This document shows, piece by piece, positions 1 to 50,331 of a DNA stretch of 50,331 bases (within the stretch, counting starts at the first letter, position 1; every line of letters begins with the position of its first letter). The notes beneath the pieces are model-generated. The model was not told the origin of the DNA, did not search any database, and worked only from the letters and a program-made list of their open reading frames with translations. Both the position numbers and the translations under genes were made by a program. The DNA is from Treponema sp. GTDB lineage: Bacteria; Spirochaetota; Spirochaetia; Treponematales; Breznakiellaceae. The stretch covers positions 1 through 50,331 of the forward strand of contig WRLP01000021.1 in assembly GCA_009777535.1 (NCBI GenBank), read 5' to 3'.

Positions 1-398
<398 letters not shown>

Positions 399-403
399 AT
401 TAT

Positions 404-532
404 TGTTCCGGGAATATATGCTGAAAGAATTTACTTGGGGTCCTGTCAGCTGAGCAAAACCCCGCGCAAGCGGGGGGTTTTTGCTCAACTGACACCCCTC
501 AAGTAGTTTTTTGAGCATATATTCCCGGAACA
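404..532 (+). repeat. long perfect-armed hairpin in the 23S-5S spacer
   Basis: The spacer folds almost end to end. A 19-bp perfect inverted repeat (arms 404-422 and 514-532) encloses further pairing (CTTGGGGT with ACCCCTCAAG, TGTCAG with CTGACA, and TGAGCAAAA with TTTTTGCTCA) closed by a GC-rich tip near 460-475. There is no T-run after the outer arm, so it is not a standard terminator. I infer an RNase III-type processing stem or a palindromic insertion. Confidence 0.8.
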
Positions 533-560
533 GCCAGTAAAGGTTTTATTTGAATTAATT

Positions 561-677
561 GCTTGGTGATTATGGCAGAGGTGAAATACCCGTTCCCATT
601 TCGAACACGGAAGTCAAGCCCTCTAGCGCCGATGATACTGCGTCTCTAAGTCGCGGGAAAGTAGGTCATTGCCAGGC
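561..677 (+). rRNA. rrf: 5S ribosomal RNA
   Basis: The 117-nt stretch has the 5S core CCCGTTCCCATTTCGAACACGG near 590-609 and a closing helix in which GCTTGGT (561-567) pairs with GCCAGGC (671-677), including G-U pairs. A T-rich tract (678-688) follows directly and probably helps end transcription together with the terminal helix. Confidence 0.95.
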
Positions 678-717
678 TTTTTTATTTTATAATGTTTGCC
701 CATTGTGCCGTATAATT

Positions 718-861
718 CGGGAAAGTAGGCGCCCAGGAATGCACCGCAAAGCGGTGTAGGCGAATAAAGCAGCACGGCGTGGCGTAGAAAACGTTAACTG
801 GATGAGTACATGCGCTCGGGCTTTAGCCCGGGCAGCGCGCCTTGCCAGGCTTTTTTATTTT
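718..861 (+). repeat. partial duplication of the 5S rRNA tail with an internal insert
   Basis: Two pieces of the 5S 3' end recur downstream of the real gene. CGGGAAAGTAGG at 654-665 recurs at 718-729, and TTGCCAGGCTTTTTTATTTT at 669-688 recurs at 842-861. Between the second pair lie 112 nt instead of 3 nt. That insert contains two small hairpins, CACCGC/GCGGTG (742-756) and CGGGCT/AGCCCG (about 816-832). This looks like a duplicated 5S tail interrupted by a small palindromic element. Confidence 0.7.
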
Positions 862-917
862 TTGATTGTTGTTGTGTTACACCCCAACAACACAAGCACC
901 GCGTGTCTTTTTACTTT

Positions 918-1868
918 TTAACTTTTTACAACTCCCGGCCTTAATAAACCGGCGTTCAAGCTGCCGCAGCGGACGCCTTCGGTAATGGCTTCGCTGAAGG
1001 TGGCGCCGTCGCCAAGGGCGGAGGCAAGCCCCGCGGTAAATGCATCTCCGCAGCCGGTTGTGTTTACCGGTTTTACTGCCATAAAATCCACTTCAAAAAA
1101 AGTTTCTTCGTCGGCAGCCCAGATTTTTTTGCTGCCTCTGGTAAGAATAGTGCGGCAGCCAAATTTCTGGTAAATGTCCAGCATTGTGGTTTTAATTCGC
1201 TCTTTTGTTTCAGTCTCATCACCTGTCAGCTCATTGTTCCTTACCAGTTCAGGCGCAAAAGTGGAAGCGAACTCATACAGATTTGGTTTAATAATATCAG
1301 GTTTATATTGAAGGCTGTCGATTAAATCTTTTCCCTTTACATCAAGGATAACCTTTATGCCATTCTTTTTTGCTTTTTGTACCATTAGCGGAACAACCGT
1401 ATCCGAATAACCTGCCGCCTTTGTGCCGGAAATGATCAGGTATTCAAAAGCCGGCTGGTCGTTTGAAGCTGAACACCCATTTAAAACAAGCGATTCAAAT
1501 TTCTCCATCAGCCTTTGCTCCGTGCCGGCTTCGACAGGCTCGGACTCTTCGACCAGTTCGGTAATGGTTAAATCTTTTTCATTAATTAGTGTATAACAGA
1601 AACGGATCTGGCTGTTACTCTGCACCCACTCAACAGCAAGCGAATCTTCTTCGCAGAGGGAAAGAAACAAGGGCTGCATCACACCGCCGAGCTGGGTAAG
1701 ATGGATTACATTCTTACCCAGTTGTGATAAAACACGGCTTACATTTATTCCCTTGCCGGAAGCGTCCAGGCGGTGAAACTCCGTCCGGTTAACTCCGTCC
1801 GGCGCTATCGACGAAAAGCGCAGGGTTTTTTGAAGAGTCGGATTAAGACAGACTGATAAAAAACTCAC
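918..1868 (-). CDS. PfkB-family sugar (phosphate) kinase, 1-phosphofructokinase/tagatose-6-phosphate kinase-like
   Basis: A 316-aa cytosolic ribokinase-fold kinase that transfers phosphate from ATP to a sugar or sugar phosphate. The N-terminal PfkB signature region is ASGKGINVSRVL (about 36-47). The C-terminal signature is NTTGCGDAF (269-277), with D275 as the expected catalytic base and GCGD instead of the usual GAGD. The start CLNPTLQKTL resembles 1-phosphofructokinase and LacC-type enzymes, which favours a hexose-phosphate substrate, but the exact sugar cannot be read from sequence. Translation starts at GTG whose GTGA overlaps the glyS stop by 4 nt, so the two are translationally coupled although unrelated in function. 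Confidence 0.88.
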   Translation of the reverse strand: MSFLSVCLNPTLQKTLRFSSIAPDGVNRTEFHRLDASGKGINVSRVLSQLGKNVIHLTQLGGVMQPLFLSLCEEDSLAVEWVQSNSQIRFCYTLINEKDLTITELVEESEPVEAGTEQRLMEKFESLVLNGCSASNDQPAFEYLIISGTKAAGYSDTVVPLMVQKAKKNGIKVILDVKGKDLIDSLQYKPDIIKPNLYEFASTFAPELVRNNELTGDETETKERIKTTMLDIYQKFGCRTILTRGSKKIWAADEETFFEVDFMAVKPVNTTGCGDAFTAGLASALGDGATFSEAITEGVRCGSLNAGLLRPGVVKS

Positions 1869-3238
1869 TTCACTCTTTTGTAAGATTTAATCTCCTGACG
1901 CAGCCGCTGTGCAAGTTCCGCTCTTGGCACCCGCACCTGTTCCATGGAATCCCTGTAGCGCAGGGTAACAGTGCCGTCTTCCTTGGACTGGTAATCAACG
2001 GTGATACAGAAGGGAGTTCCCGCCTCGTCCTGTCTGCGGTAACGCCGTCCAATGGCTCCCCCCAGATCAAAATCGACAGCGTATTCTTCTTTCAGTTCCT
2101 GGCGAATTTCCTGGGCTAATTCTGCGAGCCCGTCTTTTTTCATAAGAGGCAGGACTGCGGCAGTAATCGGCGCAAGACTTGGATGGAAGCGCAGAACAGT
2201 CCGCCAATCATCTTCGTTGCCTTTATCGGCGACTTTTTCTTCGTCGTAGGCATCGCTGAGGATCATCAGAACATTCCGAGTAAGACCCGCCGAAGTTTCA
2301 ATGATGTATGGAATGTACCGCTCGTTGTTATTATCCTGATCAATGTACTGCAAGTCCTTGCCGGAGTACTCAGTGTGGCGGTTCAGATCGTAATCGGTGC
2401 GATTGTGGATACCTTCAAGCTCCCTCCAGCCCATGGGAAAGAGATACTGAATATCGTAAGCGTCTTTTGCATAATGGGCAAGTTCATCGGGACCGTGCTG
2501 ATGCCAGCGCAGATGATCCATTCTGACTCCCATGCGTTCATAATATGCCCAGCGCCGTTTTTTCCATTCAGTGAACCATTCTTCATCCGTGCCCGGCTTT
2601 ACAAAATACTGCATCTCCATCTGCTCAAATTCGCATGTACGGAAAATAAAGTTCTTGGTAACAATCTCGTTGCGGAAGGCCTTGCCAACCTGGGCAATGC
2701 CGAAAGGAATCTTCATTCTGTTGGATTGAATTATGTTTTTATAGTTGACGTAAATTCCCTGGGCGGTTTCAGGACGCAGATAGATCAGACTGGCACTGTC
2801 CTCTGCGGCGCCAATGTTTGTCTTGAACATGAGGTTGAACTTCCGGGTGTCGGTAAGCTCGCCTCCGCATTCGGGACATTTTTTTGCCGAAAGGTTTTCC
2901 TCCGGGATCATATCCGTGCGGAACCTTGTCTTGCACTTTTTGCAGTCCGCCAGAGGGTCGGTGAAATTTTCCACATGCCCCGAGGCTTCCCATGTTCGCG
3001 GATGCATCAATATTGATGCATCCAGGCCTACGATATCATCGTGGAGCTGGGTCATTTCCCTCCACCATGACTGGGCAATGCGGTTCTTCAGCTCAACGCC
3101 AAGGGGCCCGTAATCCCAGGCTCCATTCTGGCCGCCGTAAATTTCCGATGATTGAAATACGAAACCGCGCCGCTTTGCCAGCGACGTGATTTTTTCCATT
3201 GTTGCTTTTCCCTGATATTCGTTAAGTTGTTCTTGCAT
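1865..3238 (-). CDS. glyS: glycyl-tRNA synthetase, single-chain (alpha2 dimer) type
   Basis: Charges tRNA-Gly with glycine. This is the single-polypeptide class II enzyme (457 aa), not the alpha2-beta2 GlyQ/GlyS pair. N-terminal KRRGFVFQSSEIYGG precedes the class II core. Cys pairs C99/C102 and C121/C124 form a likely zinc site. Motif 2 lies around FRNEI (188-192) and TCEFEQMEM (201-209); motif 3 is ETSAGLTR (314-321). Two starts are possible. Met1 has no ribosome site, but a TATATT box lies 6 nt upstream. Met14 (ATG at 3199) has AGGGA about ten bases upstream. It overlaps the downstream kinase by 4 nt and is divergent from proA. Confidence 0.97.
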   Translation of the reverse strand: MQEQLNEYQGKATMEKITSLAKRRGFVFQSSEIYGGQNGAWDYGPLGVELKNRIAQSWWREMTQLHDDIVGLDASILMHPRTWEASGHVENFTDPLADCKKCKTRFRTDMIPEENLSAKKCPECGGELTDTRKFNLMFKTNIGAAEDSASLIYLRPETAQGIYVNYKNIIQSNRMKIPFGIAQVGKAFRNEIVTKNFIFRTCEFEQMEMQYFVKPGTDEEWFTEWKKRRWAYYERMGVRMDHLRWHQHGPDELAHYAKDAYDIQYLFPMGWRELEGIHNRTDYDLNRHTEYSGKDLQYIDQDNNNERYIPYIIETSAGLTRNVLMILSDAYDEEKVADKGNEDDWRTVLRFHPSLAPITAAVLPLMKKDGLAELAQEIRQELKEEYAVDFDLGGAIGRRYRRQDEAGTPFCITVDYQSKEDGTVTLRYRDSMEQVRVPRAELAQRLRQEIKSYKRVK

Positions 3239-3297
3239 ACATTAAATATACAAAATAATTGAAAAGGTGAACAGTGGTCATACTTAAATCTATGAAG

Positions 3298-3303
3298 TAT
3301 TAT
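3298..3303 (+). promoter_or_regulatory. putative -10 box of proA, suggesting a leaderless mRNA
   Basis: TATTAT at 3298-3303, with TGGTCA (3275-3280) 17 nt upstream, ends only 5 nt before the proA ATG. No Shine-Dalgarno sequence is present. This is a position-based prediction. Confidence 0.4.
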
Positions 3304-3308
3304 AAGAC

Positions 3309-4574
3309 ATGAATGTTTTAACGGATACAGTATTTCCTTCTCTAAGGTGTGCGCAGGAAAAGCTGGCGCTGGAAAAGCGTGCTGCTAAGGATAAAGCGCT
3401 TGCCTCGGCGGCGGCAGCTATCAACCGGGACAGGGCGGCTATTCTCGCAGCCAATGCGATTGATGTGCAGAAAGCCCGCTCTGATGGAGTAAAGGAAAGT
3501 TTGGTTGATCGTTTGCTTCTGAACGATAAACGAATAGACGGTATAATTGAAGGGATCGAAACGGTAATCCGCCGGGAAGATCCAGTCGGCAGGGTTCTTG
3601 CGGGCTGGACGCACCCCAACGGTCTTTTGATCGAGCGGGTAACCGTGCCGCTTGGAGTTGCAGCGATTATCTATGAATCGCGGCCCAATGTTACAGCCGA
3701 CTGCGCAGCCCTTGCGTATAAGGCGGGCTGTTCCATTTTATTAAGGGGATCATCCTCGGCGCTGGAGTCGAACAGGACGCTGGTGCGCTCCATCAAGGCC
3801 GGTCTTATAAAAGGGGGCGGAATTGCTGATGCAGTTGCACTGGCGGAATCCGGCAGCAGGGACGAGGTTGATTTGATACTGAAAGCACGCGGCTGGATCG
3901 ATGTGGTATTGCCAAGAGGACGCAAAGAACTGATACGCCGTGTGGTCGAAAATGCCGGCATTCCAGTTATAGAGACCGGCGAGGGCAACTGCCACATTTA
4001 TGTTGAGGCCAGCGCCGACATAGAGCAAGCGGTGGAAATAATTGCCAACGCAAAGCTGCAAAGACCGGGAGTGTGCAATGCAGTGGAAACAGTGCTGCTT
4101 CATCGTGACACGCTTGCAGCGCTGATGCCAAAGGTTGCGCAAAAACTCGCAGGCAAGGCGGAGCTTCGCTGCGATGCCGAGACAAAGGCGGCTATTGGAG
4201 TCCACCCCGCCGGGCTGGCTCTTAAAGACGCTGTCGAAGAAGACTGGGAAACTGAATTCCTGGATAACATTCTTGCTGTTAAAGCAGTTGCCTCCTGTGA
4301 TGACGCCATTGAGCACATCAATCGTTATGGAACAAAACATTCGGAGGCTATCCTTACCAACGATTTACAGTCGGCAGAAAAATTCCGCACAAGGGTAGAC
4401 GCTGCCTGCGTGTATGTCAATGCTTCGACTCGCTTTACCGACGGCGGTGAATTTGGTTTTGGAGCAGAGCTTGGAATCAGTACGCAAAAATTTCATGTCA
4501 GGGGGCCGATGGGGCTCGAAGCGCTTACAACGATAAAGTATCTTGTAACAGGCAGCGGACAAATTCGGGATTGA
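3309..4574 (+). CDS. proA: gamma-glutamyl phosphate reductase
   Basis: Second step of proline synthesis from glutamate: NADPH-dependent reduction of glutamyl-5-phosphate to glutamate-5-semialdehyde. At 421 aa it is close to the usual length (E. coli about 417). An aldehyde-dehydrogenase fold is evident. The catalytic cysteine is C256 in LQRPGVCNAVET, and the conserved GEGNCHIYV segment is near 224-232. proB follows after 3 nt, so the two form an operon in the order proA-proB. No proC is visible here. The ATG has no ribosome site; a -10-like box lies 5 nt upstream. Confidence 0.97.
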   Translation: MNVLTDTVFPSLRCAQEKLALEKRAAKDKALASAAAAINRDRAAILAANAIDVQKARSDGVKESLVDRLLLNDKRIDGIIEGIETVIRREDPVGRVLAGWTHPNGLLIERVTVPLGVAAIIYESRPNVTADCAALAYKAGCSILLRGSSSALESNRTLVRSIKAGLIKGGGIADAVALAESGSRDEVDLILKARGWIDVVLPRGRKELIRRVVENAGIPVIETGEGNCHIYVEASADIEQAVEIIANAKLQRPGVCNAVETVLLHRDTLAALMPKVAQKLAGKAELRCDAETKAAIGVHPAGLALKDAVEEDWETEFLDNILAVKAVASCDDAIEHINRYGTKHSEAILTNDLQSAEKFRTRVDAACVYVNASTRFTDGGEFGFGAELGISTQKFHVRGPMGLEALTTIKYLVTGSGQIRD

Positions 4575-4577
4575 TAA

Positions 4578-5366
4578 ATGATTGATCAACTTATAGCTGA
4601 TGCACGGAAAATAATAATTAAATTCGGTTCAAGTACACTGGCCGATAAAGACGGAAAAATCAATACAGCTTATCTTTCGGAATTTGCAGATCAGGCTGCG
4701 GCGCTGATTAAAAAAGGCAAGCAGATTGTTGTCGTGTCATCGGGTGCGCAGGTGGCGGGACTATCGACCATGGACAAGTGGGCGCGCAAGAAGGACCTGC
4801 ACTACAGGCAGGCGTTATGCGCAGTCGGACAAGTAGAGCTTATGGGGGCCTGGCGCCGTGTTTTTGCCCAATACGGCCTGCATATCGCGCAAATTCTGCT
4901 GACACGGGAGGATTTTGACGATCCCATAAGAACCCTGAACATGCGGAACACTCTTTTTACCCTTGTGGACGAGGGGATTATCCCGATCATCAACGAGAAC
5001 GATACTGTTTCTGTGGAAGAAATAAAAATCGGAGATAATGATAATCTTGCGGCTCAGTCGGCTATTTTATGGAGTGCAGATCTATTAATCCTTTTCAGCG
5101 ACATCGATGGATTATACGATAAAAACCCGAAAGAATTCCCGGACGCCGCTCTGCTTGAAGAAGTGCGGGATATCGAAGCTGTAAGAAAAAATATCAGTAT
5201 AGGCGATACAAACAGTTTTGGCACCGGCGGTATCGATACAAAACTACAGGCAGCCCGGCAGGCGCTATTATTCGGCATCCCGACAGTCCTGGCGCATGGC
5301 GGCAGGCCGCGCTCTTTGGAAGCTCTTGCCGCCGGCATGCAAAAGGGTACAGTCTTTTTAGACTGA
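4578..5366 (+). CDS. proB: glutamate 5-kinase, without PUA domain
   Basis: First step of proline synthesis: ATP-dependent phosphorylation of glutamate. The amino-acid kinase fold is complete in 262 aa: IKFGSSTL near the start, VSSGA (about 54-58), NENDTVS followed by IGDNDNLAAQ (about 139-158), FSDIDGLY, and the C-terminal GTGGIDTKLQAA. E. coli ProB is about 367 aa; the missing ~100 C-terminal residues are the PUA domain, which modulates feedback control. The protein ends cleanly after the kinase domain, so this is an intrinsically short form, not a frameshift. Translation is probably coupled to proA. Confidence 0.96.
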   Translation: MIDQLIADARKIIIKFGSSTLADKDGKINTAYLSEFADQAAALIKKGKQIVVVSSGAQVAGLSTMDKWARKKDLHYRQALCAVGQVELMGAWRRVFAQYGLHIAQILLTREDFDDPIRTLNMRNTLFTLVDEGIIPIINENDTVSVEEIKIGDNDNLAAQSAILWSADLLILFSDIDGLYDKNPKEFPDAALLEEVRDIEAVRKNISIGDTNSFGTGGIDTKLQAARQALLFGIPTVLAHGGRPRSLEALAAGMQKGTVFLD

Positions 5367-5371
5367 AAATA

Positions 5372-5602
5372 TCAATCTTTCTTTTCTGCTTCTTCTTTTT
5401 TTGCTTCGGCACGATCCTTCATGTCGGCGATGCCGATAAAAACCGCGATAAGGCCGATGAGTATGGCAATTACCGGAATTCCCCCGCGGAGAAATGCCAA
5501 TACATCATTTCCCCAGCCCAATCCGAACCCGATGGTTTCGGCCGGTAAAATCGCCAAAACCGCAGCTACGATTATTACTAATCCGATGAATAAGGCTTTC
5601 AT
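5372..5602 (-). CDS. small two-helix membrane protein, unknown function
   Basis: A 76-aa protein with two hydrophobic helices (about 3-20 and 42-60) separated by a short Gly-rich turn, and a charged C-terminal tail rich in Lys, Glu and Ala after DMKDRAEAKK. It is convergent with proB (5-nt gap) and lies 22 nt downstream of another small membrane-protein gene on the same strand, so the two are probably co-transcribed. The start is ATG with GGAGAGG upstream. I do not recognise the family. Confidence 0.7.
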   Translation of the reverse strand: MKALFIGLVIIVAAVLAILPAETIGFGLGWGNDVLAFLRGGIPVIAILIGLIAVFIGIADMKDRAEAKKEEAEKKD

Positions 5603-5624
5603 TTTTACCTCTCCTTTTATCCGG

Positions 5625-5924
5625 TCAACTTCTGCGCCGGTTGATTACCATTATATAAAACGCCGCGATAAAGAAAATCATTCGTATCGACGGCAGCAGG
5701 ATTGCAGCCCATGGAACAGAACCTAATAACATGAAGTCTGCATCAATAAAACCAAAAAGATCCAGAATTGAATAAATAATTTCTATATAGGAGACAATGG
5801 TCCCGATTACCATGAGCATCCACGCCATGTCCCGCATTTTTGCCCAGAGCATTATAGCCAAAAATGTAGCAGCCGCTCCAAGTATAAGCCGGCTGGAAAT
5901 AAATACTATCTGCCCTGTATCCAT
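5625..5924 (-). CDS. small membrane protein, unknown function
   Basis: A 99-aa protein with about three transmembrane helices: roughly residues 5-26, 32-56 and 69-93. It ends in the basic tail INRRRS, suggesting a cytoplasmic C-terminus by the positive-inside rule. It lies upstream of the 76-aa membrane protein on the same strand. No family is recognised, and there are no motifs beyond hydrophobicity. The next gene upstream is divergent and belongs to the AT-rich island. Confidence 0.65.
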   Translation of the reverse strand: MDTGQIVFISSRLILGAAATFLAIMLWAKMRDMAWMLMVIGTIVSYIEIIYSILDLFGFIDADFMLLGSVPWAAILLPSIRMIFFIAAFYIMVINRRRS

Positions 5925-6287
5925 AAGTTAATTATCTACCATTAGAAAAAAAAATTCAATCCTTGGTACGGTTGGGAACAGCAGTCTCCAGCAAAAAAGA
6001 GGCTTAATTTACTTCAAAATTCATCACGCAAATAAGCTAAGCCGCCAAGATAGACGCTAATGTGTCAAAATACGCTCTAAGTATGACGTTTTCCTAGTTT
6101 ATCTGATTAATTAATTAAGGCTTTTATTCTTAATTTAATCGGAATTGAAAATACAGGAGATGAAGAATTATTGTTCTTTTGTTTTTTGCTGTACATGATA
6201 CCTTAAAACAAGATCTTACCGAAATGGTTGTCTTTACCTTATAAAAAGTATAAAATGTGTTTACATGATAAAAAGGGAGTGGATAAA
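5925..6287. other. AT-rich intergenic region at the edge of the cyclase island
   Basis: About 360 nt without a convincing gene. It becomes strongly AT-rich from about 5940, in contrast to the proline genes. A short frame, ATG at 6160 with AGGAG just before it, gives only 12 codons and is not called. A clear promoter could not be fixed because many AT-rich hexamers are present. Confidence 0.5.
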
Positions 6288-7190
6288 TTGAGTTTACCTA
6301 AAATTTATGGAGTTTACCTGAATAATTTAAGTTGGTATCAGATAGGTAATCTATATAATGAATGTCTTAAGGAGGGTAGAGCAAAATACAAGATAGAAAG
6401 AATAAATGAAATGGTTGAAAAATTGGATAAATTACCAGAACATGAAATTATTCAACAATATTTGTTTGCAGGAAGAATTTCTGTAAACTGGTATAAATTA
6501 GCCGATAAGGCAGAAAATTCCATTTTGGTTATAAAACAGAGGCTTAATGCTATTTCCCATGATATATTAAAAAAAGGACATTATTTGCACCTTGGCGATG
6601 ATTTTGATTTTGTGCATGCAATTGAAAAACAAAATAAATTGTTTATTACTTTAGGTACTGGAAATTACCGTGATTCAATATCAATTCAAGAATATAAATT
6701 GGTGCAATCACCATCAGAATATTTTTGTACAATCATTATTAGAGAAAAAAATAATATTATTGAAATTCGTGCTAATGAAACACTTAGGCACCACTTATTA
6801 AAAACTGTGGTCGATAAGATTGGAGTAAAAACAGTACCTGGTTTTGGGAAAAAAATAATAACTGAAGAAGCTTTTTTAGCATTTTGGAATGCCATTCCAG
6901 GAGCAGAAATAAAAAGGTATAAAGGAAAAAATTTAGATCCCCAATCAATTACAGAATTACTTGAATTTACTGCAAGACAAGGTGTCGATTATGCCCAAAA
7001 TACAGATGAGTTTATTCGTATGCGGGAAAATTTACAGGATTTGAGCCTGACGTTCATTTTTAACTATAACGACAGTACTTTCCCATTTAGATTCAATTTG
7101 CTTACAGGAAGTCTGTATTTCCCATCAATCGTTTCTGAAGATGCAATAGATTACATCTTTGATATTTATTATAAAACTATAATGGAGTAA
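6288..7190 (+). CDS. unrecognised protein coupled to a nucleotidyl cyclase
   Basis: A protein of about 300 aa that I cannot assign. It is soluble-looking, rich in Lys, Ile and Asn, and lacks a signal peptide, a transmembrane stretch or an obvious TIR, nuclease or protease motif. The N-terminal half is helical and charged; the C-terminal 60 residues have alternating aromatic strands (TFIFNYND, FPFRFNL, SLYFP). The frame is open from a TTG at 6228, but TTG at 6288 is preferred because GGGAG (6275-6279) sits 8 nt upstream; ATG 6255 has no ribosome site. The next gene begins 2 nt after its stop and uses a GGAG inside its last codons, so the two are translationally coupled and may act together. 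Confidence 0.65.
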   Translation: MSLPKIYGVYLNNLSWYQIGNLYNECLKEGRAKYKIERINEMVEKLDKLPEHEIIQQYLFAGRISVNWYKLADKAENSILVIKQRLNAISHDILKKGHYLHLGDDFDFVHAIEKQNKLFITLGTGNYRDSISIQEYKLVQSPSEYFCTIIIREKNNIIEIRANETLRHHLLKTVVDKIGVKTVPGFGKKIITEEAFLAFWNAIPGAEIKRYKGKNLDPQSITELLEFTARQGVDYAQNTDEFIRMRENLQDLSLTFIFNYNDSTFPFRFNLLTGSLYFPSIVSEDAIDYIFDIYYKTIME

Positions 7191-7192
7191 AA

Positions 7193-8164
7193 ATGATAGA
7201 TATCCGTCAATTGTTTTTAGGTGGAGTTGAATTAGATTTACAAACAGCTTATAGAAAAATTGAAAAAAAATCAAATATGAAAATTTCTATTTCAGACGTC
7301 AAAACTGAGCTAGATAAATATGTTTCGGATGGTGTCTTATTGTTAAGATACTCTATAAGAGATCCTTATGAGCTCACGGAACTGGAAACTTTCGACAACC
7401 TTTTGGTTTTAAATAATTATAAACAAAGTAAGAACCATCTTCGAAACGATACAACAGGTAAACAATTTGCCTTTGATGAATGTGTTTTAGTTGAATACTA
7501 CAGACTAGCAAAATCAGAATTTATTTTTCCAGGATTAAACCCTATTATAAGCTCGTTAAAAATTCCATGCTCTATTTTTGGCTGTGATGCAATATCATTT
7601 TCTAAAAAAGACACAGATGATCAAGTTAAAATATATAAGAATTTAATTTCCATACTCGGTGAATGCTTAAGCGAATTGGGAGTTAACCCTAATAATACTA
7701 TTTGTATTCCAAGTGGTGATGGTTATTATATAATATTTTATGAGATAAACGATCCTTTAGTTGTAATTAAATTTTCCCATGCCGTTCAATCAAAAATTAC
7801 TGATAGAGCGTTAGCACTTCCCTTGCGAATTGGTATAGAAACCGGTACTGTGTTTAAGATTATACATAGGAATAATCAATTCAATGCAATTGGACATAGT
7901 TTAAATTCATGTTCGCGTATTATGGGTTTTGGTAAAGAAAAACATATCCTGGTATCGAAAACTTTTTATGAGGCATTTGTAAATCATTCAGAGATGAAAA
8001 ATAATTTTCGTGACTTTGGTGAATATGAGGACAAACATGGTTATAAAATTCATATTTATAATTATTCTAGAGATTCTGTTGGTAATAATGATCCAATCTG
8101 CGGAAGCAGAAACTGCGCCTCAGGGTATTTACTGAATAGCCAGATATATCAGAATGAACGTTAA
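7193..8164 (+). CDS. class III nucleotidyl cyclase-like protein with divergent base-recognition residues
   Basis: A 323-aa protein. Residues about 125-290 match a class III (adenylate/guanylate) cyclase domain. The metal-binding aspartates are D132 in FGCDAISFS and D176 in SGDGYYIIF. LRIGIETGTV is at 211-220, and the transition-state Asn/Arg pair is N238 and R242 in GHSLNSCSRI. The residues that normally choose the base are changed: the Lys of a KxxGD motif is replaced by I172, and the Asp seven residues before N238 by N231. It should therefore be catalytic but not a standard adenylate or guanylate cyclase. The first ~110 residues look like a small helical, possibly winged-helix, domain (SDVKTELDKYVSDGVLL). 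GGAG overlaps the stop of the upstream gene. AT-rich composition suggests horizontal transfer. Substrate and effector are unknown. Confidence 0.8.
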   Translation: MIDIRQLFLGGVELDLQTAYRKIEKKSNMKISISDVKTELDKYVSDGVLLLRYSIRDPYELTELETFDNLLVLNNYKQSKNHLRNDTTGKQFAFDECVLVEYYRLAKSEFIFPGLNPIISSLKIPCSIFGCDAISFSKKDTDDQVKIYKNLISILGECLSELGVNPNNTICIPSGDGYYIIFYEINDPLVVIKFSHAVQSKITDRALALPLRIGIETGTVFKIIHRNNQFNAIGHSLNSCSRIMGFGKEKHILVSKTFYEAFVNHSEMKNNFRDFGEYEDKHGYKIHIYNYSRDSVGNNDPICGSRNCASGYLLNSQIYQNER

Positions 8165-8222
8165 AAATAAAAGATCTTACAGTTCCTTAACGGCTTTTTT
8201 AATTAAATCTAATAGAGGTTTT

Positions 8223-9212
8223 ATGAAAAAATATTTATCATGTCTTTTTATTTTGTCAGCAATTTTATTTTATTTTGTTAATTGTAAACACAGCCAGCCG
8301 ATTGAAATACATCCTCTAAACGATATTTTGAGCTATAATTTAGATTTAAATAAAATAAATTTACCAATTGAAAAAAGAATATTACCTGCACCAGAAATAA
8401 TTATATCATTTTTAAATGAATTTGATAATGTTGATAACTATGCTTCACATGAACTAAGCGATGATGAAAGACTGTTGTTTATGGATTACTATGATTTGCT
8501 CCCGGAAACATTCAAAAATATTATTAATGAAAAAGTTGCAGGTATATATTTTATAGAAAATTTTCTGGGCGGCGGCATGACAATGCCCGCATTTGAAAGT
8601 AATATGAATATGTATATGGTTTTATTCTTAAATCCTGAAATATTAAATACTAATATCACTGAGTGGATAAACTACAGAGATAACTCAATATTTATGGATA
8701 ATAAAAATGAAATAACCTTAACTGTTGAATGTAATACCAATCATTATGCATTATTGACTACATTAGTTCATGAAGCATGCCATATATATGATTATTACAG
8801 TTTTGTTACACCATATACAGACAAAATAGTAATGAATGTCCAAAATACCCAAAATAATTATCCAACCAGTTTTATTCAGGATATTTGGCTTGACTATGAT
8901 CGATCAATTGAATTGTACGACTATAAAAACAGGAGGAATGTATCTTTTTATGATTTAGGTGAAAGAACAGATAAAATATTATCACTGGAATTATTCACCG
9001 CTTTAAGCAAAACGCCATTTACTTCATTATATGGCGCAAAAAACTGGGCTGAAGACTTTGCGGAAACATTTACATGGTATTATCTAAAAAAATATTTTGA
9101 TGTAGATTTTATTACAACGTTAAGTGATAACGAAAATATTTTAATTGTTTATAACCCGAACGAAAACGAATTGGTAAAAAGAAGATATGAATTATTTTTT
9201 GAAATAAAGTAA
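8223..9212 (+). CDS. putative zinc metalloprotease lipoprotein
   Basis: A protein of about 329 aa. The N-terminus MKKYLSCLFILSAILFYFVNC is a lipoprotein signal with a spirochaete-like lipobox (FVNC). HEACH (183-187) is an HExxH zinc motif, and WAEDFAETF (275-283) supplies a likely third Glu ligand. It would sit in the periplasm or at the cell surface. The frame is open from ATG 8154, which overlaps the cyclase end, but ATG 8223 is chosen because it gives the signal peptide and has AGAGG upstream with short spacing. Composition is AT-rich like the two genes before it. Whether it belongs to the cyclase system or only shares the island is unclear. I cannot name the peptidase family. Confidence 0.7.
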   Translation: MKKYLSCLFILSAILFYFVNCKHSQPIEIHPLNDILSYNLDLNKINLPIEKRILPAPEIIISFLNEFDNVDNYASHELSDDERLLFMDYYDLLPETFKNIINEKVAGIYFIENFLGGGMTMPAFESNMNMYMVLFLNPEILNTNITEWINYRDNSIFMDNKNEITLTVECNTNHYALLTTLVHEACHIYDYYSFVTPYTDKIVMNVQNTQNNYPTSFIQDIWLDYDRSIELYDYKNRRNVSFYDLGERTDKILSLELFTALSKTPFTSLYGAKNWAEDFAETFTWYYLKKYFDVDFITTLSDNENILIVYNPNENELVKRRYELFFEIK

Positions 9213-9251
9213 TAATGGAGTATATTGGACTTGTTCGGCAATAGAGAATTG

Positions 9252-10064
9252 TTACTGTATTTTCCCCAAAATGCCCGCCAGTTTTGATTCTTCGCCGTCG
9301 GAAAGTTCACCGGGGAGTATCAGAGGATGGTATGATACGGGCGGAAGCAGAAATCCCGCATCAAGGAAATTGCTAAACAGCAATGCCCATTGCCCGGCGT
9401 CCGGCTTTTCCCGCAGATTCAGATAAATGCCCTGCCGCTGCCAGGGGCTGTTTTTCAGGGCTTTGGCAATGCGGGGGAAATTCGGCCTTACGCGCTGCGG
9501 CGAGGCGAGAAGATCGTGTATGCTCCTGGCAGCGGCCGCAAGCAGTACCGGAGAGAGTATGTCCGCGGCGGGGAGGCCGCATTGAAAATCCGGGGAAATA
9601 GCGAGTACGCAGAGCCCCAGCGGCAGGTTACCGCGCCAGCCCTGGATGCCAGGTAAAACAGGAACGAGGATTGGCGGCGCATTTTCTGTTGCCGCAAACG
9701 GCGAGGCAGGATCCAAAAAGGGGCGCCATAACGCGGCCTCCCCGCTTTTGAGTAACGGCTCCAGAGCAGCGGGAGCTGCAGCGTAGAGCTTAAAACTGCG
9801 GTTCGGGAAAAGCCGGAGCAGGGCTTTTATGAAGCGCCCTTCGAGAAAATGTGGAAGGGGAGCGTATAAGCCCCTGCTTGCGGTGTTTTTCAGTTCACGG
9901 AGCAGGTTGGGCGGCGTGTGTCCCAGTACTGCGCTGCCGTTATTCTGCCAAAGATCTAACAGCCTTTTTCCGCCGCGTGTATAAAGACGGAAACCTCTGG
10001 CGCGCAGTACAGTGGGGACAGTATGTAAAAGATAAAATTCATCTTGTTCGCTTTTTGTTTCCAT
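9252..10064 (-). CDS. truncated class III aminotransferase-like protein, probably non-catalytic
   Basis: A 270-aa protein. The first ~100 residues follow the start of class III aminotransferases: RARGFRLYTRGGKRLLDLW, then GSAVLGHTPPNLLREL. The rest is shortened relative to the usual ~400-450 aa. The expected pyridoxal-phosphate lysine segment and the Asp of the cofactor-binding region are not visible. I infer a degenerate or repurposed PLP-fold protein rather than an active enzyme. It starts 2 nt after the pcrA stop, with AGGG inside the end of pcrA, so it is co-transcribed. The frame is intact over 810 nt, which argues against a recent pseudogene. Confidence 0.65.
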   Translation of the reverse strand: METKSEQDEFYLLHTVPTVLRARGFRLYTRGGKRLLDLWQNNGSAVLGHTPPNLLRELKNTASRGLYAPLPHFLEGRFIKALLRLFPNRSFKLYAAAPAALEPLLKSGEAALWRPFLDPASPFAATENAPPILVPVLPGIQGWRGNLPLGLCVLAISPDFQCGLPAADILSPVLLAAAARSIHDLLASPQRVRPNFPRIAKALKNSPWQRQGIYLNLREKPDAGQWALLFSNFLDAGFLLPPVSYHPLILPGELSDGEESKLAGILGKIQ

Positions 10065-10066
10065 AA

Positions 10067-12298
10067 CTAATAATCCCTGCCTATTTTTGTAATGGCCGAT
10101 CCCTGGTATTCGCTGTGAAAATGCAGTTCCTTGCCTGTTTGAAAATGTACCCGCACAACCGGCCCTTCTTCGCTGTCCGTAACAGCTATCACCTCGCCAT
10201 AACCATGGTCATCATGGTAAAGAGATTCCCCGCGCTTCCAGTCTGCAGCTTTTTCGATTTCGCTGTGTCCGGGGCTGGCTGCGTTTTTCTTTAATGTATT
10301 AAAACCATAAGGAATGCTGCCGGTAATCTGCAGGCTGCCCTTATCAACCTCGTGTAAAAAAAGCGATGGATTTGTTGGTACGGTTCTTCCGTACATTCGC
10401 CGCATTGCGCAGGAAGTAAAATAAAGTTCATTCATCGCCCTTGTTGCTCCTACATAAAAGAGCCGCCTTTCTTCTTCAAGTTCGTCTTCTTTAATATTTT
10501 CCCGTGGAAAGACGCCATGTTCAACTCCGGTCATGATTACATTCTGGAATTCCAGGCCCTTGGTATTGTGAAATGTGATCAGCGTAACAGAATCAACATT
10601 GCCGGTATCGGCAGAGTCGTTTACCAATGAGCGGTCAAGCTCAATGTGTTCAAGGAAATCCTGCAGCCCCTTTTGGCTCAGTGGATACTGGCTTGCCGCA
10701 TTCAAAAGTTCCTGTAAATTGTTGAGTCTTTGGTTTCCTGTAACATCATCCTGCATTTTATGATAATCGGCAATCCCCGAATTTTTTACAAGCATGTATA
10801 CACAATTTGAAAATCCTTCACCGCTTGCAAGCCCTTCCCGGCTTTTATTAGAATCCCTTTTTTTTATTTGCAGTTTCCTAATTTCTTCGTCTGTGGTTTG
10901 TGCGTTTTCGAGTAACGATTTTCCGTCCTCAATCAATTTAATAAAATCATTCAAACCCGCTCTTGCCTTGGGCGCAAGATCAATTCTGCGCCCTGTTTCC
11001 ATCAAGTCATTTTCGTTTGCATAAGCGGCCTCAATTATTTTATCAACGGATGCCGGCCCTACTCCGCGAGCGGGCTTGTTCACTATTCTGCGGAAGGCAA
11101 CTTCGTCGCGCGGGTTTACAAGAAACGACAGCAGGGCAAGGGCGTCTTTTATTTCTTCCCTTTCGTAAAACTTCAGGGAGCCGACAACACGATAGGGGAT
11201 TCCCCTGCGCAGGAATTTGGTTTCAAAACCCAGGGACTGCGCATTGGTTCTGTAAAGGATAGCCCAGTGCGACCATTTAGCCCTGCCCTGCCTTACAGAG
11301 TCTTCGATCTGGCGGGCGCAAAAGGCGGCTTCTTCGTCCTGGTTGGGCAGAAATGCCAGTACCGGCAGTTTTCCGTTTCCGCGCGTTGCGCTTAGGGTTT
11401 TTCCCAGGCGGCCCTGATTGTTGTCCACTACCGAGGATGCGGCTCTTAGAATGGGCTCGGTGGAGCGGTAGTTTTTTTCCAGCCGGATAATTTCTGTGCC
11501 GGAAAAAAGATTCGGAAACTCAAGAATGTTTTTTACCTCGGCGCCGCGGAAACGGTATATTGACTGATCGTCATCGCCCACAACGCAGACATAAGTTGCG
11601 GGGCCGGTAAGTTCCTTTAGCAATTCGAACTGCGCAACATTGGCGTCCTGGTATTCATCAACCAGTATTGCCGAAAAGCGATCGCGGAAACGCTGAGCTG
11701 TTTCAGGGTGGCTGCGCAGAATCTCGACCGGCTTTTTTATCAGATCTCCAAAATCAACATTACCGATCTGCGACATGCGCTCCTCGTACATTGCATAAAT
11801 GCTGTGGAATTTTTTATGGCTGTCGATGAACGAAAGTTTCGGATCATTTGGGCATAGAAAATAATCTTTTGCCCTGGAAATTTTGTAGGCAATTTGTTTT
11901 ATTTCAGCCTTAGTTGAATTTTCCATGAGCGAAGAAAGCAGGGAGCAGACATCATCATCATCATAAATAACAAAACCGGAATCAAGGCCGGCCAGCGGGC
12001 CGTTGCGCCGCAGAAACCATGCCCCAAAGGAATGAAAAGTCCGAAGCATGGCATCGCCGGCGCGATCATCGATCAGCTTTGCCCTCTCCGCCATTTCCCT
12101 GGCGGCCTTGTTTGTAAAAGTAACCGCAAGTATCGAGCGTGGGTCCAGCCCCTGCTCCCTGATGAGCCATGCGATCTTTGTTGTGATTACCCTGGTTTTA
12201 CCCGAGCCCGCGCCGGCAAGGATCAAAAGCGGCTTCCCTGTGTGAAGCACTGCACGTTTCTGCTCAGAGTTGAGAACATCAAGATAGGATTGGCTCAT
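10067..12298 (-). CDS. pcrA: ATP-dependent DNA helicase, UvrD/PcrA/Rep family
   Basis: A superfamily 1A 3'-5' DNA helicase of about 743 aa, acting in repair and replication restart. Visible motifs are the Q-motif region LNSEQKRAV, Walker A AGAGSGKT, motif Ia TFTNKAA, Walker B VDEYQDAN, motif III GDDDQSIYRFRGA, motif IV YRST, and near the end ITFHNTKGLEFQNV and YVGATRA. The start is taken as ATG 12298 (MSQSYLDVL); the frame is open to ATG 12313. Neither start has a ribosome site. A TATTAT box lies 5 nt upstream of ATG 12298, so a leaderless mRNA is possible. It is divergent from the Crp-like gene. Confidence 0.95.
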   Translation of the reverse strand: MSQSYLDVLNSEQKRAVLHTGKPLLILAGAGSGKTRVITTKIAWLIREQGLDPRSILAVTFTNKAAREMAERAKLIDDRAGDAMLRTFHSFGAWFLRRNGPLAGLDSGFVIYDDDDVCSLLSSLMENSTKAEIKQIAYKISRAKDYFLCPNDPKLSFIDSHKKFHSIYAMYEERMSQIGNVDFGDLIKKPVEILRSHPETAQRFRDRFSAILVDEYQDANVAQFELLKELTGPATYVCVVGDDDQSIYRFRGAEVKNILEFPNLFSGTEIIRLEKNYRSTEPILRAASSVVDNNQGRLGKTLSATRGNGKLPVLAFLPNQDEEAAFCARQIEDSVRQGRAKWSHWAILYRTNAQSLGFETKFLRRGIPYRVVGSLKFYEREEIKDALALLSFLVNPRDEVAFRRIVNKPARGVGPASVDKIIEAAYANENDLMETGRRIDLAPKARAGLNDFIKLIEDGKSLLENAQTTDEEIRKLQIKKRDSNKSREGLASGEGFSNCVYMLVKNSGIADYHKMQDDVTGNQRLNNLQELLNAASQYPLSQKGLQDFLEHIELDRSLVNDSADTGNVDSVTLITFHNTKGLEFQNVIMTGVEHGVFPRENIKEDELEEERRLFYVGATRAMNELYFTSCAMRRMYGRTVPTNPSLFLHEVDKGSLQITGSIPYGFNTLKKNAASPGHSEIEKAADWKRGESLYHDDHGYGEVIAVTDSEEGPVVRVHFQTGKELHFHSEYQGSAITKIGRDY

Positions 12299-12302
12299 GA
12301 GG

Positions 12303-12308
12303 TATAAT
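12303..12308 (+). promoter_or_regulatory. putative -10 box for the Crp-like regulator
   Basis: Consensus TATAAT at 12303-12308 on the plus strand, without a good -35. Read on the other strand, the overlapping TATTAT (12309-12304) would serve pcrA. The short divergent region would allow opposed transcription of both genes. Confidence 0.4.
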
Positions 12309-12326
12309 AGCATAGAAAATGGTATT

Positions 12327-12908
12327 ATGGATGGTATGAATAGTGATTTTGAAAGGTTTTTATCAAAACATTCTCCTTTTACAAAAGAACAGATAAGCGA
12401 GATAGCTGAGAGCCTTGATATAAGGGAATATAAAAAAAAGACAGTTATCTTACGGGCTGGCGACTTAGTAACTGAATGCTATCTGATACTCAAAGGCTGT
12501 TTAAGAAGTTACGTTATCAAGGACGGCTTGGAAAAAACAATTGAATTTTATATGGAGGAACAATCTGTGGCGCTTCCGGGTTATGGGAAGCAAATTCCCT
12601 CAGAGTTATTTTTGGAATGTGTGGAAGATACTGTTGCCGTTATAGGTACTCCGGAAATTGAAGCAAAAATGTCCAATGAATTTCCTGAATTAATATCTGC
12701 CTCTCTTAAAATGACAGAAGATGTGATAGATAATTATCAATCTACAATTGTTGATTATAAAATGGATTCTGCTGAAGAACGGTACATCAGATTAACCAAA
12801 GAGAGACCTGGCTTAATACAACGGGTTCCACAATATCAATTGGCAAGTTATTTAGGTGTTCAACCGGAATCATTGAGCCGTATTCGCAGAAGAATAAGCA
12901 AAAAATAA
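12327..12908 (+). CDS. Crp/Fnr-family transcription regulator
   Basis: A protein of about 193 aa with an N-terminal cyclic-nucleotide-binding-like beta-barrel (ILRAGDLVTECYLILKG, then LRSYVIKDGLEKTIEF) and a C-terminal helix-turn-helix (YQLASYLGVQPESLSRIRRR). It lacks the N-terminal cysteine cluster of FNR, so it is unlikely to sense oxygen through Fe-S. The frame is open from ATG 12297, but that lies upstream of the best -10 box; ATG 12327 or 12336 is more likely. No clear ribosome site exists for any of them. It lies upstream of a membrane protein and a flavodoxin on the same strand and may control them. An inverted repeat (12912-12919 and 12934-12941) in the following gap is a candidate operator. 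Confidence 0.88.
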   Translation: MDGMNSDFERFLSKHSPFTKEQISEIAESLDIREYKKKTVILRAGDLVTECYLILKGCLRSYVIKDGLEKTIEFYMEEQSVALPGYGKQIPSELFLECVEDTVAVIGTPEIEAKMSNEFPELISASLKMTEDVIDNYQSTIVDYKMDSAEERYIRLTKERPGLIQRVPQYQLASYLGVQPESLSRIRRRISKK

Positions 12909-12911
12909 AAC

Positions 12912-12941
12912 TTTTCATTTCTTAACCTAAGTCAATGAAAA
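12912..12941 (+). promoter_or_regulatory. inverted repeat upstream of the membrane protein/flavodoxin genes
   Basis: TTTTCATT (12912-12919) and AATGAAAA (12934-12941) form a perfect 8-bp inverted repeat with a 14-nt gap, between the Crp-like gene and its downstream neighbour. It could be a regulator operator or a weak hairpin. Crp-type sites often have two arms separated by a short gap, but the motif differs from TGTGA, so this is only a candidate. Confidence 0.35.
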
Positions 12942-12984
12942 TAAAATTCAAATAAGGCATTATTTTTTATAAGGAGAATAGAAA

Positions 12985-13635
12985 ATGAAAAACTTTCGGA
13001 AAATTGGCGCTTTTTCCGCATTTTATCTTTCTGCGGCATATATTATCGGCATGGTAATATTCATTTTTGCATTTGATTACCTGAATATTGATCCATCCCA
13101 AAAACTCATAGTACTTATTAATAATCAAGCGCTTGCATATTTTACAAATCTAATATTATACATATTCTTTGGTTTTTTTCTTATCATTTTAATTTTATCG
13201 TTATATAACCGTTTTAAGAATAAATCGCCCATAATCATGCAAATATTTGCCGTAATCGGTATTATTTGGGCAGGACTGCTTATTTCAAGCGGATTGGTTG
13301 CAAATGCGGGGATTAATCCAACAGCTGAATTATTCCAAAAAGATCCTGAACAGGCTCAGTTCTTCTGGCTACAAATAGAAACTGTCGCAAATGGTTTATC
13401 CTGTGTAACCGGCGAGATTTTAGGCGGTCTTATGACAATTTTATTAAGTATAGCCGGAATATGCGGGCATTTTTTACGGAAAAGTTTAAATTATTATGGG
13501 GTATTAGTCGGCGGTGTTGGGATAATTACTATTATTCCTGTATTACATAATTTGGGAGGGGTATTTGGAATTACTCAGCTTATATGGTTTATTTGGCTGG
13601 GAGTATTGTTACTTAAATCAAAAGAAGTTGATTAG
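12985..13635 (+). CDS. integral membrane protein, DUF4386-like
   Basis: A 216-aa polytopic protein with about six hydrophobic helices spread over its whole length, no signal cleavage site and short charged loops. The N-terminus KIGAFSAFYLSAAYIIG and the overall topology resemble DUF4386 membrane proteins; that assignment is from memory of the family pattern and is tentative. The start ATG has AAGGAG upstream (TATAAGGAGAATAGAAA). It is followed after 2 nt by a flavodoxin-domain lipoprotein, so the two are coupled. Function unknown; a role linked to flavodoxin at the membrane is an inference from context. Confidence 0.7.
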   Translation: MKNFRKIGAFSAFYLSAAYIIGMVIFIFAFDYLNIDPSQKLIVLINNQALAYFTNLILYIFFGFFLIILILSLYNRFKNKSPIIMQIFAVIGIIWAGLLISSGLVANAGINPTAELFQKDPEQAQFFWLQIETVANGLSCVTGEILGGLMTILLSIAGICGHFLRKSLNYYGVLVGGVGIITIIPVLHNLGGVFGITQLIWFIWLGVLLLKSKEVD

Positions 13636-13637
13636 TA

Positions 13638-14267
13638 ATGGTAAAATTAGTTTTTCGATTAATTGCATGTTTCTTTGTCTTTTTCTTGCTTTTTAGTTGT
13701 GCTGGAAAAATATCAAATAAAACAGAAGAACCATCAGCAATAACATCAGCCAGCCATATTGTAAATAATACCGGACTTGACGGTTTAAGGGAAAATGTAA
13801 TGGATACTCAAAACATAATAATTCTATTTTCACCTAATGGAAGTACAAAAAAAATCGCAGAGGCAATTTCTAATAATATAAACGCTTCAATTTTTAATCT
13901 GGATGGCTCAAAGTCTATGCCAGACGGCATTAATGATTATCATTTAATAGGATTTGGTTCCGGTATTTTTCACGATAAACATCATTCTTTGCTGCTGGAA
14001 TTTGCCGAAAATTTACCGGAAGTTAGACAAAAGAACGCTTTTATTTTTTCTACTTGCGGGGTTTTTACCGAAGAATATATGAATAATAACCATAAAACAT
14101 TAAGAGATATACTTGTAAATAAAGGGTTCTTAATATTGGGAGAATATAGCTGTCCTGGATTTAACAAAAATAGTTTCTTAAAACTTTTTGGAGGAATTAA
14201 TAAAAACAGGCCAAATGCTGATGATATTATAAAGGCAATATCATTTAGTGAAGAATTGTTACAGTGA
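13638..14267 (+). CDS. flavodoxin-like domain carried on a lipoprotein signal
   Basis: A 209-aa protein. MVKLVFRLIACFFVFFLLFSC is a lipoprotein signal with Cys21, followed by a Ser/Thr/Asn-rich linker. Residues about 58-205 are flavodoxin-like: the FMN phosphate loop FSPNGSTKKIAEAI, then DYHLIGFGSGIF, FIFSTCGVF and LGEYSCPGF, as in flavodoxins of the IsdH/FldA-like short type. A flavodoxin outside the cytoplasm would be unusual. A second start is visible: ATG 13800 with AAGGG (13787-13791) 8 nt upstream, which would give a cytoplasmic flavodoxin of 155 aa. The longer start at 13638 has no clear ribosome site but lies 2 nt after the upstream stop. Confidence 0.8.
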   Translation: MVKLVFRLIACFFVFFLLFSCAGKISNKTEEPSAITSASHIVNNTGLDGLRENVMDTQNIIILFSPNGSTKKIAEAISNNINASIFNLDGSKSMPDGINDYHLIGFGSGIFHDKHHSLLLEFAENLPEVRQKNAFIFSTCGVFTEEYMNNNHKTLRDILVNKGFLILGEYSCPGFNKNSFLKLFGGINKNRPNADDIIKAISFSEELLQ

Positions 14268-14273
14268 CACCCA

Positions 14274-14304
14274 AAAAAAGCCCGACATAGCGCCGGGCTT
14301 TTTT
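14274..14304. terminator. bidirectional Rho-independent terminator
   Basis: AAAAAAAGCCCG and CGGGCTTTTTT flank an 8-10-nt loop, giving a GC-capped hairpin with a T-run on either strand. It lies between the flavodoxin stop (14267) and the nifJ stop (14331), so it ends both convergent units. Confidence 0.9.
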
Positions 14305-14330
14305 ATCTTTTCCCTTCTACCTTCTAATTT

Positions 14331-17300
14331 TTAAAATGGTCTGTCCGCCAGGTATTTGTACTCCTTCCATGTCCGCTCGGCCTGGGCCTTTGCCTTGGCA
14401 AGAAGGGCGTCTGCCCTGTCGGGGTTTGCTGCTTTAAGGCTCTTAAAGCGCACTTCCTTATACATAAAGTCTTCCAGGCTTGTAGAGGGTTCCTTGGAAT
14501 CAAGCTGGAAGGGATTCTTTCCTTCGGCTTTAAGTCTCGGATCGTAGCGGTACGTCGGCCACAGGCCGCAGGTTACCACTGCCTTGCCCTGATCCAGGCC
14601 CTTACTCATATCTATGCCGTGGCTGATGCAGTGGGCGTATGCGATAATGATCGACGGGCCGTCGTATGACTCCGCCTCGCGGAAAGCCCTGATGGCCTGG
14701 GCCATGTTTGCTCCAAGAGAAATTTTTGCGACATATACATAGCCGTAACTCATGGCTATTGCGCCAAGGTCCTTCTTGTTAACTTCCTTTCCGGAGAAGG
14801 CAAATTTTGCGATTGCCCCGACCGGGGTGGCCTTGCTCATCTGGCCGCCGGTGTTGGAGTAAACTTCTGTGTCCATAACCAGCAGGTTAACATTTTTGCC
14901 GGAGGCAATTACATGATCGAGCCCGCCGAAGCCAATGTCGTAGGCCCAGCCGTCTCCGCCGAATGCCCACACCGACCGTTTTATAAAGTGATCGGCCAGT
15001 GAGAGCAGCATCTTGGCTGTTGGCTTGCTATCGTTTTTCAAAGCGGCTTTTAATGCATCAACATTTTTTCGCTGTTCTTCGATGGCGCTTTCATCAGCCT
15101 GGGCATTCGCCAATAGCTTGTCTATTATTGCGGCGGCATCGCCTGCAAGCGCGCCTTCGCTTTTTGCTTTTGCCGCCATCTCGCGGGCGTGTACTGCAAG
15201 TTTATCGCATGTAAGCCTGAAGCCCAGTGAGAATTCAGCAGCGTCCTCGAAGAGGCTGTTCGACCACGCCGGTCCGCGGCCGTCGGCGCGCTTGCAATAG
15301 GGCGTGGTTGGCAGGTTGCCGCCGTAAATCGAGGAGCAGCCTGTCGCGTTTGCAATGACAGCCCTGTCGCCAAAGAGCTGTGTCATCAGTTTGATGTAGG
15401 GAGTTTCGCCGCAGCCGCCGCATGCGCCGGAGAATTCAAACAGGGGTCGCTTGTAAGCAAGGGCTTTAGATGTATTAAGTTCGCCTGCTGCAGGGGTTTC
15501 GGGCAGCGACAGGAAGTAATCCCAGACGGCAACCTGCTCTGCGTGGTATTCGGGATCATCAGCGTACGATTTCCAGCTTAGGGCGCAGGGCTTGCTCTGA
15601 TCTTTCGACATTGGGCAGATGTTAAGGCAGGCGCCGCATTCATAGCAGTCTTCGGCGCCGATGACCAGCGCTGCCTTCCGGCCGTCTATTGGTTTGGGTT
15701 TTATTACCGCGGTTTTGAATCCTTTTGGGGCTTTGGCAACATCAGCATCACTTGGATTTTTCATGCGAATACAGGCATGGGCACACACCATTGAACAGTT
15801 GCCGCACTGTATACACAGATCAGGATTCCATACAGGAACACGTTCGGCAACGGAGCGTTTTTCGTATTGGCTAGTTGCGGTCGGGAAGGTTCCGTCTTCC
15901 GGGATTCTGCTTACAGGCAGGGTATCGCCTTCCTGAACTGACATGGTTCCAAGAGTATCCCTGACCCAGTTGTTATTTGCAGTAGCAAAGGGTTTCTTCA
16001 TGTGAATGTTCCCTTCAGTGTTGGCCGGATACTTTACTTCTTCTACCGCATTAATCGATGCATCTACAGTTACAAAATTATTTTCTACAACATCGGAACC
16101 CTTCTTGCCGTAGGTATGTTCGATGTGTTCCTTCATGAGCTTTACCGCTTCGGTTTCCGGCAGTACGCCGGAAATTTTGAAGTAAGCTGCCTGCATAACT
16201 GTGTTGATGCGCGTGCCCATGCCAGTATTCCTGGCAATCTCGGCGGCATTGATCACGTAGAACTTTACTTTCTTATCGATGATCCGCTTTTGCGCTTCTA
16301 CAGGAATTGTTTTCCAAACATCAGAAGCCTTGTAGGGACTGTTAAGAAGGAAGGTTCCTCCGGTCTTCAGTCTTTTCAGCATGTCGTACATTTCCATGTA
16401 GGAGAATTTATGGCAGGCAAGAAAATTCGCCGAGTTAATAAGATACGGACGGCGGATTTTTTTCTTGCCGAAACGCAGGTGTGAAACCGTAAATCCGCCG
16501 GATTTTTTGGAGTCATAAGAAAAATATGCCTGGGCATTAAGCTCCGGTTTTGCTTCGCTGATTATTTTGATCGAGTTTTTATTCGCACCGACTGTGCCGT
16601 CCGCGCCAAGGCCGTAGAACAGGGCTTCGTTCATGCCTTCTTCTTCGATAACAAAATTCTCGTCGTAATCCAGGCTCCTGCCCAAAACATCATCTTTAAT
16701 GCCGATAACAAAGTTCGCAATTTTTTTATCGGACAGATTATCGAAGACTGCTTTGGCCATTGCCGGAGTAAACTCCTTGGAACCAAGACCATATCGTCCG
16801 CCCAGTACCATGGGATAACCCGTGAACGGCGCTTTGCCGTACATTTCGCCAATGGCGGTGCGAACATCTTCGTACAATGGCTCGCCCATTGAGCCTGGCT
16901 CCTTGGTGCGGTCCAAAACTGCGATGGCTTTTACCGTTGCCGGCAGGGCGTTTACAAACAGCTTTGAGTCGAAGGGGCGGAACAACCGCACCTTCACCAT
17001 GCCGACTTTTTCACCTTTTGAAATTAGGTGATCTATGGTTTCCTCGCAGGTGTCCGCACCGGAACCCATGATGATGATCACCTTCTCTGCGTCTTTCGCT
17101 CCGTAGTAATCAAATATTCGATAGGCGCGGCCTGTCAGCTTTGCGTACTTGTCCATTTCCGCCTGAACGATTCCGGCGACTTTTTCGTAATACTTGCTGA
17201 CTCCTTCCCGTCCCTGAAAATATGTATCGGGATTTTGGGCGGTTCCCCGAATGCACGGATTCTCCGGAGACAGACCGCGGCTCCTGTGAGTAGTTACCAA

Positions 17301-17897
17301 ATCATCATCAATCATATTCCTCATAACTTCGTAGGATATTTCCTCGACATTCTGAAGTTCGTGGCTGGTTCGGAACCCGTCGAAAAAGTGAAGGAACGGA
17401 ACGCGGGAGCGCAGGGTTGCGGCGTGGGATATCGTTGCAATATCCATTACTTCCTGAACATTGTTGGAAGCAAGCATGCCCCAGCCGGTCTGGCGGCAGG
17501 CCATTACATCCTGATGGTCGCCGAAAATAGAAAGACTGGAAGTGGCCAGAGCCCGTGCGGAGATATGGAACACTGTCGATGTGAGTTCTCCGGCGATTTT
17601 ATACATGCTCGGGATCATCAACAGAAGCCCCTGGGAAGCGGTAAATGTGGTAGACAGCGCGCCTGTTGTCAGCGCCCCATGAACAGCCGCCGCTGCGCCA
17701 GCCTCGGACTGCATTTCCATGACATCGGGGACTGTTCCCCAAATGTTTTTTCGGCCCTGGGCGGAAAACTCATCGGAGAGCTCCCCCATGGGGCTTGACG
17801 GGGTAATCGGATAAATCGCGATTACTTCGCTGAGGGCGTGGGCCACATAAGCCGCCGCGTTATTGCCATCGATCATAGTTCTGTTTTTTTCCGCCAT
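14331..17897 (-). CDS. nifJ: pyruvate:ferredoxin (flavodoxin) oxidoreductase, single chain
   Basis: Oxidatively decarboxylates pyruvate to acetyl-CoA and CO2 and reduces ferredoxin or flavodoxin; the central step of anaerobic pyruvate metabolism. At 1188 aa it has full single-chain length. Domains in order: N-terminal pyrimidine-binding domain (YPITPSSPMGE near the start), CoA and gamma domains, two 4Fe-4S motifs (CIQCGNCSMVC near 697 and CYECGACLNICP near 752), and a C-terminal thiamine diphosphate domain (GCGETPY, GDGWAYDIGFGG near 982, MDTEVYSNTGGQMS). Start ATG with GAGGAAA upstream. Its own promoter, TTGAAT-N17-TATACT, is visible upstream and a terminator follows. A flavodoxin gene lies next door, but that product is probably exported. 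Confidence 0.98.
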   Translation of the reverse strand: MAEKNRTMIDGNNAAAYVAHALSEVIAIYPITPSSPMGELSDEFSAQGRKNIWGTVPDVMEMQSEAGAAAAVHGALTTGALSTTFTASQGLLLMIPSMYKIAGELTSTVFHISARALATSSLSIFGDHQDVMACRQTGWGMLASNNVQEVMDIATISHAATLRSRVPFLHFFDGFRTSHELQNVEEISYEVMRNMIDDDLVTTHRSRGLSPENPCIRGTAQNPDTYFQGREGVSKYYEKVAGIVQAEMDKYAKLTGRAYRIFDYYGAKDAEKVIIIMGSGADTCEETIDHLISKGEKVGMVKVRLFRPFDSKLFVNALPATVKAIAVLDRTKEPGSMGEPLYEDVRTAIGEMYGKAPFTGYPMVLGGRYGLGSKEFTPAMAKAVFDNLSDKKIANFVIGIKDDVLGRSLDYDENFVIEEEGMNEALFYGLGADGTVGANKNSIKIISEAKPELNAQAYFSYDSKKSGGFTVSHLRFGKKKIRRPYLINSANFLACHKFSYMEMYDMLKRLKTGGTFLLNSPYKASDVWKTIPVEAQKRIIDKKVKFYVINAAEIARNTGMGTRINTVMQAAYFKISGVLPETEAVKLMKEHIEHTYGKKGSDVVENNFVTVDASINAVEEVKYPANTEGNIHMKKPFATANNNWVRDTLGTMSVQEGDTLPVSRIPEDGTFPTATSQYEKRSVAERVPVWNPDLCIQCGNCSMVCAHACIRMKNPSDADVAKAPKGFKTAVIKPKPIDGRKAALVIGAEDCYECGACLNICPMSKDQSKPCALSWKSYADDPEYHAEQVAVWDYFLSLPETPAAGELNTSKALAYKRPLFEFSGACGGCGETPYIKLMTQLFGDRAVIANATGCSSIYGGNLPTTPYCKRADGRGPAWSNSLFEDAAEFSLGFRLTCDKLAVHAREMAAKAKSEGALAGDAAAIIDKLLANAQADESAIEEQRKNVDALKAALKNDSKPTAKMLLSLADHFIKRSVWAFGGDGWAYDIGFGGLDHVIASGKNVNLLVMDTEVYSNTGGQMSKATPVGAIAKFAFSGKEVNKKDLGAIAMSYGYVYVAKISLGANMAQAIRAFREAESYDGPSIIIAYAHCISHGIDMSKGLDQGKAVVTCGLWPTYRYDPRLKAEGKNPFQLDSKEPSTSLEDFMYKEVRFKSLKAANPDRADALLAKAKAQAERTWKEYKYLADRPF

Positions 17898-17967
17898 ATT
17901 TTCCTCGATTATTTAGGTAGGTTAGCCGTTTTCAAAAACAAGGTTGGTTCGAAAACAACTCGCTGTA

Positions 17968-17996
17968 AGTATAGACCAGCGGGGGGAAAAATTCAA
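17968..17996 (-). promoter_or_regulatory. sigma-70-type promoter of nifJ
   Basis: On the minus strand TTGAAT (17996-17991), 17 nt, TATACT (17973-17968). The predicted start is near 17961, leaving a leader of about 64 nt. The same hexamer pair recurs at putP and at the COG3014 lipoprotein gene. Confidence 0.65.
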
Positions 17997-18019
17997 GGCA
18001 AGGATTGGCTGGTAAAAGA

Positions 18020-19786
18020 TCAGCGTTCGCCGAGAAGGGCTTTTAATTCCTGAATATCATTGATGATTTTACTGCGCGAAAGACCCCTGAATTCTTTGGG
18101 AATCATTTCTCTGGATGTACACTCCAGAACCGCTACCAGGTTTTGAAGCTCCACCTCGTGGGGATAGGCCGCCGGTACAAAGTCGTCCATGGCTTCTTCC
18201 ATGTCTTCCTTTTTTACGAAAATGCGGTCTTCCATTGCCGCAAGGAGTTTTGCCCTGACCAGCACCGCTTCCAGGTCTGCGCCGGAATACTCGTGTTTGT
18301 ATTTCTTGAAAAGATCCGTTATCGGGAAGTTGCGAATGTCCAGGTCTAGTTTGCGAACCAGTGTCTTAAAGAGATCTTCCCTGTCCTGATCGGTTTCGGG
18401 ATAGAACAGAGCCAGATGTTCTTCGGCGCGTCCCTGGCGTTTCAGGTCGATGGGGATAAGGTCGGGGCGGCAGGTAATAAGGAACCAGATGATCTTTCCC
18501 CGGTATTCGGTGTTTCCCATAAAACTGGCAATTTGCGCAAAAACCCGGTTACTGGTGCCGGAATCCCCCTCCTGATCCCTGTCGCCAAGGAAGGCGTCGG
18601 CTTCGTCGATCATTACCGCAACAGGGGACATGGCTATCAGTATGTTTAGAACTCTTTCAAGATTGGATTCTGTTTCGCCCTGCCATTTGGTGCGGAAATT
18701 GCGGAACTTTACCATGGGGATTCCGATTTCGCCGGCGAAGGCGCTGACCATGAAACTTTTTCCGGTTCCTACGGGGCCTGCAATAAGGTAGCCCATTGGC
18801 AGTACATCGGGGCGGTTGATCTTTAGGGCCTTTGCCGCGTTTTTGAAGCGCTTTTTTACAAAGCTATGGCCGGAGACATGGGAAAGATTGAAAGAAGTTT
18901 CCATGAATTCCAAAAGCCCCGCCGCTTCGTTTTCGATAATTTCCTTTTTTTTGAACCGCATAAAATCGAGAGACAGGGGCTTATCCCCCTCGTAACTTTC
19001 CGAAACCAGCCGGTTCAGGTTCATCAGATTAACGCCCGATGTTACCGAGGCAAATTTCTCCGGAGTAAGCCCGCGTTCAAGCAGCAGCTTCCCTTTTTTT
19101 TCCTTGGAACGCAGAAAGCTTTCCCTCACTTTTTCATCAGGATATGGAACGCTGATCTTTACAGTGGAAGGAGAACCGGCAAGCCGTGATGAAATATCCG
19201 AAAGATTCTCGGTAAGCAGGAGGACTGAAATGTCGCCGTTGATAAACTTCGGATCCGTTGCCCAGCGGTTAAATGTTACCATGCAGTAACGGTCGGTGTC
19301 GGACAGACGGATTAGATCGCCGGCGGGAACTATGTGCTCTGCATAGTCGATGATTAACACCATGCGGCATTTTTCACGCTTGTCCGCCGGAATGCAGGAC
19401 AGAAAATATTTTTCTAAATACGGAAAACTCTTTTCAGGATCGCTGGATAAAAGATCGCCTGCGTCAATTTCTGAACTTGTACAAAGCCTGGGCGCTGCAG
19501 CAAGATAATTTTTTTCCATGCCCGGTTCGCAGAATGTTACTCCGCTCGACCGGTCATAGTAGGCAATTATGTCCCGGTTCCCGAAAAGTACTTCGGATAT
19601 ATACTCCTGCACGCGGGTAAATACAAACTCATCTTCTTTTCTTTTATGCGGGAGAAGATCCCGGATATTTCCGTGCAGAATATACAGGTTCGCTGTTTTC
19701 GAACCATACTTTGATGCCAGCTCCTGCGACCATGCAGGAAGAATTTTAATATATTCCTTGCTTTGGTGAATATACTGATCCGGCAA
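18020..19786 (-). CDS. AAA+ ATPase of a lipoprotein operon
   Basis: A 588-aa cytosolic protein. The C-terminal half is an AAA+ domain of the FtsH/CDC48 kind: Walker A GPVGTGKS (337-344), Walker B VAVMIDEADAF (389-399), an Asn/Arg-rich sensor region (IIWFLITCRPDLIP) and an Arg-finger segment (KRQGRAEEH). The N-terminal ~250 residues look like a degenerate AAA-like domain without a Walker A motif. There is no signal peptide or transmembrane helix. Start TTG is supported by AAGGAG seven bases upstream, inside the end of the upstream lipoprotein gene (gap 3 nt). It is the last gene of LPP20-LpoB-LPP20-AAA. Its substrate is unknown; a remodelling role for the envelope system is inferred from context. 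Confidence 0.8.
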   Translation of the reverse strand: MPDQYIHQSKEYIKILPAWSQELASKYGSKTANLYILHGNIRDLLPHKRKEDEFVFTRVQEYISEVLFGNRDIIAYYDRSSGVTFCEPGMEKNYLAAAPRLCTSSEIDAGDLLSSDPEKSFPYLEKYFLSCIPADKREKCRMVLIIDYAEHIVPAGDLIRLSDTDRYCMVTFNRWATDPKFINGDISVLLLTENLSDISSRLAGSPSTVKISVPYPDEKVRESFLRSKEKKGKLLLERGLTPEKFASVTSGVNLMNLNRLVSESYEGDKPLSLDFMRFKKKEIIENEAAGLLEFMETSFNLSHVSGHSFVKKRFKNAAKALKINRPDVLPMGYLIAGPVGTGKSFMVSAFAGEIGIPMVKFRNFRTKWQGETESNLERVLNILIAMSPVAVMIDEADAFLGDRDQEGDSGTSNRVFAQIASFMGNTEYRGKIIWFLITCRPDLIPIDLKRQGRAEEHLALFYPETDQDREDLFKTLVRKLDLDIRNFPITDLFKKYKHEYSGADLEAVLVRAKLLAAMEDRIFVKKEDMEEAMDDFVPAAYPHEVELQNLVAVLECTSREMIPKEFRGLSRSKIINDIQELKALLGER

Positions 19787-19789
19787 GGA

Positions 19790-20854
19790 CTATCTCCTTG
19801 GCAGAAGCTGAGAAAGGTAATCGGATAAAATATCCCTGTATTCTTCGTTTATTATCCGTTCCGCCGCAGAGTAGGCGCGGTTATCAGCTTCCGCCTGGGA
19901 TGTATGTCCCTCTCTTCTGTTAAATGTATATGGCACCAATACCGCTCTGGTACTTGTATCGGTAAAATTGGCCGTAACTTCGATCCTGGTAAAGTTATTC
20001 GCGTTATTTTGAATTGTTACCGGAGTGGAAGTAATATCCACCGCAAGCACATAACGCGAATTGACTCCTCCGCTGCTGAAACCCAGTTCGGAAAGCGCTT
20101 TGGAAAAAGCGCCCTGAATTCTTCCCGACCTGTCGTTTCTTACCGTTATGCCAACAGGAATCAGTCTGGTTATCTCCATTGCCTCCAGCCGGTATTCATC
20201 GCCTCTTTTAAGTTCTCCCGGAGGAGCAACGCCAATAACTCTTAATACATTCCCGTATGACAGGTTGATGTCGGCCACTATAGCCGCAAATTGATACCTT
20301 GCAAATCCTTCGATCGTGTTTTTTTGCGCCGGATTCATATTGGTAAGATTTTTGATCATTTCCAGATTGGCTTCTGTTAAGCTGTAATAGATTTGGGCGG
20401 TTTTTGCTTTCTCCATTACCGCCGCCGCATGGTGGGTATCCCTGCCGTCGAACCAGTTTTCTCGGATTTCCGCCCCAACCAGCGAATCCAGCGATGCGGA
20501 CGTAACAATTGTTCTGTCAATATTGGTGGTGTCCGACCAGGCATCCGTAACGCCGTTTTTGACCGCTTCGAAGTAAGCGGTGCTGATTCTCAGATCGTCG
20601 CTTATCGACAGCCCGAAATACCCGACAAGATTCGCCAGAGCGCTTTTTTCAGCTTCGACCTGGCTTTTCCCGGAACCCGTTCTGACGATGTACTGATGCT
20701 CGTCGTACATTACATACGGCGTATTTATCCACTCCGGCTGGCGCTGCCTTGCCTGAGACCCGCCTGATGAAGGCGTACTTGCACAGGTTGAAAAAAGCAC
20801 TGCGGACAGAAGCAGCGATGCCGGAATTACGAAGCATTTTCTTTGTTTGCGCAT
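19790..20854 (-). CDS. LPP20-like lipoprotein
   Basis: A 354-aa lipoprotein: signal peptide with lipobox FSTC near residue 24, then a Ser/Gly/Gln linker. An LPP20-type region follows (PEWINTPYVMYDEHQYIVRTGSGKSQVEAEKSALANL in part, about 40-80), the pattern in which Trp-Ile/Val is followed by a GxGxS...A..A segment. The second half has a region like LpoB-type beta-alpha proteins (KALSELGFSSGG, YVLAVDI, FTRIEVTANFTDTSTR). ATG with GGAG upstream. Part of a four-gene minus-strand operon with an LpoB homologue and an AAA ATPase. LPP20 family function is unsettled; in H. pylori it is an outer-membrane lipoprotein. Confidence 0.85.
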   Translation of the reverse strand: MRKQRKCFVIPASLLLSAVLFSTCASTPSSGGSQARQRQPEWINTPYVMYDEHQYIVRTGSGKSQVEAEKSALANLVGYFGLSISDDLRISTAYFEAVKNGVTDAWSDTTNIDRTIVTSASLDSLVGAEIRENWFDGRDTHHAAAVMEKAKTAQIYYSLTEANLEMIKNLTNMNPAQKNTIEGFARYQFAAIVADINLSYGNVLRVIGVAPPGELKRGDEYRLEAMEITRLIPVGITVRNDRSGRIQGAFSKALSELGFSSGGVNSRYVLAVDITSTPVTIQNNANNFTRIEVTANFTDTSTRAVLVPYTFNRREGHTSQAEADNRAYSAAERIINEEYRDILSDYLSQLLPRR

Positions 20855-20878
20855 AACAACTCCACCGGTTCCGGTAAA

Positions 20879-21508
20879 CTAGAGCCTTGCCCTTGCCTGC
20901 CGTATTTCCTTTTGAATTGAATTATTTTCGCCTTCCCAGATTATTCTGTTGGTTTCGATGTCGGTAATGCTGGCCCTGACATAGTAAGTGCGCACACTCC
21001 GGTTCCCTGCCCTGTCGACAATGGAGCGGACATCTCCTGTAAGCATGAAGTTTGCGCCTGTTTCATTTGCCAGTGCAGAGGCCGTACTCTCGCTGGCCTG
21101 CCCCTGCTGGTCCTGGCGTTCCGCGCGAATATCATCGCGGGCATCGCCGCCCTCGACAAAGTCCAGCTTGCCGCTGTTGATAATGGCGGTGCGCATATTG
21201 CCGGATATTATGGCGGTGTCGATGTGTTCGCTGGAATTGTTCCTGAATCTTCCTACAATTACTGTCGGGTTTGCGCCCCTGTTCCTTCCGGAAAAATCCC
21301 TGATGTATCCGTCGATTCTGGGCGAGGCAAGAGCATCTGAAATCAGCGTATCGCAGACAATTTTTACATCCGCCGCACTCCAGTACCCGCTCAGATCCGA
21401 ACCGCTGCCCCCTGCTTCACCTCTTGTTACCTTGGGTGAGCTTGAACAGGCGGCAAAGGCAATAACCACGGCAAAGCAAATTGCCGCTGTAAACATAAAC
21501 TTTTTCAT
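20879..21508 (-). CDS. LpoB-family lipoprotein (penicillin-binding-protein activator-like)
   Basis: A 209-aa lipoprotein: MKKFMFTAAICFAVVIAFAAC is the signal, with the lipid Cys at 21. The mature part follows the LpoB/COG3417 pattern: SGYWSAADVKIVCDTLISD, then PTVIVGRFRNNSSEHIDT, later SALANETGANFMLTGDV and YYVRASITDIETNRIIWEG. In E. coli LpoB activates PBP1b from the outer membrane. Whether this homologue does the same in a spirochaete is not known; the family also occurs in gene clusters with other envelope lipoproteins. AGGAG upstream of ATG. Second gene of the operon. Confidence 0.88.
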   Translation of the reverse strand: MKKFMFTAAICFAVVIAFAACSSSPKVTRGEAGGSGSDLSGYWSAADVKIVCDTLISDALASPRIDGYIRDFSGRNRGANPTVIVGRFRNNSSEHIDTAIISGNMRTAIINSGKLDFVEGGDARDDIRAERQDQQGQASESTASALANETGANFMLTGDVRSIVDRAGNRSVRTYYVRASITDIETNRIIWEGENNSIQKEIRQARARL

Positions 21509-21552
21509 CTTTTTCTCCTAATCTTTAAGGGCAGGAAGCCCTGCCCCAAAGG

Positions 21553-22122
21553 CTACCTGTCGCTTGCTGTTAGTTCCTGAGAATTAACCCTGTCAAAAGC
21601 TTCATTCATACGGGCTTCGGCGCTAAAGGAAGCCATGGCAGGTACTGCCAGTCTGGCTGCGGCCTGAGCCTGATTGATTTCGCTAACCACACTTGCTTTG
21701 TCAAGCACAACTACACACCAAACATTGCCTTCTTCATCACGGTCTTCTTCCATAACCCTCGCGCCTGTGAGCCTGGCTTCCGACAATGCTACTGTAATAT
21801 TTTCCTGGAATGAAAGTGCGGCGGCAGGATCAATTTCGCTGGAGGCCTGATAATCACGGACCATGTCGCGAATCATTGTGTCCATCTGTCTGGAAATTTC
21901 CGCCCTGGCGCGGGTTTGCGCCACTGTTCTGGATTGGCTCAGTGAGGCCAGTTTGGCAGTACCTATTCCAATTAGCGCATCTTCATCCGCATTTCTGACG
22001 GCTTTTTTCACAAATTCAGGAAAACTGCCTGGAACCCTTCTTTCGTTCTTGGGGCTGGAAGCGCAGCCGATCAGGGCAAGCGCAACGAACAACGCTAAAA
22101 AAACCATAACTACCTTTTTCAT
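21553..22122 (-). CDS. LPP20-like lipoprotein
   Basis: A protein of about 189 aa: MKKVVMVFLALFVALALIGC is a lipoprotein signal with lipid Cys20. The mature protein has the LPP20 pattern PEFVKKAVRNADEDALIGIG followed by SQSRTVAQTRARAEISRQM and a C-terminal helix with Ala-rich VVLDKASVVSEINQAQAAARL. The frame is open upstream to 22179, but ATG 22122 is chosen because AGGAGG precedes it by a few bases and it gives the signal peptide. It is the first gene of LPP20-LpoB-LPP20-AAA. The second gene follows after 44 nt. Confidence 0.88.
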   Translation of the reverse strand: MKKVVMVFLALFVALALIGCASSPKNERRVPGSFPEFVKKAVRNADEDALIGIGTAKLASLSQSRTVAQTRARAEISRQMDTMIRDMVRDYQASSEIDPAAALSFQENITVALSEARLTGARVMEEDRDEEGNVWCVVVLDKASVVSEINQAQAAARLAVPAMASFSAEARMNEAFDRVNSQELTASDR

Positions 22123-22316
22123 ACATTTCCTCCTTAGGATTTGAAATAAGTCTATTAGATACAACATAATGTGTATCATTAATTGTTTCGTTATTCAAGT
22201 ATACTAAAATAAGGATTTTACTGCCTATAATTAAAATATCCAGCCCAAACCGACTTTTATCAAATGATATATAAGGACAAGAAACAACCGCTGTTTTGTT
22301 TGGTTAATTCGGAATA

Positions 22317-22346
22317 TTGACAGCCTCTCTGTGTAAAACATATAGT
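22317..22346 (+). promoter_or_regulatory. sigma-70-type promoter of the SH3-M48 pair
   Basis: TTGACA (22317-22322), 18 nt, TATAGT (22341-22346), with the SD GGAGG 15 nt before ATG 22370. The leader would be about 17 nt. Confidence 0.7.
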
Positions 22347-22369
22347 TAACAATTGCCAAAGGAGGAATT

Positions 22370-22825
22370 ATGAGGACCTTTGTTTTGGTTTTCTGTCTTT
22401 CGCTCTTTACAGCCGGGTATTGTTTTTCTCAGTCTGCGGGGAGCACTCTTTATGTTTCAGTTAGATCCGTAGAGCTGAAAAGAACTCCAAGTACATTTGC
22501 AAATGTTGTTGCCCAGGCTAATTTTGGAGATGCGGTTGTTGTGCTCAACAATTCCGGTAAATGGGTCGAGGTTCGTACTGCGAATAATAATACCGGGTGG
22601 ACTCTTTTGGACGGGCTGCGGGCAAGGCGGGTAACCGCTACAGGAGCCACAGCTACGGTATCAGAAGTAGCGCTTGCAGGAAAGGGCTTTTCCGCCGAAG
22701 TAGAAGTTGAGTATCGCAGAAATGGTCTTGATTATTCAGCAGTAGATGCAATGGAGGGGACGAGGACTCCGATAATGGCACTGCTTAACTTTATTATCGA
22801 AGGCCGTTTGTCCAGGGGGGAGTGA
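22370..22825 (+). CDS. secreted bacterial SH3-domain protein
   Basis: A 151-aa protein: signal peptide MRTFVLVFCLSLFTAGYCFS, then a bacterial SH3 domain at about 28-85 (LYVSVRSVELKRTPS, VVAQANFGDAVVVL, GKWVEVRT, TGWTLLDGL). These domains often bind peptidoglycan. The C-terminal ~65 residues (VALAGKGFSAEVEVEYRRN) have no recognised fold. The next gene, an M48 protease, overlaps its stop by one nt, so they are translationally coupled. AAGGAGGA upstream of ATG. A partnership in cell-wall turnover is an inference from the pairing. Confidence 0.85.
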   Translation: MRTFVLVFCLSLFTAGYCFSQSAGSTLYVSVRSVELKRTPSTFANVVAQANFGDAVVVLNNSGKWVEVRTANNNTGWTLLDGLRARRVTATGATATVSEVALAGKGFSAEVEVEYRRNGLDYSAVDAMEGTRTPIMALLNFIIEGRLSRGE

Positions 22826-23682
22826 TGCGTAAATTTGTTTTTTGTTTTTTTGTGTGCTGCCTGTTGACAGGGACTGTTTGGGGGCAGGGAGATTTGCGCG
22901 GCGCCGGAACAGCCGCTGACGATGCCTTTGCTGCCATGAACCGTGCCTTTACCGATCAGTCTCTGAGCGGCGAAGATGAATATTACCTTGGCCGTGCAGT
23001 AGCTGCAAATATCTTTGCCGCATACCGGCCGTATAACGGGAACCCGGCGCTTACCGGATATCTGAACCGGATTTGCCAAACCCTAGTGATTAACTCGTCC
23101 AATCCTGTTGTTTTTAACGGTTATTTTGTGGTTATCATGGACTCGCAGGAATACAATGCCTTTGCTACTCCCGGCGGACATATAATGCTTACAAGGGCTC
23201 TGGTCGATGCCGCTGAATCCGAAGATGCACTTGCCGCCTTGATCGCCCATGAACTTGCGCACATAATGCTGCGGCATGCGGCCGCCATTATCGAACACAT
23301 GAGCCTCGCCAATGAGTTAGACGACATTGCAGGGCGCGCCGCAGCCCTCGCCGGAAATTCCACGGCAGCACAGCGGGCGCTGCAGATGAGGTCTTCGGTT
23401 GCCGGTGTTGTGGACGCCATGATGAAAAACGGTTACAGCCAGGTTCAGGAATTTGACGCAGACAGCAAGGCGCTGGAACTTCTGGCAGGCGCTGGCTACG
23501 ATCCGCGGGGGCTTTTGGAAATTTTACAGGTATTGCAGAGGGTTCAGCCGGCAAGGGCAGGCGGGTTTAACAGCACCCACCCCAGCCCCGCGCAGCGGAT
23601 TTCAAATGTGAACACGCTACTCCAGCGTTACCGTGTTCTCGATACCCGCGCTGCCCGTGAGCCGCGTTTCAGAAACCGGTAA
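22825..23682 (+). CDS. secreted M48-family zinc metalloprotease
   Basis: A 285-aa protein: signal peptide ending near GTVWGQ, then an M48 protease domain. HELAH (142-146) is the zinc motif, E209 in QEFDAD the third ligand, and the GGHIMLTRALV and AHELAHIMLRH segments are typical of BepA/LoiP-like periplasmic peptidases. ATG 22825 overlaps the SH3 gene stop (TGATG) and has GGGGAG upstream; a GTG at 22822 is less likely. Periplasmic M48 enzymes often handle outer-membrane protein quality control. No TPR domain follows, so it is the short type. Confidence 0.9.
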   Translation: MRKFVFCFFVCCLLTGTVWGQGDLRGAGTAADDAFAAMNRAFTDQSLSGEDEYYLGRAVAANIFAAYRPYNGNPALTGYLNRICQTLVINSSNPVVFNGYFVVIMDSQEYNAFATPGGHIMLTRALVDAAESEDALAALIAHELAHIMLRHAAAIIEHMSLANELDDIAGRAAALAGNSTAAQRALQMRSSVAGVVDAMMKNGYSQVQEFDADSKALELLAGAGYDPRGLLEILQVLQRVQPARAGGFNSTHPSPAQRISNVNTLLQRYRVLDTRAAREPRFRNR

Positions 23683-23707
23683 TCGGTGTTGTTCGGGCCG
23701 AATAATT

Positions 23708-25042
23708 CTATTTAAGGTGATATGATTCTATCAGGTTTAGAGCATTCTCCCTGACATCTATATCTGTGTAATGATCGGCTGCGATTTGTCTTCCCGATTT
23801 GCCATAGTACACGACACTGAGAGAATATCGCCCCGGTTCGAGATTGATTCCGGTTACATGAGCCCTGGCCGGGAAATATCTTGATACACGCAAATCCGCC
23901 TGCTCTGTTACTTCGGCGCCAACCTGGGTTGCAATGCTTAACACTGCCAGAGCCAGCCCTACCTCGCCTCCAACCTCATCTGCGGCAGCGCCCATAACTG
24001 AAGAACTTATGGCTTTAACCATTGCGCGCATAACCGTTTTAAGATAAATAATGTTCCGTCTGGCTTTGAAAGTTTCCCTTGCAACCGCATCAATATCTTC
24101 CAGCAGTTCCAGATTCAGACGCTCCCCGTTACTAATAACAATCTCGACACGCGAAACTTCGGACTGGCGGCTGACCATCTCCGGCAGGGCAATTTTAGCC
24201 CACCTCCCGCCGGGTATGGGAATCCGCATTACCTTGCTCTGCTTTACGGGAGAAAGACCTGTAAAAGAAATTACATTAAGCCGCGCCATGCCGCGCGGAA
24301 TGTTCAACTCACCCGCAATGGAAGACGGAGGTGGATATTTATACACCGCCGGAGCATTGGCAAAGGCTATCCTAATTCCTTCGTTGTCGATGCGTGCATC
24401 ATCATACAGCCCGCTTGATCGGTAAAACAACATTCCCAGATAACGGGCAAGGGCGGAATCGCTGAACCCAGTCGGTGCATCAGGATTGGAAGGTATATTA
24501 TCAACCTTATCTTCAATGGCTTTTTGCTGCAGCTCTGAAGTAATCAAATCGTACTTGGTTGAAAGAAACCTAAGCTTTTCATTCATCCGGCGGATTTCCA
24601 CCATGGCGCTTTCTGGCATTCCCCTGTGATAATAGTTAAGCGCATTAAATACATTGGTGTACAAGTCTTCATAATCTTCGCCGGGATAATCACGGGTATT
24701 ATCATTAAAAAGATAACTTCCCAGTTCCTGGGTTACGCTCTTTGTATACGCTTCTTCAATTGCCGCTTCGGCGTCCTGAAGCAGCCGGGAGGAATCTTCG
24801 TGCAACTCGGCGTAGTGGCTCAGCATGCCTTTATCAAGATTGTAGAGAACAACATCCCTGCTGCTGTTATAAAGGGAGTTTTTATTTTCTTCCAGGAGCT
24901 CAATGCTGCCGGAATAATCATTCCGGCTGACCGCTTCATCGACTTTTTTATACGAGCCTGTGCTGGCGCATGAAAGAAAAAGCAATAACCCCAGACACGT
25001 TAAACAGAGAGATCCCTTTTGGTTTTTTTTCCGGGTTTTCAT
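23708..25042 (-). CDS. COG3014-like lipoprotein
   Basis: A 444-aa protein: signal peptide with lipobox LFLSC (lipid Cys near 25). The mature part starts with a helical, TPR-like region (DEAVSRNDYSGSIELLEENK, then DKGMLSHY, YHRGMPESAMVEIRRM) and later has a beta-rich segment and a hydrophobic stretch near 338-370 (AMVKAISSSVMGAAADEV), followed by PARAHVTGINLEPGRYSLSVVYYG. This matches the COG3014 pattern of uncharacterised lipoproteins often found near LpoB and LPP20 genes. It is convergent with the M48 gene. A -10 box lies 6 nt from the ATG with no ribosome site, suggesting a leaderless mRNA. Confidence 0.85.
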   Translation of the reverse strand: MKTRKKNQKGSLCLTCLGLLLFLSCASTGSYKKVDEAVSRNDYSGSIELLEENKNSLYNSSRDVVLYNLDKGMLSHYAELHEDSSRLLQDAEAAIEEAYTKSVTQELGSYLFNDNTRDYPGEDYEDLYTNVFNALNYYHRGMPESAMVEIRRMNEKLRFLSTKYDLITSELQQKAIEDKVDNIPSNPDAPTGFSDSALARYLGMLFYRSSGLYDDARIDNEGIRIAFANAPAVYKYPPPSSIAGELNIPRGMARLNVISFTGLSPVKQSKVMRIPIPGGRWAKIALPEMVSRQSEVSRVEIVISNGERLNLELLEDIDAVARETFKARRNIIYLKTVMRAMVKAISSSVMGAAADEVGGEVGLALAVLSIATQVGAEVTEQADLRVSRYFPARAHVTGINLEPGRYSLSVVYYGKSGRQIAADHYTDIDVRENALNLIESYHLK

Positions 25043-25048
25043 TATGCC

Positions 25049-25077
25049 AGTATAAACATTGTTTGTTTATTTTTCAA
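25049..25077 (-). promoter_or_regulatory. promoter of the COG3014 gene, placed for leaderless transcription
   Basis: On the minus strand TTGAAA, 17 nt, TATACT (25054-25049). Only 6 nt separate the -10 box from the ATG (25042), and no purine-rich ribosome site exists, so the predicted transcription start falls at or next to the start codon. Confidence 0.65.
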
Positions 25078-25140
25078 GCCGGACGGCGCATAAGATATCA
25101 GCTCCATTGAATTATATTGATTGAAGGTGTAATATGATTT

Positions 25141-25785
25141 ATGAAACTTATGATTGTCCGCCTGCTCAGTGTAATGATTGGATTGATTTTTTATGCTTTG
25201 GGAATTGTTGTTACAATAAAAGCAAACATTGGCTACGCTCCATGGGATGTGTTTCATGTTGGTTTTGCAAATACATTCGGAATCAGCATCGGGCTTTCCT
25301 CAATAATTGTTGGTTTGGTAATAGTAGTTATACTGATTATATTAAAAGAAAAAATTGGCCTGGGAACAGTGTTAAACATGATATTAATCGGCGCTTTTAT
25401 TGATATTATAATGGCGATTAATATAATACCGACTCCAAATATTCTTGTTATTAATATTTTGATGCTGATAGCGGGATTGTTTCTTATTTCCATAGGTTCA
25501 TTTTTTTATATAAGATCGGCTTTTGGTATCGGACCCAGAGATAATCTGATGGTGGTGCTGACGAAAAGGACAAAAATTCCCGTGGGTATCTGCCGCAGCA
25601 TAATCGAATTATTGGCAACGGTTATTGGCTGGCGGCTGGGCGGCATGGTCGGGATTGGAACAATAATTTCTGTAATAGGAATTGGCTTTTGCATACAAAT
25701 AACTTTTAGAATACTTCGTTTTGATATTGCATCAGTCAAGCATGAGTCGATTTTTGAAACATTTAATGTTTTAATAAAAAGATGA
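25141..25785 (+). CDS. YczE/YitT-like integral membrane protein
   Basis: A 214-aa protein with five to six hydrophobic segments. The N-terminus has GLIFYALGIVVTIKANIG followed by APWDVFHVGF, and later FYIRSAFGIGPRDNLMVVL and GWRLGGMVGIGT, which match the YczE/COG2364 membrane-protein pattern (APWDV, GPRD, GxGT). Function of the family is not established. Start ATG 25141 has only a weak ribosome site (GAAGG further upstream). uvrB begins with an ATGA overlap of 4 nt at its end. Confidence 0.85.
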   Translation: MKLMIVRLLSVMIGLIFYALGIVVTIKANIGYAPWDVFHVGFANTFGISIGLSSIIVGLVIVVILIILKEKIGLGTVLNMILIGAFIDIIMAINIIPTPNILVINILMLIAGLFLISIGSFFYIRSAFGIGPRDNLMVVLTKRTKIPVGICRSIIELLATVIGWRLGGMVGIGTIISVIGIGFCIQITFRILRFDIASVKHESIFETFNVLIKR

Positions 25786-27773
25786 TTAAGAAATTTAAAG
25801 TAATATCGCCCTTTAAGCCGGCGGGCGACCAGGACAAGGCAATCGCCGAGCTTGCCGCCGGAATAAAGGCCGGTGACAAGTATCAGGTTTTGCAGGGTGT
25901 TACCGGCTCCGGAAAAACTTTCACTATGGCTAAGATTATCGAGGCGGTGCAGATGCCCACCCTTATCGTAAGCCATAACAAGACGCTGGCCGCCCAGCTT
26001 TACCGGGAGTTTAAGGGTTTTTTTCCGCATAACGCGGTGGAGTATTTTGTTTCATATTACGATTATTACCAGCCGGAAGCTTATGTTGCCAGCCGCGATT
26101 TATACATCGAAAAAGACGCTTCCATAAACGAAGAAATTGAACGGTTGCGGCTCTCGGCAGCCCGCAGCATGATGGAACGTGAAGACGTTATCATCGTTGC
26201 GACCGTGTCCTGCATTTATGGCATGGTAACGCCCGATGTTTACCGCAGAATGACCGCCACATTTTCCAGGGGCGAAACCGTTGATGTTGATGCATTGATG
26301 CGCCGCTTTGTGGAATTGCAGTATGAGCGCAACGATCCGGTATTGGAAAGGGGGCGTTTCCGCCGGCGCGGCGATACTCTTGAAATTTATCCCGCATACA
26401 TGGAAGAAGCCTACCGTGTAGACATGGACTGGGACAGGGTTCAGCGGATAAGGCGCTTTAATCCTGTGTCAGGTGAAATGCTGGAAGACATTGACCGCGC
26501 CCTGATTTACCCGGCCAAACAGTTTGTTATGCCGGCAGAAATGGTGCATAACGCAATGGGCGCGATAAAGCAGGAACTTGCCGAAAGGCTCGAGTTTCTT
26601 AAAGGCGCCGGCAAGATAATCGAAGCGGAACGGCTGAAAACCCGTGTTGAGTACGATATCGAAATGCTGACCGAGATGGGTTATTGCCCGGGCATCGAGA
26701 ATTATTCCGCGCCCCTGGCAGGCAGAAAGCCAGGTGAATCTCCTGACACTCTTGTAGATTACTTGCCGAAAGAACACCTGACCTTTATTGATGAAAGCCA
26801 TGTTACCCTGCCGCAGATTGGGGCCATGTACTCAGGGGATCGCAGCCGCAAACAGAGCCTTGTCGATTACGGTTTCCGCCTGCCATGCGCCCTGGATAAC
26901 CGGCCCCTGCGCTACGATGAATTTGTTGAAAGGCTGGACAAAACCGTTTTTGTGTCTGCAACTCCGGGCAAAACCGAAGTTGAGCAGTCCGAGCGTGTTG
27001 TGCAGCAGATGATCCGCCCTACCGGTCTTTTGGATCCTGAAGTCGAAGTGCGTCCCAGCGACGGCCAAATGGAAGATATTTACAGTGAGGTGCAAAAACG
27101 GATCAAGGCAGGAGAGCGTTCCCTTATTCTTACCCTTACAAAAAAAATGGCCGAAGACCTTACCGATTATCTTTCCGGCCTGGGTTTAAAAGTACGCTAC
27201 ATTCACAGCGAAGTTGAAACAATCGAGAGGGTAGAAATACTCACGCAGCTCAGGCAGGGCGATTTTGATATACTCGTGGGAATTAATCTTCTGCGGGAAG
27301 GCATTGATCTGCCCGAAGTTTCCTTTATTGCAATTCTTGATGCTGACAAAATCGGCTTTCTGCGCTCGCATACAAGCCTGGTGCAGATAATCGGGCGTGC
27401 TGCGCGTAACGCCGCCGGCAAGGTAATAATGTACGCCGACCGTATGAGCGAGGCAATGGAAAGGGCCATTGCCGAAACCAACCGCCGCCGTGAAATCCAG
27501 GTCGCCTACAACGAGCGGCATAACATTACACCGGCAACCGTGAAAAAAGCCATCGCCGATATTCTTACGCGCCATGCGGAAGAAGCGGGCAGCGCCGCCG
27601 CGGGCACAATCGAGGTGCTGAAAAAATCCTACAATGTGCTGATACCGGCGCAGCGCAAGCAGCTTATCAAAGCCCTGGAAAACGAAATGCTGGAACACGC
27701 CAAGAACCTTGAATTTGAACAGGCGGCGGCAATCCGCGATGAGATTGCGCGGATTAAAGAAACAGGTTTATGA
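25782..27773 (+). CDS. uvrB: UvrABC system protein B
   Basis: Damage-verifying helicase-like subunit of nucleotide excision repair. At 663 aa it has full length. Walker A GVTGSGKTFT is near residues 37-46, the damage-binding beta-hairpin region around YYDYYQPEAYV (about 91-101), FIDESH, motif V/VI VGINLLREGIDLPEVS and QIIGRAARN, and the C-terminal UVR motif for UvrC binding (EFEQAAAIRDEIARIK, about 642-658). Start ATG overlaps the upstream membrane-protein gene by 4 nt; there is no good ribosome site, so coupling is likely. A strong promoter for the next gene begins directly after its stop. Confidence 0.98.
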   Translation: MIKKFKVISPFKPAGDQDKAIAELAAGIKAGDKYQVLQGVTGSGKTFTMAKIIEAVQMPTLIVSHNKTLAAQLYREFKGFFPHNAVEYFVSYYDYYQPEAYVASRDLYIEKDASINEEIERLRLSAARSMMEREDVIIVATVSCIYGMVTPDVYRRMTATFSRGETVDVDALMRRFVELQYERNDPVLERGRFRRRGDTLEIYPAYMEEAYRVDMDWDRVQRIRRFNPVSGEMLEDIDRALIYPAKQFVMPAEMVHNAMGAIKQELAERLEFLKGAGKIIEAERLKTRVEYDIEMLTEMGYCPGIENYSAPLAGRKPGESPDTLVDYLPKEHLTFIDESHVTLPQIGAMYSGDRSRKQSLVDYGFRLPCALDNRPLRYDEFVERLDKTVFVSATPGKTEVEQSERVVQQMIRPTGLLDPEVEVRPSDGQMEDIYSEVQKRIKAGERSLILTLTKKMAEDLTDYLSGLGLKVRYIHSEVETIERVEILTQLRQGDFDILVGINLLREGIDLPEVSFIAILDADKIGFLRSHTSLVQIIGRAARNAAGKVIMYADRMSEAMERAIAETNRRREIQVAYNERHNITPATVKKAIADILTRHAEEAGSAAAGTIEVLKKSYNVLIPAQRKQLIKALENEMLEHAKNLEFEQAAAIRDEIARIKETGL

Positions 27774-27775
27774 TC

Positions 27776-27803
27776 TTGACAATATTAAATTACTCATTAT
27801 AAT
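27776..27803 (+). promoter_or_regulatory. consensus promoter upstream of the DUF4143 ATPase
   Basis: TTGACA (27776-27781), 16 nt, TATAAT (27798-27803): both hexamers are perfect. An operator half-site AAATTACTCA (27787-27796) lies inside the spacer. Confidence 0.85.
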
Positions 27804-27814
27804 TAACAAATACA

Positions 27815-27855
27815 TCAATATAATGAACAAATTACTCAATATAATGAGTAATTTG
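27815..27855 (+). promoter_or_regulatory. palindromic operator and repeated element upstream of the DUF4143 ATPase
   Basis: CAAATTACTCA (27828-27838), 6 nt, TGAGTAATTTG (27845-27855) is an 11-bp perfect inverted repeat. The 12-mer TCAATATAATGA occurs at 27815-27826 and again at 27836-27847, 21 bp apart, that is two helical turns. The half-site also occurs between -35 and -10. This arrangement suggests cooperative repression, but no regulator gene is adjacent. Confidence 0.75.
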
Positions 27856-27865
27856 TAAGGAAGGT

Positions 27866-29053
27866 ATGTACAAGAGAAAGCTGGTCGAACAATTAACAGG
27901 CAGAATGACGGAAAAGCGCCTTTTTATGCAGGTTGTGATCGGCCCCCGGCAGACCGGCAAAACTACGGCGATACTGCAAGCCCTGAAATCTCTTTCTGTT
28001 CCCCATCATTTTGTCAGTGCCGATGACCCGGTTCTGGTTTCGCCGGAGTGGCTGCGCAATGAGTGGGAAAAGGTGCGTTTAAGGCAAAAACAGACCGGCA
28101 GGGAAATTATCCTGGCTATCGATGAAATTCAAAAAGTTCAGTCCTGGTCATCAATGGTGAAACTTCTTTGGGACGAAGATACCCGCAAAAAAACCCCGAT
28201 AAAAGTGATTTTGTCAGGTTCATCTTCCCTGTTAATTCAAAAAGGATTAAATGAATCAATGGCAGGGCGGTTTGAAGTGCTGTTCTGTCCGCACTGGAAT
28301 TATAAGGAATGTAAAACCGCTTTTAAGTATAAACTTGATGATTTCCTTTTTTTTGGAGGCTATCCCGGAGCGGCGGCGCTGAAGAACGACACTGAACGCT
28401 GGGCGCGCTATATGGGTTCGTCGATTGTGGAGCCTGTTATCTCCAGGGATATACTCCAAATGGAAGCGGTGCGCAAACCAGCCCTTCTGCGCTCGCTTTT
28501 TACACTTGGAGCGTCTTACTCCGCCCAGGAATTGTCTTATACAAAAATCCTGGGGCAGCTTCATGATGCGGGTAACACAGTGACGCTGGCTCACTATCTG
28601 GAGTTGTTGAACAATGCGAACATTCTTTGCGGACTCCAAAAATACTCTGCAAATAAAATAAGGGAAAAGCAAAGTTCCCCGCGTTTTTTGGTATACGACA
28701 CATCTCTCCTTATCTGGGCTGCCGGAGCTTCCCGAGGCAGCTTTCTCGAAATGCCGGATGCCAGGGGGCACCTTGTTGAAAGCGCCGTTGGCGCCAGTCT
28801 TTTGGCCCGTGGAAAAGAGGAAGGGTTTTCTGTTCACTGGTGGCGGGAACGTGAAAAGGAAGTTGATTTTGTTATACAAAAAGGTACAAGCGCTCTTACA
28901 GCCATAGAGGTAAAAAGCGGCAAGGTTAAGTATGTTGGAGGCAGCGTGGAATTCATGAAACGCCACCCTAAGGCATTAAGCCTGATCGTAGGGGGAGAAA
29001 ACTGCGGCCTGGAGGATTTTCTTGAAGGAAAAGTTCCGCTTTTTAAGGAGTGA
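27866..29053 (+). CDS. AAA_14/DUF4143 ATPase
   Basis: A 395-aa protein with an N-terminal P-loop domain and a C-terminal DUF4143-type nuclease-like fold. Walker A GPRQTGKT (about 27-34), Walker B ILAIDEIQ, and the SGSSSLLIQKGLNESMAGRF segment are typical. The C-terminal part ends in a PD-(D/E)xK-like region: EVDFVIQKG followed by TAIEVKSGK, where E-x-K may be catalytic. Family members are common, poorly understood and often mobile. GAAGG upstream of ATG. Strong promoter and palindromic operator upstream. The 3' neighbour may overlap its end. Confidence 0.9.
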   Translation: MYKRKLVEQLTGRMTEKRLFMQVVIGPRQTGKTTAILQALKSLSVPHHFVSADDPVLVSPEWLRNEWEKVRLRQKQTGREIILAIDEIQKVQSWSSMVKLLWDEDTRKKTPIKVILSGSSSLLIQKGLNESMAGRFEVLFCPHWNYKECKTAFKYKLDDFLFFGGYPGAAALKNDTERWARYMGSSIVEPVISRDILQMEAVRKPALLRSLFTLGASYSAQELSYTKILGQLHDAGNTVTLAHYLELLNNANILCGLQKYSANKIREKQSSPRFLVYDTSLLIWAAGASRGSFLEMPDARGHLVESAVGASLLARGKEEGFSVHWWREREKEVDFVIQKGTSALTAIEVKSGKVKYVGGSVEFMKRHPKALSLIVGGENCGLEDFLEGKVPLFKE

Positions 29054-29060
29054 GGGTGCT

Positions 29061-30152
29061 TTGAAAAGATGCTGCCGCTTACACCCCATTTCCCTCTTTC
29101 CGGTAATTGCCGCCGCGGTTCTGCTTTCGGTTGTGTGCGCCATTTGCTCAGGCTGTTATACCATCAAGCAGGGGACGACAATGCTTGGCTACCTGAACCG
29201 GGCTGTTCCTCTGGAGCGCCTTTCCCTTGAAGACGCGGCAATGGGGGAATTTGTAGAACTGGTTTATGATATCCGGCGCTTTGCGGCGGATGAACTTGGT
29301 CTTAAATTAAGCAAAAACTATACCCGTTATGTGCAGCTTGACAGGGATTATCTTGCGGCTGTTGTCTCCGCTTCGGCGAAAGATTCCTTTACACGCTACC
29401 AATGGCGTTTCCCCGTAGTCGGCGCAATGCCTTACAAGGGGTTTTTTAATATAGAAGATGCAGGAAAAGAACGGGCCAAACTTGAAAAAAAGGAACTGGA
29501 TGTTTGGATACGCGGTGTGGACGCTTTCAGTACCCTTGGCTGGTTTAAAGACCCGCTTTATTCATACATGCTGGATTATTCACCCTACCATCTGGCAAAT
29601 CTAATCATTCACGAACAGTTACACGCAACGGTGTTTATTAAGGGCAAGGTGCAATTCAATGAAGAACTGGCGGAATTTACCGGCAGCGAGGGCGCGCGGC
29701 TCTATATAGAGTCGCGTTTTGGCGTGGATTCTGATGAATACCGGGAAATATCAATCTCCGAGGCCGACAAAAATGCATTTGTGGATTTTATTCGCGCCCT
29801 TATTGCAGAACTGGAGGCCGTTTACTCCGGCGTGATGAGTCGTGAGGAAAAACTACTTGAAAAAGAAAGAATTATCCTTGCCGCTCAAAGCAGGTTCGAC
29901 CTCGAATACGAAAACCGTTTTACTACTGACAATTACCGCGGCTTTTCAACGATACCTGTGAATAATGCATACCTTCAACTTTACCGGCTCTACTATGCTG
30001 ATGACGACTTTTTTGAAGATTTATACGAACGTTCAGGCCGCGATCTTCCTGCCCTGATTGCCGCCGCTAAAACTCTGACAAGAAAAGGCGATCCAAGAAC
30101 GTTGCTTGCCAGGGCGCTTGGGCTGGAATACGAAAATCAATCATTGCGATAG
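29061..30152 (+). CDS. COG4324-type lipoprotein peptidase (putative aminopeptidase)
   Basis: A protein of about 363 aa. MKRCCRLHPISLFPVIAAAV with lipobox CSGC is a lipoprotein signal. The mature part has the family start GCYTIKQGTTMLGYLNRA, then HEQLH (about 184-188), an HExxH zinc motif, followed by FNEELAEFTGSEGA, which supplies further ligands. COG4324/PF10023 proteins are predicted zinc aminopeptidases. TTG 29061 is chosen over ATG 29022 because AAGGAG lies 10 nt upstream and the upstream option would overlap the ATPase by 32 nt and add residues before the signal. Its 3' end overlaps the convergent transglycosylase by 16 nt. Confidence 0.85.
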   Translation: MKRCCRLHPISLFPVIAAAVLLSVVCAICSGCYTIKQGTTMLGYLNRAVPLERLSLEDAAMGEFVELVYDIRRFAADELGLKLSKNYTRYVQLDRDYLAAVVSASAKDSFTRYQWRFPVVGAMPYKGFFNIEDAGKERAKLEKKELDVWIRGVDAFSTLGWFKDPLYSYMLDYSPYHLANLIIHEQLHATVFIKGKVQFNEELAEFTGSEGARLYIESRFGVDSDEYREISISEADKNAFVDFIRALIAELEAVYSGVMSREEKLLEKERIILAAQSRFDLEYENRFTTDNYRGFSTIPVNNAYLQLYRLYYADDDFFEDLYERSGRDLPALIAAAKTLTRKGDPRTLLARALGLEYENQSLR

Positions 30153-32131
30153 TACAGTTCCCTGTAAACCGCTGTCGCTGCCATGACCTTTCTGCTATAT
30201 TCCCTGGTCTCCGTAATTTCTATTGTTTCCACAAAAAGATCCACGGGCAGGCCGGAGGCGGATCTCCAGCGGCGCACACGGTTCAAACCTCCGTTATACG
30301 CCAACAGAGCAAGCTGGGTATTTTCAAAACGTTCTGTTAAGTAGGCAAGGTAATGTGCGCCGATGTGGATATTTATCGCAGGGTTTTCCAGATCAACAAC
30401 ATTCTCGTTATCTTCCATTTGTATATAATCCGGTCCGCCGGAGCGCCGGATTCGGCCCGCTGTTTCTTCGGCGGTAGCCGGCATTAGCTGGGTTAAACCT
30501 ACCGCTCCGGCACGTGAGACAACCCTGCTTTGGAAGGCACTTTCGGTGCGAATTAGGGCGAAAAGCAGGGCAGGCTCCATTTCGGTTTCCTTGGAGTATT
30601 GTTCAACAAATTCCCTGAATGGCCGGGGATAAAAAAGTTCCATGTCCCGCCCGTAAAAAGCGTTTTCATTTTTGATAACAAGCGAAATCAACCTAATGGA
30701 TTCCGCATACAGTCCTGCTTTTGCAAGGGCTTCTGCAATGGTACGCAGTTCCGCCGTTGAGAGTTTTTTTTCCAGCAGCCTGATGTAGCGTGGAGAGAAT
30801 TCGGCGGCATTGTTGCCGAAAAAGCCAAGGAGAAACTCCGCCGCCAGGAGGTCGCCGGCGGCTGGGTCGCCAGCGGCCGAAGCCTCCTCGGCTGCTGCCC
30901 GCGCCAAAACCAAAAAAGGTTCTCCAAGGGCAGCGGCGCTTAGCGACCGGTAATAAAGCAGGGAACTGTCTTTGTTATATGCAGCGCGTAAATAATCCGC
31001 CGTTAAAGTTTCCGCCGCTGAGTTAACCGCTTTGGCTGCCTCCTGCCGTTCCTCTGCCGAAAGATAGCCTTCTTCGGCGGCGCGGGCGATTACCCAGGCG
31101 TACCTTGCAGCAGAAACGCCGCCCTCCAAATCCCGAATTAGCGAAAAAGTGCAGATCAGATTTTTCCAATCCCTGCCCAGAATGAGCGCCCTGGAGAACC
31201 TGTCCAGAACATCGTCAAAGTAGGCGCTGTCGTGCCACTCGTGGACTAATTCTTCCAACTGCTGAATAAAAACACCGGAACTGCGATTTAAGGCAGAATC
31301 GAGAATGTACCAGATGCAGGCATCAGCTTGTTCAGAATCGGGAGCAAGGGGCAGTGCTTGCTTAAAAAGCGCAATGCCCTGATCGATAAGGCCCCGCTGG
31401 CGTGCAATCCGCGCGGCAAAAAAGAGGAGCCTGAACCGCAGATTACCGTCCGCGTCCTGCTCTTCGGATATGGCGTTTTCCCAATTCAGAAAAAGCTCGA
31501 GCCCTTCGTTAGTCGACGAGGCGTATTGAAAAGATCTGCCCAGATCGTTTAACAAAACCGGATACTGGAGAAAAATATGCGGCGCTGTACCTTCGGCTTC
31601 CGTCTGCCCGCTTTCGATTACAATGCGGAAAAAAGTGAGCGCTTCCCTGAAACGCGAGCGCGATGCGGCAAAGCGCCCCTCTATGGCGGCACTTTCTTCT
31701 ATACTGAAAAATGCCTCTTCATTTCTGCATTCGCGCAGTATGTAAAGCGCAGCTTCATCGGGAAGGGCGGCTGCATTTTCCGCATAGCCGGGGCCCAATA
31801 AAAACGATAAGACTTTTTCTTTGTCAGGCGCTTTACCAAGTGCGTCAAAAGCCGCAGCCCAGGAACCGGCTGCTTCGCGGCGGACACGCTCCGAAAGCGT
31901 TTCGGAAAGCTCCATGCCTTCGTACAATAATTTACCGAGTTCTTCCGCCGCGTACTGCCTGATGTATGTATTGGAACTGTCCAGCGCTTTTTCAAAAAGT
32001 TTTAATGCATCAGATTTATCCGTACTTTTCAGTGCCTGATAAAAATCAGGCTGAACACTCTGCTGGGCACACGAGTAACAACACAGGAACAAGAAAAGAA
32101 AAATTAATATACAGAGTCTTCGGATGCTCAA
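30137..32131 (-). CDS. lipoprotein lytic transglycosylase (Slt family)
   Basis: A 664-aa protein. Signal peptide with lipobox CCYSC near residue 21. A long helical, TPR-like region (about 30-480) resembles the superhelical part of soluble lytic transglycosylase Slt70. The C-terminal SLT domain is at about 505-650: the catalytic Glu is near 529 in LIRTESAFQS, followed by SRAGAVGLTQLMPATAEET and LALLAYNGG. It cleaves peptidoglycan glycan strands to anhydro-muropeptides. TTG start overlaps the upstream LysM gene stop by 4 nt (TTGA), with AGGA close upstream. It is co-transcribed with the LysM protein, which fits wall remodelling. Confidence 0.93.
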   Translation of the reverse strand: MSIRRLCILIFLFLFLCCYSCAQQSVQPDFYQALKSTDKSDALKLFEKALDSSNTYIRQYAAEELGKLLYEGMELSETLSERVRREAAGSWAAAFDALGKAPDKEKVLSFLLGPGYAENAAALPDEAALYILRECRNEEAFFSIEESAAIEGRFAASRSRFREALTFFRIVIESGQTEAEGTAPHIFLQYPVLLNDLGRSFQYASSTNEGLELFLNWENAISEEQDADGNLRFRLLFFAARIARQRGLIDQGIALFKQALPLAPDSEQADACIWYILDSALNRSSGVFIQQLEELVHEWHDSAYFDDVLDRFSRALILGRDWKNLICTFSLIRDLEGGVSAARYAWVIARAAEEGYLSAEERQEAAKAVNSAAETLTADYLRAAYNKDSSLLYYRSLSAAALGEPFLVLARAAAEEASAAGDPAAGDLLAAEFLLGFFGNNAAEFSPRYIRLLEKKLSTAELRTIAEALAKAGLYAESIRLISLVIKNENAFYGRDMELFYPRPFREFVEQYSKETEMEPALLFALIRTESAFQSRVVSRAGAVGLTQLMPATAEETAGRIRRSGGPDYIQMEDNENVVDLENPAINIHIGAHYLAYLTERFENTQLALLAYNGGLNRVRRWRSASGLPVDLFVETIEITETREYSRKVMAATAVYRELYYRND

Positions 32132-33099
32132 TTCCTGGGCGGTACCCGAATTGTTCTGCCCGAAATTATCAGATCAGGATTTCGGATATTGTTGAACCTG
32201 GCAATCCTTGGATATAGCCATGGATTCCTGTAAAAAGCTTCAGAAATATCCCACAGGGTATCTCCCCATCGAATGGTGTACGGTACGCCCTCCCTGGGAA
32301 TCGTGGCCGGCACTCTGTAGGAGGCAACCGGCGGCGCCGGGCGCGTACGCACCGGTGGTTCTTCGCGCACAGGAGGTGGCGAGACAGGCGCCTGAATAAC
32401 CGGAGGTGGCTCAGGCTGCTGGGCCGGTTCCTGCAAGGTTTGGTCAGTTTCTACCGGTGGTTGCTCTGTGGTGGGTTTTCCTATCATGCTGCTGACTTTC
32501 TCTTTGCCTCCGTAGAGGAAAAACCACAAAGCCGCCAGGGCAAGAATTATTACCAAACCTATAAGTAAGACTATCAGCGAAGGGAAGGACCTTGAATCTT
32601 TTTCCTTTATTTTCTCGGTCTGTTTATACAATCCAGTTGGTGGTTCAACATTGTTTTCAAGCTCAAAATCGGGAAGGTCTATGTCGCGGCTTGCTTCATC
32701 AAGCGATTTTAGAGAAACGCTCAATATCTGATGTTCGCCGCCGGGAGTGGAGTCCAGGTCGATTGCGTCGGCAATAATGTCGCCATTTGCATTTGAGGAG
32801 ATTACCATCTCTATGGAAGGCTCTCCTCTGGGTTTTGGCTTGATTTTATCAATAACCAGACTGCCTATGTACTGGGCCTCAGTCATGGTTTGGGTTGTGC
32901 TTCTGTAAAGGTCTATCTGCACACTAAGCTGGTTATCGTGAACCGTGGTCAGGATCATCCGCTTTTTTACCGAAGAATTCTCCTCGAAAATAGGATAAAA
33001 CTCTCCGTTTGCGATCTTTATACCAATTATTGGCGTCATAGGACTAACTCCTTGTCCTTCGGACGATTTAGTGACAAATGTTCTTTCAAATTTAGACAT
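32128..33099 (-). CDS. membrane protein with DnaK-substrate-domain-like fold and LysM
   Basis: A protein of about 323 aa. Residues about 22-131 follow the Hsp70 substrate-binding beta domain: MTPIIGIKIANGEFYPIFEE, VKKRMILTTVHDNQLSVQID, YIGSLVIDKIKPKPRGEPSI and SSNANGDIIADAIDL. A transmembrane helix (about 172-196) follows, then a Pro-rich linker (about 207-268) and a LysM domain at the end (WGDTLWDISEAFYRN...RTIRVPP). Topology: Hsp70-like domain in the cytoplasm, LysM in the periplasm on peptidoglycan. There is no Hsp70 ATPase domain. ATG 33099 is chosen over TTG 33117 because AAGGGG lies 7 nt upstream. Coupled to the lytic transglycosylase. Confidence 0.88.
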   Translation of the reverse strand: MSKFERTFVTKSSEGQGVSPMTPIIGIKIANGEFYPIFEENSSVKKRMILTTVHDNQLSVQIDLYRSTTQTMTEAQYIGSLVIDKIKPKPRGEPSIEMVISSNANGDIIADAIDLDSTPGGEHQILSVSLKSLDEASRDIDLPDFELENNVEPPTGLYKQTEKIKEKDSRSFPSLIVLLIGLVIILALAALWFFLYGGKEKVSSMIGKPTTEQPPVETDQTLQEPAQQPEPPPVIQAPVSPPPVREEPPVRTRPAPPVASYRVPATIPREGVPYTIRWGDTLWDISEAFYRNPWLYPRIARFNNIRNPDLIISGRTIRVPPRN

Positions 33100-33205
33100 G
33101 GAATTTCCCCTTGTCAAGTATACAGCATTTAAATCTTAATTTCAATTATCGGCCGAATTAAACTGAACAGTTATTAATACTTCTGTATTTTATGGGGCGT
33201 CTTTA

Positions 33206-33235
33206 TTGCAGATATGGTTAAATTTGTCCGATAAT
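33206..33235 (+). promoter_or_regulatory. promoter of the TPR gene, placed for leaderless transcription
   Basis: TTGCAG (33206-33211), 18 nt, GATAAT (33230-33235), then 7 nt to ATG 33243 with no ribosome site. Confidence 0.5.
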
Positions 33236-33242
33236 TTGAAGT

Positions 33243-34619
33243 ATGCTCCCGATTCTTGCGGCAGTATTTGTTCTTATCCTCATCGTGTTCGTTTTTTACT
33301 TCTTTATGAGCCGTTTTAAGGGCGGTTTTTACGGAGGATTCGGAAAACGATCAGGAAACAGGGAAGCTATTTTTAAGACTGCCAGCAAGAGGCTTGTGCA
33401 GAATCCCAATGATCCGGAAGCGCTGTATAGTATTGCAGGATACTATTTTGAAGAAGGCAGCTGGGATAAGGCCATGAAGACCTACGATACCCTTTCCGGG
33501 ATACTTACTACCCGCCCGGAACCCGGAATCGATAGTTTTGAGGTGTATCTGCGCCATGGTTTGGCTGCACAGAAACTCGATCTGATCGATCAGGCTTACA
33601 AGAGCTTTCACATAGCCAGAGGTTACAGGCAGGATAACTTTGAGGTTAACTTCAACATTGGCGCCATAGAATTTGAAAGAAAAAATTATGAAAAAGCAGT
33701 TCAGCTTCTTCAACAGGCTCGTATTCAGGACCCTGATAATCCTGCCGCTCTTCGCATTCTTGGTCATGCCCTTTTCAGAATGAAAAAACCCAAAGATGCA
33801 ATGAACTTTATTCGTAAGGCAATAGACCTTGCTCCCGATGACAAGGAATCGCTGTACACCCTTGCGGAATGTTATCACGAGGCAGGCCAGACCGAGCAGG
33901 CTTTGAGAATTTTTAATCATCTGCGTCCTGATCCGGTAATGGGCCCCAACGCCTGTCTGATTTCCGGAATAATTCACCTGGAAACAAGGCTGTATGATGC
34001 TGCGGCTGCGGATTTCGAAATAGGGTTGAGGCATCAGAATGTAAAAGTTGATATTCTGACTGAATTGCGATACAGGCTTGCCCTTACCTATATCAAACTT
34101 AATGAAATCGGCAAAGCCATACCTCTGCTTAGATTGATTCAGACCGAAAATTCTTCGTACAAGGACGTTAATGTTCTTTTGAGCAAGTATCAGGAGCTTA
34201 ATGCAAACCGCAATCTGCATACATTCCTTATGGCGTCCTCGGCTGACTTTATTGCGCTTTGCCGGAGGATTGTTCTTTCATACTTCCCAAAGGCTAAAGT
34301 AAAAATCACCAATATATCCGTAAACAAAAATGAATGGGCGGATATTCTTGCTGAAGTTGACACTCCCAGATGGTCGGACCTTATTATGTTCCGTTTTATC
34401 AGGACTCAAGGGTCGGTCGGGGAACTGGTTATAAGGGATTTTCATTCCCACTTAAAAGAGGTTAAGGCAGGCAAGGGGATCTGCGTTTCCGTCGGCAGCT
34501 TTACGGAAGAAGCAAGGCGGTATACCGAAGCACGCCTGATCGACCTGATCGAAAAGGAAAGGCTTCAGGCGATTCTAAACGCTCTTGATTCCAGATCTGC
34601 GGCAGTATCGAAAAAATAA
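33243..34619 (+). CDS. membrane-anchored TPR protein
   Basis: A 458-aa protein. One N-terminal transmembrane helix (about 3-23, LAAVFVLILIVFVFYFFM), then TPR repeats from about 45 to 320: PEALYSIAGYYFEEGSWDKA, FEVNFNIGAIEFERKNYEKA, PAALRILGHALFRMKKPKDA, ESLYTLAECYHEAGQTEQA. The last ~130 residues form a separate alpha/beta domain (FIALCRRIVLSYFPKAKVKI, LIMFRFIRTQGSVGELVIRD) that I do not recognise. Scaffolding is inferred from the TPRs. No ribosome site; a -10-like box lies 7 nt before the ATG. It is divergent from the LysM gene and convergent with the endonuclease-like lipoprotein (4-nt gap). Confidence 0.88.
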   Translation: MLPILAAVFVLILIVFVFYFFMSRFKGGFYGGFGKRSGNREAIFKTASKRLVQNPNDPEALYSIAGYYFEEGSWDKAMKTYDTLSGILTTRPEPGIDSFEVYLRHGLAAQKLDLIDQAYKSFHIARGYRQDNFEVNFNIGAIEFERKNYEKAVQLLQQARIQDPDNPAALRILGHALFRMKKPKDAMNFIRKAIDLAPDDKESLYTLAECYHEAGQTEQALRIFNHLRPDPVMGPNACLISGIIHLETRLYDAAAADFEIGLRHQNVKVDILTELRYRLALTYIKLNEIGKAIPLLRLIQTENSSYKDVNVLLSKYQELNANRNLHTFLMASSADFIALCRRIVLSYFPKAKVKITNISVNKNEWADILAEVDTPRWSDLIMFRFIRTQGSVGELVIRDFHSHLKEVKAGKGICVSVGSFTEEARRYTEARLIDLIEKERLQAILNALDSRSAAVSKK

Positions 34620-34623
34620 ATAT

Positions 34624-35778
34624 CTATTGCATTCTCAGCGTCAGCACCAGCGGCAGATGATCGCTTAAGCCTGTGCCTGTTCGCGGGTTATACGAAGCCG
34701 GCTGTCCCCTGGAATTTGTGAACGGCGGAAAATCTATTACTTTGAAGTCCCCAAAATCCCAGCCGGATCCATTGAAGAATTCTCCGTAGAGCAGAAAATG
34801 ATCAATGGTTTCCCAGTTATCCCTGTAGTAATAAGAGCCGCTTTTTGTATAGTCTGTCCATGGTGAATAGAAGGCCAACACCTCCCGTGGAAAGTGAACG
34901 GCCGCAGGGGGCTTGTTGCCGCTAATTACAACAAAATCCGTCTGCATTTTTGAATGAGACCGGGCTGTTCCGCCCCCTGCATACAAAAATCCTGCAAGTT
35001 CAGCGCTTAGGGGATCGTCGGGAAGCAGGGCGCATACTGCCGTTCCGTTCAGTCTGTAAAACTCATCGTGGTTTTCGTTAAGATCGCCCAGTATTATTAC
35101 CGGAAGCGCCGGCTCTTCATCGGCAAGTTCCCGTATTCTGCGGAGTATAACCCGTGCCGATGCCTTGCGCGTTTCTTCGGTAGCTTCTTGCCCGCCCACT
35201 TTTGATTTCCAGTGGCAGACAAAAAGCGCCAGTGATTCGCCCCCGGCTTCTATCTGTGTTTCCAGTACCGGCCTGGGCGTTGTAACCCCGTCGATAGTGA
35301 TCGAATGAACAGTGGCTGCAGTTATGGGGTGCCGGCTGATAATTCCCAGGCCCAGAGCGGCGCCGGGATTGTTGGCAAAATGGCTCCAGGCATAACCGGA
35401 CAGCAAACCGGCAATGCCGGAAATAGCCTGAAGATTTTCTATCTCCTGAAACGCGATAATGTCCGGCTTTGGCTCTATTTTCTTAATAGCAGAAGCGGCG
35501 GCATTAAGCCTGCCCTGATATTTTTCCGCCGACCAGCCGGCTGATTCCTGGTATTCCGGGTATTCAGTTCCTGCCTCAATGCCGTCAAAAAAATTGTGGA
35601 CATTCCAGGTCATTATTGTCAGATTTTCCCCTTTTTCAGGCGTTTGTACCGGGCCTTTTGCAGAAAGGCTACAGGCGCTCGTTCCCAAAAGCAGCGTTAT
35701 GTAGAGAAAGAAAACCGCGCTTTTGTGCGCGCCAAGGCGTACGCCAAAGCACGCCAACGAACAATTCTTGTTTTTCAT
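34624..35778 (-). CDS. secreted endonuclease/exonuclease/phosphatase-family lipoprotein
   Basis: A protein of about 384 aa. MKNKNCSL... with lipobox GTSAC (lipid Cys near 36) is a lipoprotein signal. The EEP fold is complete: LTIMTWNVHNFFDG, IIAFQEIEN, VILGDLNENHDEF, and GLSDHLPLVLTL, which give the Asn, Glu, Asp and His residues of the Mg-dependent active site. Substrate could be DNA, RNA or a phosphoester lipid. ATG 35778 is chosen over the frame start at 35877: GGAGG lies about 5 nt upstream and it gives the signal. Outside the cell it may scavenge nucleic acids or phosphate. No nuclease specificity can be read. Confidence 0.88.
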   Translation of the reverse strand: MKNKNCSLACFGVRLGAHKSAVFFLYITLLLGTSACSLSAKGPVQTPEKGENLTIMTWNVHNFFDGIEAGTEYPEYQESAGWSAEKYQGRLNAAASAIKKIEPKPDIIAFQEIENLQAISGIAGLLSGYAWSHFANNPGAALGLGIISRHPITAATVHSITIDGVTTPRPVLETQIEAGGESLALFVCHWKSKVGGQEATEETRKASARVILRRIRELADEEPALPVIILGDLNENHDEFYRLNGTAVCALLPDDPLSAELAGFLYAGGGTARSHSKMQTDFVVISGNKPPAAVHFPREVLAFYSPWTDYTKSGSYYYRDNWETIDHFLLYGEFFNGSGWDFGDFKVIDFPPFTNSRGQPASYNPRTGTGLSDHLPLVLTLRMQ

Positions 35779-35854
35779 GTAAACCTCCATAAATATTTTA
35801 TTACATACTATTGGCGCGCAGATGTGTGGTGCTTTAGTGGGCGGCTGGTAGATT

Positions 35855-35938
35855 AAGGTAAAACCTTGGTTTATCAACTGAAGCTATTTGACGGCTTAAA
35901 AAAAGTACATTATCATTATATGTTAGTAAAGGTTTTAC
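35855..35938 (+). promoter_or_regulatory. promoter and operator-like repeats upstream of the sugar ABC operon
   Basis: TTGACG (35888-35893), 17 nt, TATCAT (35911-35916). GTAAAGGTTTTAC (35926-35938) lies just past the predicted start and is an inverted repeat GTAAA/TTTAC. AAGGTAAAACCTT (35855-35867) is a perfect palindrome 21 nt before the -35; its arm GTAAAACCTT is the reverse complement of AAGGTTTTAC at 35929-35938. Both flank the promoter, a layout that would suit looping repression by the LacI-type regulator. Confidence 0.7.
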
Positions 35939-35977
35939 AACCAAAAATAATTTTACATTGATTGAAAGGAGAAGAAA

Positions 35978-37261
35978 ATGAGAAAAATTATTGGACTAGT
36001 AAGTGTGCTGCTTGTAGTTTGCATTGGGTTTTCAGTAATTGGCTGCAGCAGAAGGGGCGGAGCTTCCGGGAGCGGCAGGGAAATAACCCTTGTAAGTAAC
36101 AAAATCGAAATTGATGAAGCCCTGAAGGGCTACGCGGCGGTGTATGAGAGGCAGACCGGCGTAAGGGTTACGATTAGAAGTTTCGGCGGCGAAACTCCCT
36201 ATGCGCCGAACATTGCTGCAATGTTCAATTCCGGTACTGAGCCTGAACTGTTTGTAATTGAAGGCAAGGCCGGATACGAGGACGCCAAACGCTCTGGCAG
36301 AATTGCCGATCTTTCAAACGAGCCCTGGGTCAGAGACACCGATGTTGCCTATGTTGATCCGGCGGATGGTAAAATTATCGGTTTCCCCGTGGCCATCGAG
36401 GGATGGGGGCTTGGCTACAACAAGGAACTTCTTGCCAGAACAGGAGTAGATCCCAATACCCTGACAAGTGTATCCGCCATCAGGGCTGCGTTTGAAAGAA
36501 TTGATGCGCAGAAAGACCAGCTTGGCCTTGATGCGGTAGTTTCCATGGTGGCCGGCCCGGGCATGACCTGGGTAACAGGGCTTCACGGAGTAAACGCCTA
36601 TCTTACCCTCGGCCTGCCGTACAATGATTCCACAAGGCTCATTGACATGATGCTCAACGGACAGGTTGATAATCCCCGCCTTACCAGGTTTGCCGAGTAT
36701 TACAATTTATTGTTCAGGTATGCCAACAGGAATACCCTTCTTACCGGCGGATATGATCAGCAGCTTGGCGATTATGCGATTGGCAGAACGGTGTTTATCC
36801 ACCAGGGCAACTGGGTTGACCCGACCTTTAAGGATTTGGGCATAACATTCGAGATGGGCTATGTCCCCCATGCGTATCTGAATGAAACAACGGACGGCAT
36901 TTTCGTCGGGGCACCGTCGTGGTACCTTGTGAACGCGAGAGCCTCAGCGGAGGGCATTGAAGAAGCGAAAAAGTTCCTTATAGCCATGGCGTCTACGCCG
37001 GAAGGACATGATTACATGGTAAACAAAGCCGGAATGGTGCCGGCGTTCAAATCTGTAACACTTAGTCCTGAAGGGCAGTTCTCCAGAGCCGTTCAGGAGT
37101 GGTCGAGCCAGGGAAAGATTTATGCCTGGCAGCAGAATGAAATGCCCGACGGCTTCGGCATGAACACCCTTGGGCCCGTGTTTCATCAGATGGCTTCGGG
37201 TCAGATAGATCCGCAGGGCTTTGTAAGATTGTTTACAAATGCAGTCAGCGAAATAAGATAA
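35978..37261 (+). CDS. ABC transporter sugar-binding lipoprotein
   Basis: A 427-aa family 1 extracellular solute-binding protein. Signal with lipobox SVIGC (lipid Cys23). The mature fold follows maltose/oligosaccharide binders: ITLVSNKIEIDEALKGYAAVYERQTGV, ALFVIEG-like segment near 95-100, GFPVAIEGWGLGYNKELLARTG (about 128-150) and an alpha/beta second lobe. It delivers sugar to the two permeases downstream. With an alpha-1,6-glucosidase-like gene nearby the likely cargo is an alpha-glucoside such as isomaltose or panose, an inference. GAAAGGAGA upstream of ATG. No ATPase subunit is encoded here. Confidence 0.9.
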   Translation: MRKIIGLVSVLLVVCIGFSVIGCSRRGGASGSGREITLVSNKIEIDEALKGYAAVYERQTGVRVTIRSFGGETPYAPNIAAMFNSGTEPELFVIEGKAGYEDAKRSGRIADLSNEPWVRDTDVAYVDPADGKIIGFPVAIEGWGLGYNKELLARTGVDPNTLTSVSAIRAAFERIDAQKDQLGLDAVVSMVAGPGMTWVTGLHGVNAYLTLGLPYNDSTRLIDMMLNGQVDNPRLTRFAEYYNLLFRYANRNTLLTGGYDQQLGDYAIGRTVFIHQGNWVDPTFKDLGITFEMGYVPHAYLNETTDGIFVGAPSWYLVNARASAEGIEEAKKFLIAMASTPEGHDYMVNKAGMVPAFKSVTLSPEGQFSRAVQEWSSQGKIYAWQQNEMPDGFGMNTLGPVFHQMASGQIDPQGFVRLFTNAVSEIR

Positions 37262-37305
37262 AAGATAAGAGATAAAAGATAAAAGGGAAAAGGGATCGTT
37301 GTTTG
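37250..37305 (+). other. A/G-rich repeat tract between binding protein and permease
   Basis: The 125-nt gap starts with a purine-rich run of short GATAAAA-type repeats (37250-37295) and then has possible pairing of TCGTTGTTTG (about 37296-37305) with CGAACAATGA (about 37338-37347). It could protect the upstream mRNA, giving more binding protein than permease. No gene is present. Confidence 0.3.
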
Positions 37306-37386
37306 TAATCTTTTCGTAATATCAATCCGAACAGATAGCGAACAATGATTCCCATTCCCCAGCCCCCAGTCCCTAATGGAGTAAGT

Positions 37387-38310
37387 ATGGGTATAGAAAA
37401 AAGTAAGATAAGCAGATCGCGTCACTCACCCATGTTTTTTTTGTTTTTGTTTCCATCAGTATTTGCCTTCCTTATGGTAATAGTAATTCCTTTTTTTATG
37501 GGGATTTACTATTCATTTACAAACTGGAATGCGATAACTGGTACGGAAGTAGAATGGGTTGGGTTTCGCAATTACCTCGCGGTGAAATCGGACATAATGT
37601 TCCTCCACTCGTTTTTGGTTACGGTGGCTTATGCAATAATTAATATTGTTATATTAAACATTTGCGCGTTTTTCATGGCGCTCCTGGTAACAAACAATCT
37701 GAAATTAAAGGGGATATACCGCGCCGGATTTTTTCTTCCAAATCTTATCGGCGGGCTTATTCTTGGCTATATCTGGCAGTTTATTTTCAACAATGCCATA
37801 CCATCTTTCGGGGCAATGGTCGGGTTTAACTGGCTTAAAGATAATCTGTTTCTTGCCAACAGATATTTGGCGCTTTTGGCAATAGTCATTGTCGGTACAT
37901 GGCAGTATGCGGGTTACATAATGATGATCTATGTGGCGGCGTTGCAGGGCATTCCCGAATCATTGATAGAAGCGGCTGAAATAGACGGCGTAAATTACGG
38001 GCAGCGGCTCAGGCATATCGTGTTTCCGCTTGTCGCTCCGGCCTTTACGGTTTCGATGTTTCTTACTCTCGTTAATTCATTCAAGCAGTTCGATGTAAAT
38101 TTCGCCCTTACGGCCGGCGGCCCTTCGGGAATGTTTATGGGCAGGGCTATAATGACAAATGAATTTCTGGCGCTGAACATTTACCAAACGGCATTTGCCT
38201 ACCGCCAGCTCGCCCAGGGGCAGGCCAAGGCAATAATTTTCTTTATCGTTCTTGCCGTAATTTCACTGATCCAGGTGCAGGCAAATAAAAAGAGGGAGAT
38301 TGAAATGTGA
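37387..38310 (+). CDS. ABC sugar permease, MalF/UgpA type
   Basis: About 307 aa, six transmembrane helices. The EAA-type cytoplasmic loop that contacts the ATPase is present: PESLIEAAEIDGVNYGQRLRHIVFPLV. N-terminal FLFPSVFAFLMVIVIPFFM and the IYYSFTNW segment fit the MalF-like family. ATG 37387 is chosen over the frame start at 37345 because GGAG lies about 6 nt upstream and the earlier start would put a Pro-rich, odd N-terminus on the protein. The second permease begins at its stop. Confidence 0.93.
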   Translation: MGIEKSKISRSRHSPMFFLFLFPSVFAFLMVIVIPFFMGIYYSFTNWNAITGTEVEWVGFRNYLAVKSDIMFLHSFLVTVAYAIINIVILNICAFFMALLVTNNLKLKGIYRAGFFLPNLIGGLILGYIWQFIFNNAIPSFGAMVGFNWLKDNLFLANRYLALLAIVIVGTWQYAGYIMMIYVAALQGIPESLIEAAEIDGVNYGQRLRHIVFPLVAPAFTVSMFLTLVNSFKQFDVNFALTAGGPSGMFMGRAIMTNEFLALNIYQTAFAYRQLAQGQAKAIIFFIVLAVISLIQVQANKKREIEM

Positions 38311-39182
38311 TGAGCAGAAATAAAAAATTACTCGCTCTTGAGTGCATCGCTGTAATAATCTTTCTGTTTTATATGCTGCCGTTTTTACTGGTAATTATAA
38401 ATTCTTCCAAGCCGTCTCTTATGATTATAATGGACCCGCTGGCCTTCCCCAAAAATCCTTCGCAGCTTATTACCAACATAAAGGCGATACTTACAAGCCC
38501 AAACGTGCGTTATGCGTCATCTTTTGTTTCCACGCTTGTAATTACAGTTGTCTCGGTCGGCCTTCTTGTATTAAACTCGTCAATGGCCGCCTGGGTGCTT
38601 GTACGCACCAAGTCTAAATTGTCCAATGCCGTATTTTTGGTATTCGTCGCGGCCATGGTAATACCGTTTCAGGTGGTAATGTTCCCGCTGATAAGCTGGT
38701 TCCATCTTATCGAGGTAAAACTCGGCCTGTTCCCCGGCCCGTTCAGGCTGCTGCAAAATTACCCTGGAATCATTTTTGCGTATCTGGGCTTCGGCTCCTC
38801 GCTATCAATATTCCTCTTTCATGGTTTTATAAAATCGGTTCCCCTGGAACTGGAAGAAGCCGCCACCATAGACGGCTGTTCAAAGCCGGCTACATTTTTT
38901 AAGATTGTTTTCCCAATACTCACTCCCATTACATTTACGGTAGTAATACTGAACGGAATTTGGATATGGAATGACTTCCTGCTGCCGCTGCTGGTACTCG
39001 GTTCTGGCAACAGCGTGCAGACATTGCCCCTGGCCGTGGCAAGTTTTGTCGGCTCCTTTGTAAAGAGGTGGGACATGATCCTTACCGCGACGTTAATGAC
39101 CATGCTTCCCATCGTTATCGTGTTCCTGATATTGCAGAAGCATATCATCAAGGGCATTGTAGAAGGGGCTGTAAAGGGTTAA
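38310..39182 (+). CDS. ABC sugar permease, MalG/UgpE type
   Basis: 290 aa, six transmembrane helices. The EAA loop is VPLELEEAATIDGCSKPATFFKIVFP, followed by LTPITFTVVILNGIWIWNDFLLPLL, as in MalG-type permeases. ATG overlaps the upstream stop by one nt (TGATG), with GAGGGAG upstream. Pairs with the MalF-like permease to form the channel. The ATP-binding subunit is missing from the operon, so a shared ATPase of MsmK/UgpC type elsewhere is inferred. Confidence 0.93.
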   Translation: MSRNKKLLALECIAVIIFLFYMLPFLLVIINSSKPSLMIIMDPLAFPKNPSQLITNIKAILTSPNVRYASSFVSTLVITVVSVGLLVLNSSMAAWVLVRTKSKLSNAVFLVFVAAMVIPFQVVMFPLISWFHLIEVKLGLFPGPFRLLQNYPGIIFAYLGFGSSLSIFLFHGFIKSVPLELEEAATIDGCSKPATFFKIVFPILTPITFTVVILNGIWIWNDFLLPLLVLGSGNSVQTLPLAVASFVGSFVKRWDMILTATLMTMLPIVIVFLILQKHIIKGIVEGAVKG

Positions 39183-39220
39183 TTGGCAAACAGAACAATG
39201 GTGATTTTTATATTTTTCCC

Positions 39221-39274
39221 TTGACAAATGATGTGCCGTATTGTACTCTTGGGAAAACGGTTTCCCGTTTTCCA
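39221..39274 (+). promoter_or_regulatory. promoter and autoregulatory operator of the LacI-type gene
   Basis: TTGACA (39221-39226) with TACTCT (39244-39249) 17 nt away. GGAAAACGG (39251-39259), TTT, then CCCGTTTTCC (39263-39272) form a near-perfect inverted repeat of LacI-family type centred on the predicted start. Binding there would block its own transcription. Confidence 0.75.
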
Positions 39275-39285
39275 AGGGAGCATCA

Positions 39286-40314
39286 GTGCGTAAAATTACT
39301 ATTCGTGATATAGCTTATGAAGCAAAAGTGTCAATTTCCACGGTATCACGGGTCTTAAATAGTACGAAAGAAGTCAGTCCCGAATTAAAAAAACAGGTGT
39401 TTAAGGTCATTAAAAAGCATGATTTTAGACCAAATCAAATCGCCCGCAGTCTTGTTACCAGAAAAACCGGCATGATTGCAATAATTATCTCCAATATATC
39501 CAATACAGTGTTCGGCGCTATGTCCAAAGGAATCGATAGTGTATGCAGTCAGCGGGATTATATATTGATAGTGTGTGATTCGAACAATAATACAGAAAAT
39601 GAAATTAAATTACTAAGGGCTATGAATAATCGTCAGATAGACGGCCTTCTATTCGCCGGGTTTGATGTAACCGGTGATATTGTGAAAGAAATAAGAGCTC
39701 AGAAATATCCGACAGTGTTAATCACCCAGGAAATGTCAGAAGCAGGTGCCGAAAAACCCATGCCAACCGTAGTTAATGATAATATTCAGGCTACAAAAGA
39801 CGCTATTCACTTTTTATATGACAACGGGCACCGAAAAATCGCCTTCATTGGCGGCCGGAAAAAAGATTTTTCTTCCGGGCAGAAGCGTTTTTCCGGGTAT
39901 CGCCAAGCCTTGAAAGAACTGGGGCTTGAATACAAAAAAAATTATGTAATTCATGGCGATTTTACTTTTGAATCAGGATATAACTGCATGAAAAAAATCC
40001 TCGAAAAGAATCCTGAACTTCCCACTGCGGTAATGGTTTGCTCAGACCTTATGGCCATTGGAGCCATGAATTACCTGGATAAGGTGGACGTCAAGGTGCC
40101 GGATACAATCTCGATTATGGGATTTGATGATATTGAATCCGCATCACAAGTGAGGCCGAAACTATCAACTGTGCGCGTTTCATATTTTCAGGAAGGCGCC
40201 TTGGCCGCTCAAACCCTGTTTTCTTTAATAGAAAAACAGGAAATACCAATGGGTACCACGTATGTACCTCACGAGATTATTCAGCGCCAAAGTGTAAGAA
40301 ATATAACTGCATGA
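39286..40314 (+). CDS. LacI-family transcription repressor
   Basis: A 342-aa protein. N-terminal helix-turn-helix ITIRDIAYEAKVSISTVSRV with hinge LNSTKEVSPELKKQVFKVIKK, then a periplasmic-binding-protein-like sugar-sensing domain (MIAIIISNISNTVFGAMSKG, PTVVNDNIQATKDAIHFLYD, HRKIAFIGG, ELPTAVMVCSDLMAIGAM, TISIMGFDDIESASQVRPKLSTVRV). Start GTG 39286 has AAGGGAG upstream; the frame is open to 39241 but that falls in the promoter. It has its own promoter and operator and lies between the permeases and the glucosidase. Likely represses the uptake operon and itself until a sugar binds. Confidence 0.94.
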   Translation: MRKITIRDIAYEAKVSISTVSRVLNSTKEVSPELKKQVFKVIKKHDFRPNQIARSLVTRKTGMIAIIISNISNTVFGAMSKGIDSVCSQRDYILIVCDSNNNTENEIKLLRAMNNRQIDGLLFAGFDVTGDIVKEIRAQKYPTVLITQEMSEAGAEKPMPTVVNDNIQATKDAIHFLYDNGHRKIAFIGGRKKDFSSGQKRFSGYRQALKELGLEYKKNYVIHGDFTFESGYNCMKKILEKNPELPTAVMVCSDLMAIGAMNYLDKVDVKVPDTISIMGFDDIESASQVRPKLSTVRVSYFQEGALAAQTLFSLIEKQEIPMGTTYVPHEIIQRQSVRNITA

Positions 40315-40416
40315 ACGTTAAAAAGTATTTTTATACTGCAAAAGTATATAATTAGAGGTATGGTTGAAGGCTCGGTAAAAGGTTAGAAAAATAAGGTTTA
40401 TTGAACCGGAGGAAAA

Positions 40417-42078
40417 ATGAAAACCCAGTGGTGGAAGAAAGCGGTTGTTTATCAGATTTATCCGCGCAGCTTTTGCGATTCCAACGGCGACGGCATCGGC
40501 GATTTGAACGGCATTACTTCGAAGCTCGGTTATCTGAAAGAACTTGGCGTAGACGTGCTGTGGATTTCGCCTTTCTGTCAAAGCCCCATGCATGATAACG
40601 GCTATGATGTAAGCGATTATTATTCCATCAATCCCGAATTCGGAACAATGACGGACTTTGACCGCCTGTTGGAGAGTGCGCATAACATGGGTTTGAAAAT
40701 CGTTATGGATTTGGTGGTTAACCACTCGTCAAACGAACACCCGTGGTTTACCGAGAGCCGCTCCAGCCGGGAAAATCCACGGCGGGATTATTACTTCTGG
40801 CGAGACGGCAGGGACGGAGGGCCGCCCAACGACTGGAAAGCGTTTTTCAGCGGCCCTGCGTGGACTCTTGATAAGGCTACCGGGCAGTATTATCTGCACT
40901 GTTTTTCGCCGCAGCAGCCTGACCTAAACTGGGAAAACCCCAGTCTTCGCGCGGAAATCTTCGATATGATGCGCTTTTGGCTGAATAAGGGAATCGACGG
41001 CTTCCGCATGGACGTTATCAGTTTTATTTCCAAGCCCCTGAACGCAGGCTCGCTGGTGTTTCCCGACGGCGACATGAGGATTCTGGTCCCAAACGGCCCG
41101 CGCGTCCACGAGTTTTTATCGAATATGCGGCGTGAAGTTTTATCCCGTTATGATATTATGACTGTCGGCGAAGCCAGCGGGGTTACAGTCGACGAGGCGG
41201 TTAAATACGCCAATTCCGGCGGCAGCGAGCTGGACATGGTGTTCCATTTTGAGCATGTCGGGCTGGACGGCAGCGAAACCGGCAAGTGGAACGACCTTAA
41301 AATAAATCTGGTGGAACTAAAAAAGGTTCTTACCCGCTGGCAGCATGGGCTCTTTGGCCGTGCGTGGAACAGCCTTTACTGGTGCAACCACGACCAGCCC
41401 CGAATTGTTTCACGGCTTGGCGACGAGGGCGAGTACCGTGAGAAGTCGGCGAAAATGCTCGCCACATGCCTGCACTTTATGCAGGGTACGCCGTACGTTT
41501 ACCAGGGTGAAGAGCTGGGAATGACAAACGCCCCGTTTGCAGGAATCGGCGATTACCGCGATTTGGAAAGCATTAATGCCTACGAAGAGCTTGTCGTGCA
41601 GGAAAAGCGAATCGCCGAAGGGGAAATGCTGCGTTACCTGCGCCTTAAAAGCCGCGACAATTCACGCACGCCCATGCACTGGAACGGCGGGCGCCATGCC
41701 GGTTTTTCGGACAGCGAACCGTGGATTATGCTTAACCCGAATTACCGCGAAATAAATGCCGAAGAACAAATGCAGCGCGCCGGTTCTGTTTTCGCATACT
41801 ACAAAACCCTTATCAAGCTGCGCAAAGAAATGGACATTATCACGCACGGCGATTATCAGTTATTAATGCCTGACGACCCGTATTTGTTCATTTATACCCG
41901 CAGTTACGGTGGGGAAGAACTGATCGTTGCCTGCAATTTTTCAGGTTTCGGCCAGGTCTTCACCCTGCCTGAACGGTTCCACAGCGCAAAAGTACTCATA
42001 GCAAACGAGGCTCACCCCATCACGGAAGGCGCTGTAAGCCTGGGAGCTTTCGGCGCGGTGGTGTTGGCCGCGACATGA
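40417..42078 (+). CDS. GH13 alpha-glucosidase, oligo-1,6-glucosidase-like
   Basis: A 553-aa cytoplasmic glycoside hydrolase (no signal peptide). The GH13 residues are seen: nucleophile D199 in GFRMDVISF, acid/base E252 in TVGEAS, and D326 in NHDQPRIV. V200 follows D199, as in Bacillus oligo-1,6-glucosidase, whose Val at that position is associated with alpha-1,6 preference; alpha-1,4 maltases tend to carry Ala or Thr. The N-terminus MKTQWWKKAVVYQIYPRSF is typical. It probably splits imported isomaltose-like sugars; trehalose-6-phosphate hydrolase is less likely. GGAGG upstream of ATG. Downstream of the LacI gene (102-nt gap). Confidence 0.93.
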   Translation: MKTQWWKKAVVYQIYPRSFCDSNGDGIGDLNGITSKLGYLKELGVDVLWISPFCQSPMHDNGYDVSDYYSINPEFGTMTDFDRLLESAHNMGLKIVMDLVVNHSSNEHPWFTESRSSRENPRRDYYFWRDGRDGGPPNDWKAFFSGPAWTLDKATGQYYLHCFSPQQPDLNWENPSLRAEIFDMMRFWLNKGIDGFRMDVISFISKPLNAGSLVFPDGDMRILVPNGPRVHEFLSNMRREVLSRYDIMTVGEASGVTVDEAVKYANSGGSELDMVFHFEHVGLDGSETGKWNDLKINLVELKKVLTRWQHGLFGRAWNSLYWCNHDQPRIVSRLGDEGEYREKSAKMLATCLHFMQGTPYVYQGEELGMTNAPFAGIGDYRDLESINAYEELVVQEKRIAEGEMLRYLRLKSRDNSRTPMHWNGGRHAGFSDSEPWIMLNPNYREINAEEQMQRAGSVFAYYKTLIKLRKEMDIITHGDYQLLMPDDPYLFIYTRSYGGEELIVACNFSGFGQVFTLPERFHSAKVLIANEAHPITEGAVSLGAFGAVVLAAT

Positions 42079-42115
42079 CGTATGTTGCCAGGCACCCAAA
42101 CGCGGTTTTTTCCGT

Positions 42116-43594
42116 CTAATCCGTCAGAGCCACCGACTTGTCGAATAACGTTTCGACATCGGCGCCCGGCTTTTTCCCGCCAAGTGTTACAAGAACGGCT
42201 GCGAGCAGGCCGGCGGCGAAACCGGGGATAATCTCGTACAGACCCGTACCGGAAAATGCCGCAAGCCAAATTACATCTACTACGGCGCCCGCGACGATAC
42301 CGGCTACGGCGCCGGCAAAAGTAAAACGCCTCCAGAACAGCGACAGCAGAATTACCGGCCCGAATGCGGCGCCGAAAATACCCCAGGCATTTCCGACAAG
42401 ACCCATAATGGTACCGCTGCCAGGGTGCGAAGCGATGGCTACCGCTGCCAGGGCAATAACAACAACGACAATGCGCCCCGACCAGAACATTTCTTTTTCA
42501 CTGGCCTGTTTGCGCAGCACGGGTTTATAAACATCGGCTGCAAAAGCGGACGCGGAAGCAAGAAGCTGGGAGTCTGCGGTACTCATTGCGGCTGCAAGAA
42601 TTGCAGATAACAAAATACCGGAGATGACTGCCGGGAATATAAGGCGCACCATCTGAATAAAAACTGTGGAGCTGTCCGAAATTTCACCCAGGAACATACG
42701 TCCGGCACAACCCGCCAAAACAGAGAAGAAAAGTATCAGTATGTTCCACGAAATACCGATTACCGCACTCTTTTTTACATCCTTTTGTGAACGAATGGCC
42801 ATATAACGGATAATGATGTGGGGCATTCCAAAGTAACCAAGACCCCAGCCAAGGCCCGAAAGGATATCCGCCCAGCTATTCCAGTCCAGCCTTCCGCTGC
42901 TTATGAAATTCCAGTAGTTGTCAGGGAATGAAACAGAAGAAGCTGCCATACCGGAGCCGGCATTAACCAGCGACAGCGCAAAAATCGGAGCTATCAAAAG
43001 CGCCCCCAGCATGAGGAGTCCCTGGAAAAAATCTGTCCAGCAAACGGCTTTGAACCCGCCCATAAAGGTATAACCGATGATGATAAAAGCCGCTACATAC
43101 ATCGCGACGCTTGCGTTAATTCCAAGCACCGTATTAAAAAGAATACCGCATGCCTTGATGCTGGAAGATGCATAGATGGTATATGCAAAAATAAAAATCA
43201 CGGCGCAGATAACCTGCAGCGCCTTGCTTTGTGACAGGAACCGGTTTGTAAGATACTGCGGCAGTGTGATGGAATCATTCGCCGCGATGGAGAACTGACG
43301 CAGGCGGGGCGCTATAAAAATCCAGCTCAGGGCATAGCCGATGGCGAGCCCGACGGCAATCCATGTCTGTCCCATGCCTGCCGCATATATGGAAGCGGGC
43401 AGCCCCATGAGTACCCATGCACTCATGTCCGATGCACCCGCAGAAAGGGCGGAAACCCAGGGCCCCATCTGCCGACCGCCCAGGAAGTATTCTTTTTCTC
43501 CCCCCTTACCCTTGGCCCGAACGAAGATAAATACACCGATGCAAAGCATGGCCACAAGATAAATGATAAATACTACAAGTTCTGTGTAATTCAT
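42116..43594 (-). CDS. putP: sodium/proline symporter
   Basis: A 492-aa member of the sodium:solute symporter family with about 13 transmembrane helices. The start MNYTELVVFIIYLVAMLCIG, then FLGGRQMGPWVSALSAGASDMSAW and GLPASIYAAG, closely follow PutP. It imports proline with Na+. AGGAGAG upstream of ATG, and a promoter TTGAAA-N17-TATACT upstream. It is convergent with the glucosidase (37-nt gap) and divergent from rplM. Substrate as proline is inferred from the family; other amino acids are possible. Confidence 0.93.
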   Translation of the reverse strand: MNYTELVVFIIYLVAMLCIGVFIFVRAKGKGGEKEYFLGGRQMGPWVSALSAGASDMSAWVLMGLPASIYAAGMGQTWIAVGLAIGYALSWIFIAPRLRQFSIAANDSITLPQYLTNRFLSQSKALQVICAVIFIFAYTIYASSSIKACGILFNTVLGINASVAMYVAAFIIIGYTFMGGFKAVCWTDFFQGLLMLGALLIAPIFALSLVNAGSGMAASSVSFPDNYWNFISSGRLDWNSWADILSGLGWGLGYFGMPHIIIRYMAIRSQKDVKKSAVIGISWNILILFFSVLAGCAGRMFLGEISDSSTVFIQMVRLIFPAVISGILLSAILAAAMSTADSQLLASASAFAADVYKPVLRKQASEKEMFWSGRIVVVVIALAAVAIASHPGSGTIMGLVGNAWGIFGAAFGPVILLSLFWRRFTFAGAVAGIVAGAVVDVIWLAAFSGTGLYEIIPGFAAGLLAAVLVTLGGKKPGADVETLFDKSVALTD

Positions 43595-43633
43595 GTTTTC
43601 TCTCCTTTTTCTTTATGTGAATGGAATGGGAAC

Positions 43634-43662
43634 AGTATATTGCCGAATTCATAAATTTTCAA
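43634..43662 (-). promoter_or_regulatory. sigma-70-type promoter of putP
   Basis: On the minus strand TTGAAA (43662-43657), 17 nt, TATACT (43639-43634). Predicted start near 43627, leaving a leader of about 33 nt with the AGGAGA ribosome site. Confidence 0.7.
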
Positions 43663-43782
43663 GCAAATAACTCCCATTATTGGCAGCCGTTTATCAGCCT
43701 CCACTTGACTAAATTTCACTTTTATGTCAAATTAAGGTTCCCGTTGCATTTAAAAAGTTTAGAATAATGGAAAGGTATCGAA

Positions 43783-44211
43783 ATGAAGACAGTATTTGCA
43801 AAACCCGCGTCGGTGGAACGGAAGTGGTATGTCATTGACGCAGAGGGAAAGGTTCTGGGCAGAGTAGCGGCCAAGGTGGCGTCCATTGTCCGGGGCAAAA
43901 ACAAGGCTATTTACGCTCCGAATCAGGAGATTGGGGATTTTGTGGTAATTGTAAACGCAGATAAGGCTGTGGTTACAGGCAGGAAAGCCCAGCAGAAGAT
44001 GTATTACCGGCATTCCGGCTATCCTGGCGGGCTAAAAACCACCAATTATGAAAAACTTTCCGCCAGGCACCCGGCGATGCCGATGGAAAAGGCAATCAAG
44101 GGAATGCTTCCCAAGGGACCCCTGGGCAGAAAGCTGGCGAAAAATGCCAAGGTTTATGCCGGGACAAAGCACCCGCATAATGCACAGAATCCTACACTGA
44201 TCGAGGTATAA
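43783..44211 (+). CDS. rplM: 50S ribosomal protein L13
   Basis: A 142-aa ribosomal protein with the conserved start KTVFAKPASVERKWYVIDAE, GRVAAKVASIVRGKNK, YYRHSGYPGGLK and MLPKGPLGRKLAKNAKVYAG. It is part of the large-subunit assembly core. rpsI follows 9 nt downstream, the usual order. GGAAAGG upstream of ATG. Confidence 0.98.
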   Translation: MKTVFAKPASVERKWYVIDAEGKVLGRVAAKVASIVRGKNKAIYAPNQEIGDFVVIVNADKAVVTGRKAQQKMYYRHSGYPGGLKTTNYEKLSARHPAMPMEKAIKGMLPKGPLGRKLAKNAKVYAGTKHPHNAQNPTLIEV

Positions 44212-44220
44212 GAGGTAATT

Positions 44221-44613
44221 ATGATTAAGAATCTTGGAATTGGTACGGGCAGGAGGAAGACTTCTGTTGCCCGGGTTTATATTCGGGATGGAAGCGGCAA
44301 AATCGTAGTAAATGGCAAAGAGTTGGCCCAATATTTTCCGCAGGGGGAGCATGTGCAGATGGTTCGGCAGCCCCTGATGGTAACCGCCAGCGATAACAAG
44401 TTTGATATACTGATAAATGTCTACGGCGGGGGTTCCAATGGCCAGGCCGGCGCATGCCGCCACGGTCTTTCACGCGCCCTTTGCCAGGTTGATCACACCA
44501 ATTATGCCTCACTGCGGAACAGCGGTTTTCTAACCCGCGATCCCCGTATGGTGGAGCGGAAAAAATACGGCCTTGCCGGAGCCCGGCGGCGCTTCCAGTT
44601 CTCCAAGCGCTAG
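44221..44613 (+). CDS. rpsI: 30S ribosomal protein S9
   Basis: A 130-aa ribosomal protein: GIGTGRRKTSVARVYIRDG at the start, YGGGSNGQAGACRHGLSRAL, RDPRMVERKKYGLAGARRRF and the C-terminal QFSKR tail that reaches the P-site tRNA. Downstream of rplM with GAGG upstream of ATG. Confidence 0.98.
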   Translation: MIKNLGIGTGRRKTSVARVYIRDGSGKIVVNGKELAQYFPQGEHVQMVRQPLMVTASDNKFDILINVYGGGSNGQAGACRHGLSRALCQVDHTNYASLRNSGFLTRDPRMVERKKYGLAGARRRFQFSKR

Positions 44614-44623
44614 TTAAGGTTCT

Positions 44624-45094
44624 TTGTCTGCGGATTGCTTGCGGGCGGAGAAAACCGCCCTTCGCCTGATAGCCAGGGCGGAACAATGCCAGGCCGGCCT
44701 TACCCGCAAATTGGAGCGCCGCGGCTATGAGCCTGCCTGCGTTAGAGCAGTAATTTCACGCCTTACAGAAATGCAGCTCGTAGATGATGGGCGTTTTGCC
44801 CGTCTTTGGCTGGAGTCGCGTTCCCACCTGACGCGCAGCCCCCGGCAGATGCTTGTTTCCCTGTCCAGCCGCGGCATTGACAGGGACGATGCTACAGCGG
44901 CAATTAAAGCCGTATTGAACGAAGAAAACGAATTATCCCTGCTTATGCGTTATGTGGAAAAACTAAATAAATCCGGTAAAAGCAAGCAAAAATATCTTGA
45001 TGATGGTCGCTCCCTCAAGTATTTATTAAAAAGCGAAGGTTTTTCGGTACTGGCCATTCAGCAGTATTTTGAAGTATATTGCCATAAAGAGTGA
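44624..45094 (+). CDS. recX: regulatory protein RecX
   Basis: A 156-aa helical protein of the RecX family, which binds RecA filaments and limits recombinase activity. The three-helix repeats are visible: AEQCQAGLTRKLERRGYEP, VVSRLTEMQLVDDGRFARLW and SPRQMLVSLSSRGIDRDDA. Start TTG 44624 with AAGG about 5 nt upstream, 10 nt after rpsI. recA is not in this window. The following lipoprotein gene starts with a 4-nt overlap (GTGA). Confidence 0.88.
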   Translation: MSADCLRAEKTALRLIARAEQCQAGLTRKLERRGYEPACVRAVISRLTEMQLVDDGRFARLWLESRSHLTRSPRQMLVSLSSRGIDRDDATAAIKAVLNEENELSLLMRYVEKLNKSGKSKQKYLDDGRSLKYLLKSEGFSVLAIQQYFEVYCHKE

Positions 45095-45684
45095 AGAAGC
45101 CAATGACGAGAATGTTTGCTGCCGTATTTGCCGCGTTATTGGTCATTGCATGCAGTGTTGCGCCAAATGATACTGAACAGGCTGGCTTTGACCTGGACAA
45201 TTTTATGGATAAACAAAAAGCCTGGGCAACACAGGGTTTTGCCGGCTATTCTTTTGTGCAAAAGTACACACAGATTAATTATCCGCCGGACAATTATTGC
45301 GCAAATGTTACAATAAAAAATAATGCAATTTATGACATAGAAAACCTTGGTATGGAAAATCTTTATCTCGATCCGAATTACCCGCAGCATCATGAAAAAC
45401 TCAAGTCTGATTATGATGAGTATATAGAGGGCAGGGTAAATTCGTTCGGAACTATTTCCGGCATTTATGAATGGCTTCTTTCCTGGCATGAGGGAGCTGC
45501 AGCAAATTTAGGTAAAAGGCAGAAACTGCATTTTAAAATCAGCTATAACTCAGAATACCACTATCCCGAGTATGTCGAGTTTTGTGTTTATACTTATGGG
45601 CATGCCGGAAATAACTCCTGGAGCGCTGCCCTTGGCCAGGCCCCCACAATTCTTGAGTTGTCGGACTTCCACACCCTGCCGTAA
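45091..45684 (+). CDS. lipoprotein, DUF6174-like
   Basis: A 197-aa protein. Signal with lipobox LLVIAC (lipid Cys near 21), then PNDTEQ and a DUF6174-like mature part: GYSFVQKYTQINYPPDNYCANV, TIKNNAIYDI, and near the end YNSEYHYPEYVEFCVYTYG, the pattern of a small beta-rich repeat protein. The family tie is tentative. GTG start overlaps the recX stop (GTGA). Confidence 0.7.
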   Translation: MKKPMTRMFAAVFAALLVIACSVAPNDTEQAGFDLDNFMDKQKAWATQGFAGYSFVQKYTQINYPPDNYCANVTIKNNAIYDIENLGMENLYLDPNYPQHHEKLKSDYDEYIEGRVNSFGTISGIYEWLLSWHEGAAANLGKRQKLHFKISYNSEYHYPEYVEFCVYTYGHAGNNSWSAALGQAPTILELSDFHTLP

Positions 45685-45728
45685 TAAGTACACGCAAATT
45701 ACTGGTCGAATTTTGCCGATGTAAGAAT

Positions 45729-46325
45729 ATGCTGATAGGTCTTACAGGAGCTTATTGCGCCGGCAAGAATCATGTTGCCTCTTTGTTACAATCGCGGGGG
45801 CTGCCGGTACTTGATGTAGATAAACTGGGATATACGGCCCTCGATTCGGAAAAAGAAGCGGTTCTTGCCCGTTTTGGAGTGGACTTACTGAAAAAGGATG
45901 GCACCATAGACAGGCGGCTCCTCGGGCAGCGGGTCTTTGGTAACCCCGTGGAACTGGCTGCTCTAGAGGCAATTGTGCATCCGGTGGCGAACCGTCTGAC
46001 CGGGGAGTGGATTGCTGCCCAAAACGGGAAAACCTGCGTAATTAACGCCGCCTTATTGCACCGGTCTGTGGTTTTCGGCCGGCTAAACCGCATCATTCTG
46101 GTTACGGCACCCGTTTTTACCCGGCTGCTGCGGGCGCGCAGACGCGACAGGCTCTCCTGGGCGGCATTGCTCAGGCGTTTTTCCAGTCAAAAAGATTTCA
46201 ACTCTCAATATTTGGCAGGAAACGCCGAAATTTATAAGGTAGAAAACCCTGGATTGACAAAATCCAGGCGTTTGCGCAAAAAGCTGGAATACCAGATTGA
46301 TATGTTTTTAGAGGGGATTGACTGA
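45729..46325 (+). CDS. coaE: dephospho-CoA kinase
   Basis: Last step of CoA synthesis: phosphorylates the ribose 3'-OH of dephospho-CoA. A 198-aa protein with the usual length and start MLIGLTGAYCAGKNHVASLL, DVDKLGYTAL, VFGNPVELAALEAIVHP. The P-loop reads GAYCAGKN, with Asn where Ser or Thr normally coordinates magnesium. The rest of the fold is intact. No ribosome site before the ATG. The SPOR gene follows after 2 nt. The 5' gap to the lipoprotein is 44 nt. Confidence 0.9.
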   Translation: MLIGLTGAYCAGKNHVASLLQSRGLPVLDVDKLGYTALDSEKEAVLARFGVDLLKKDGTIDRRLLGQRVFGNPVELAALEAIVHPVANRLTGEWIAAQNGKTCVINAALLHRSVVFGRLNRIILVTAPVFTRLLRARRRDRLSWAALLRRFSSQKDFNSQYLAGNAEIYKVENPGLTKSRRLRKKLEYQIDMFLEGID

Positions 46326-46327
46326 TT

Positions 46328-47035
46328 ATGGACAAAGAAAAGAAAAAGCTGCTTCTCGTTGCTGTGTCGGTGGGCGTTTTTTTGGTGATACTGATAAGCG
46401 CCGCTATTTTAATACTTACACCCAGGTCTCTTGGGGGAAGAGCTGCATTTTCATCGGCTCCAATTCCGCCGGGCGCCGGGGGCGCTGCTTTTACACCGCC
46501 TGATTTCAACGATCAAACGGATACCGCGATTCAAACACAGCCTTTTGCCGAAGCCAGTCAGGAAACCAATATTTATTTTGATAACGAAGAATATACCGCC
46601 GATTTAGACACATCTCGGGTAACCATTGATATTCCCAAACCTACAACGGCAGCGGTTCCCGATGTTGTCGAAACCCCGCGTCCTGCCCCTGTCGCAAGCA
46701 GGCCGGCCGCGGCGCCCGCGCAGACAAGACCTGCGGCAAGGGTTGAACCAGCACGGGCGCCTGCGCCAAGAACAGTGGCTGCCCAGAACAGAATAAACGA
46801 TTACTGGGTTCAAACCGGCGCGTTTACTGCGATGGTCAGAGCCGAAGGTGCAAAGGAATTGCTTGCTTCCAAGGGCATCACTTCAATTATTGAAAACCGC
46901 GAACTGGACGGCAGAATGTGGTACCGTGTCAGGGTCGGCCCCTATACATCAGAAACCGAAGCAAACTACTGGCTCGCACTGGTGCAATCCATCGATGGTT
47001 TTAGCGAAAGCCAGGTTCGCCAGACGGTTAGGTAG
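46328..47035 (+). CDS. membrane-anchored SPOR-domain protein
   Basis: A 235-aa protein. Short basic N-terminus, one transmembrane helix (about 7-30, LLLVAVSVGVFLVILISAAI), then a Pro/Ala-rich linker (about 115-155), and a C-terminal SPOR domain (about 157-235): YWVQTGAFTAMVRAEGAKEL and WYRVRVGPYTSETEANYWL. SPOR domains bind denuded glycan at the septum, so a division or wall role is likely. It starts 2 nt after coaE. Confidence 0.92.
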   Translation: MDKEKKKLLLVAVSVGVFLVILISAAILILTPRSLGGRAAFSSAPIPPGAGGAAFTPPDFNDQTDTAIQTQPFAEASQETNIYFDNEEYTADLDTSRVTIDIPKPTTAAVPDVVETPRPAPVASRPAAAPAQTRPAARVEPARAPAPRTVAAQNRINDYWVQTGAFTAMVRAEGAKELLASKGITSIIENRELDGRMWYRVRVGPYTSETEANYWLALVQSIDGFSESQVRQTVR

Positions 47036-47083
47036 CACATAAGACTTCGATAGACAATCTTCCCTTTGGTCAAAATGAAAAAA

Positions 47084-47111
47084 CCCCCGCGAAACTAATG
47101 CTTCACGGGGG
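47084..47111 (-). terminator. Rho-independent terminator of the GH43-like gene
   Basis: On the minus strand GCCCCCGTGAAG...CTTCGCGGGGG-like arms (47084-47111) followed by a T-run (plus-strand A-run 47078-47083). It lies 45 nt after the stop. The plus-strand SPOR gene has no T-run here. Confidence 0.85.
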
Positions 47112-47155
47112 CTGTCACATTCGCGTGCTAGTATACCGGGTTTGAACCGGATTGT

Positions 47156-50140
47156 TTATGGTGTTGAGTTCAATGTTGCCAATGTTCCAGTGATATTCAG
47201 GGCCGCTATTTGGGCTTCTGAAATGGCGCCGCTGTACATCCTGAAATCCGCATATCTTGCACGCCTCATATACTGTTCAGCCGCATTTGAGGCAGGTAGT
47301 CCTCCAATGTTCGCTCTGAAACCGGATCTTCCAATCCAGTTGTAAGGAAGAGCGGTTTCAGGGGTTTGCCCCGGACCCACCAGTTGGGTGGAGCGCACCC
47401 TCATTCTTGAAGTAGCTGCCGGCACACCATCGATGTAGATCGTCCCCCATTCTCCCGCCTGGCGGTACATTACATGCCTCCAGGTGCCTCTTACGGGCGG
47501 GTTAGAAGCGGCAGTTCCCGTGTTGCCAAACAAATTATCACCGATACTTACGGAGCTAAGGCTGCGGCTACCGGCATTGGAAATGGCTGCCCGTTGAGAC
47601 ACTATCCTGTGCATAATATACTTACCGCCATTATTTGCGGCGCCATAAATTATTTGGCTTAAATCATCAGAATCAGTTAAGCACCATAGTAAGTTACCTT
47701 CGCCGGTCACCACATTGGTGGTTGTTTCTGTCGTACTATCCATCCTTATATAGGTGGCAATGGTAAAATCATTCTGGCCGACAACAATAGAACCCGCAGC
47801 CGCGCCCATATCAATATAGGCGGGACTATTGCCGGTCAATTGCCAATTTGGGTTTGCGTTGCTGCCTGCGTTGACATTTGGCGTTGTAGTGGTGGTGCCT
47901 GTGTAAAAAGTACCAATGCCGTTAAAGATTTCAATGGCTGCACCAGCGCCGCCTGCGTTGAGCCACATTACTTTTCCATCATGAGTGCCGGGGTTTGCCC
48001 GATTTATAATGTTGCTCCCTGTGCCATCACCTGCGGTACCAACAGTGTCAGCGCCAGAAAAAGTATAGTGCAGCCTGAGCGTGGCATCCGTGTTTACCAT
48101 CGGAGTATTTGCTGTTTGAGCCGGCCAGGTGGCATCCACCAGGCGATCGTATTCCGCCTGTGTTATGGGTACTATCGAGCCGTGGTTGGCTGAGTAGGGC
48201 AGCGCTATTGTGGGAGTTGTTGACTGTGTCACATAGCCGCCTGCATCACTTCCGAACATGGGAATGTCGTCATGATATCTTCCCAATCCAATAGGGGCGC
48301 GAACAAACTGCCCTCCGCTAGCTATGTATGCGGCTCTATCGAAGTCACCTGAATAGTCAATGGGAGGGTCCCATGTATCCATATCGGTGGTTGTTCTATA
48401 CCCATATCGATGATACATACCGCCGCTTTGTGGGGGAGCTCCGCCGAATCTGTCCCAAAAAAGAACAAATGTTTCGGTGCCGACTTGCCTGAACCACTGG
48501 GCGCCTTCCGTTCGCGTATTAGTTGTGACTCCGTCCTGGTCGGAATTCAGCCTTAATATCTCCCAGGGACCGTTAATGCTTTTTGATCGTGCAAGGCCTT
48601 GTTTTGCAACATAGGTTTTTGTACCACTACTACCTTCATTTTTCCAGGACAAATAGTACATATCGTTATAATATAAAATACTGCCGTCAATGCTTGTCTC
48701 ACCCAGGGGGTGGAAGAATAGGCGGGTAGGCTCATGCTCAAAACCGGTGAAGTCCGCGTTTATATGTGTGCTCATTATCGTTTGTCTTTCAGCTGCACTT
48801 GTCTGCATATTAATGGGCGAAATCCACTCATTAAAGCTGTACTGCGAGTTCCTTACAGAAAATATTATCTGGTACTTCCCGGCTTTGCGGTCGTAGTTGA
48901 ATTCAGGGGCATAAGAAGCATTAATAGTCGAGAAGTTTGCCGGATAGGTTCCGGGCATATTTACCTTGGCACCGGTCCAGTTAATAAGGTCGGGTGATTT
49001 AGCAAGCACAAGGCCCCGGTTTGACCAGGTTCCCCAAATGGAAGAATGCATATCTGTACCGGTCAGGTAAAACCAACCGTCATGGCCGCGCTGAAGATAC
49101 GGGTCCCTGACACCGCCTGTATCGCTCAGGTTCCAGATGGTTGGGCTATTATTGTTCAAGGCTGTATACCCGGCAAGACCAGTGATGTCTGTAGTTACGC
49201 CGAACCGTACCTGTTCTCCAGCGACATTGTTGCCGGTGAAATATGTCATAATATACCCGACGAAATGCCTGTCTACCACTCTTACCTGATAGTCTCTGGT
49301 AAAGGTAAGCCCAAGCCGCTGGGTATTTGTGAATGTCGCAGTCAGGTTTATATACCCGTCAAAATAATTGGTATCGGTTACCATTACCCTGCTTCGATTG
49401 GGAGCCCTGTCGTCGTGGAGCACTGGGTAGGTGGTATTATTGCTCGCCCAGGAAATCAGCGTATTCTGTTCAGTCGCAGTCGGCAGCAGGACTTCGTAGT
49501 GGTAATAGTCCATAAAATTGTCGATTTCTATGGTTCTTACTTCCTGGCTAAATGCTACCGCCGCTAATTCTTCAAGGGTAAGCTCGGAAGAAGCGGGAAC
49601 GGTAATGATATAGGTCTGTGTCAGCGTAAGCCCTCCCTTGGTAAAGAAGCCAGTGAGAACAAGGCTGGTTGTATGGTTAGGCAGGGGACTAACAATTCCA
49701 TCGTTGCCCACCACACCTGGGACAGTGGAGAGCCAGGCTACCTTTATATCGCCGTTCCCCGAGGGCAGGTCAAGGTCAACAAATACCCTGTCTAAACTAC
49801 CAAGATCGGTTGTGACTTCGGAAATGTAGGTGCTTATCTCATTCCACAGAATCAGATCAGTGGCATCTGCCCCTTCTGCTTTTACGGTAGTTGCAATACC
49901 GTTTATAACCCAAAAGCCTGCACTGTTGATTTCCACTGTCGGCGCTTCAGGCGCCTCTGCCTTAACGGTTGTCGGGACACCGTTGACAACCCAAAAACCG
50001 TCTTCACTAATGGTGATTGTTGGCATTTCGGCAGTTGCTCCGGCTTTCCCGCTTGGTCCGGCAGGGCCTTCACAACTGATAATTAATCCAATTCCGGTAA
50101 ACAAGACCAGAATGAATCCGAAAACTGCAGCTTTTTTCAT
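47156..50140 (-). CDS. large lipoprotein with GH43-like beta-propeller and LamG-like domain
   Basis: A 994-aa protein. Signal with lipid Cys23 and short GPAGPSG linker. Two 27-residue repeats DGFWVVNGVPTTVKAE (47-62) and AGFWVINGIATTVKAE (74-89), DUF4988-like. Two atrophied Ig-like domains (about 115-185, 195-290). A GH43-type propeller from about 335: VRDPYLQRGHDG (D346), YAPEFNYDRKAGKYQIIFS, LYYNDMYYLSWKNEG, TEGAQWFRQVG (candidate acid Glu). A ConA/LamG-like domain at about 690-985 (LRLHYTFSGADT, SPAYIDMGAAAGS, TIATYIRMD). It likely binds and trims plant-type arabinan or xylan at the cell surface; the substrate is inferred. AAGGAGG upstream of ATG. Confidence 0.85.
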   Translation of the reverse strand: MKKAAVFGFILVLFTGIGLIISCEGPAGPSGKAGATAEMPTITISEDGFWVVNGVPTTVKAEAPEAPTVEINSAGFWVINGIATTVKAEGADATDLILWNEISTYISEVTTDLGSLDRVFVDLDLPSGNGDIKVAWLSTVPGVVGNDGIVSPLPNHTTSLVLTGFFTKGGLTLTQTYIITVPASSELTLEELAAVAFSQEVRTIEIDNFMDYYHYEVLLPTATEQNTLISWASNNTTYPVLHDDRAPNRSRVMVTDTNYFDGYINLTATFTNTQRLGLTFTRDYQVRVVDRHFVGYIMTYFTGNNVAGEQVRFGVTTDITGLAGYTALNNNSPTIWNLSDTGGVRDPYLQRGHDGWFYLTGTDMHSSIWGTWSNRGLVLAKSPDLINWTGAKVNMPGTYPANFSTINASYAPEFNYDRKAGKYQIIFSVRNSQYSFNEWISPINMQTSAAERQTIMSTHINADFTGFEHEPTRLFFHPLGETSIDGSILYYNDMYYLSWKNEGSSGTKTYVAKQGLARSKSINGPWEILRLNSDQDGVTTNTRTEGAQWFRQVGTETFVLFWDRFGGAPPQSGGMYHRYGYRTTTDMDTWDPPIDYSGDFDRAAYIASGGQFVRAPIGLGRYHDDIPMFGSDAGGYVTQSTTPTIALPYSANHGSIVPITQAEYDRLVDATWPAQTANTPMVNTDATLRLHYTFSGADTVGTAGDGTGSNIINRANPGTHDGKVMWLNAGGAGAAIEIFNGIGTFYTGTTTTTPNVNAGSNANPNWQLTGNSPAYIDMGAAAGSIVVGQNDFTIATYIRMDSTTETTTNVVTGEGNLLWCLTDSDDLSQIIYGAANNGGKYIMHRIVSQRAAISNAGSRSLSSVSIGDNLFGNTGTAASNPPVRGTWRHVMYRQAGEWGTIYIDGVPAATSRMRVRSTQLVGPGQTPETALPYNWIGRSGFRANIGGLPASNAAEQYMRRARYADFRMYSGAISEAQIAALNITGTLATLNSTP

Positions 50141-50256
50141 AAACTGCCTCCTTGTAATGGAATTTAAAAAAACCGGTGTTTCTATGTAGGGAGAAACCCG
50201 GAAATTTTTATGAGAAAGGTAAGGGATATTTTTTTTCTTGTCAGAGCTTAACTGTA

Positions 50257-50295
50257 GGGGGGGGGGGGGGGGAAGGGGGTTTTTTTTTTTTTTTT
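50257..50295. other. homopolymer tract near the window end
   Basis: A run of 16 G (50257-50272), AAGGGGG, and a run of 16 T (50280-50295) sit next to each other, followed by C-rich sequence. The composition differs from everything else in the window and is most simply a low-quality contig end. Confidence 0.8.
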
Positions 50296-50331
50296 ACCCC
50301 ATTTTTAACCAAAACCTCCCCCTTTGCGAAT

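Follow-up and report, generated by a model that had tools for sequence, protein, structure and literature searches.

Results

A coupled gene pair in an AT-rich island

The window analysed here is a stretch of 50,331 nucleotides from a Treponema sp. contig (WRLP01000021.1). Its forward strand carries the two genes under study, P0001 and P0002, with the following features.

~6000..9200, no strand: AT-rich segment holding P0001, P0002 and a third gene (~29% GC in a 47% GC window)
6275..6279, +: Shine-Dalgarno GGGAG of P0001, 8 nt 5' of the TTG start at 6288
6288..7190, +: P0001 (component A), a distant, full-length phrog_38742-family protein by phrog_38742 match, profile, hhalign and alignment
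7184..7187, +: Shine-Dalgarno GGAG of P0002, read from the sequence, overlapping the end of the P0001 ORF
7193..8164, +: P0002, a divergent class III nucleotide cyclase with an adaptor-like N-terminal region (PF00211, catalytic residues, spacing)
7193..7567, +: N-terminal region of P0002 (~residues 1-125), a putative degenerate B domain, from suggestive matches only
7568..8092, +: class III catalytic domain of P0002, with Asp132, Ile172, Asp176, Asn231, Asn238 and Arg242 (motif, spacing, PF00211)

The P0001 reading frame runs from its TTG to a TAA stop at 7188-7190, and that of P0002 opens with an ATG at 7193 and ends at 8164. The first-pass annotation had described two coupled genes; the starts, the stops and the position of the cyclase's GGAG within the end of its partner's frame all confirm that both are real. 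Translational coupling from P0001 to P0002 is likely, judged from the sequence.

The GC contents of P0001 and P0002 are 29.8% and 30.8%, compared with ~47% for the window, and neither gene was found in 199 other genomes of the same family. The island is flanked by proB on one side and by a class-III-aminotransferase-like gene on the other, two genes that are not adjacent in relatives. No clean conserved empty site was present in these relatives; as ProB and the gene at 9252-10064 are not neighbours there, the island sits at a synteny breakpoint. The transfer that had been suggested from AT-richness is thus supported by three lines, namely the low GC, the absence from the 199 family genomes and the breakpoint, and P0001-P0002 were probably acquired horizontally.

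The third gene of the island (8223-9212, +), which the earlier reading had passed over, encodes a probable lipoprotein with a signal peptide ending in FVNC and an HExxH zinc-protease motif (HEACH); its product has no Pfam family over the cut-off and no PDB match. A second AT-rich segment (12201-14500, +) holds a Crp-like cNMP-binding regulator (12297-12908), a membrane protein and a flavodoxin-like lipoprotein. The Crp-like protein lies ~4 kb from P0002, which could be coincidence. Within the P0001-P0002 operon itself there is no cNMP receptor.

P0001 belongs to the phrog_38742 family

The product of the upstream gene had been taken for an unknown protein, a description that gives way to a family assignment. 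P0001 matches phrog_38742 over residues 58-199 (E 7.6e-6), it is the best non-self match among 1,265 ORFs to a profile of four phrog_38742 relatives (E 7.7e-6), and hhalign pairs it with the family at E 3.5e-6. The alignment is nearly end-to-end, with a deletion of ~60 residues, and it brings into register LFAGRISVNW of P0001 with LAGKxSVxW of the family, IEIR with IEVR, and FRFNLLTGSLYFPSIVSEDAIDYI with IRVGLTTNSIQFITPATEGVLRYI. By these comparisons P0001 is a distant member of phrog_38742. It presents a SAP-like N-terminus, the conserved (L)AGR.SV.W and IE.R motifs and a C-terminal beta/alpha segment; the N-terminus of the family likewise appears SAP-like, through a weak match to SAP_new25. 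Weak phrog_38742 matches in other Spirochaetota (L014-L017) were rejected, as they proved to be HAD phosphatases, a XerC-like recombinase and another unrelated protein.

P0001 has no transmembrane segment (its best 19-residue mean hydropathy is 0.89) and no Pfam match to a TIR or a cNMP-binding domain (PF00027), in keeping with the earlier statement that the partner has neither TIR nor transmembrane domains.

Relatives of P0001 head an A-B-C cassette

Three strong members of the A family came from a search of 398 genomes belonging to the same phylum as an Oscillospiraceae genome. Two more were found, one on an Aneurinibacillus plasmid with phage genes and the other on a viral contig, for a total of five relatives. 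In all five loci (L098, L099, L100, L101 and L125) the A gene is followed on the same strand directly by B and then by C. B is a protein of ~130 residues with a winged helix and a Cys4 zinc ribbon, and C is a small protein; the two are fused in the Aneurinibacillus locus (L101). Most of these loci belong to prophages or viral contigs; the cassettes of L100, L101 and L125 adjoin phage genes for holin, endolysin or tail proteins. The cassette is uncharacterised, with no described function. It has the look of an independent accessory or defence module that prophages carry. Two of the C proteins that were checked match the PADLOC candidate PDC-M14B weakly. Standalone B also occurs in the early region of Paenibacillus larvae phages (11 records, including L102:4812-5342 and L103), with no A gene nearby.

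A cyclase gene is present in none of the five loci; the A family therefore cannot in general be a cyclic-nucleotide receptor. Our searches of genomes, plasmids, phages and viral contigs gave no second pair of an A gene with a cyclase. Back-translated peptide scans returned no relative of P0002 in genome and viral contigs and none of P0001 in viral contigs, tblastn of plasmids and phages returned no relative either, and a two-motif DNA scan (DAxSF...GDGYY) gave, outside cyclases, chance matches only. The A-family profile found no member in two further phyla, sampled around Bacteroidales and Psychrosphaera with 247 and 200 genomes, in searches run without a positive control.

The B domain is the N-terminus of DUF5939 cyclases

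Pfam DUF5939 (PF19363) matched one B protein below threshold. Against a profile built from the N-termini of DUF5939 alone, the top six of 1,271 sequences are the standalone B proteins, with E-values from 1.3e-7 to 0.037, which identifies B as the same domain that heads the DUF5939 cyclases. DUF5939 is present in 27 of 149 Spirochaetota genomes, it precedes the class III catalytic domain in the Spirochaetota loci that we read, and in three of the loci (L104, L117 and L121) DUF5939 and PF00211 occur in a single protein. As it appears in L104-L123, DUF5939 is not one domain, for it begins with a winged-helix/zinc-ribbon unit common to small phage-borne proteins. A similar cyclase architecture is found on Rhizobium plasmids.

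P0002, directly behind its A gene, also presents an N-terminal region of about the size of B ahead of the cyclase domain. Compared with B, this region gives a weak match, at ranks 5 and 8 among 2,001 shuffles. In a two-block test the best register, at residues 21-58 and 109-123, is the one expected for B, at 32 of 2000 shuffles and 15 of 1083 decoys (p ~0.015). Over both kinds of test (p ~0.003-0.016) the match is suggestive only. A larger profile of DUF5939 plus B does not detect the region (rank 200 of 2,001), PF19363 has no match in P0002 or in its N-terminus at E 10, and the zinc ligands are absent. The N-terminal region of P0002 is probably a degenerate B, a winged helix that would have lost its zinc ligands.

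P0002 is a class III cyclase with a non-canonical base pocket

P0002 passes Pfam PF00211 with 27.3 bits against a cut-off of 21.9. The matched stretch is limited to residues 193-279, so D132 and D176 were assigned from motif and spacing. The two aspartates are 44 residues apart, the base-reading position is 7 residues from N238, and N238 is 4 from R242. The spacing of 44 recurs in every DUF5939 cyclase measured (19 of 19) and in most other cyclases of this genome, and the spacings of 7 and 4 are identical in 18 of 20 DUF5939 cyclases, which is every one in which they could be measured. With the cut-off passed, and with the metal-binding Asp pair and the transition-state Asn and Arg in register, P0002 is by sequence a class III nucleotide cyclase. 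That the catalytic spacing is kept exactly points to an active enzyme.

The residues that had been reported for this protein are all in place: D132, D176, N238 and R242 are kept, and I172 and N231 occupy the base-reading positions. All 27 comparison cyclases have Lys at position 172, where P0002 alone has Ile; position 231 is Asp in 19 of 19 DUF5939 cyclases and Asn in P0002. The genome's other cyclases differ in the motif around the Asp position, so variation at that site alone is not rare; the loss of Lys is. In class III adenylate cyclases ATP is read by a Lys and an Asp; in guanylate cyclases a Glu stands where the Lys would be (PMC4215837). P0002 lacks the pair expected of an ATP-specific enzyme, and its Ile172 fits neither class. 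Ordinary reading of ATP or GTP is thus disfavoured by the predicted pocket.

The genome (2.77 Mb, 92.8% complete) holds nine further PF00211 genes, each scoring far above P0002. Against a catalytic profile of the DUF5939 cyclases P0002 scores 20.6 bits, and against a profile of the genome's other cyclases 14.5 bits. A tree did not place the protein (branch length 7.8-10). Single-sequence AlphaFold models of P0001 and P0002 (pLDDT 41 and 34) were too poor for a structure search.

Discussion

A proposed sensor, adaptor and exchangeable output

We judge it fairly probable that P0001-P0002 are a horizontally acquired version of the phrog_38742 cassette, composed of A and a cyclase headed by a degenerate B, in which the cyclase replaces C as the output. 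P0001 would bind the B-type winged-helix adaptor at the N-terminus of P0002, and would either restrain the cyclase or present the adaptor with a trigger such as foreign nucleic acid or a phage product. On this trigger the output would come from the cyclase domain, and not from a small C effector as in the prophage cassettes. It would be a 3',5'-cyclic nucleotide, and the nucleoside triphosphate used for it is probably recognised by other means than the usual Lys/Asp pair. A pyrimidine nucleotide or relaxed specificity seems likelier for P0002 than ATP or GTP reading. A receptor elsewhere in the cell would then respond to the cyclic nucleotide. The combination of A as sensor or regulator, B as adaptor and an exchangeable output explains why the two genes are coupled, why P0001 has no receptor features and why A genes also occur where there is no cyclase. 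A role in defence is plausible by analogy with the phage setting of the relatives.

Comparison with the two closest architectures delimits this proposal. As in the Bacillota prophage cassettes (L098-L101) and in L125, A stands in a mobile setting, here directly ahead of a putative winged-helix adaptor. Unlike them, P0001 is shorter and only ~20-24% identical, the putative B of P0002 lacks the zinc ligands and forms one protein with a cyclase, and there is no C gene at the locus. With the DUF5939 class III adenylate cyclases of Spirochaetota, P0002 shares the catalytic domain and its spacing, and ahead of it a region that is probably of the winged-helix type; the members that we read differ in keeping the Lys, the Asp and the zinc ribbon, and their fetched flanks hold no A gene.

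Alternative readings of the pair

The resemblance that had been drawn to the anti-phage Pycsar systems deserves scrutiny, as a divergent class III cyclase, a two-gene operon and non-canonical base-reading residues are common to both, and PycC enzymes also depart from the canonical pair (PMC11224242). In such a system phage infection would lead P0002 to make cUMP or cCMP, and P0001 would act as a new type of effector for cyclic pyrimidines. The best PADLOC PycC model does match P0002, with 14 bits, but ordinary class III cyclase controls reach ~42-110 bits on these models, so the match is background. The pocket residues of P0002 match no PycC clade (PMC11224242). Two positions before the first metal Asp it has Gly130, where EaPycC and AnPycC have a bulky residue; four before the second Asp, Ile172 replaces the Arg of EaPycC; and two before it, Ser174 replaces Gln in EaPycC and Lys in AnPycC. 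In favour of the Pycsar-like reading, Tyr179, three positions after the second Asp, stands at the place of Phe109 in the clade D enzyme AnPycC. P0001 for its part is not the CNBD-TIR or CNBD-TM protein of a PycTIR or PycTM partner, having neither CNBD nor TIR nor transmembrane segment, and its homologues stand in five of five loci that lack a cyclase. Membership in Pycsar is not supported by these comparisons, and we regard the Pycsar-like reading as quite unlikely. Of the first-pass annotation's proposal, then, the module of two genes, one of them a divergent class III cyclase, is supported, as is its probable horizontal origin; its partner as a protein without a family or as a Pycsar-like effector is not.

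P0002 could also be a drifted form of an ordinary, DUF5939-like housekeeping adenylate cyclase, and P0001 a neighbour that has nothing to do with it. The phylum commonly has DUF5939 cyclases, and P0002 does score slightly higher against their catalytic profile than against the one for the other cyclases of its genome. We hold this to be unlikely, given the very long branch, the loss of both Lys and Asp, the placement in an AT-rich island absent from relatives and the tight coupling to a gene whose family elsewhere precedes the same adaptor domain. The same extreme divergence, the loss of both base-reading residues and the partial Pfam match would fit a catalytically dead P0002 that is part of an A-B complex, in which it would bind nucleotides or have a structural role; against this stands the retention, at invariant spacing, of both metal aspartates and of the transition-state Asn and Arg, and we rate it the least likely of the readings weighed here.

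Implications for DUF5939 and phrog_38742

If the preferred reading of a phrog_38742 cassette with a cyclase as output is correct, the pair may, more tentatively, represent an undescribed modular sensing system, in which a phrog_38742 sensor and a B adaptor are wired to C in prophages and to a cyclase of non-canonical nucleotides here. Such a system would be a type of signalling-based defence apart from Pycsar and CBASS. Through the shared winged-helix/zinc-ribbon adaptor, a cassette that is uncharacterised and often carried by prophages is linked to spirochaete class III cyclases, which gives both Pfam DUF5939 and phrog_38742 a testable role. P0002 itself becomes a candidate, outside Pycsar, for an enzyme whose cyclic-nucleotide product is neither cAMP nor cGMP.
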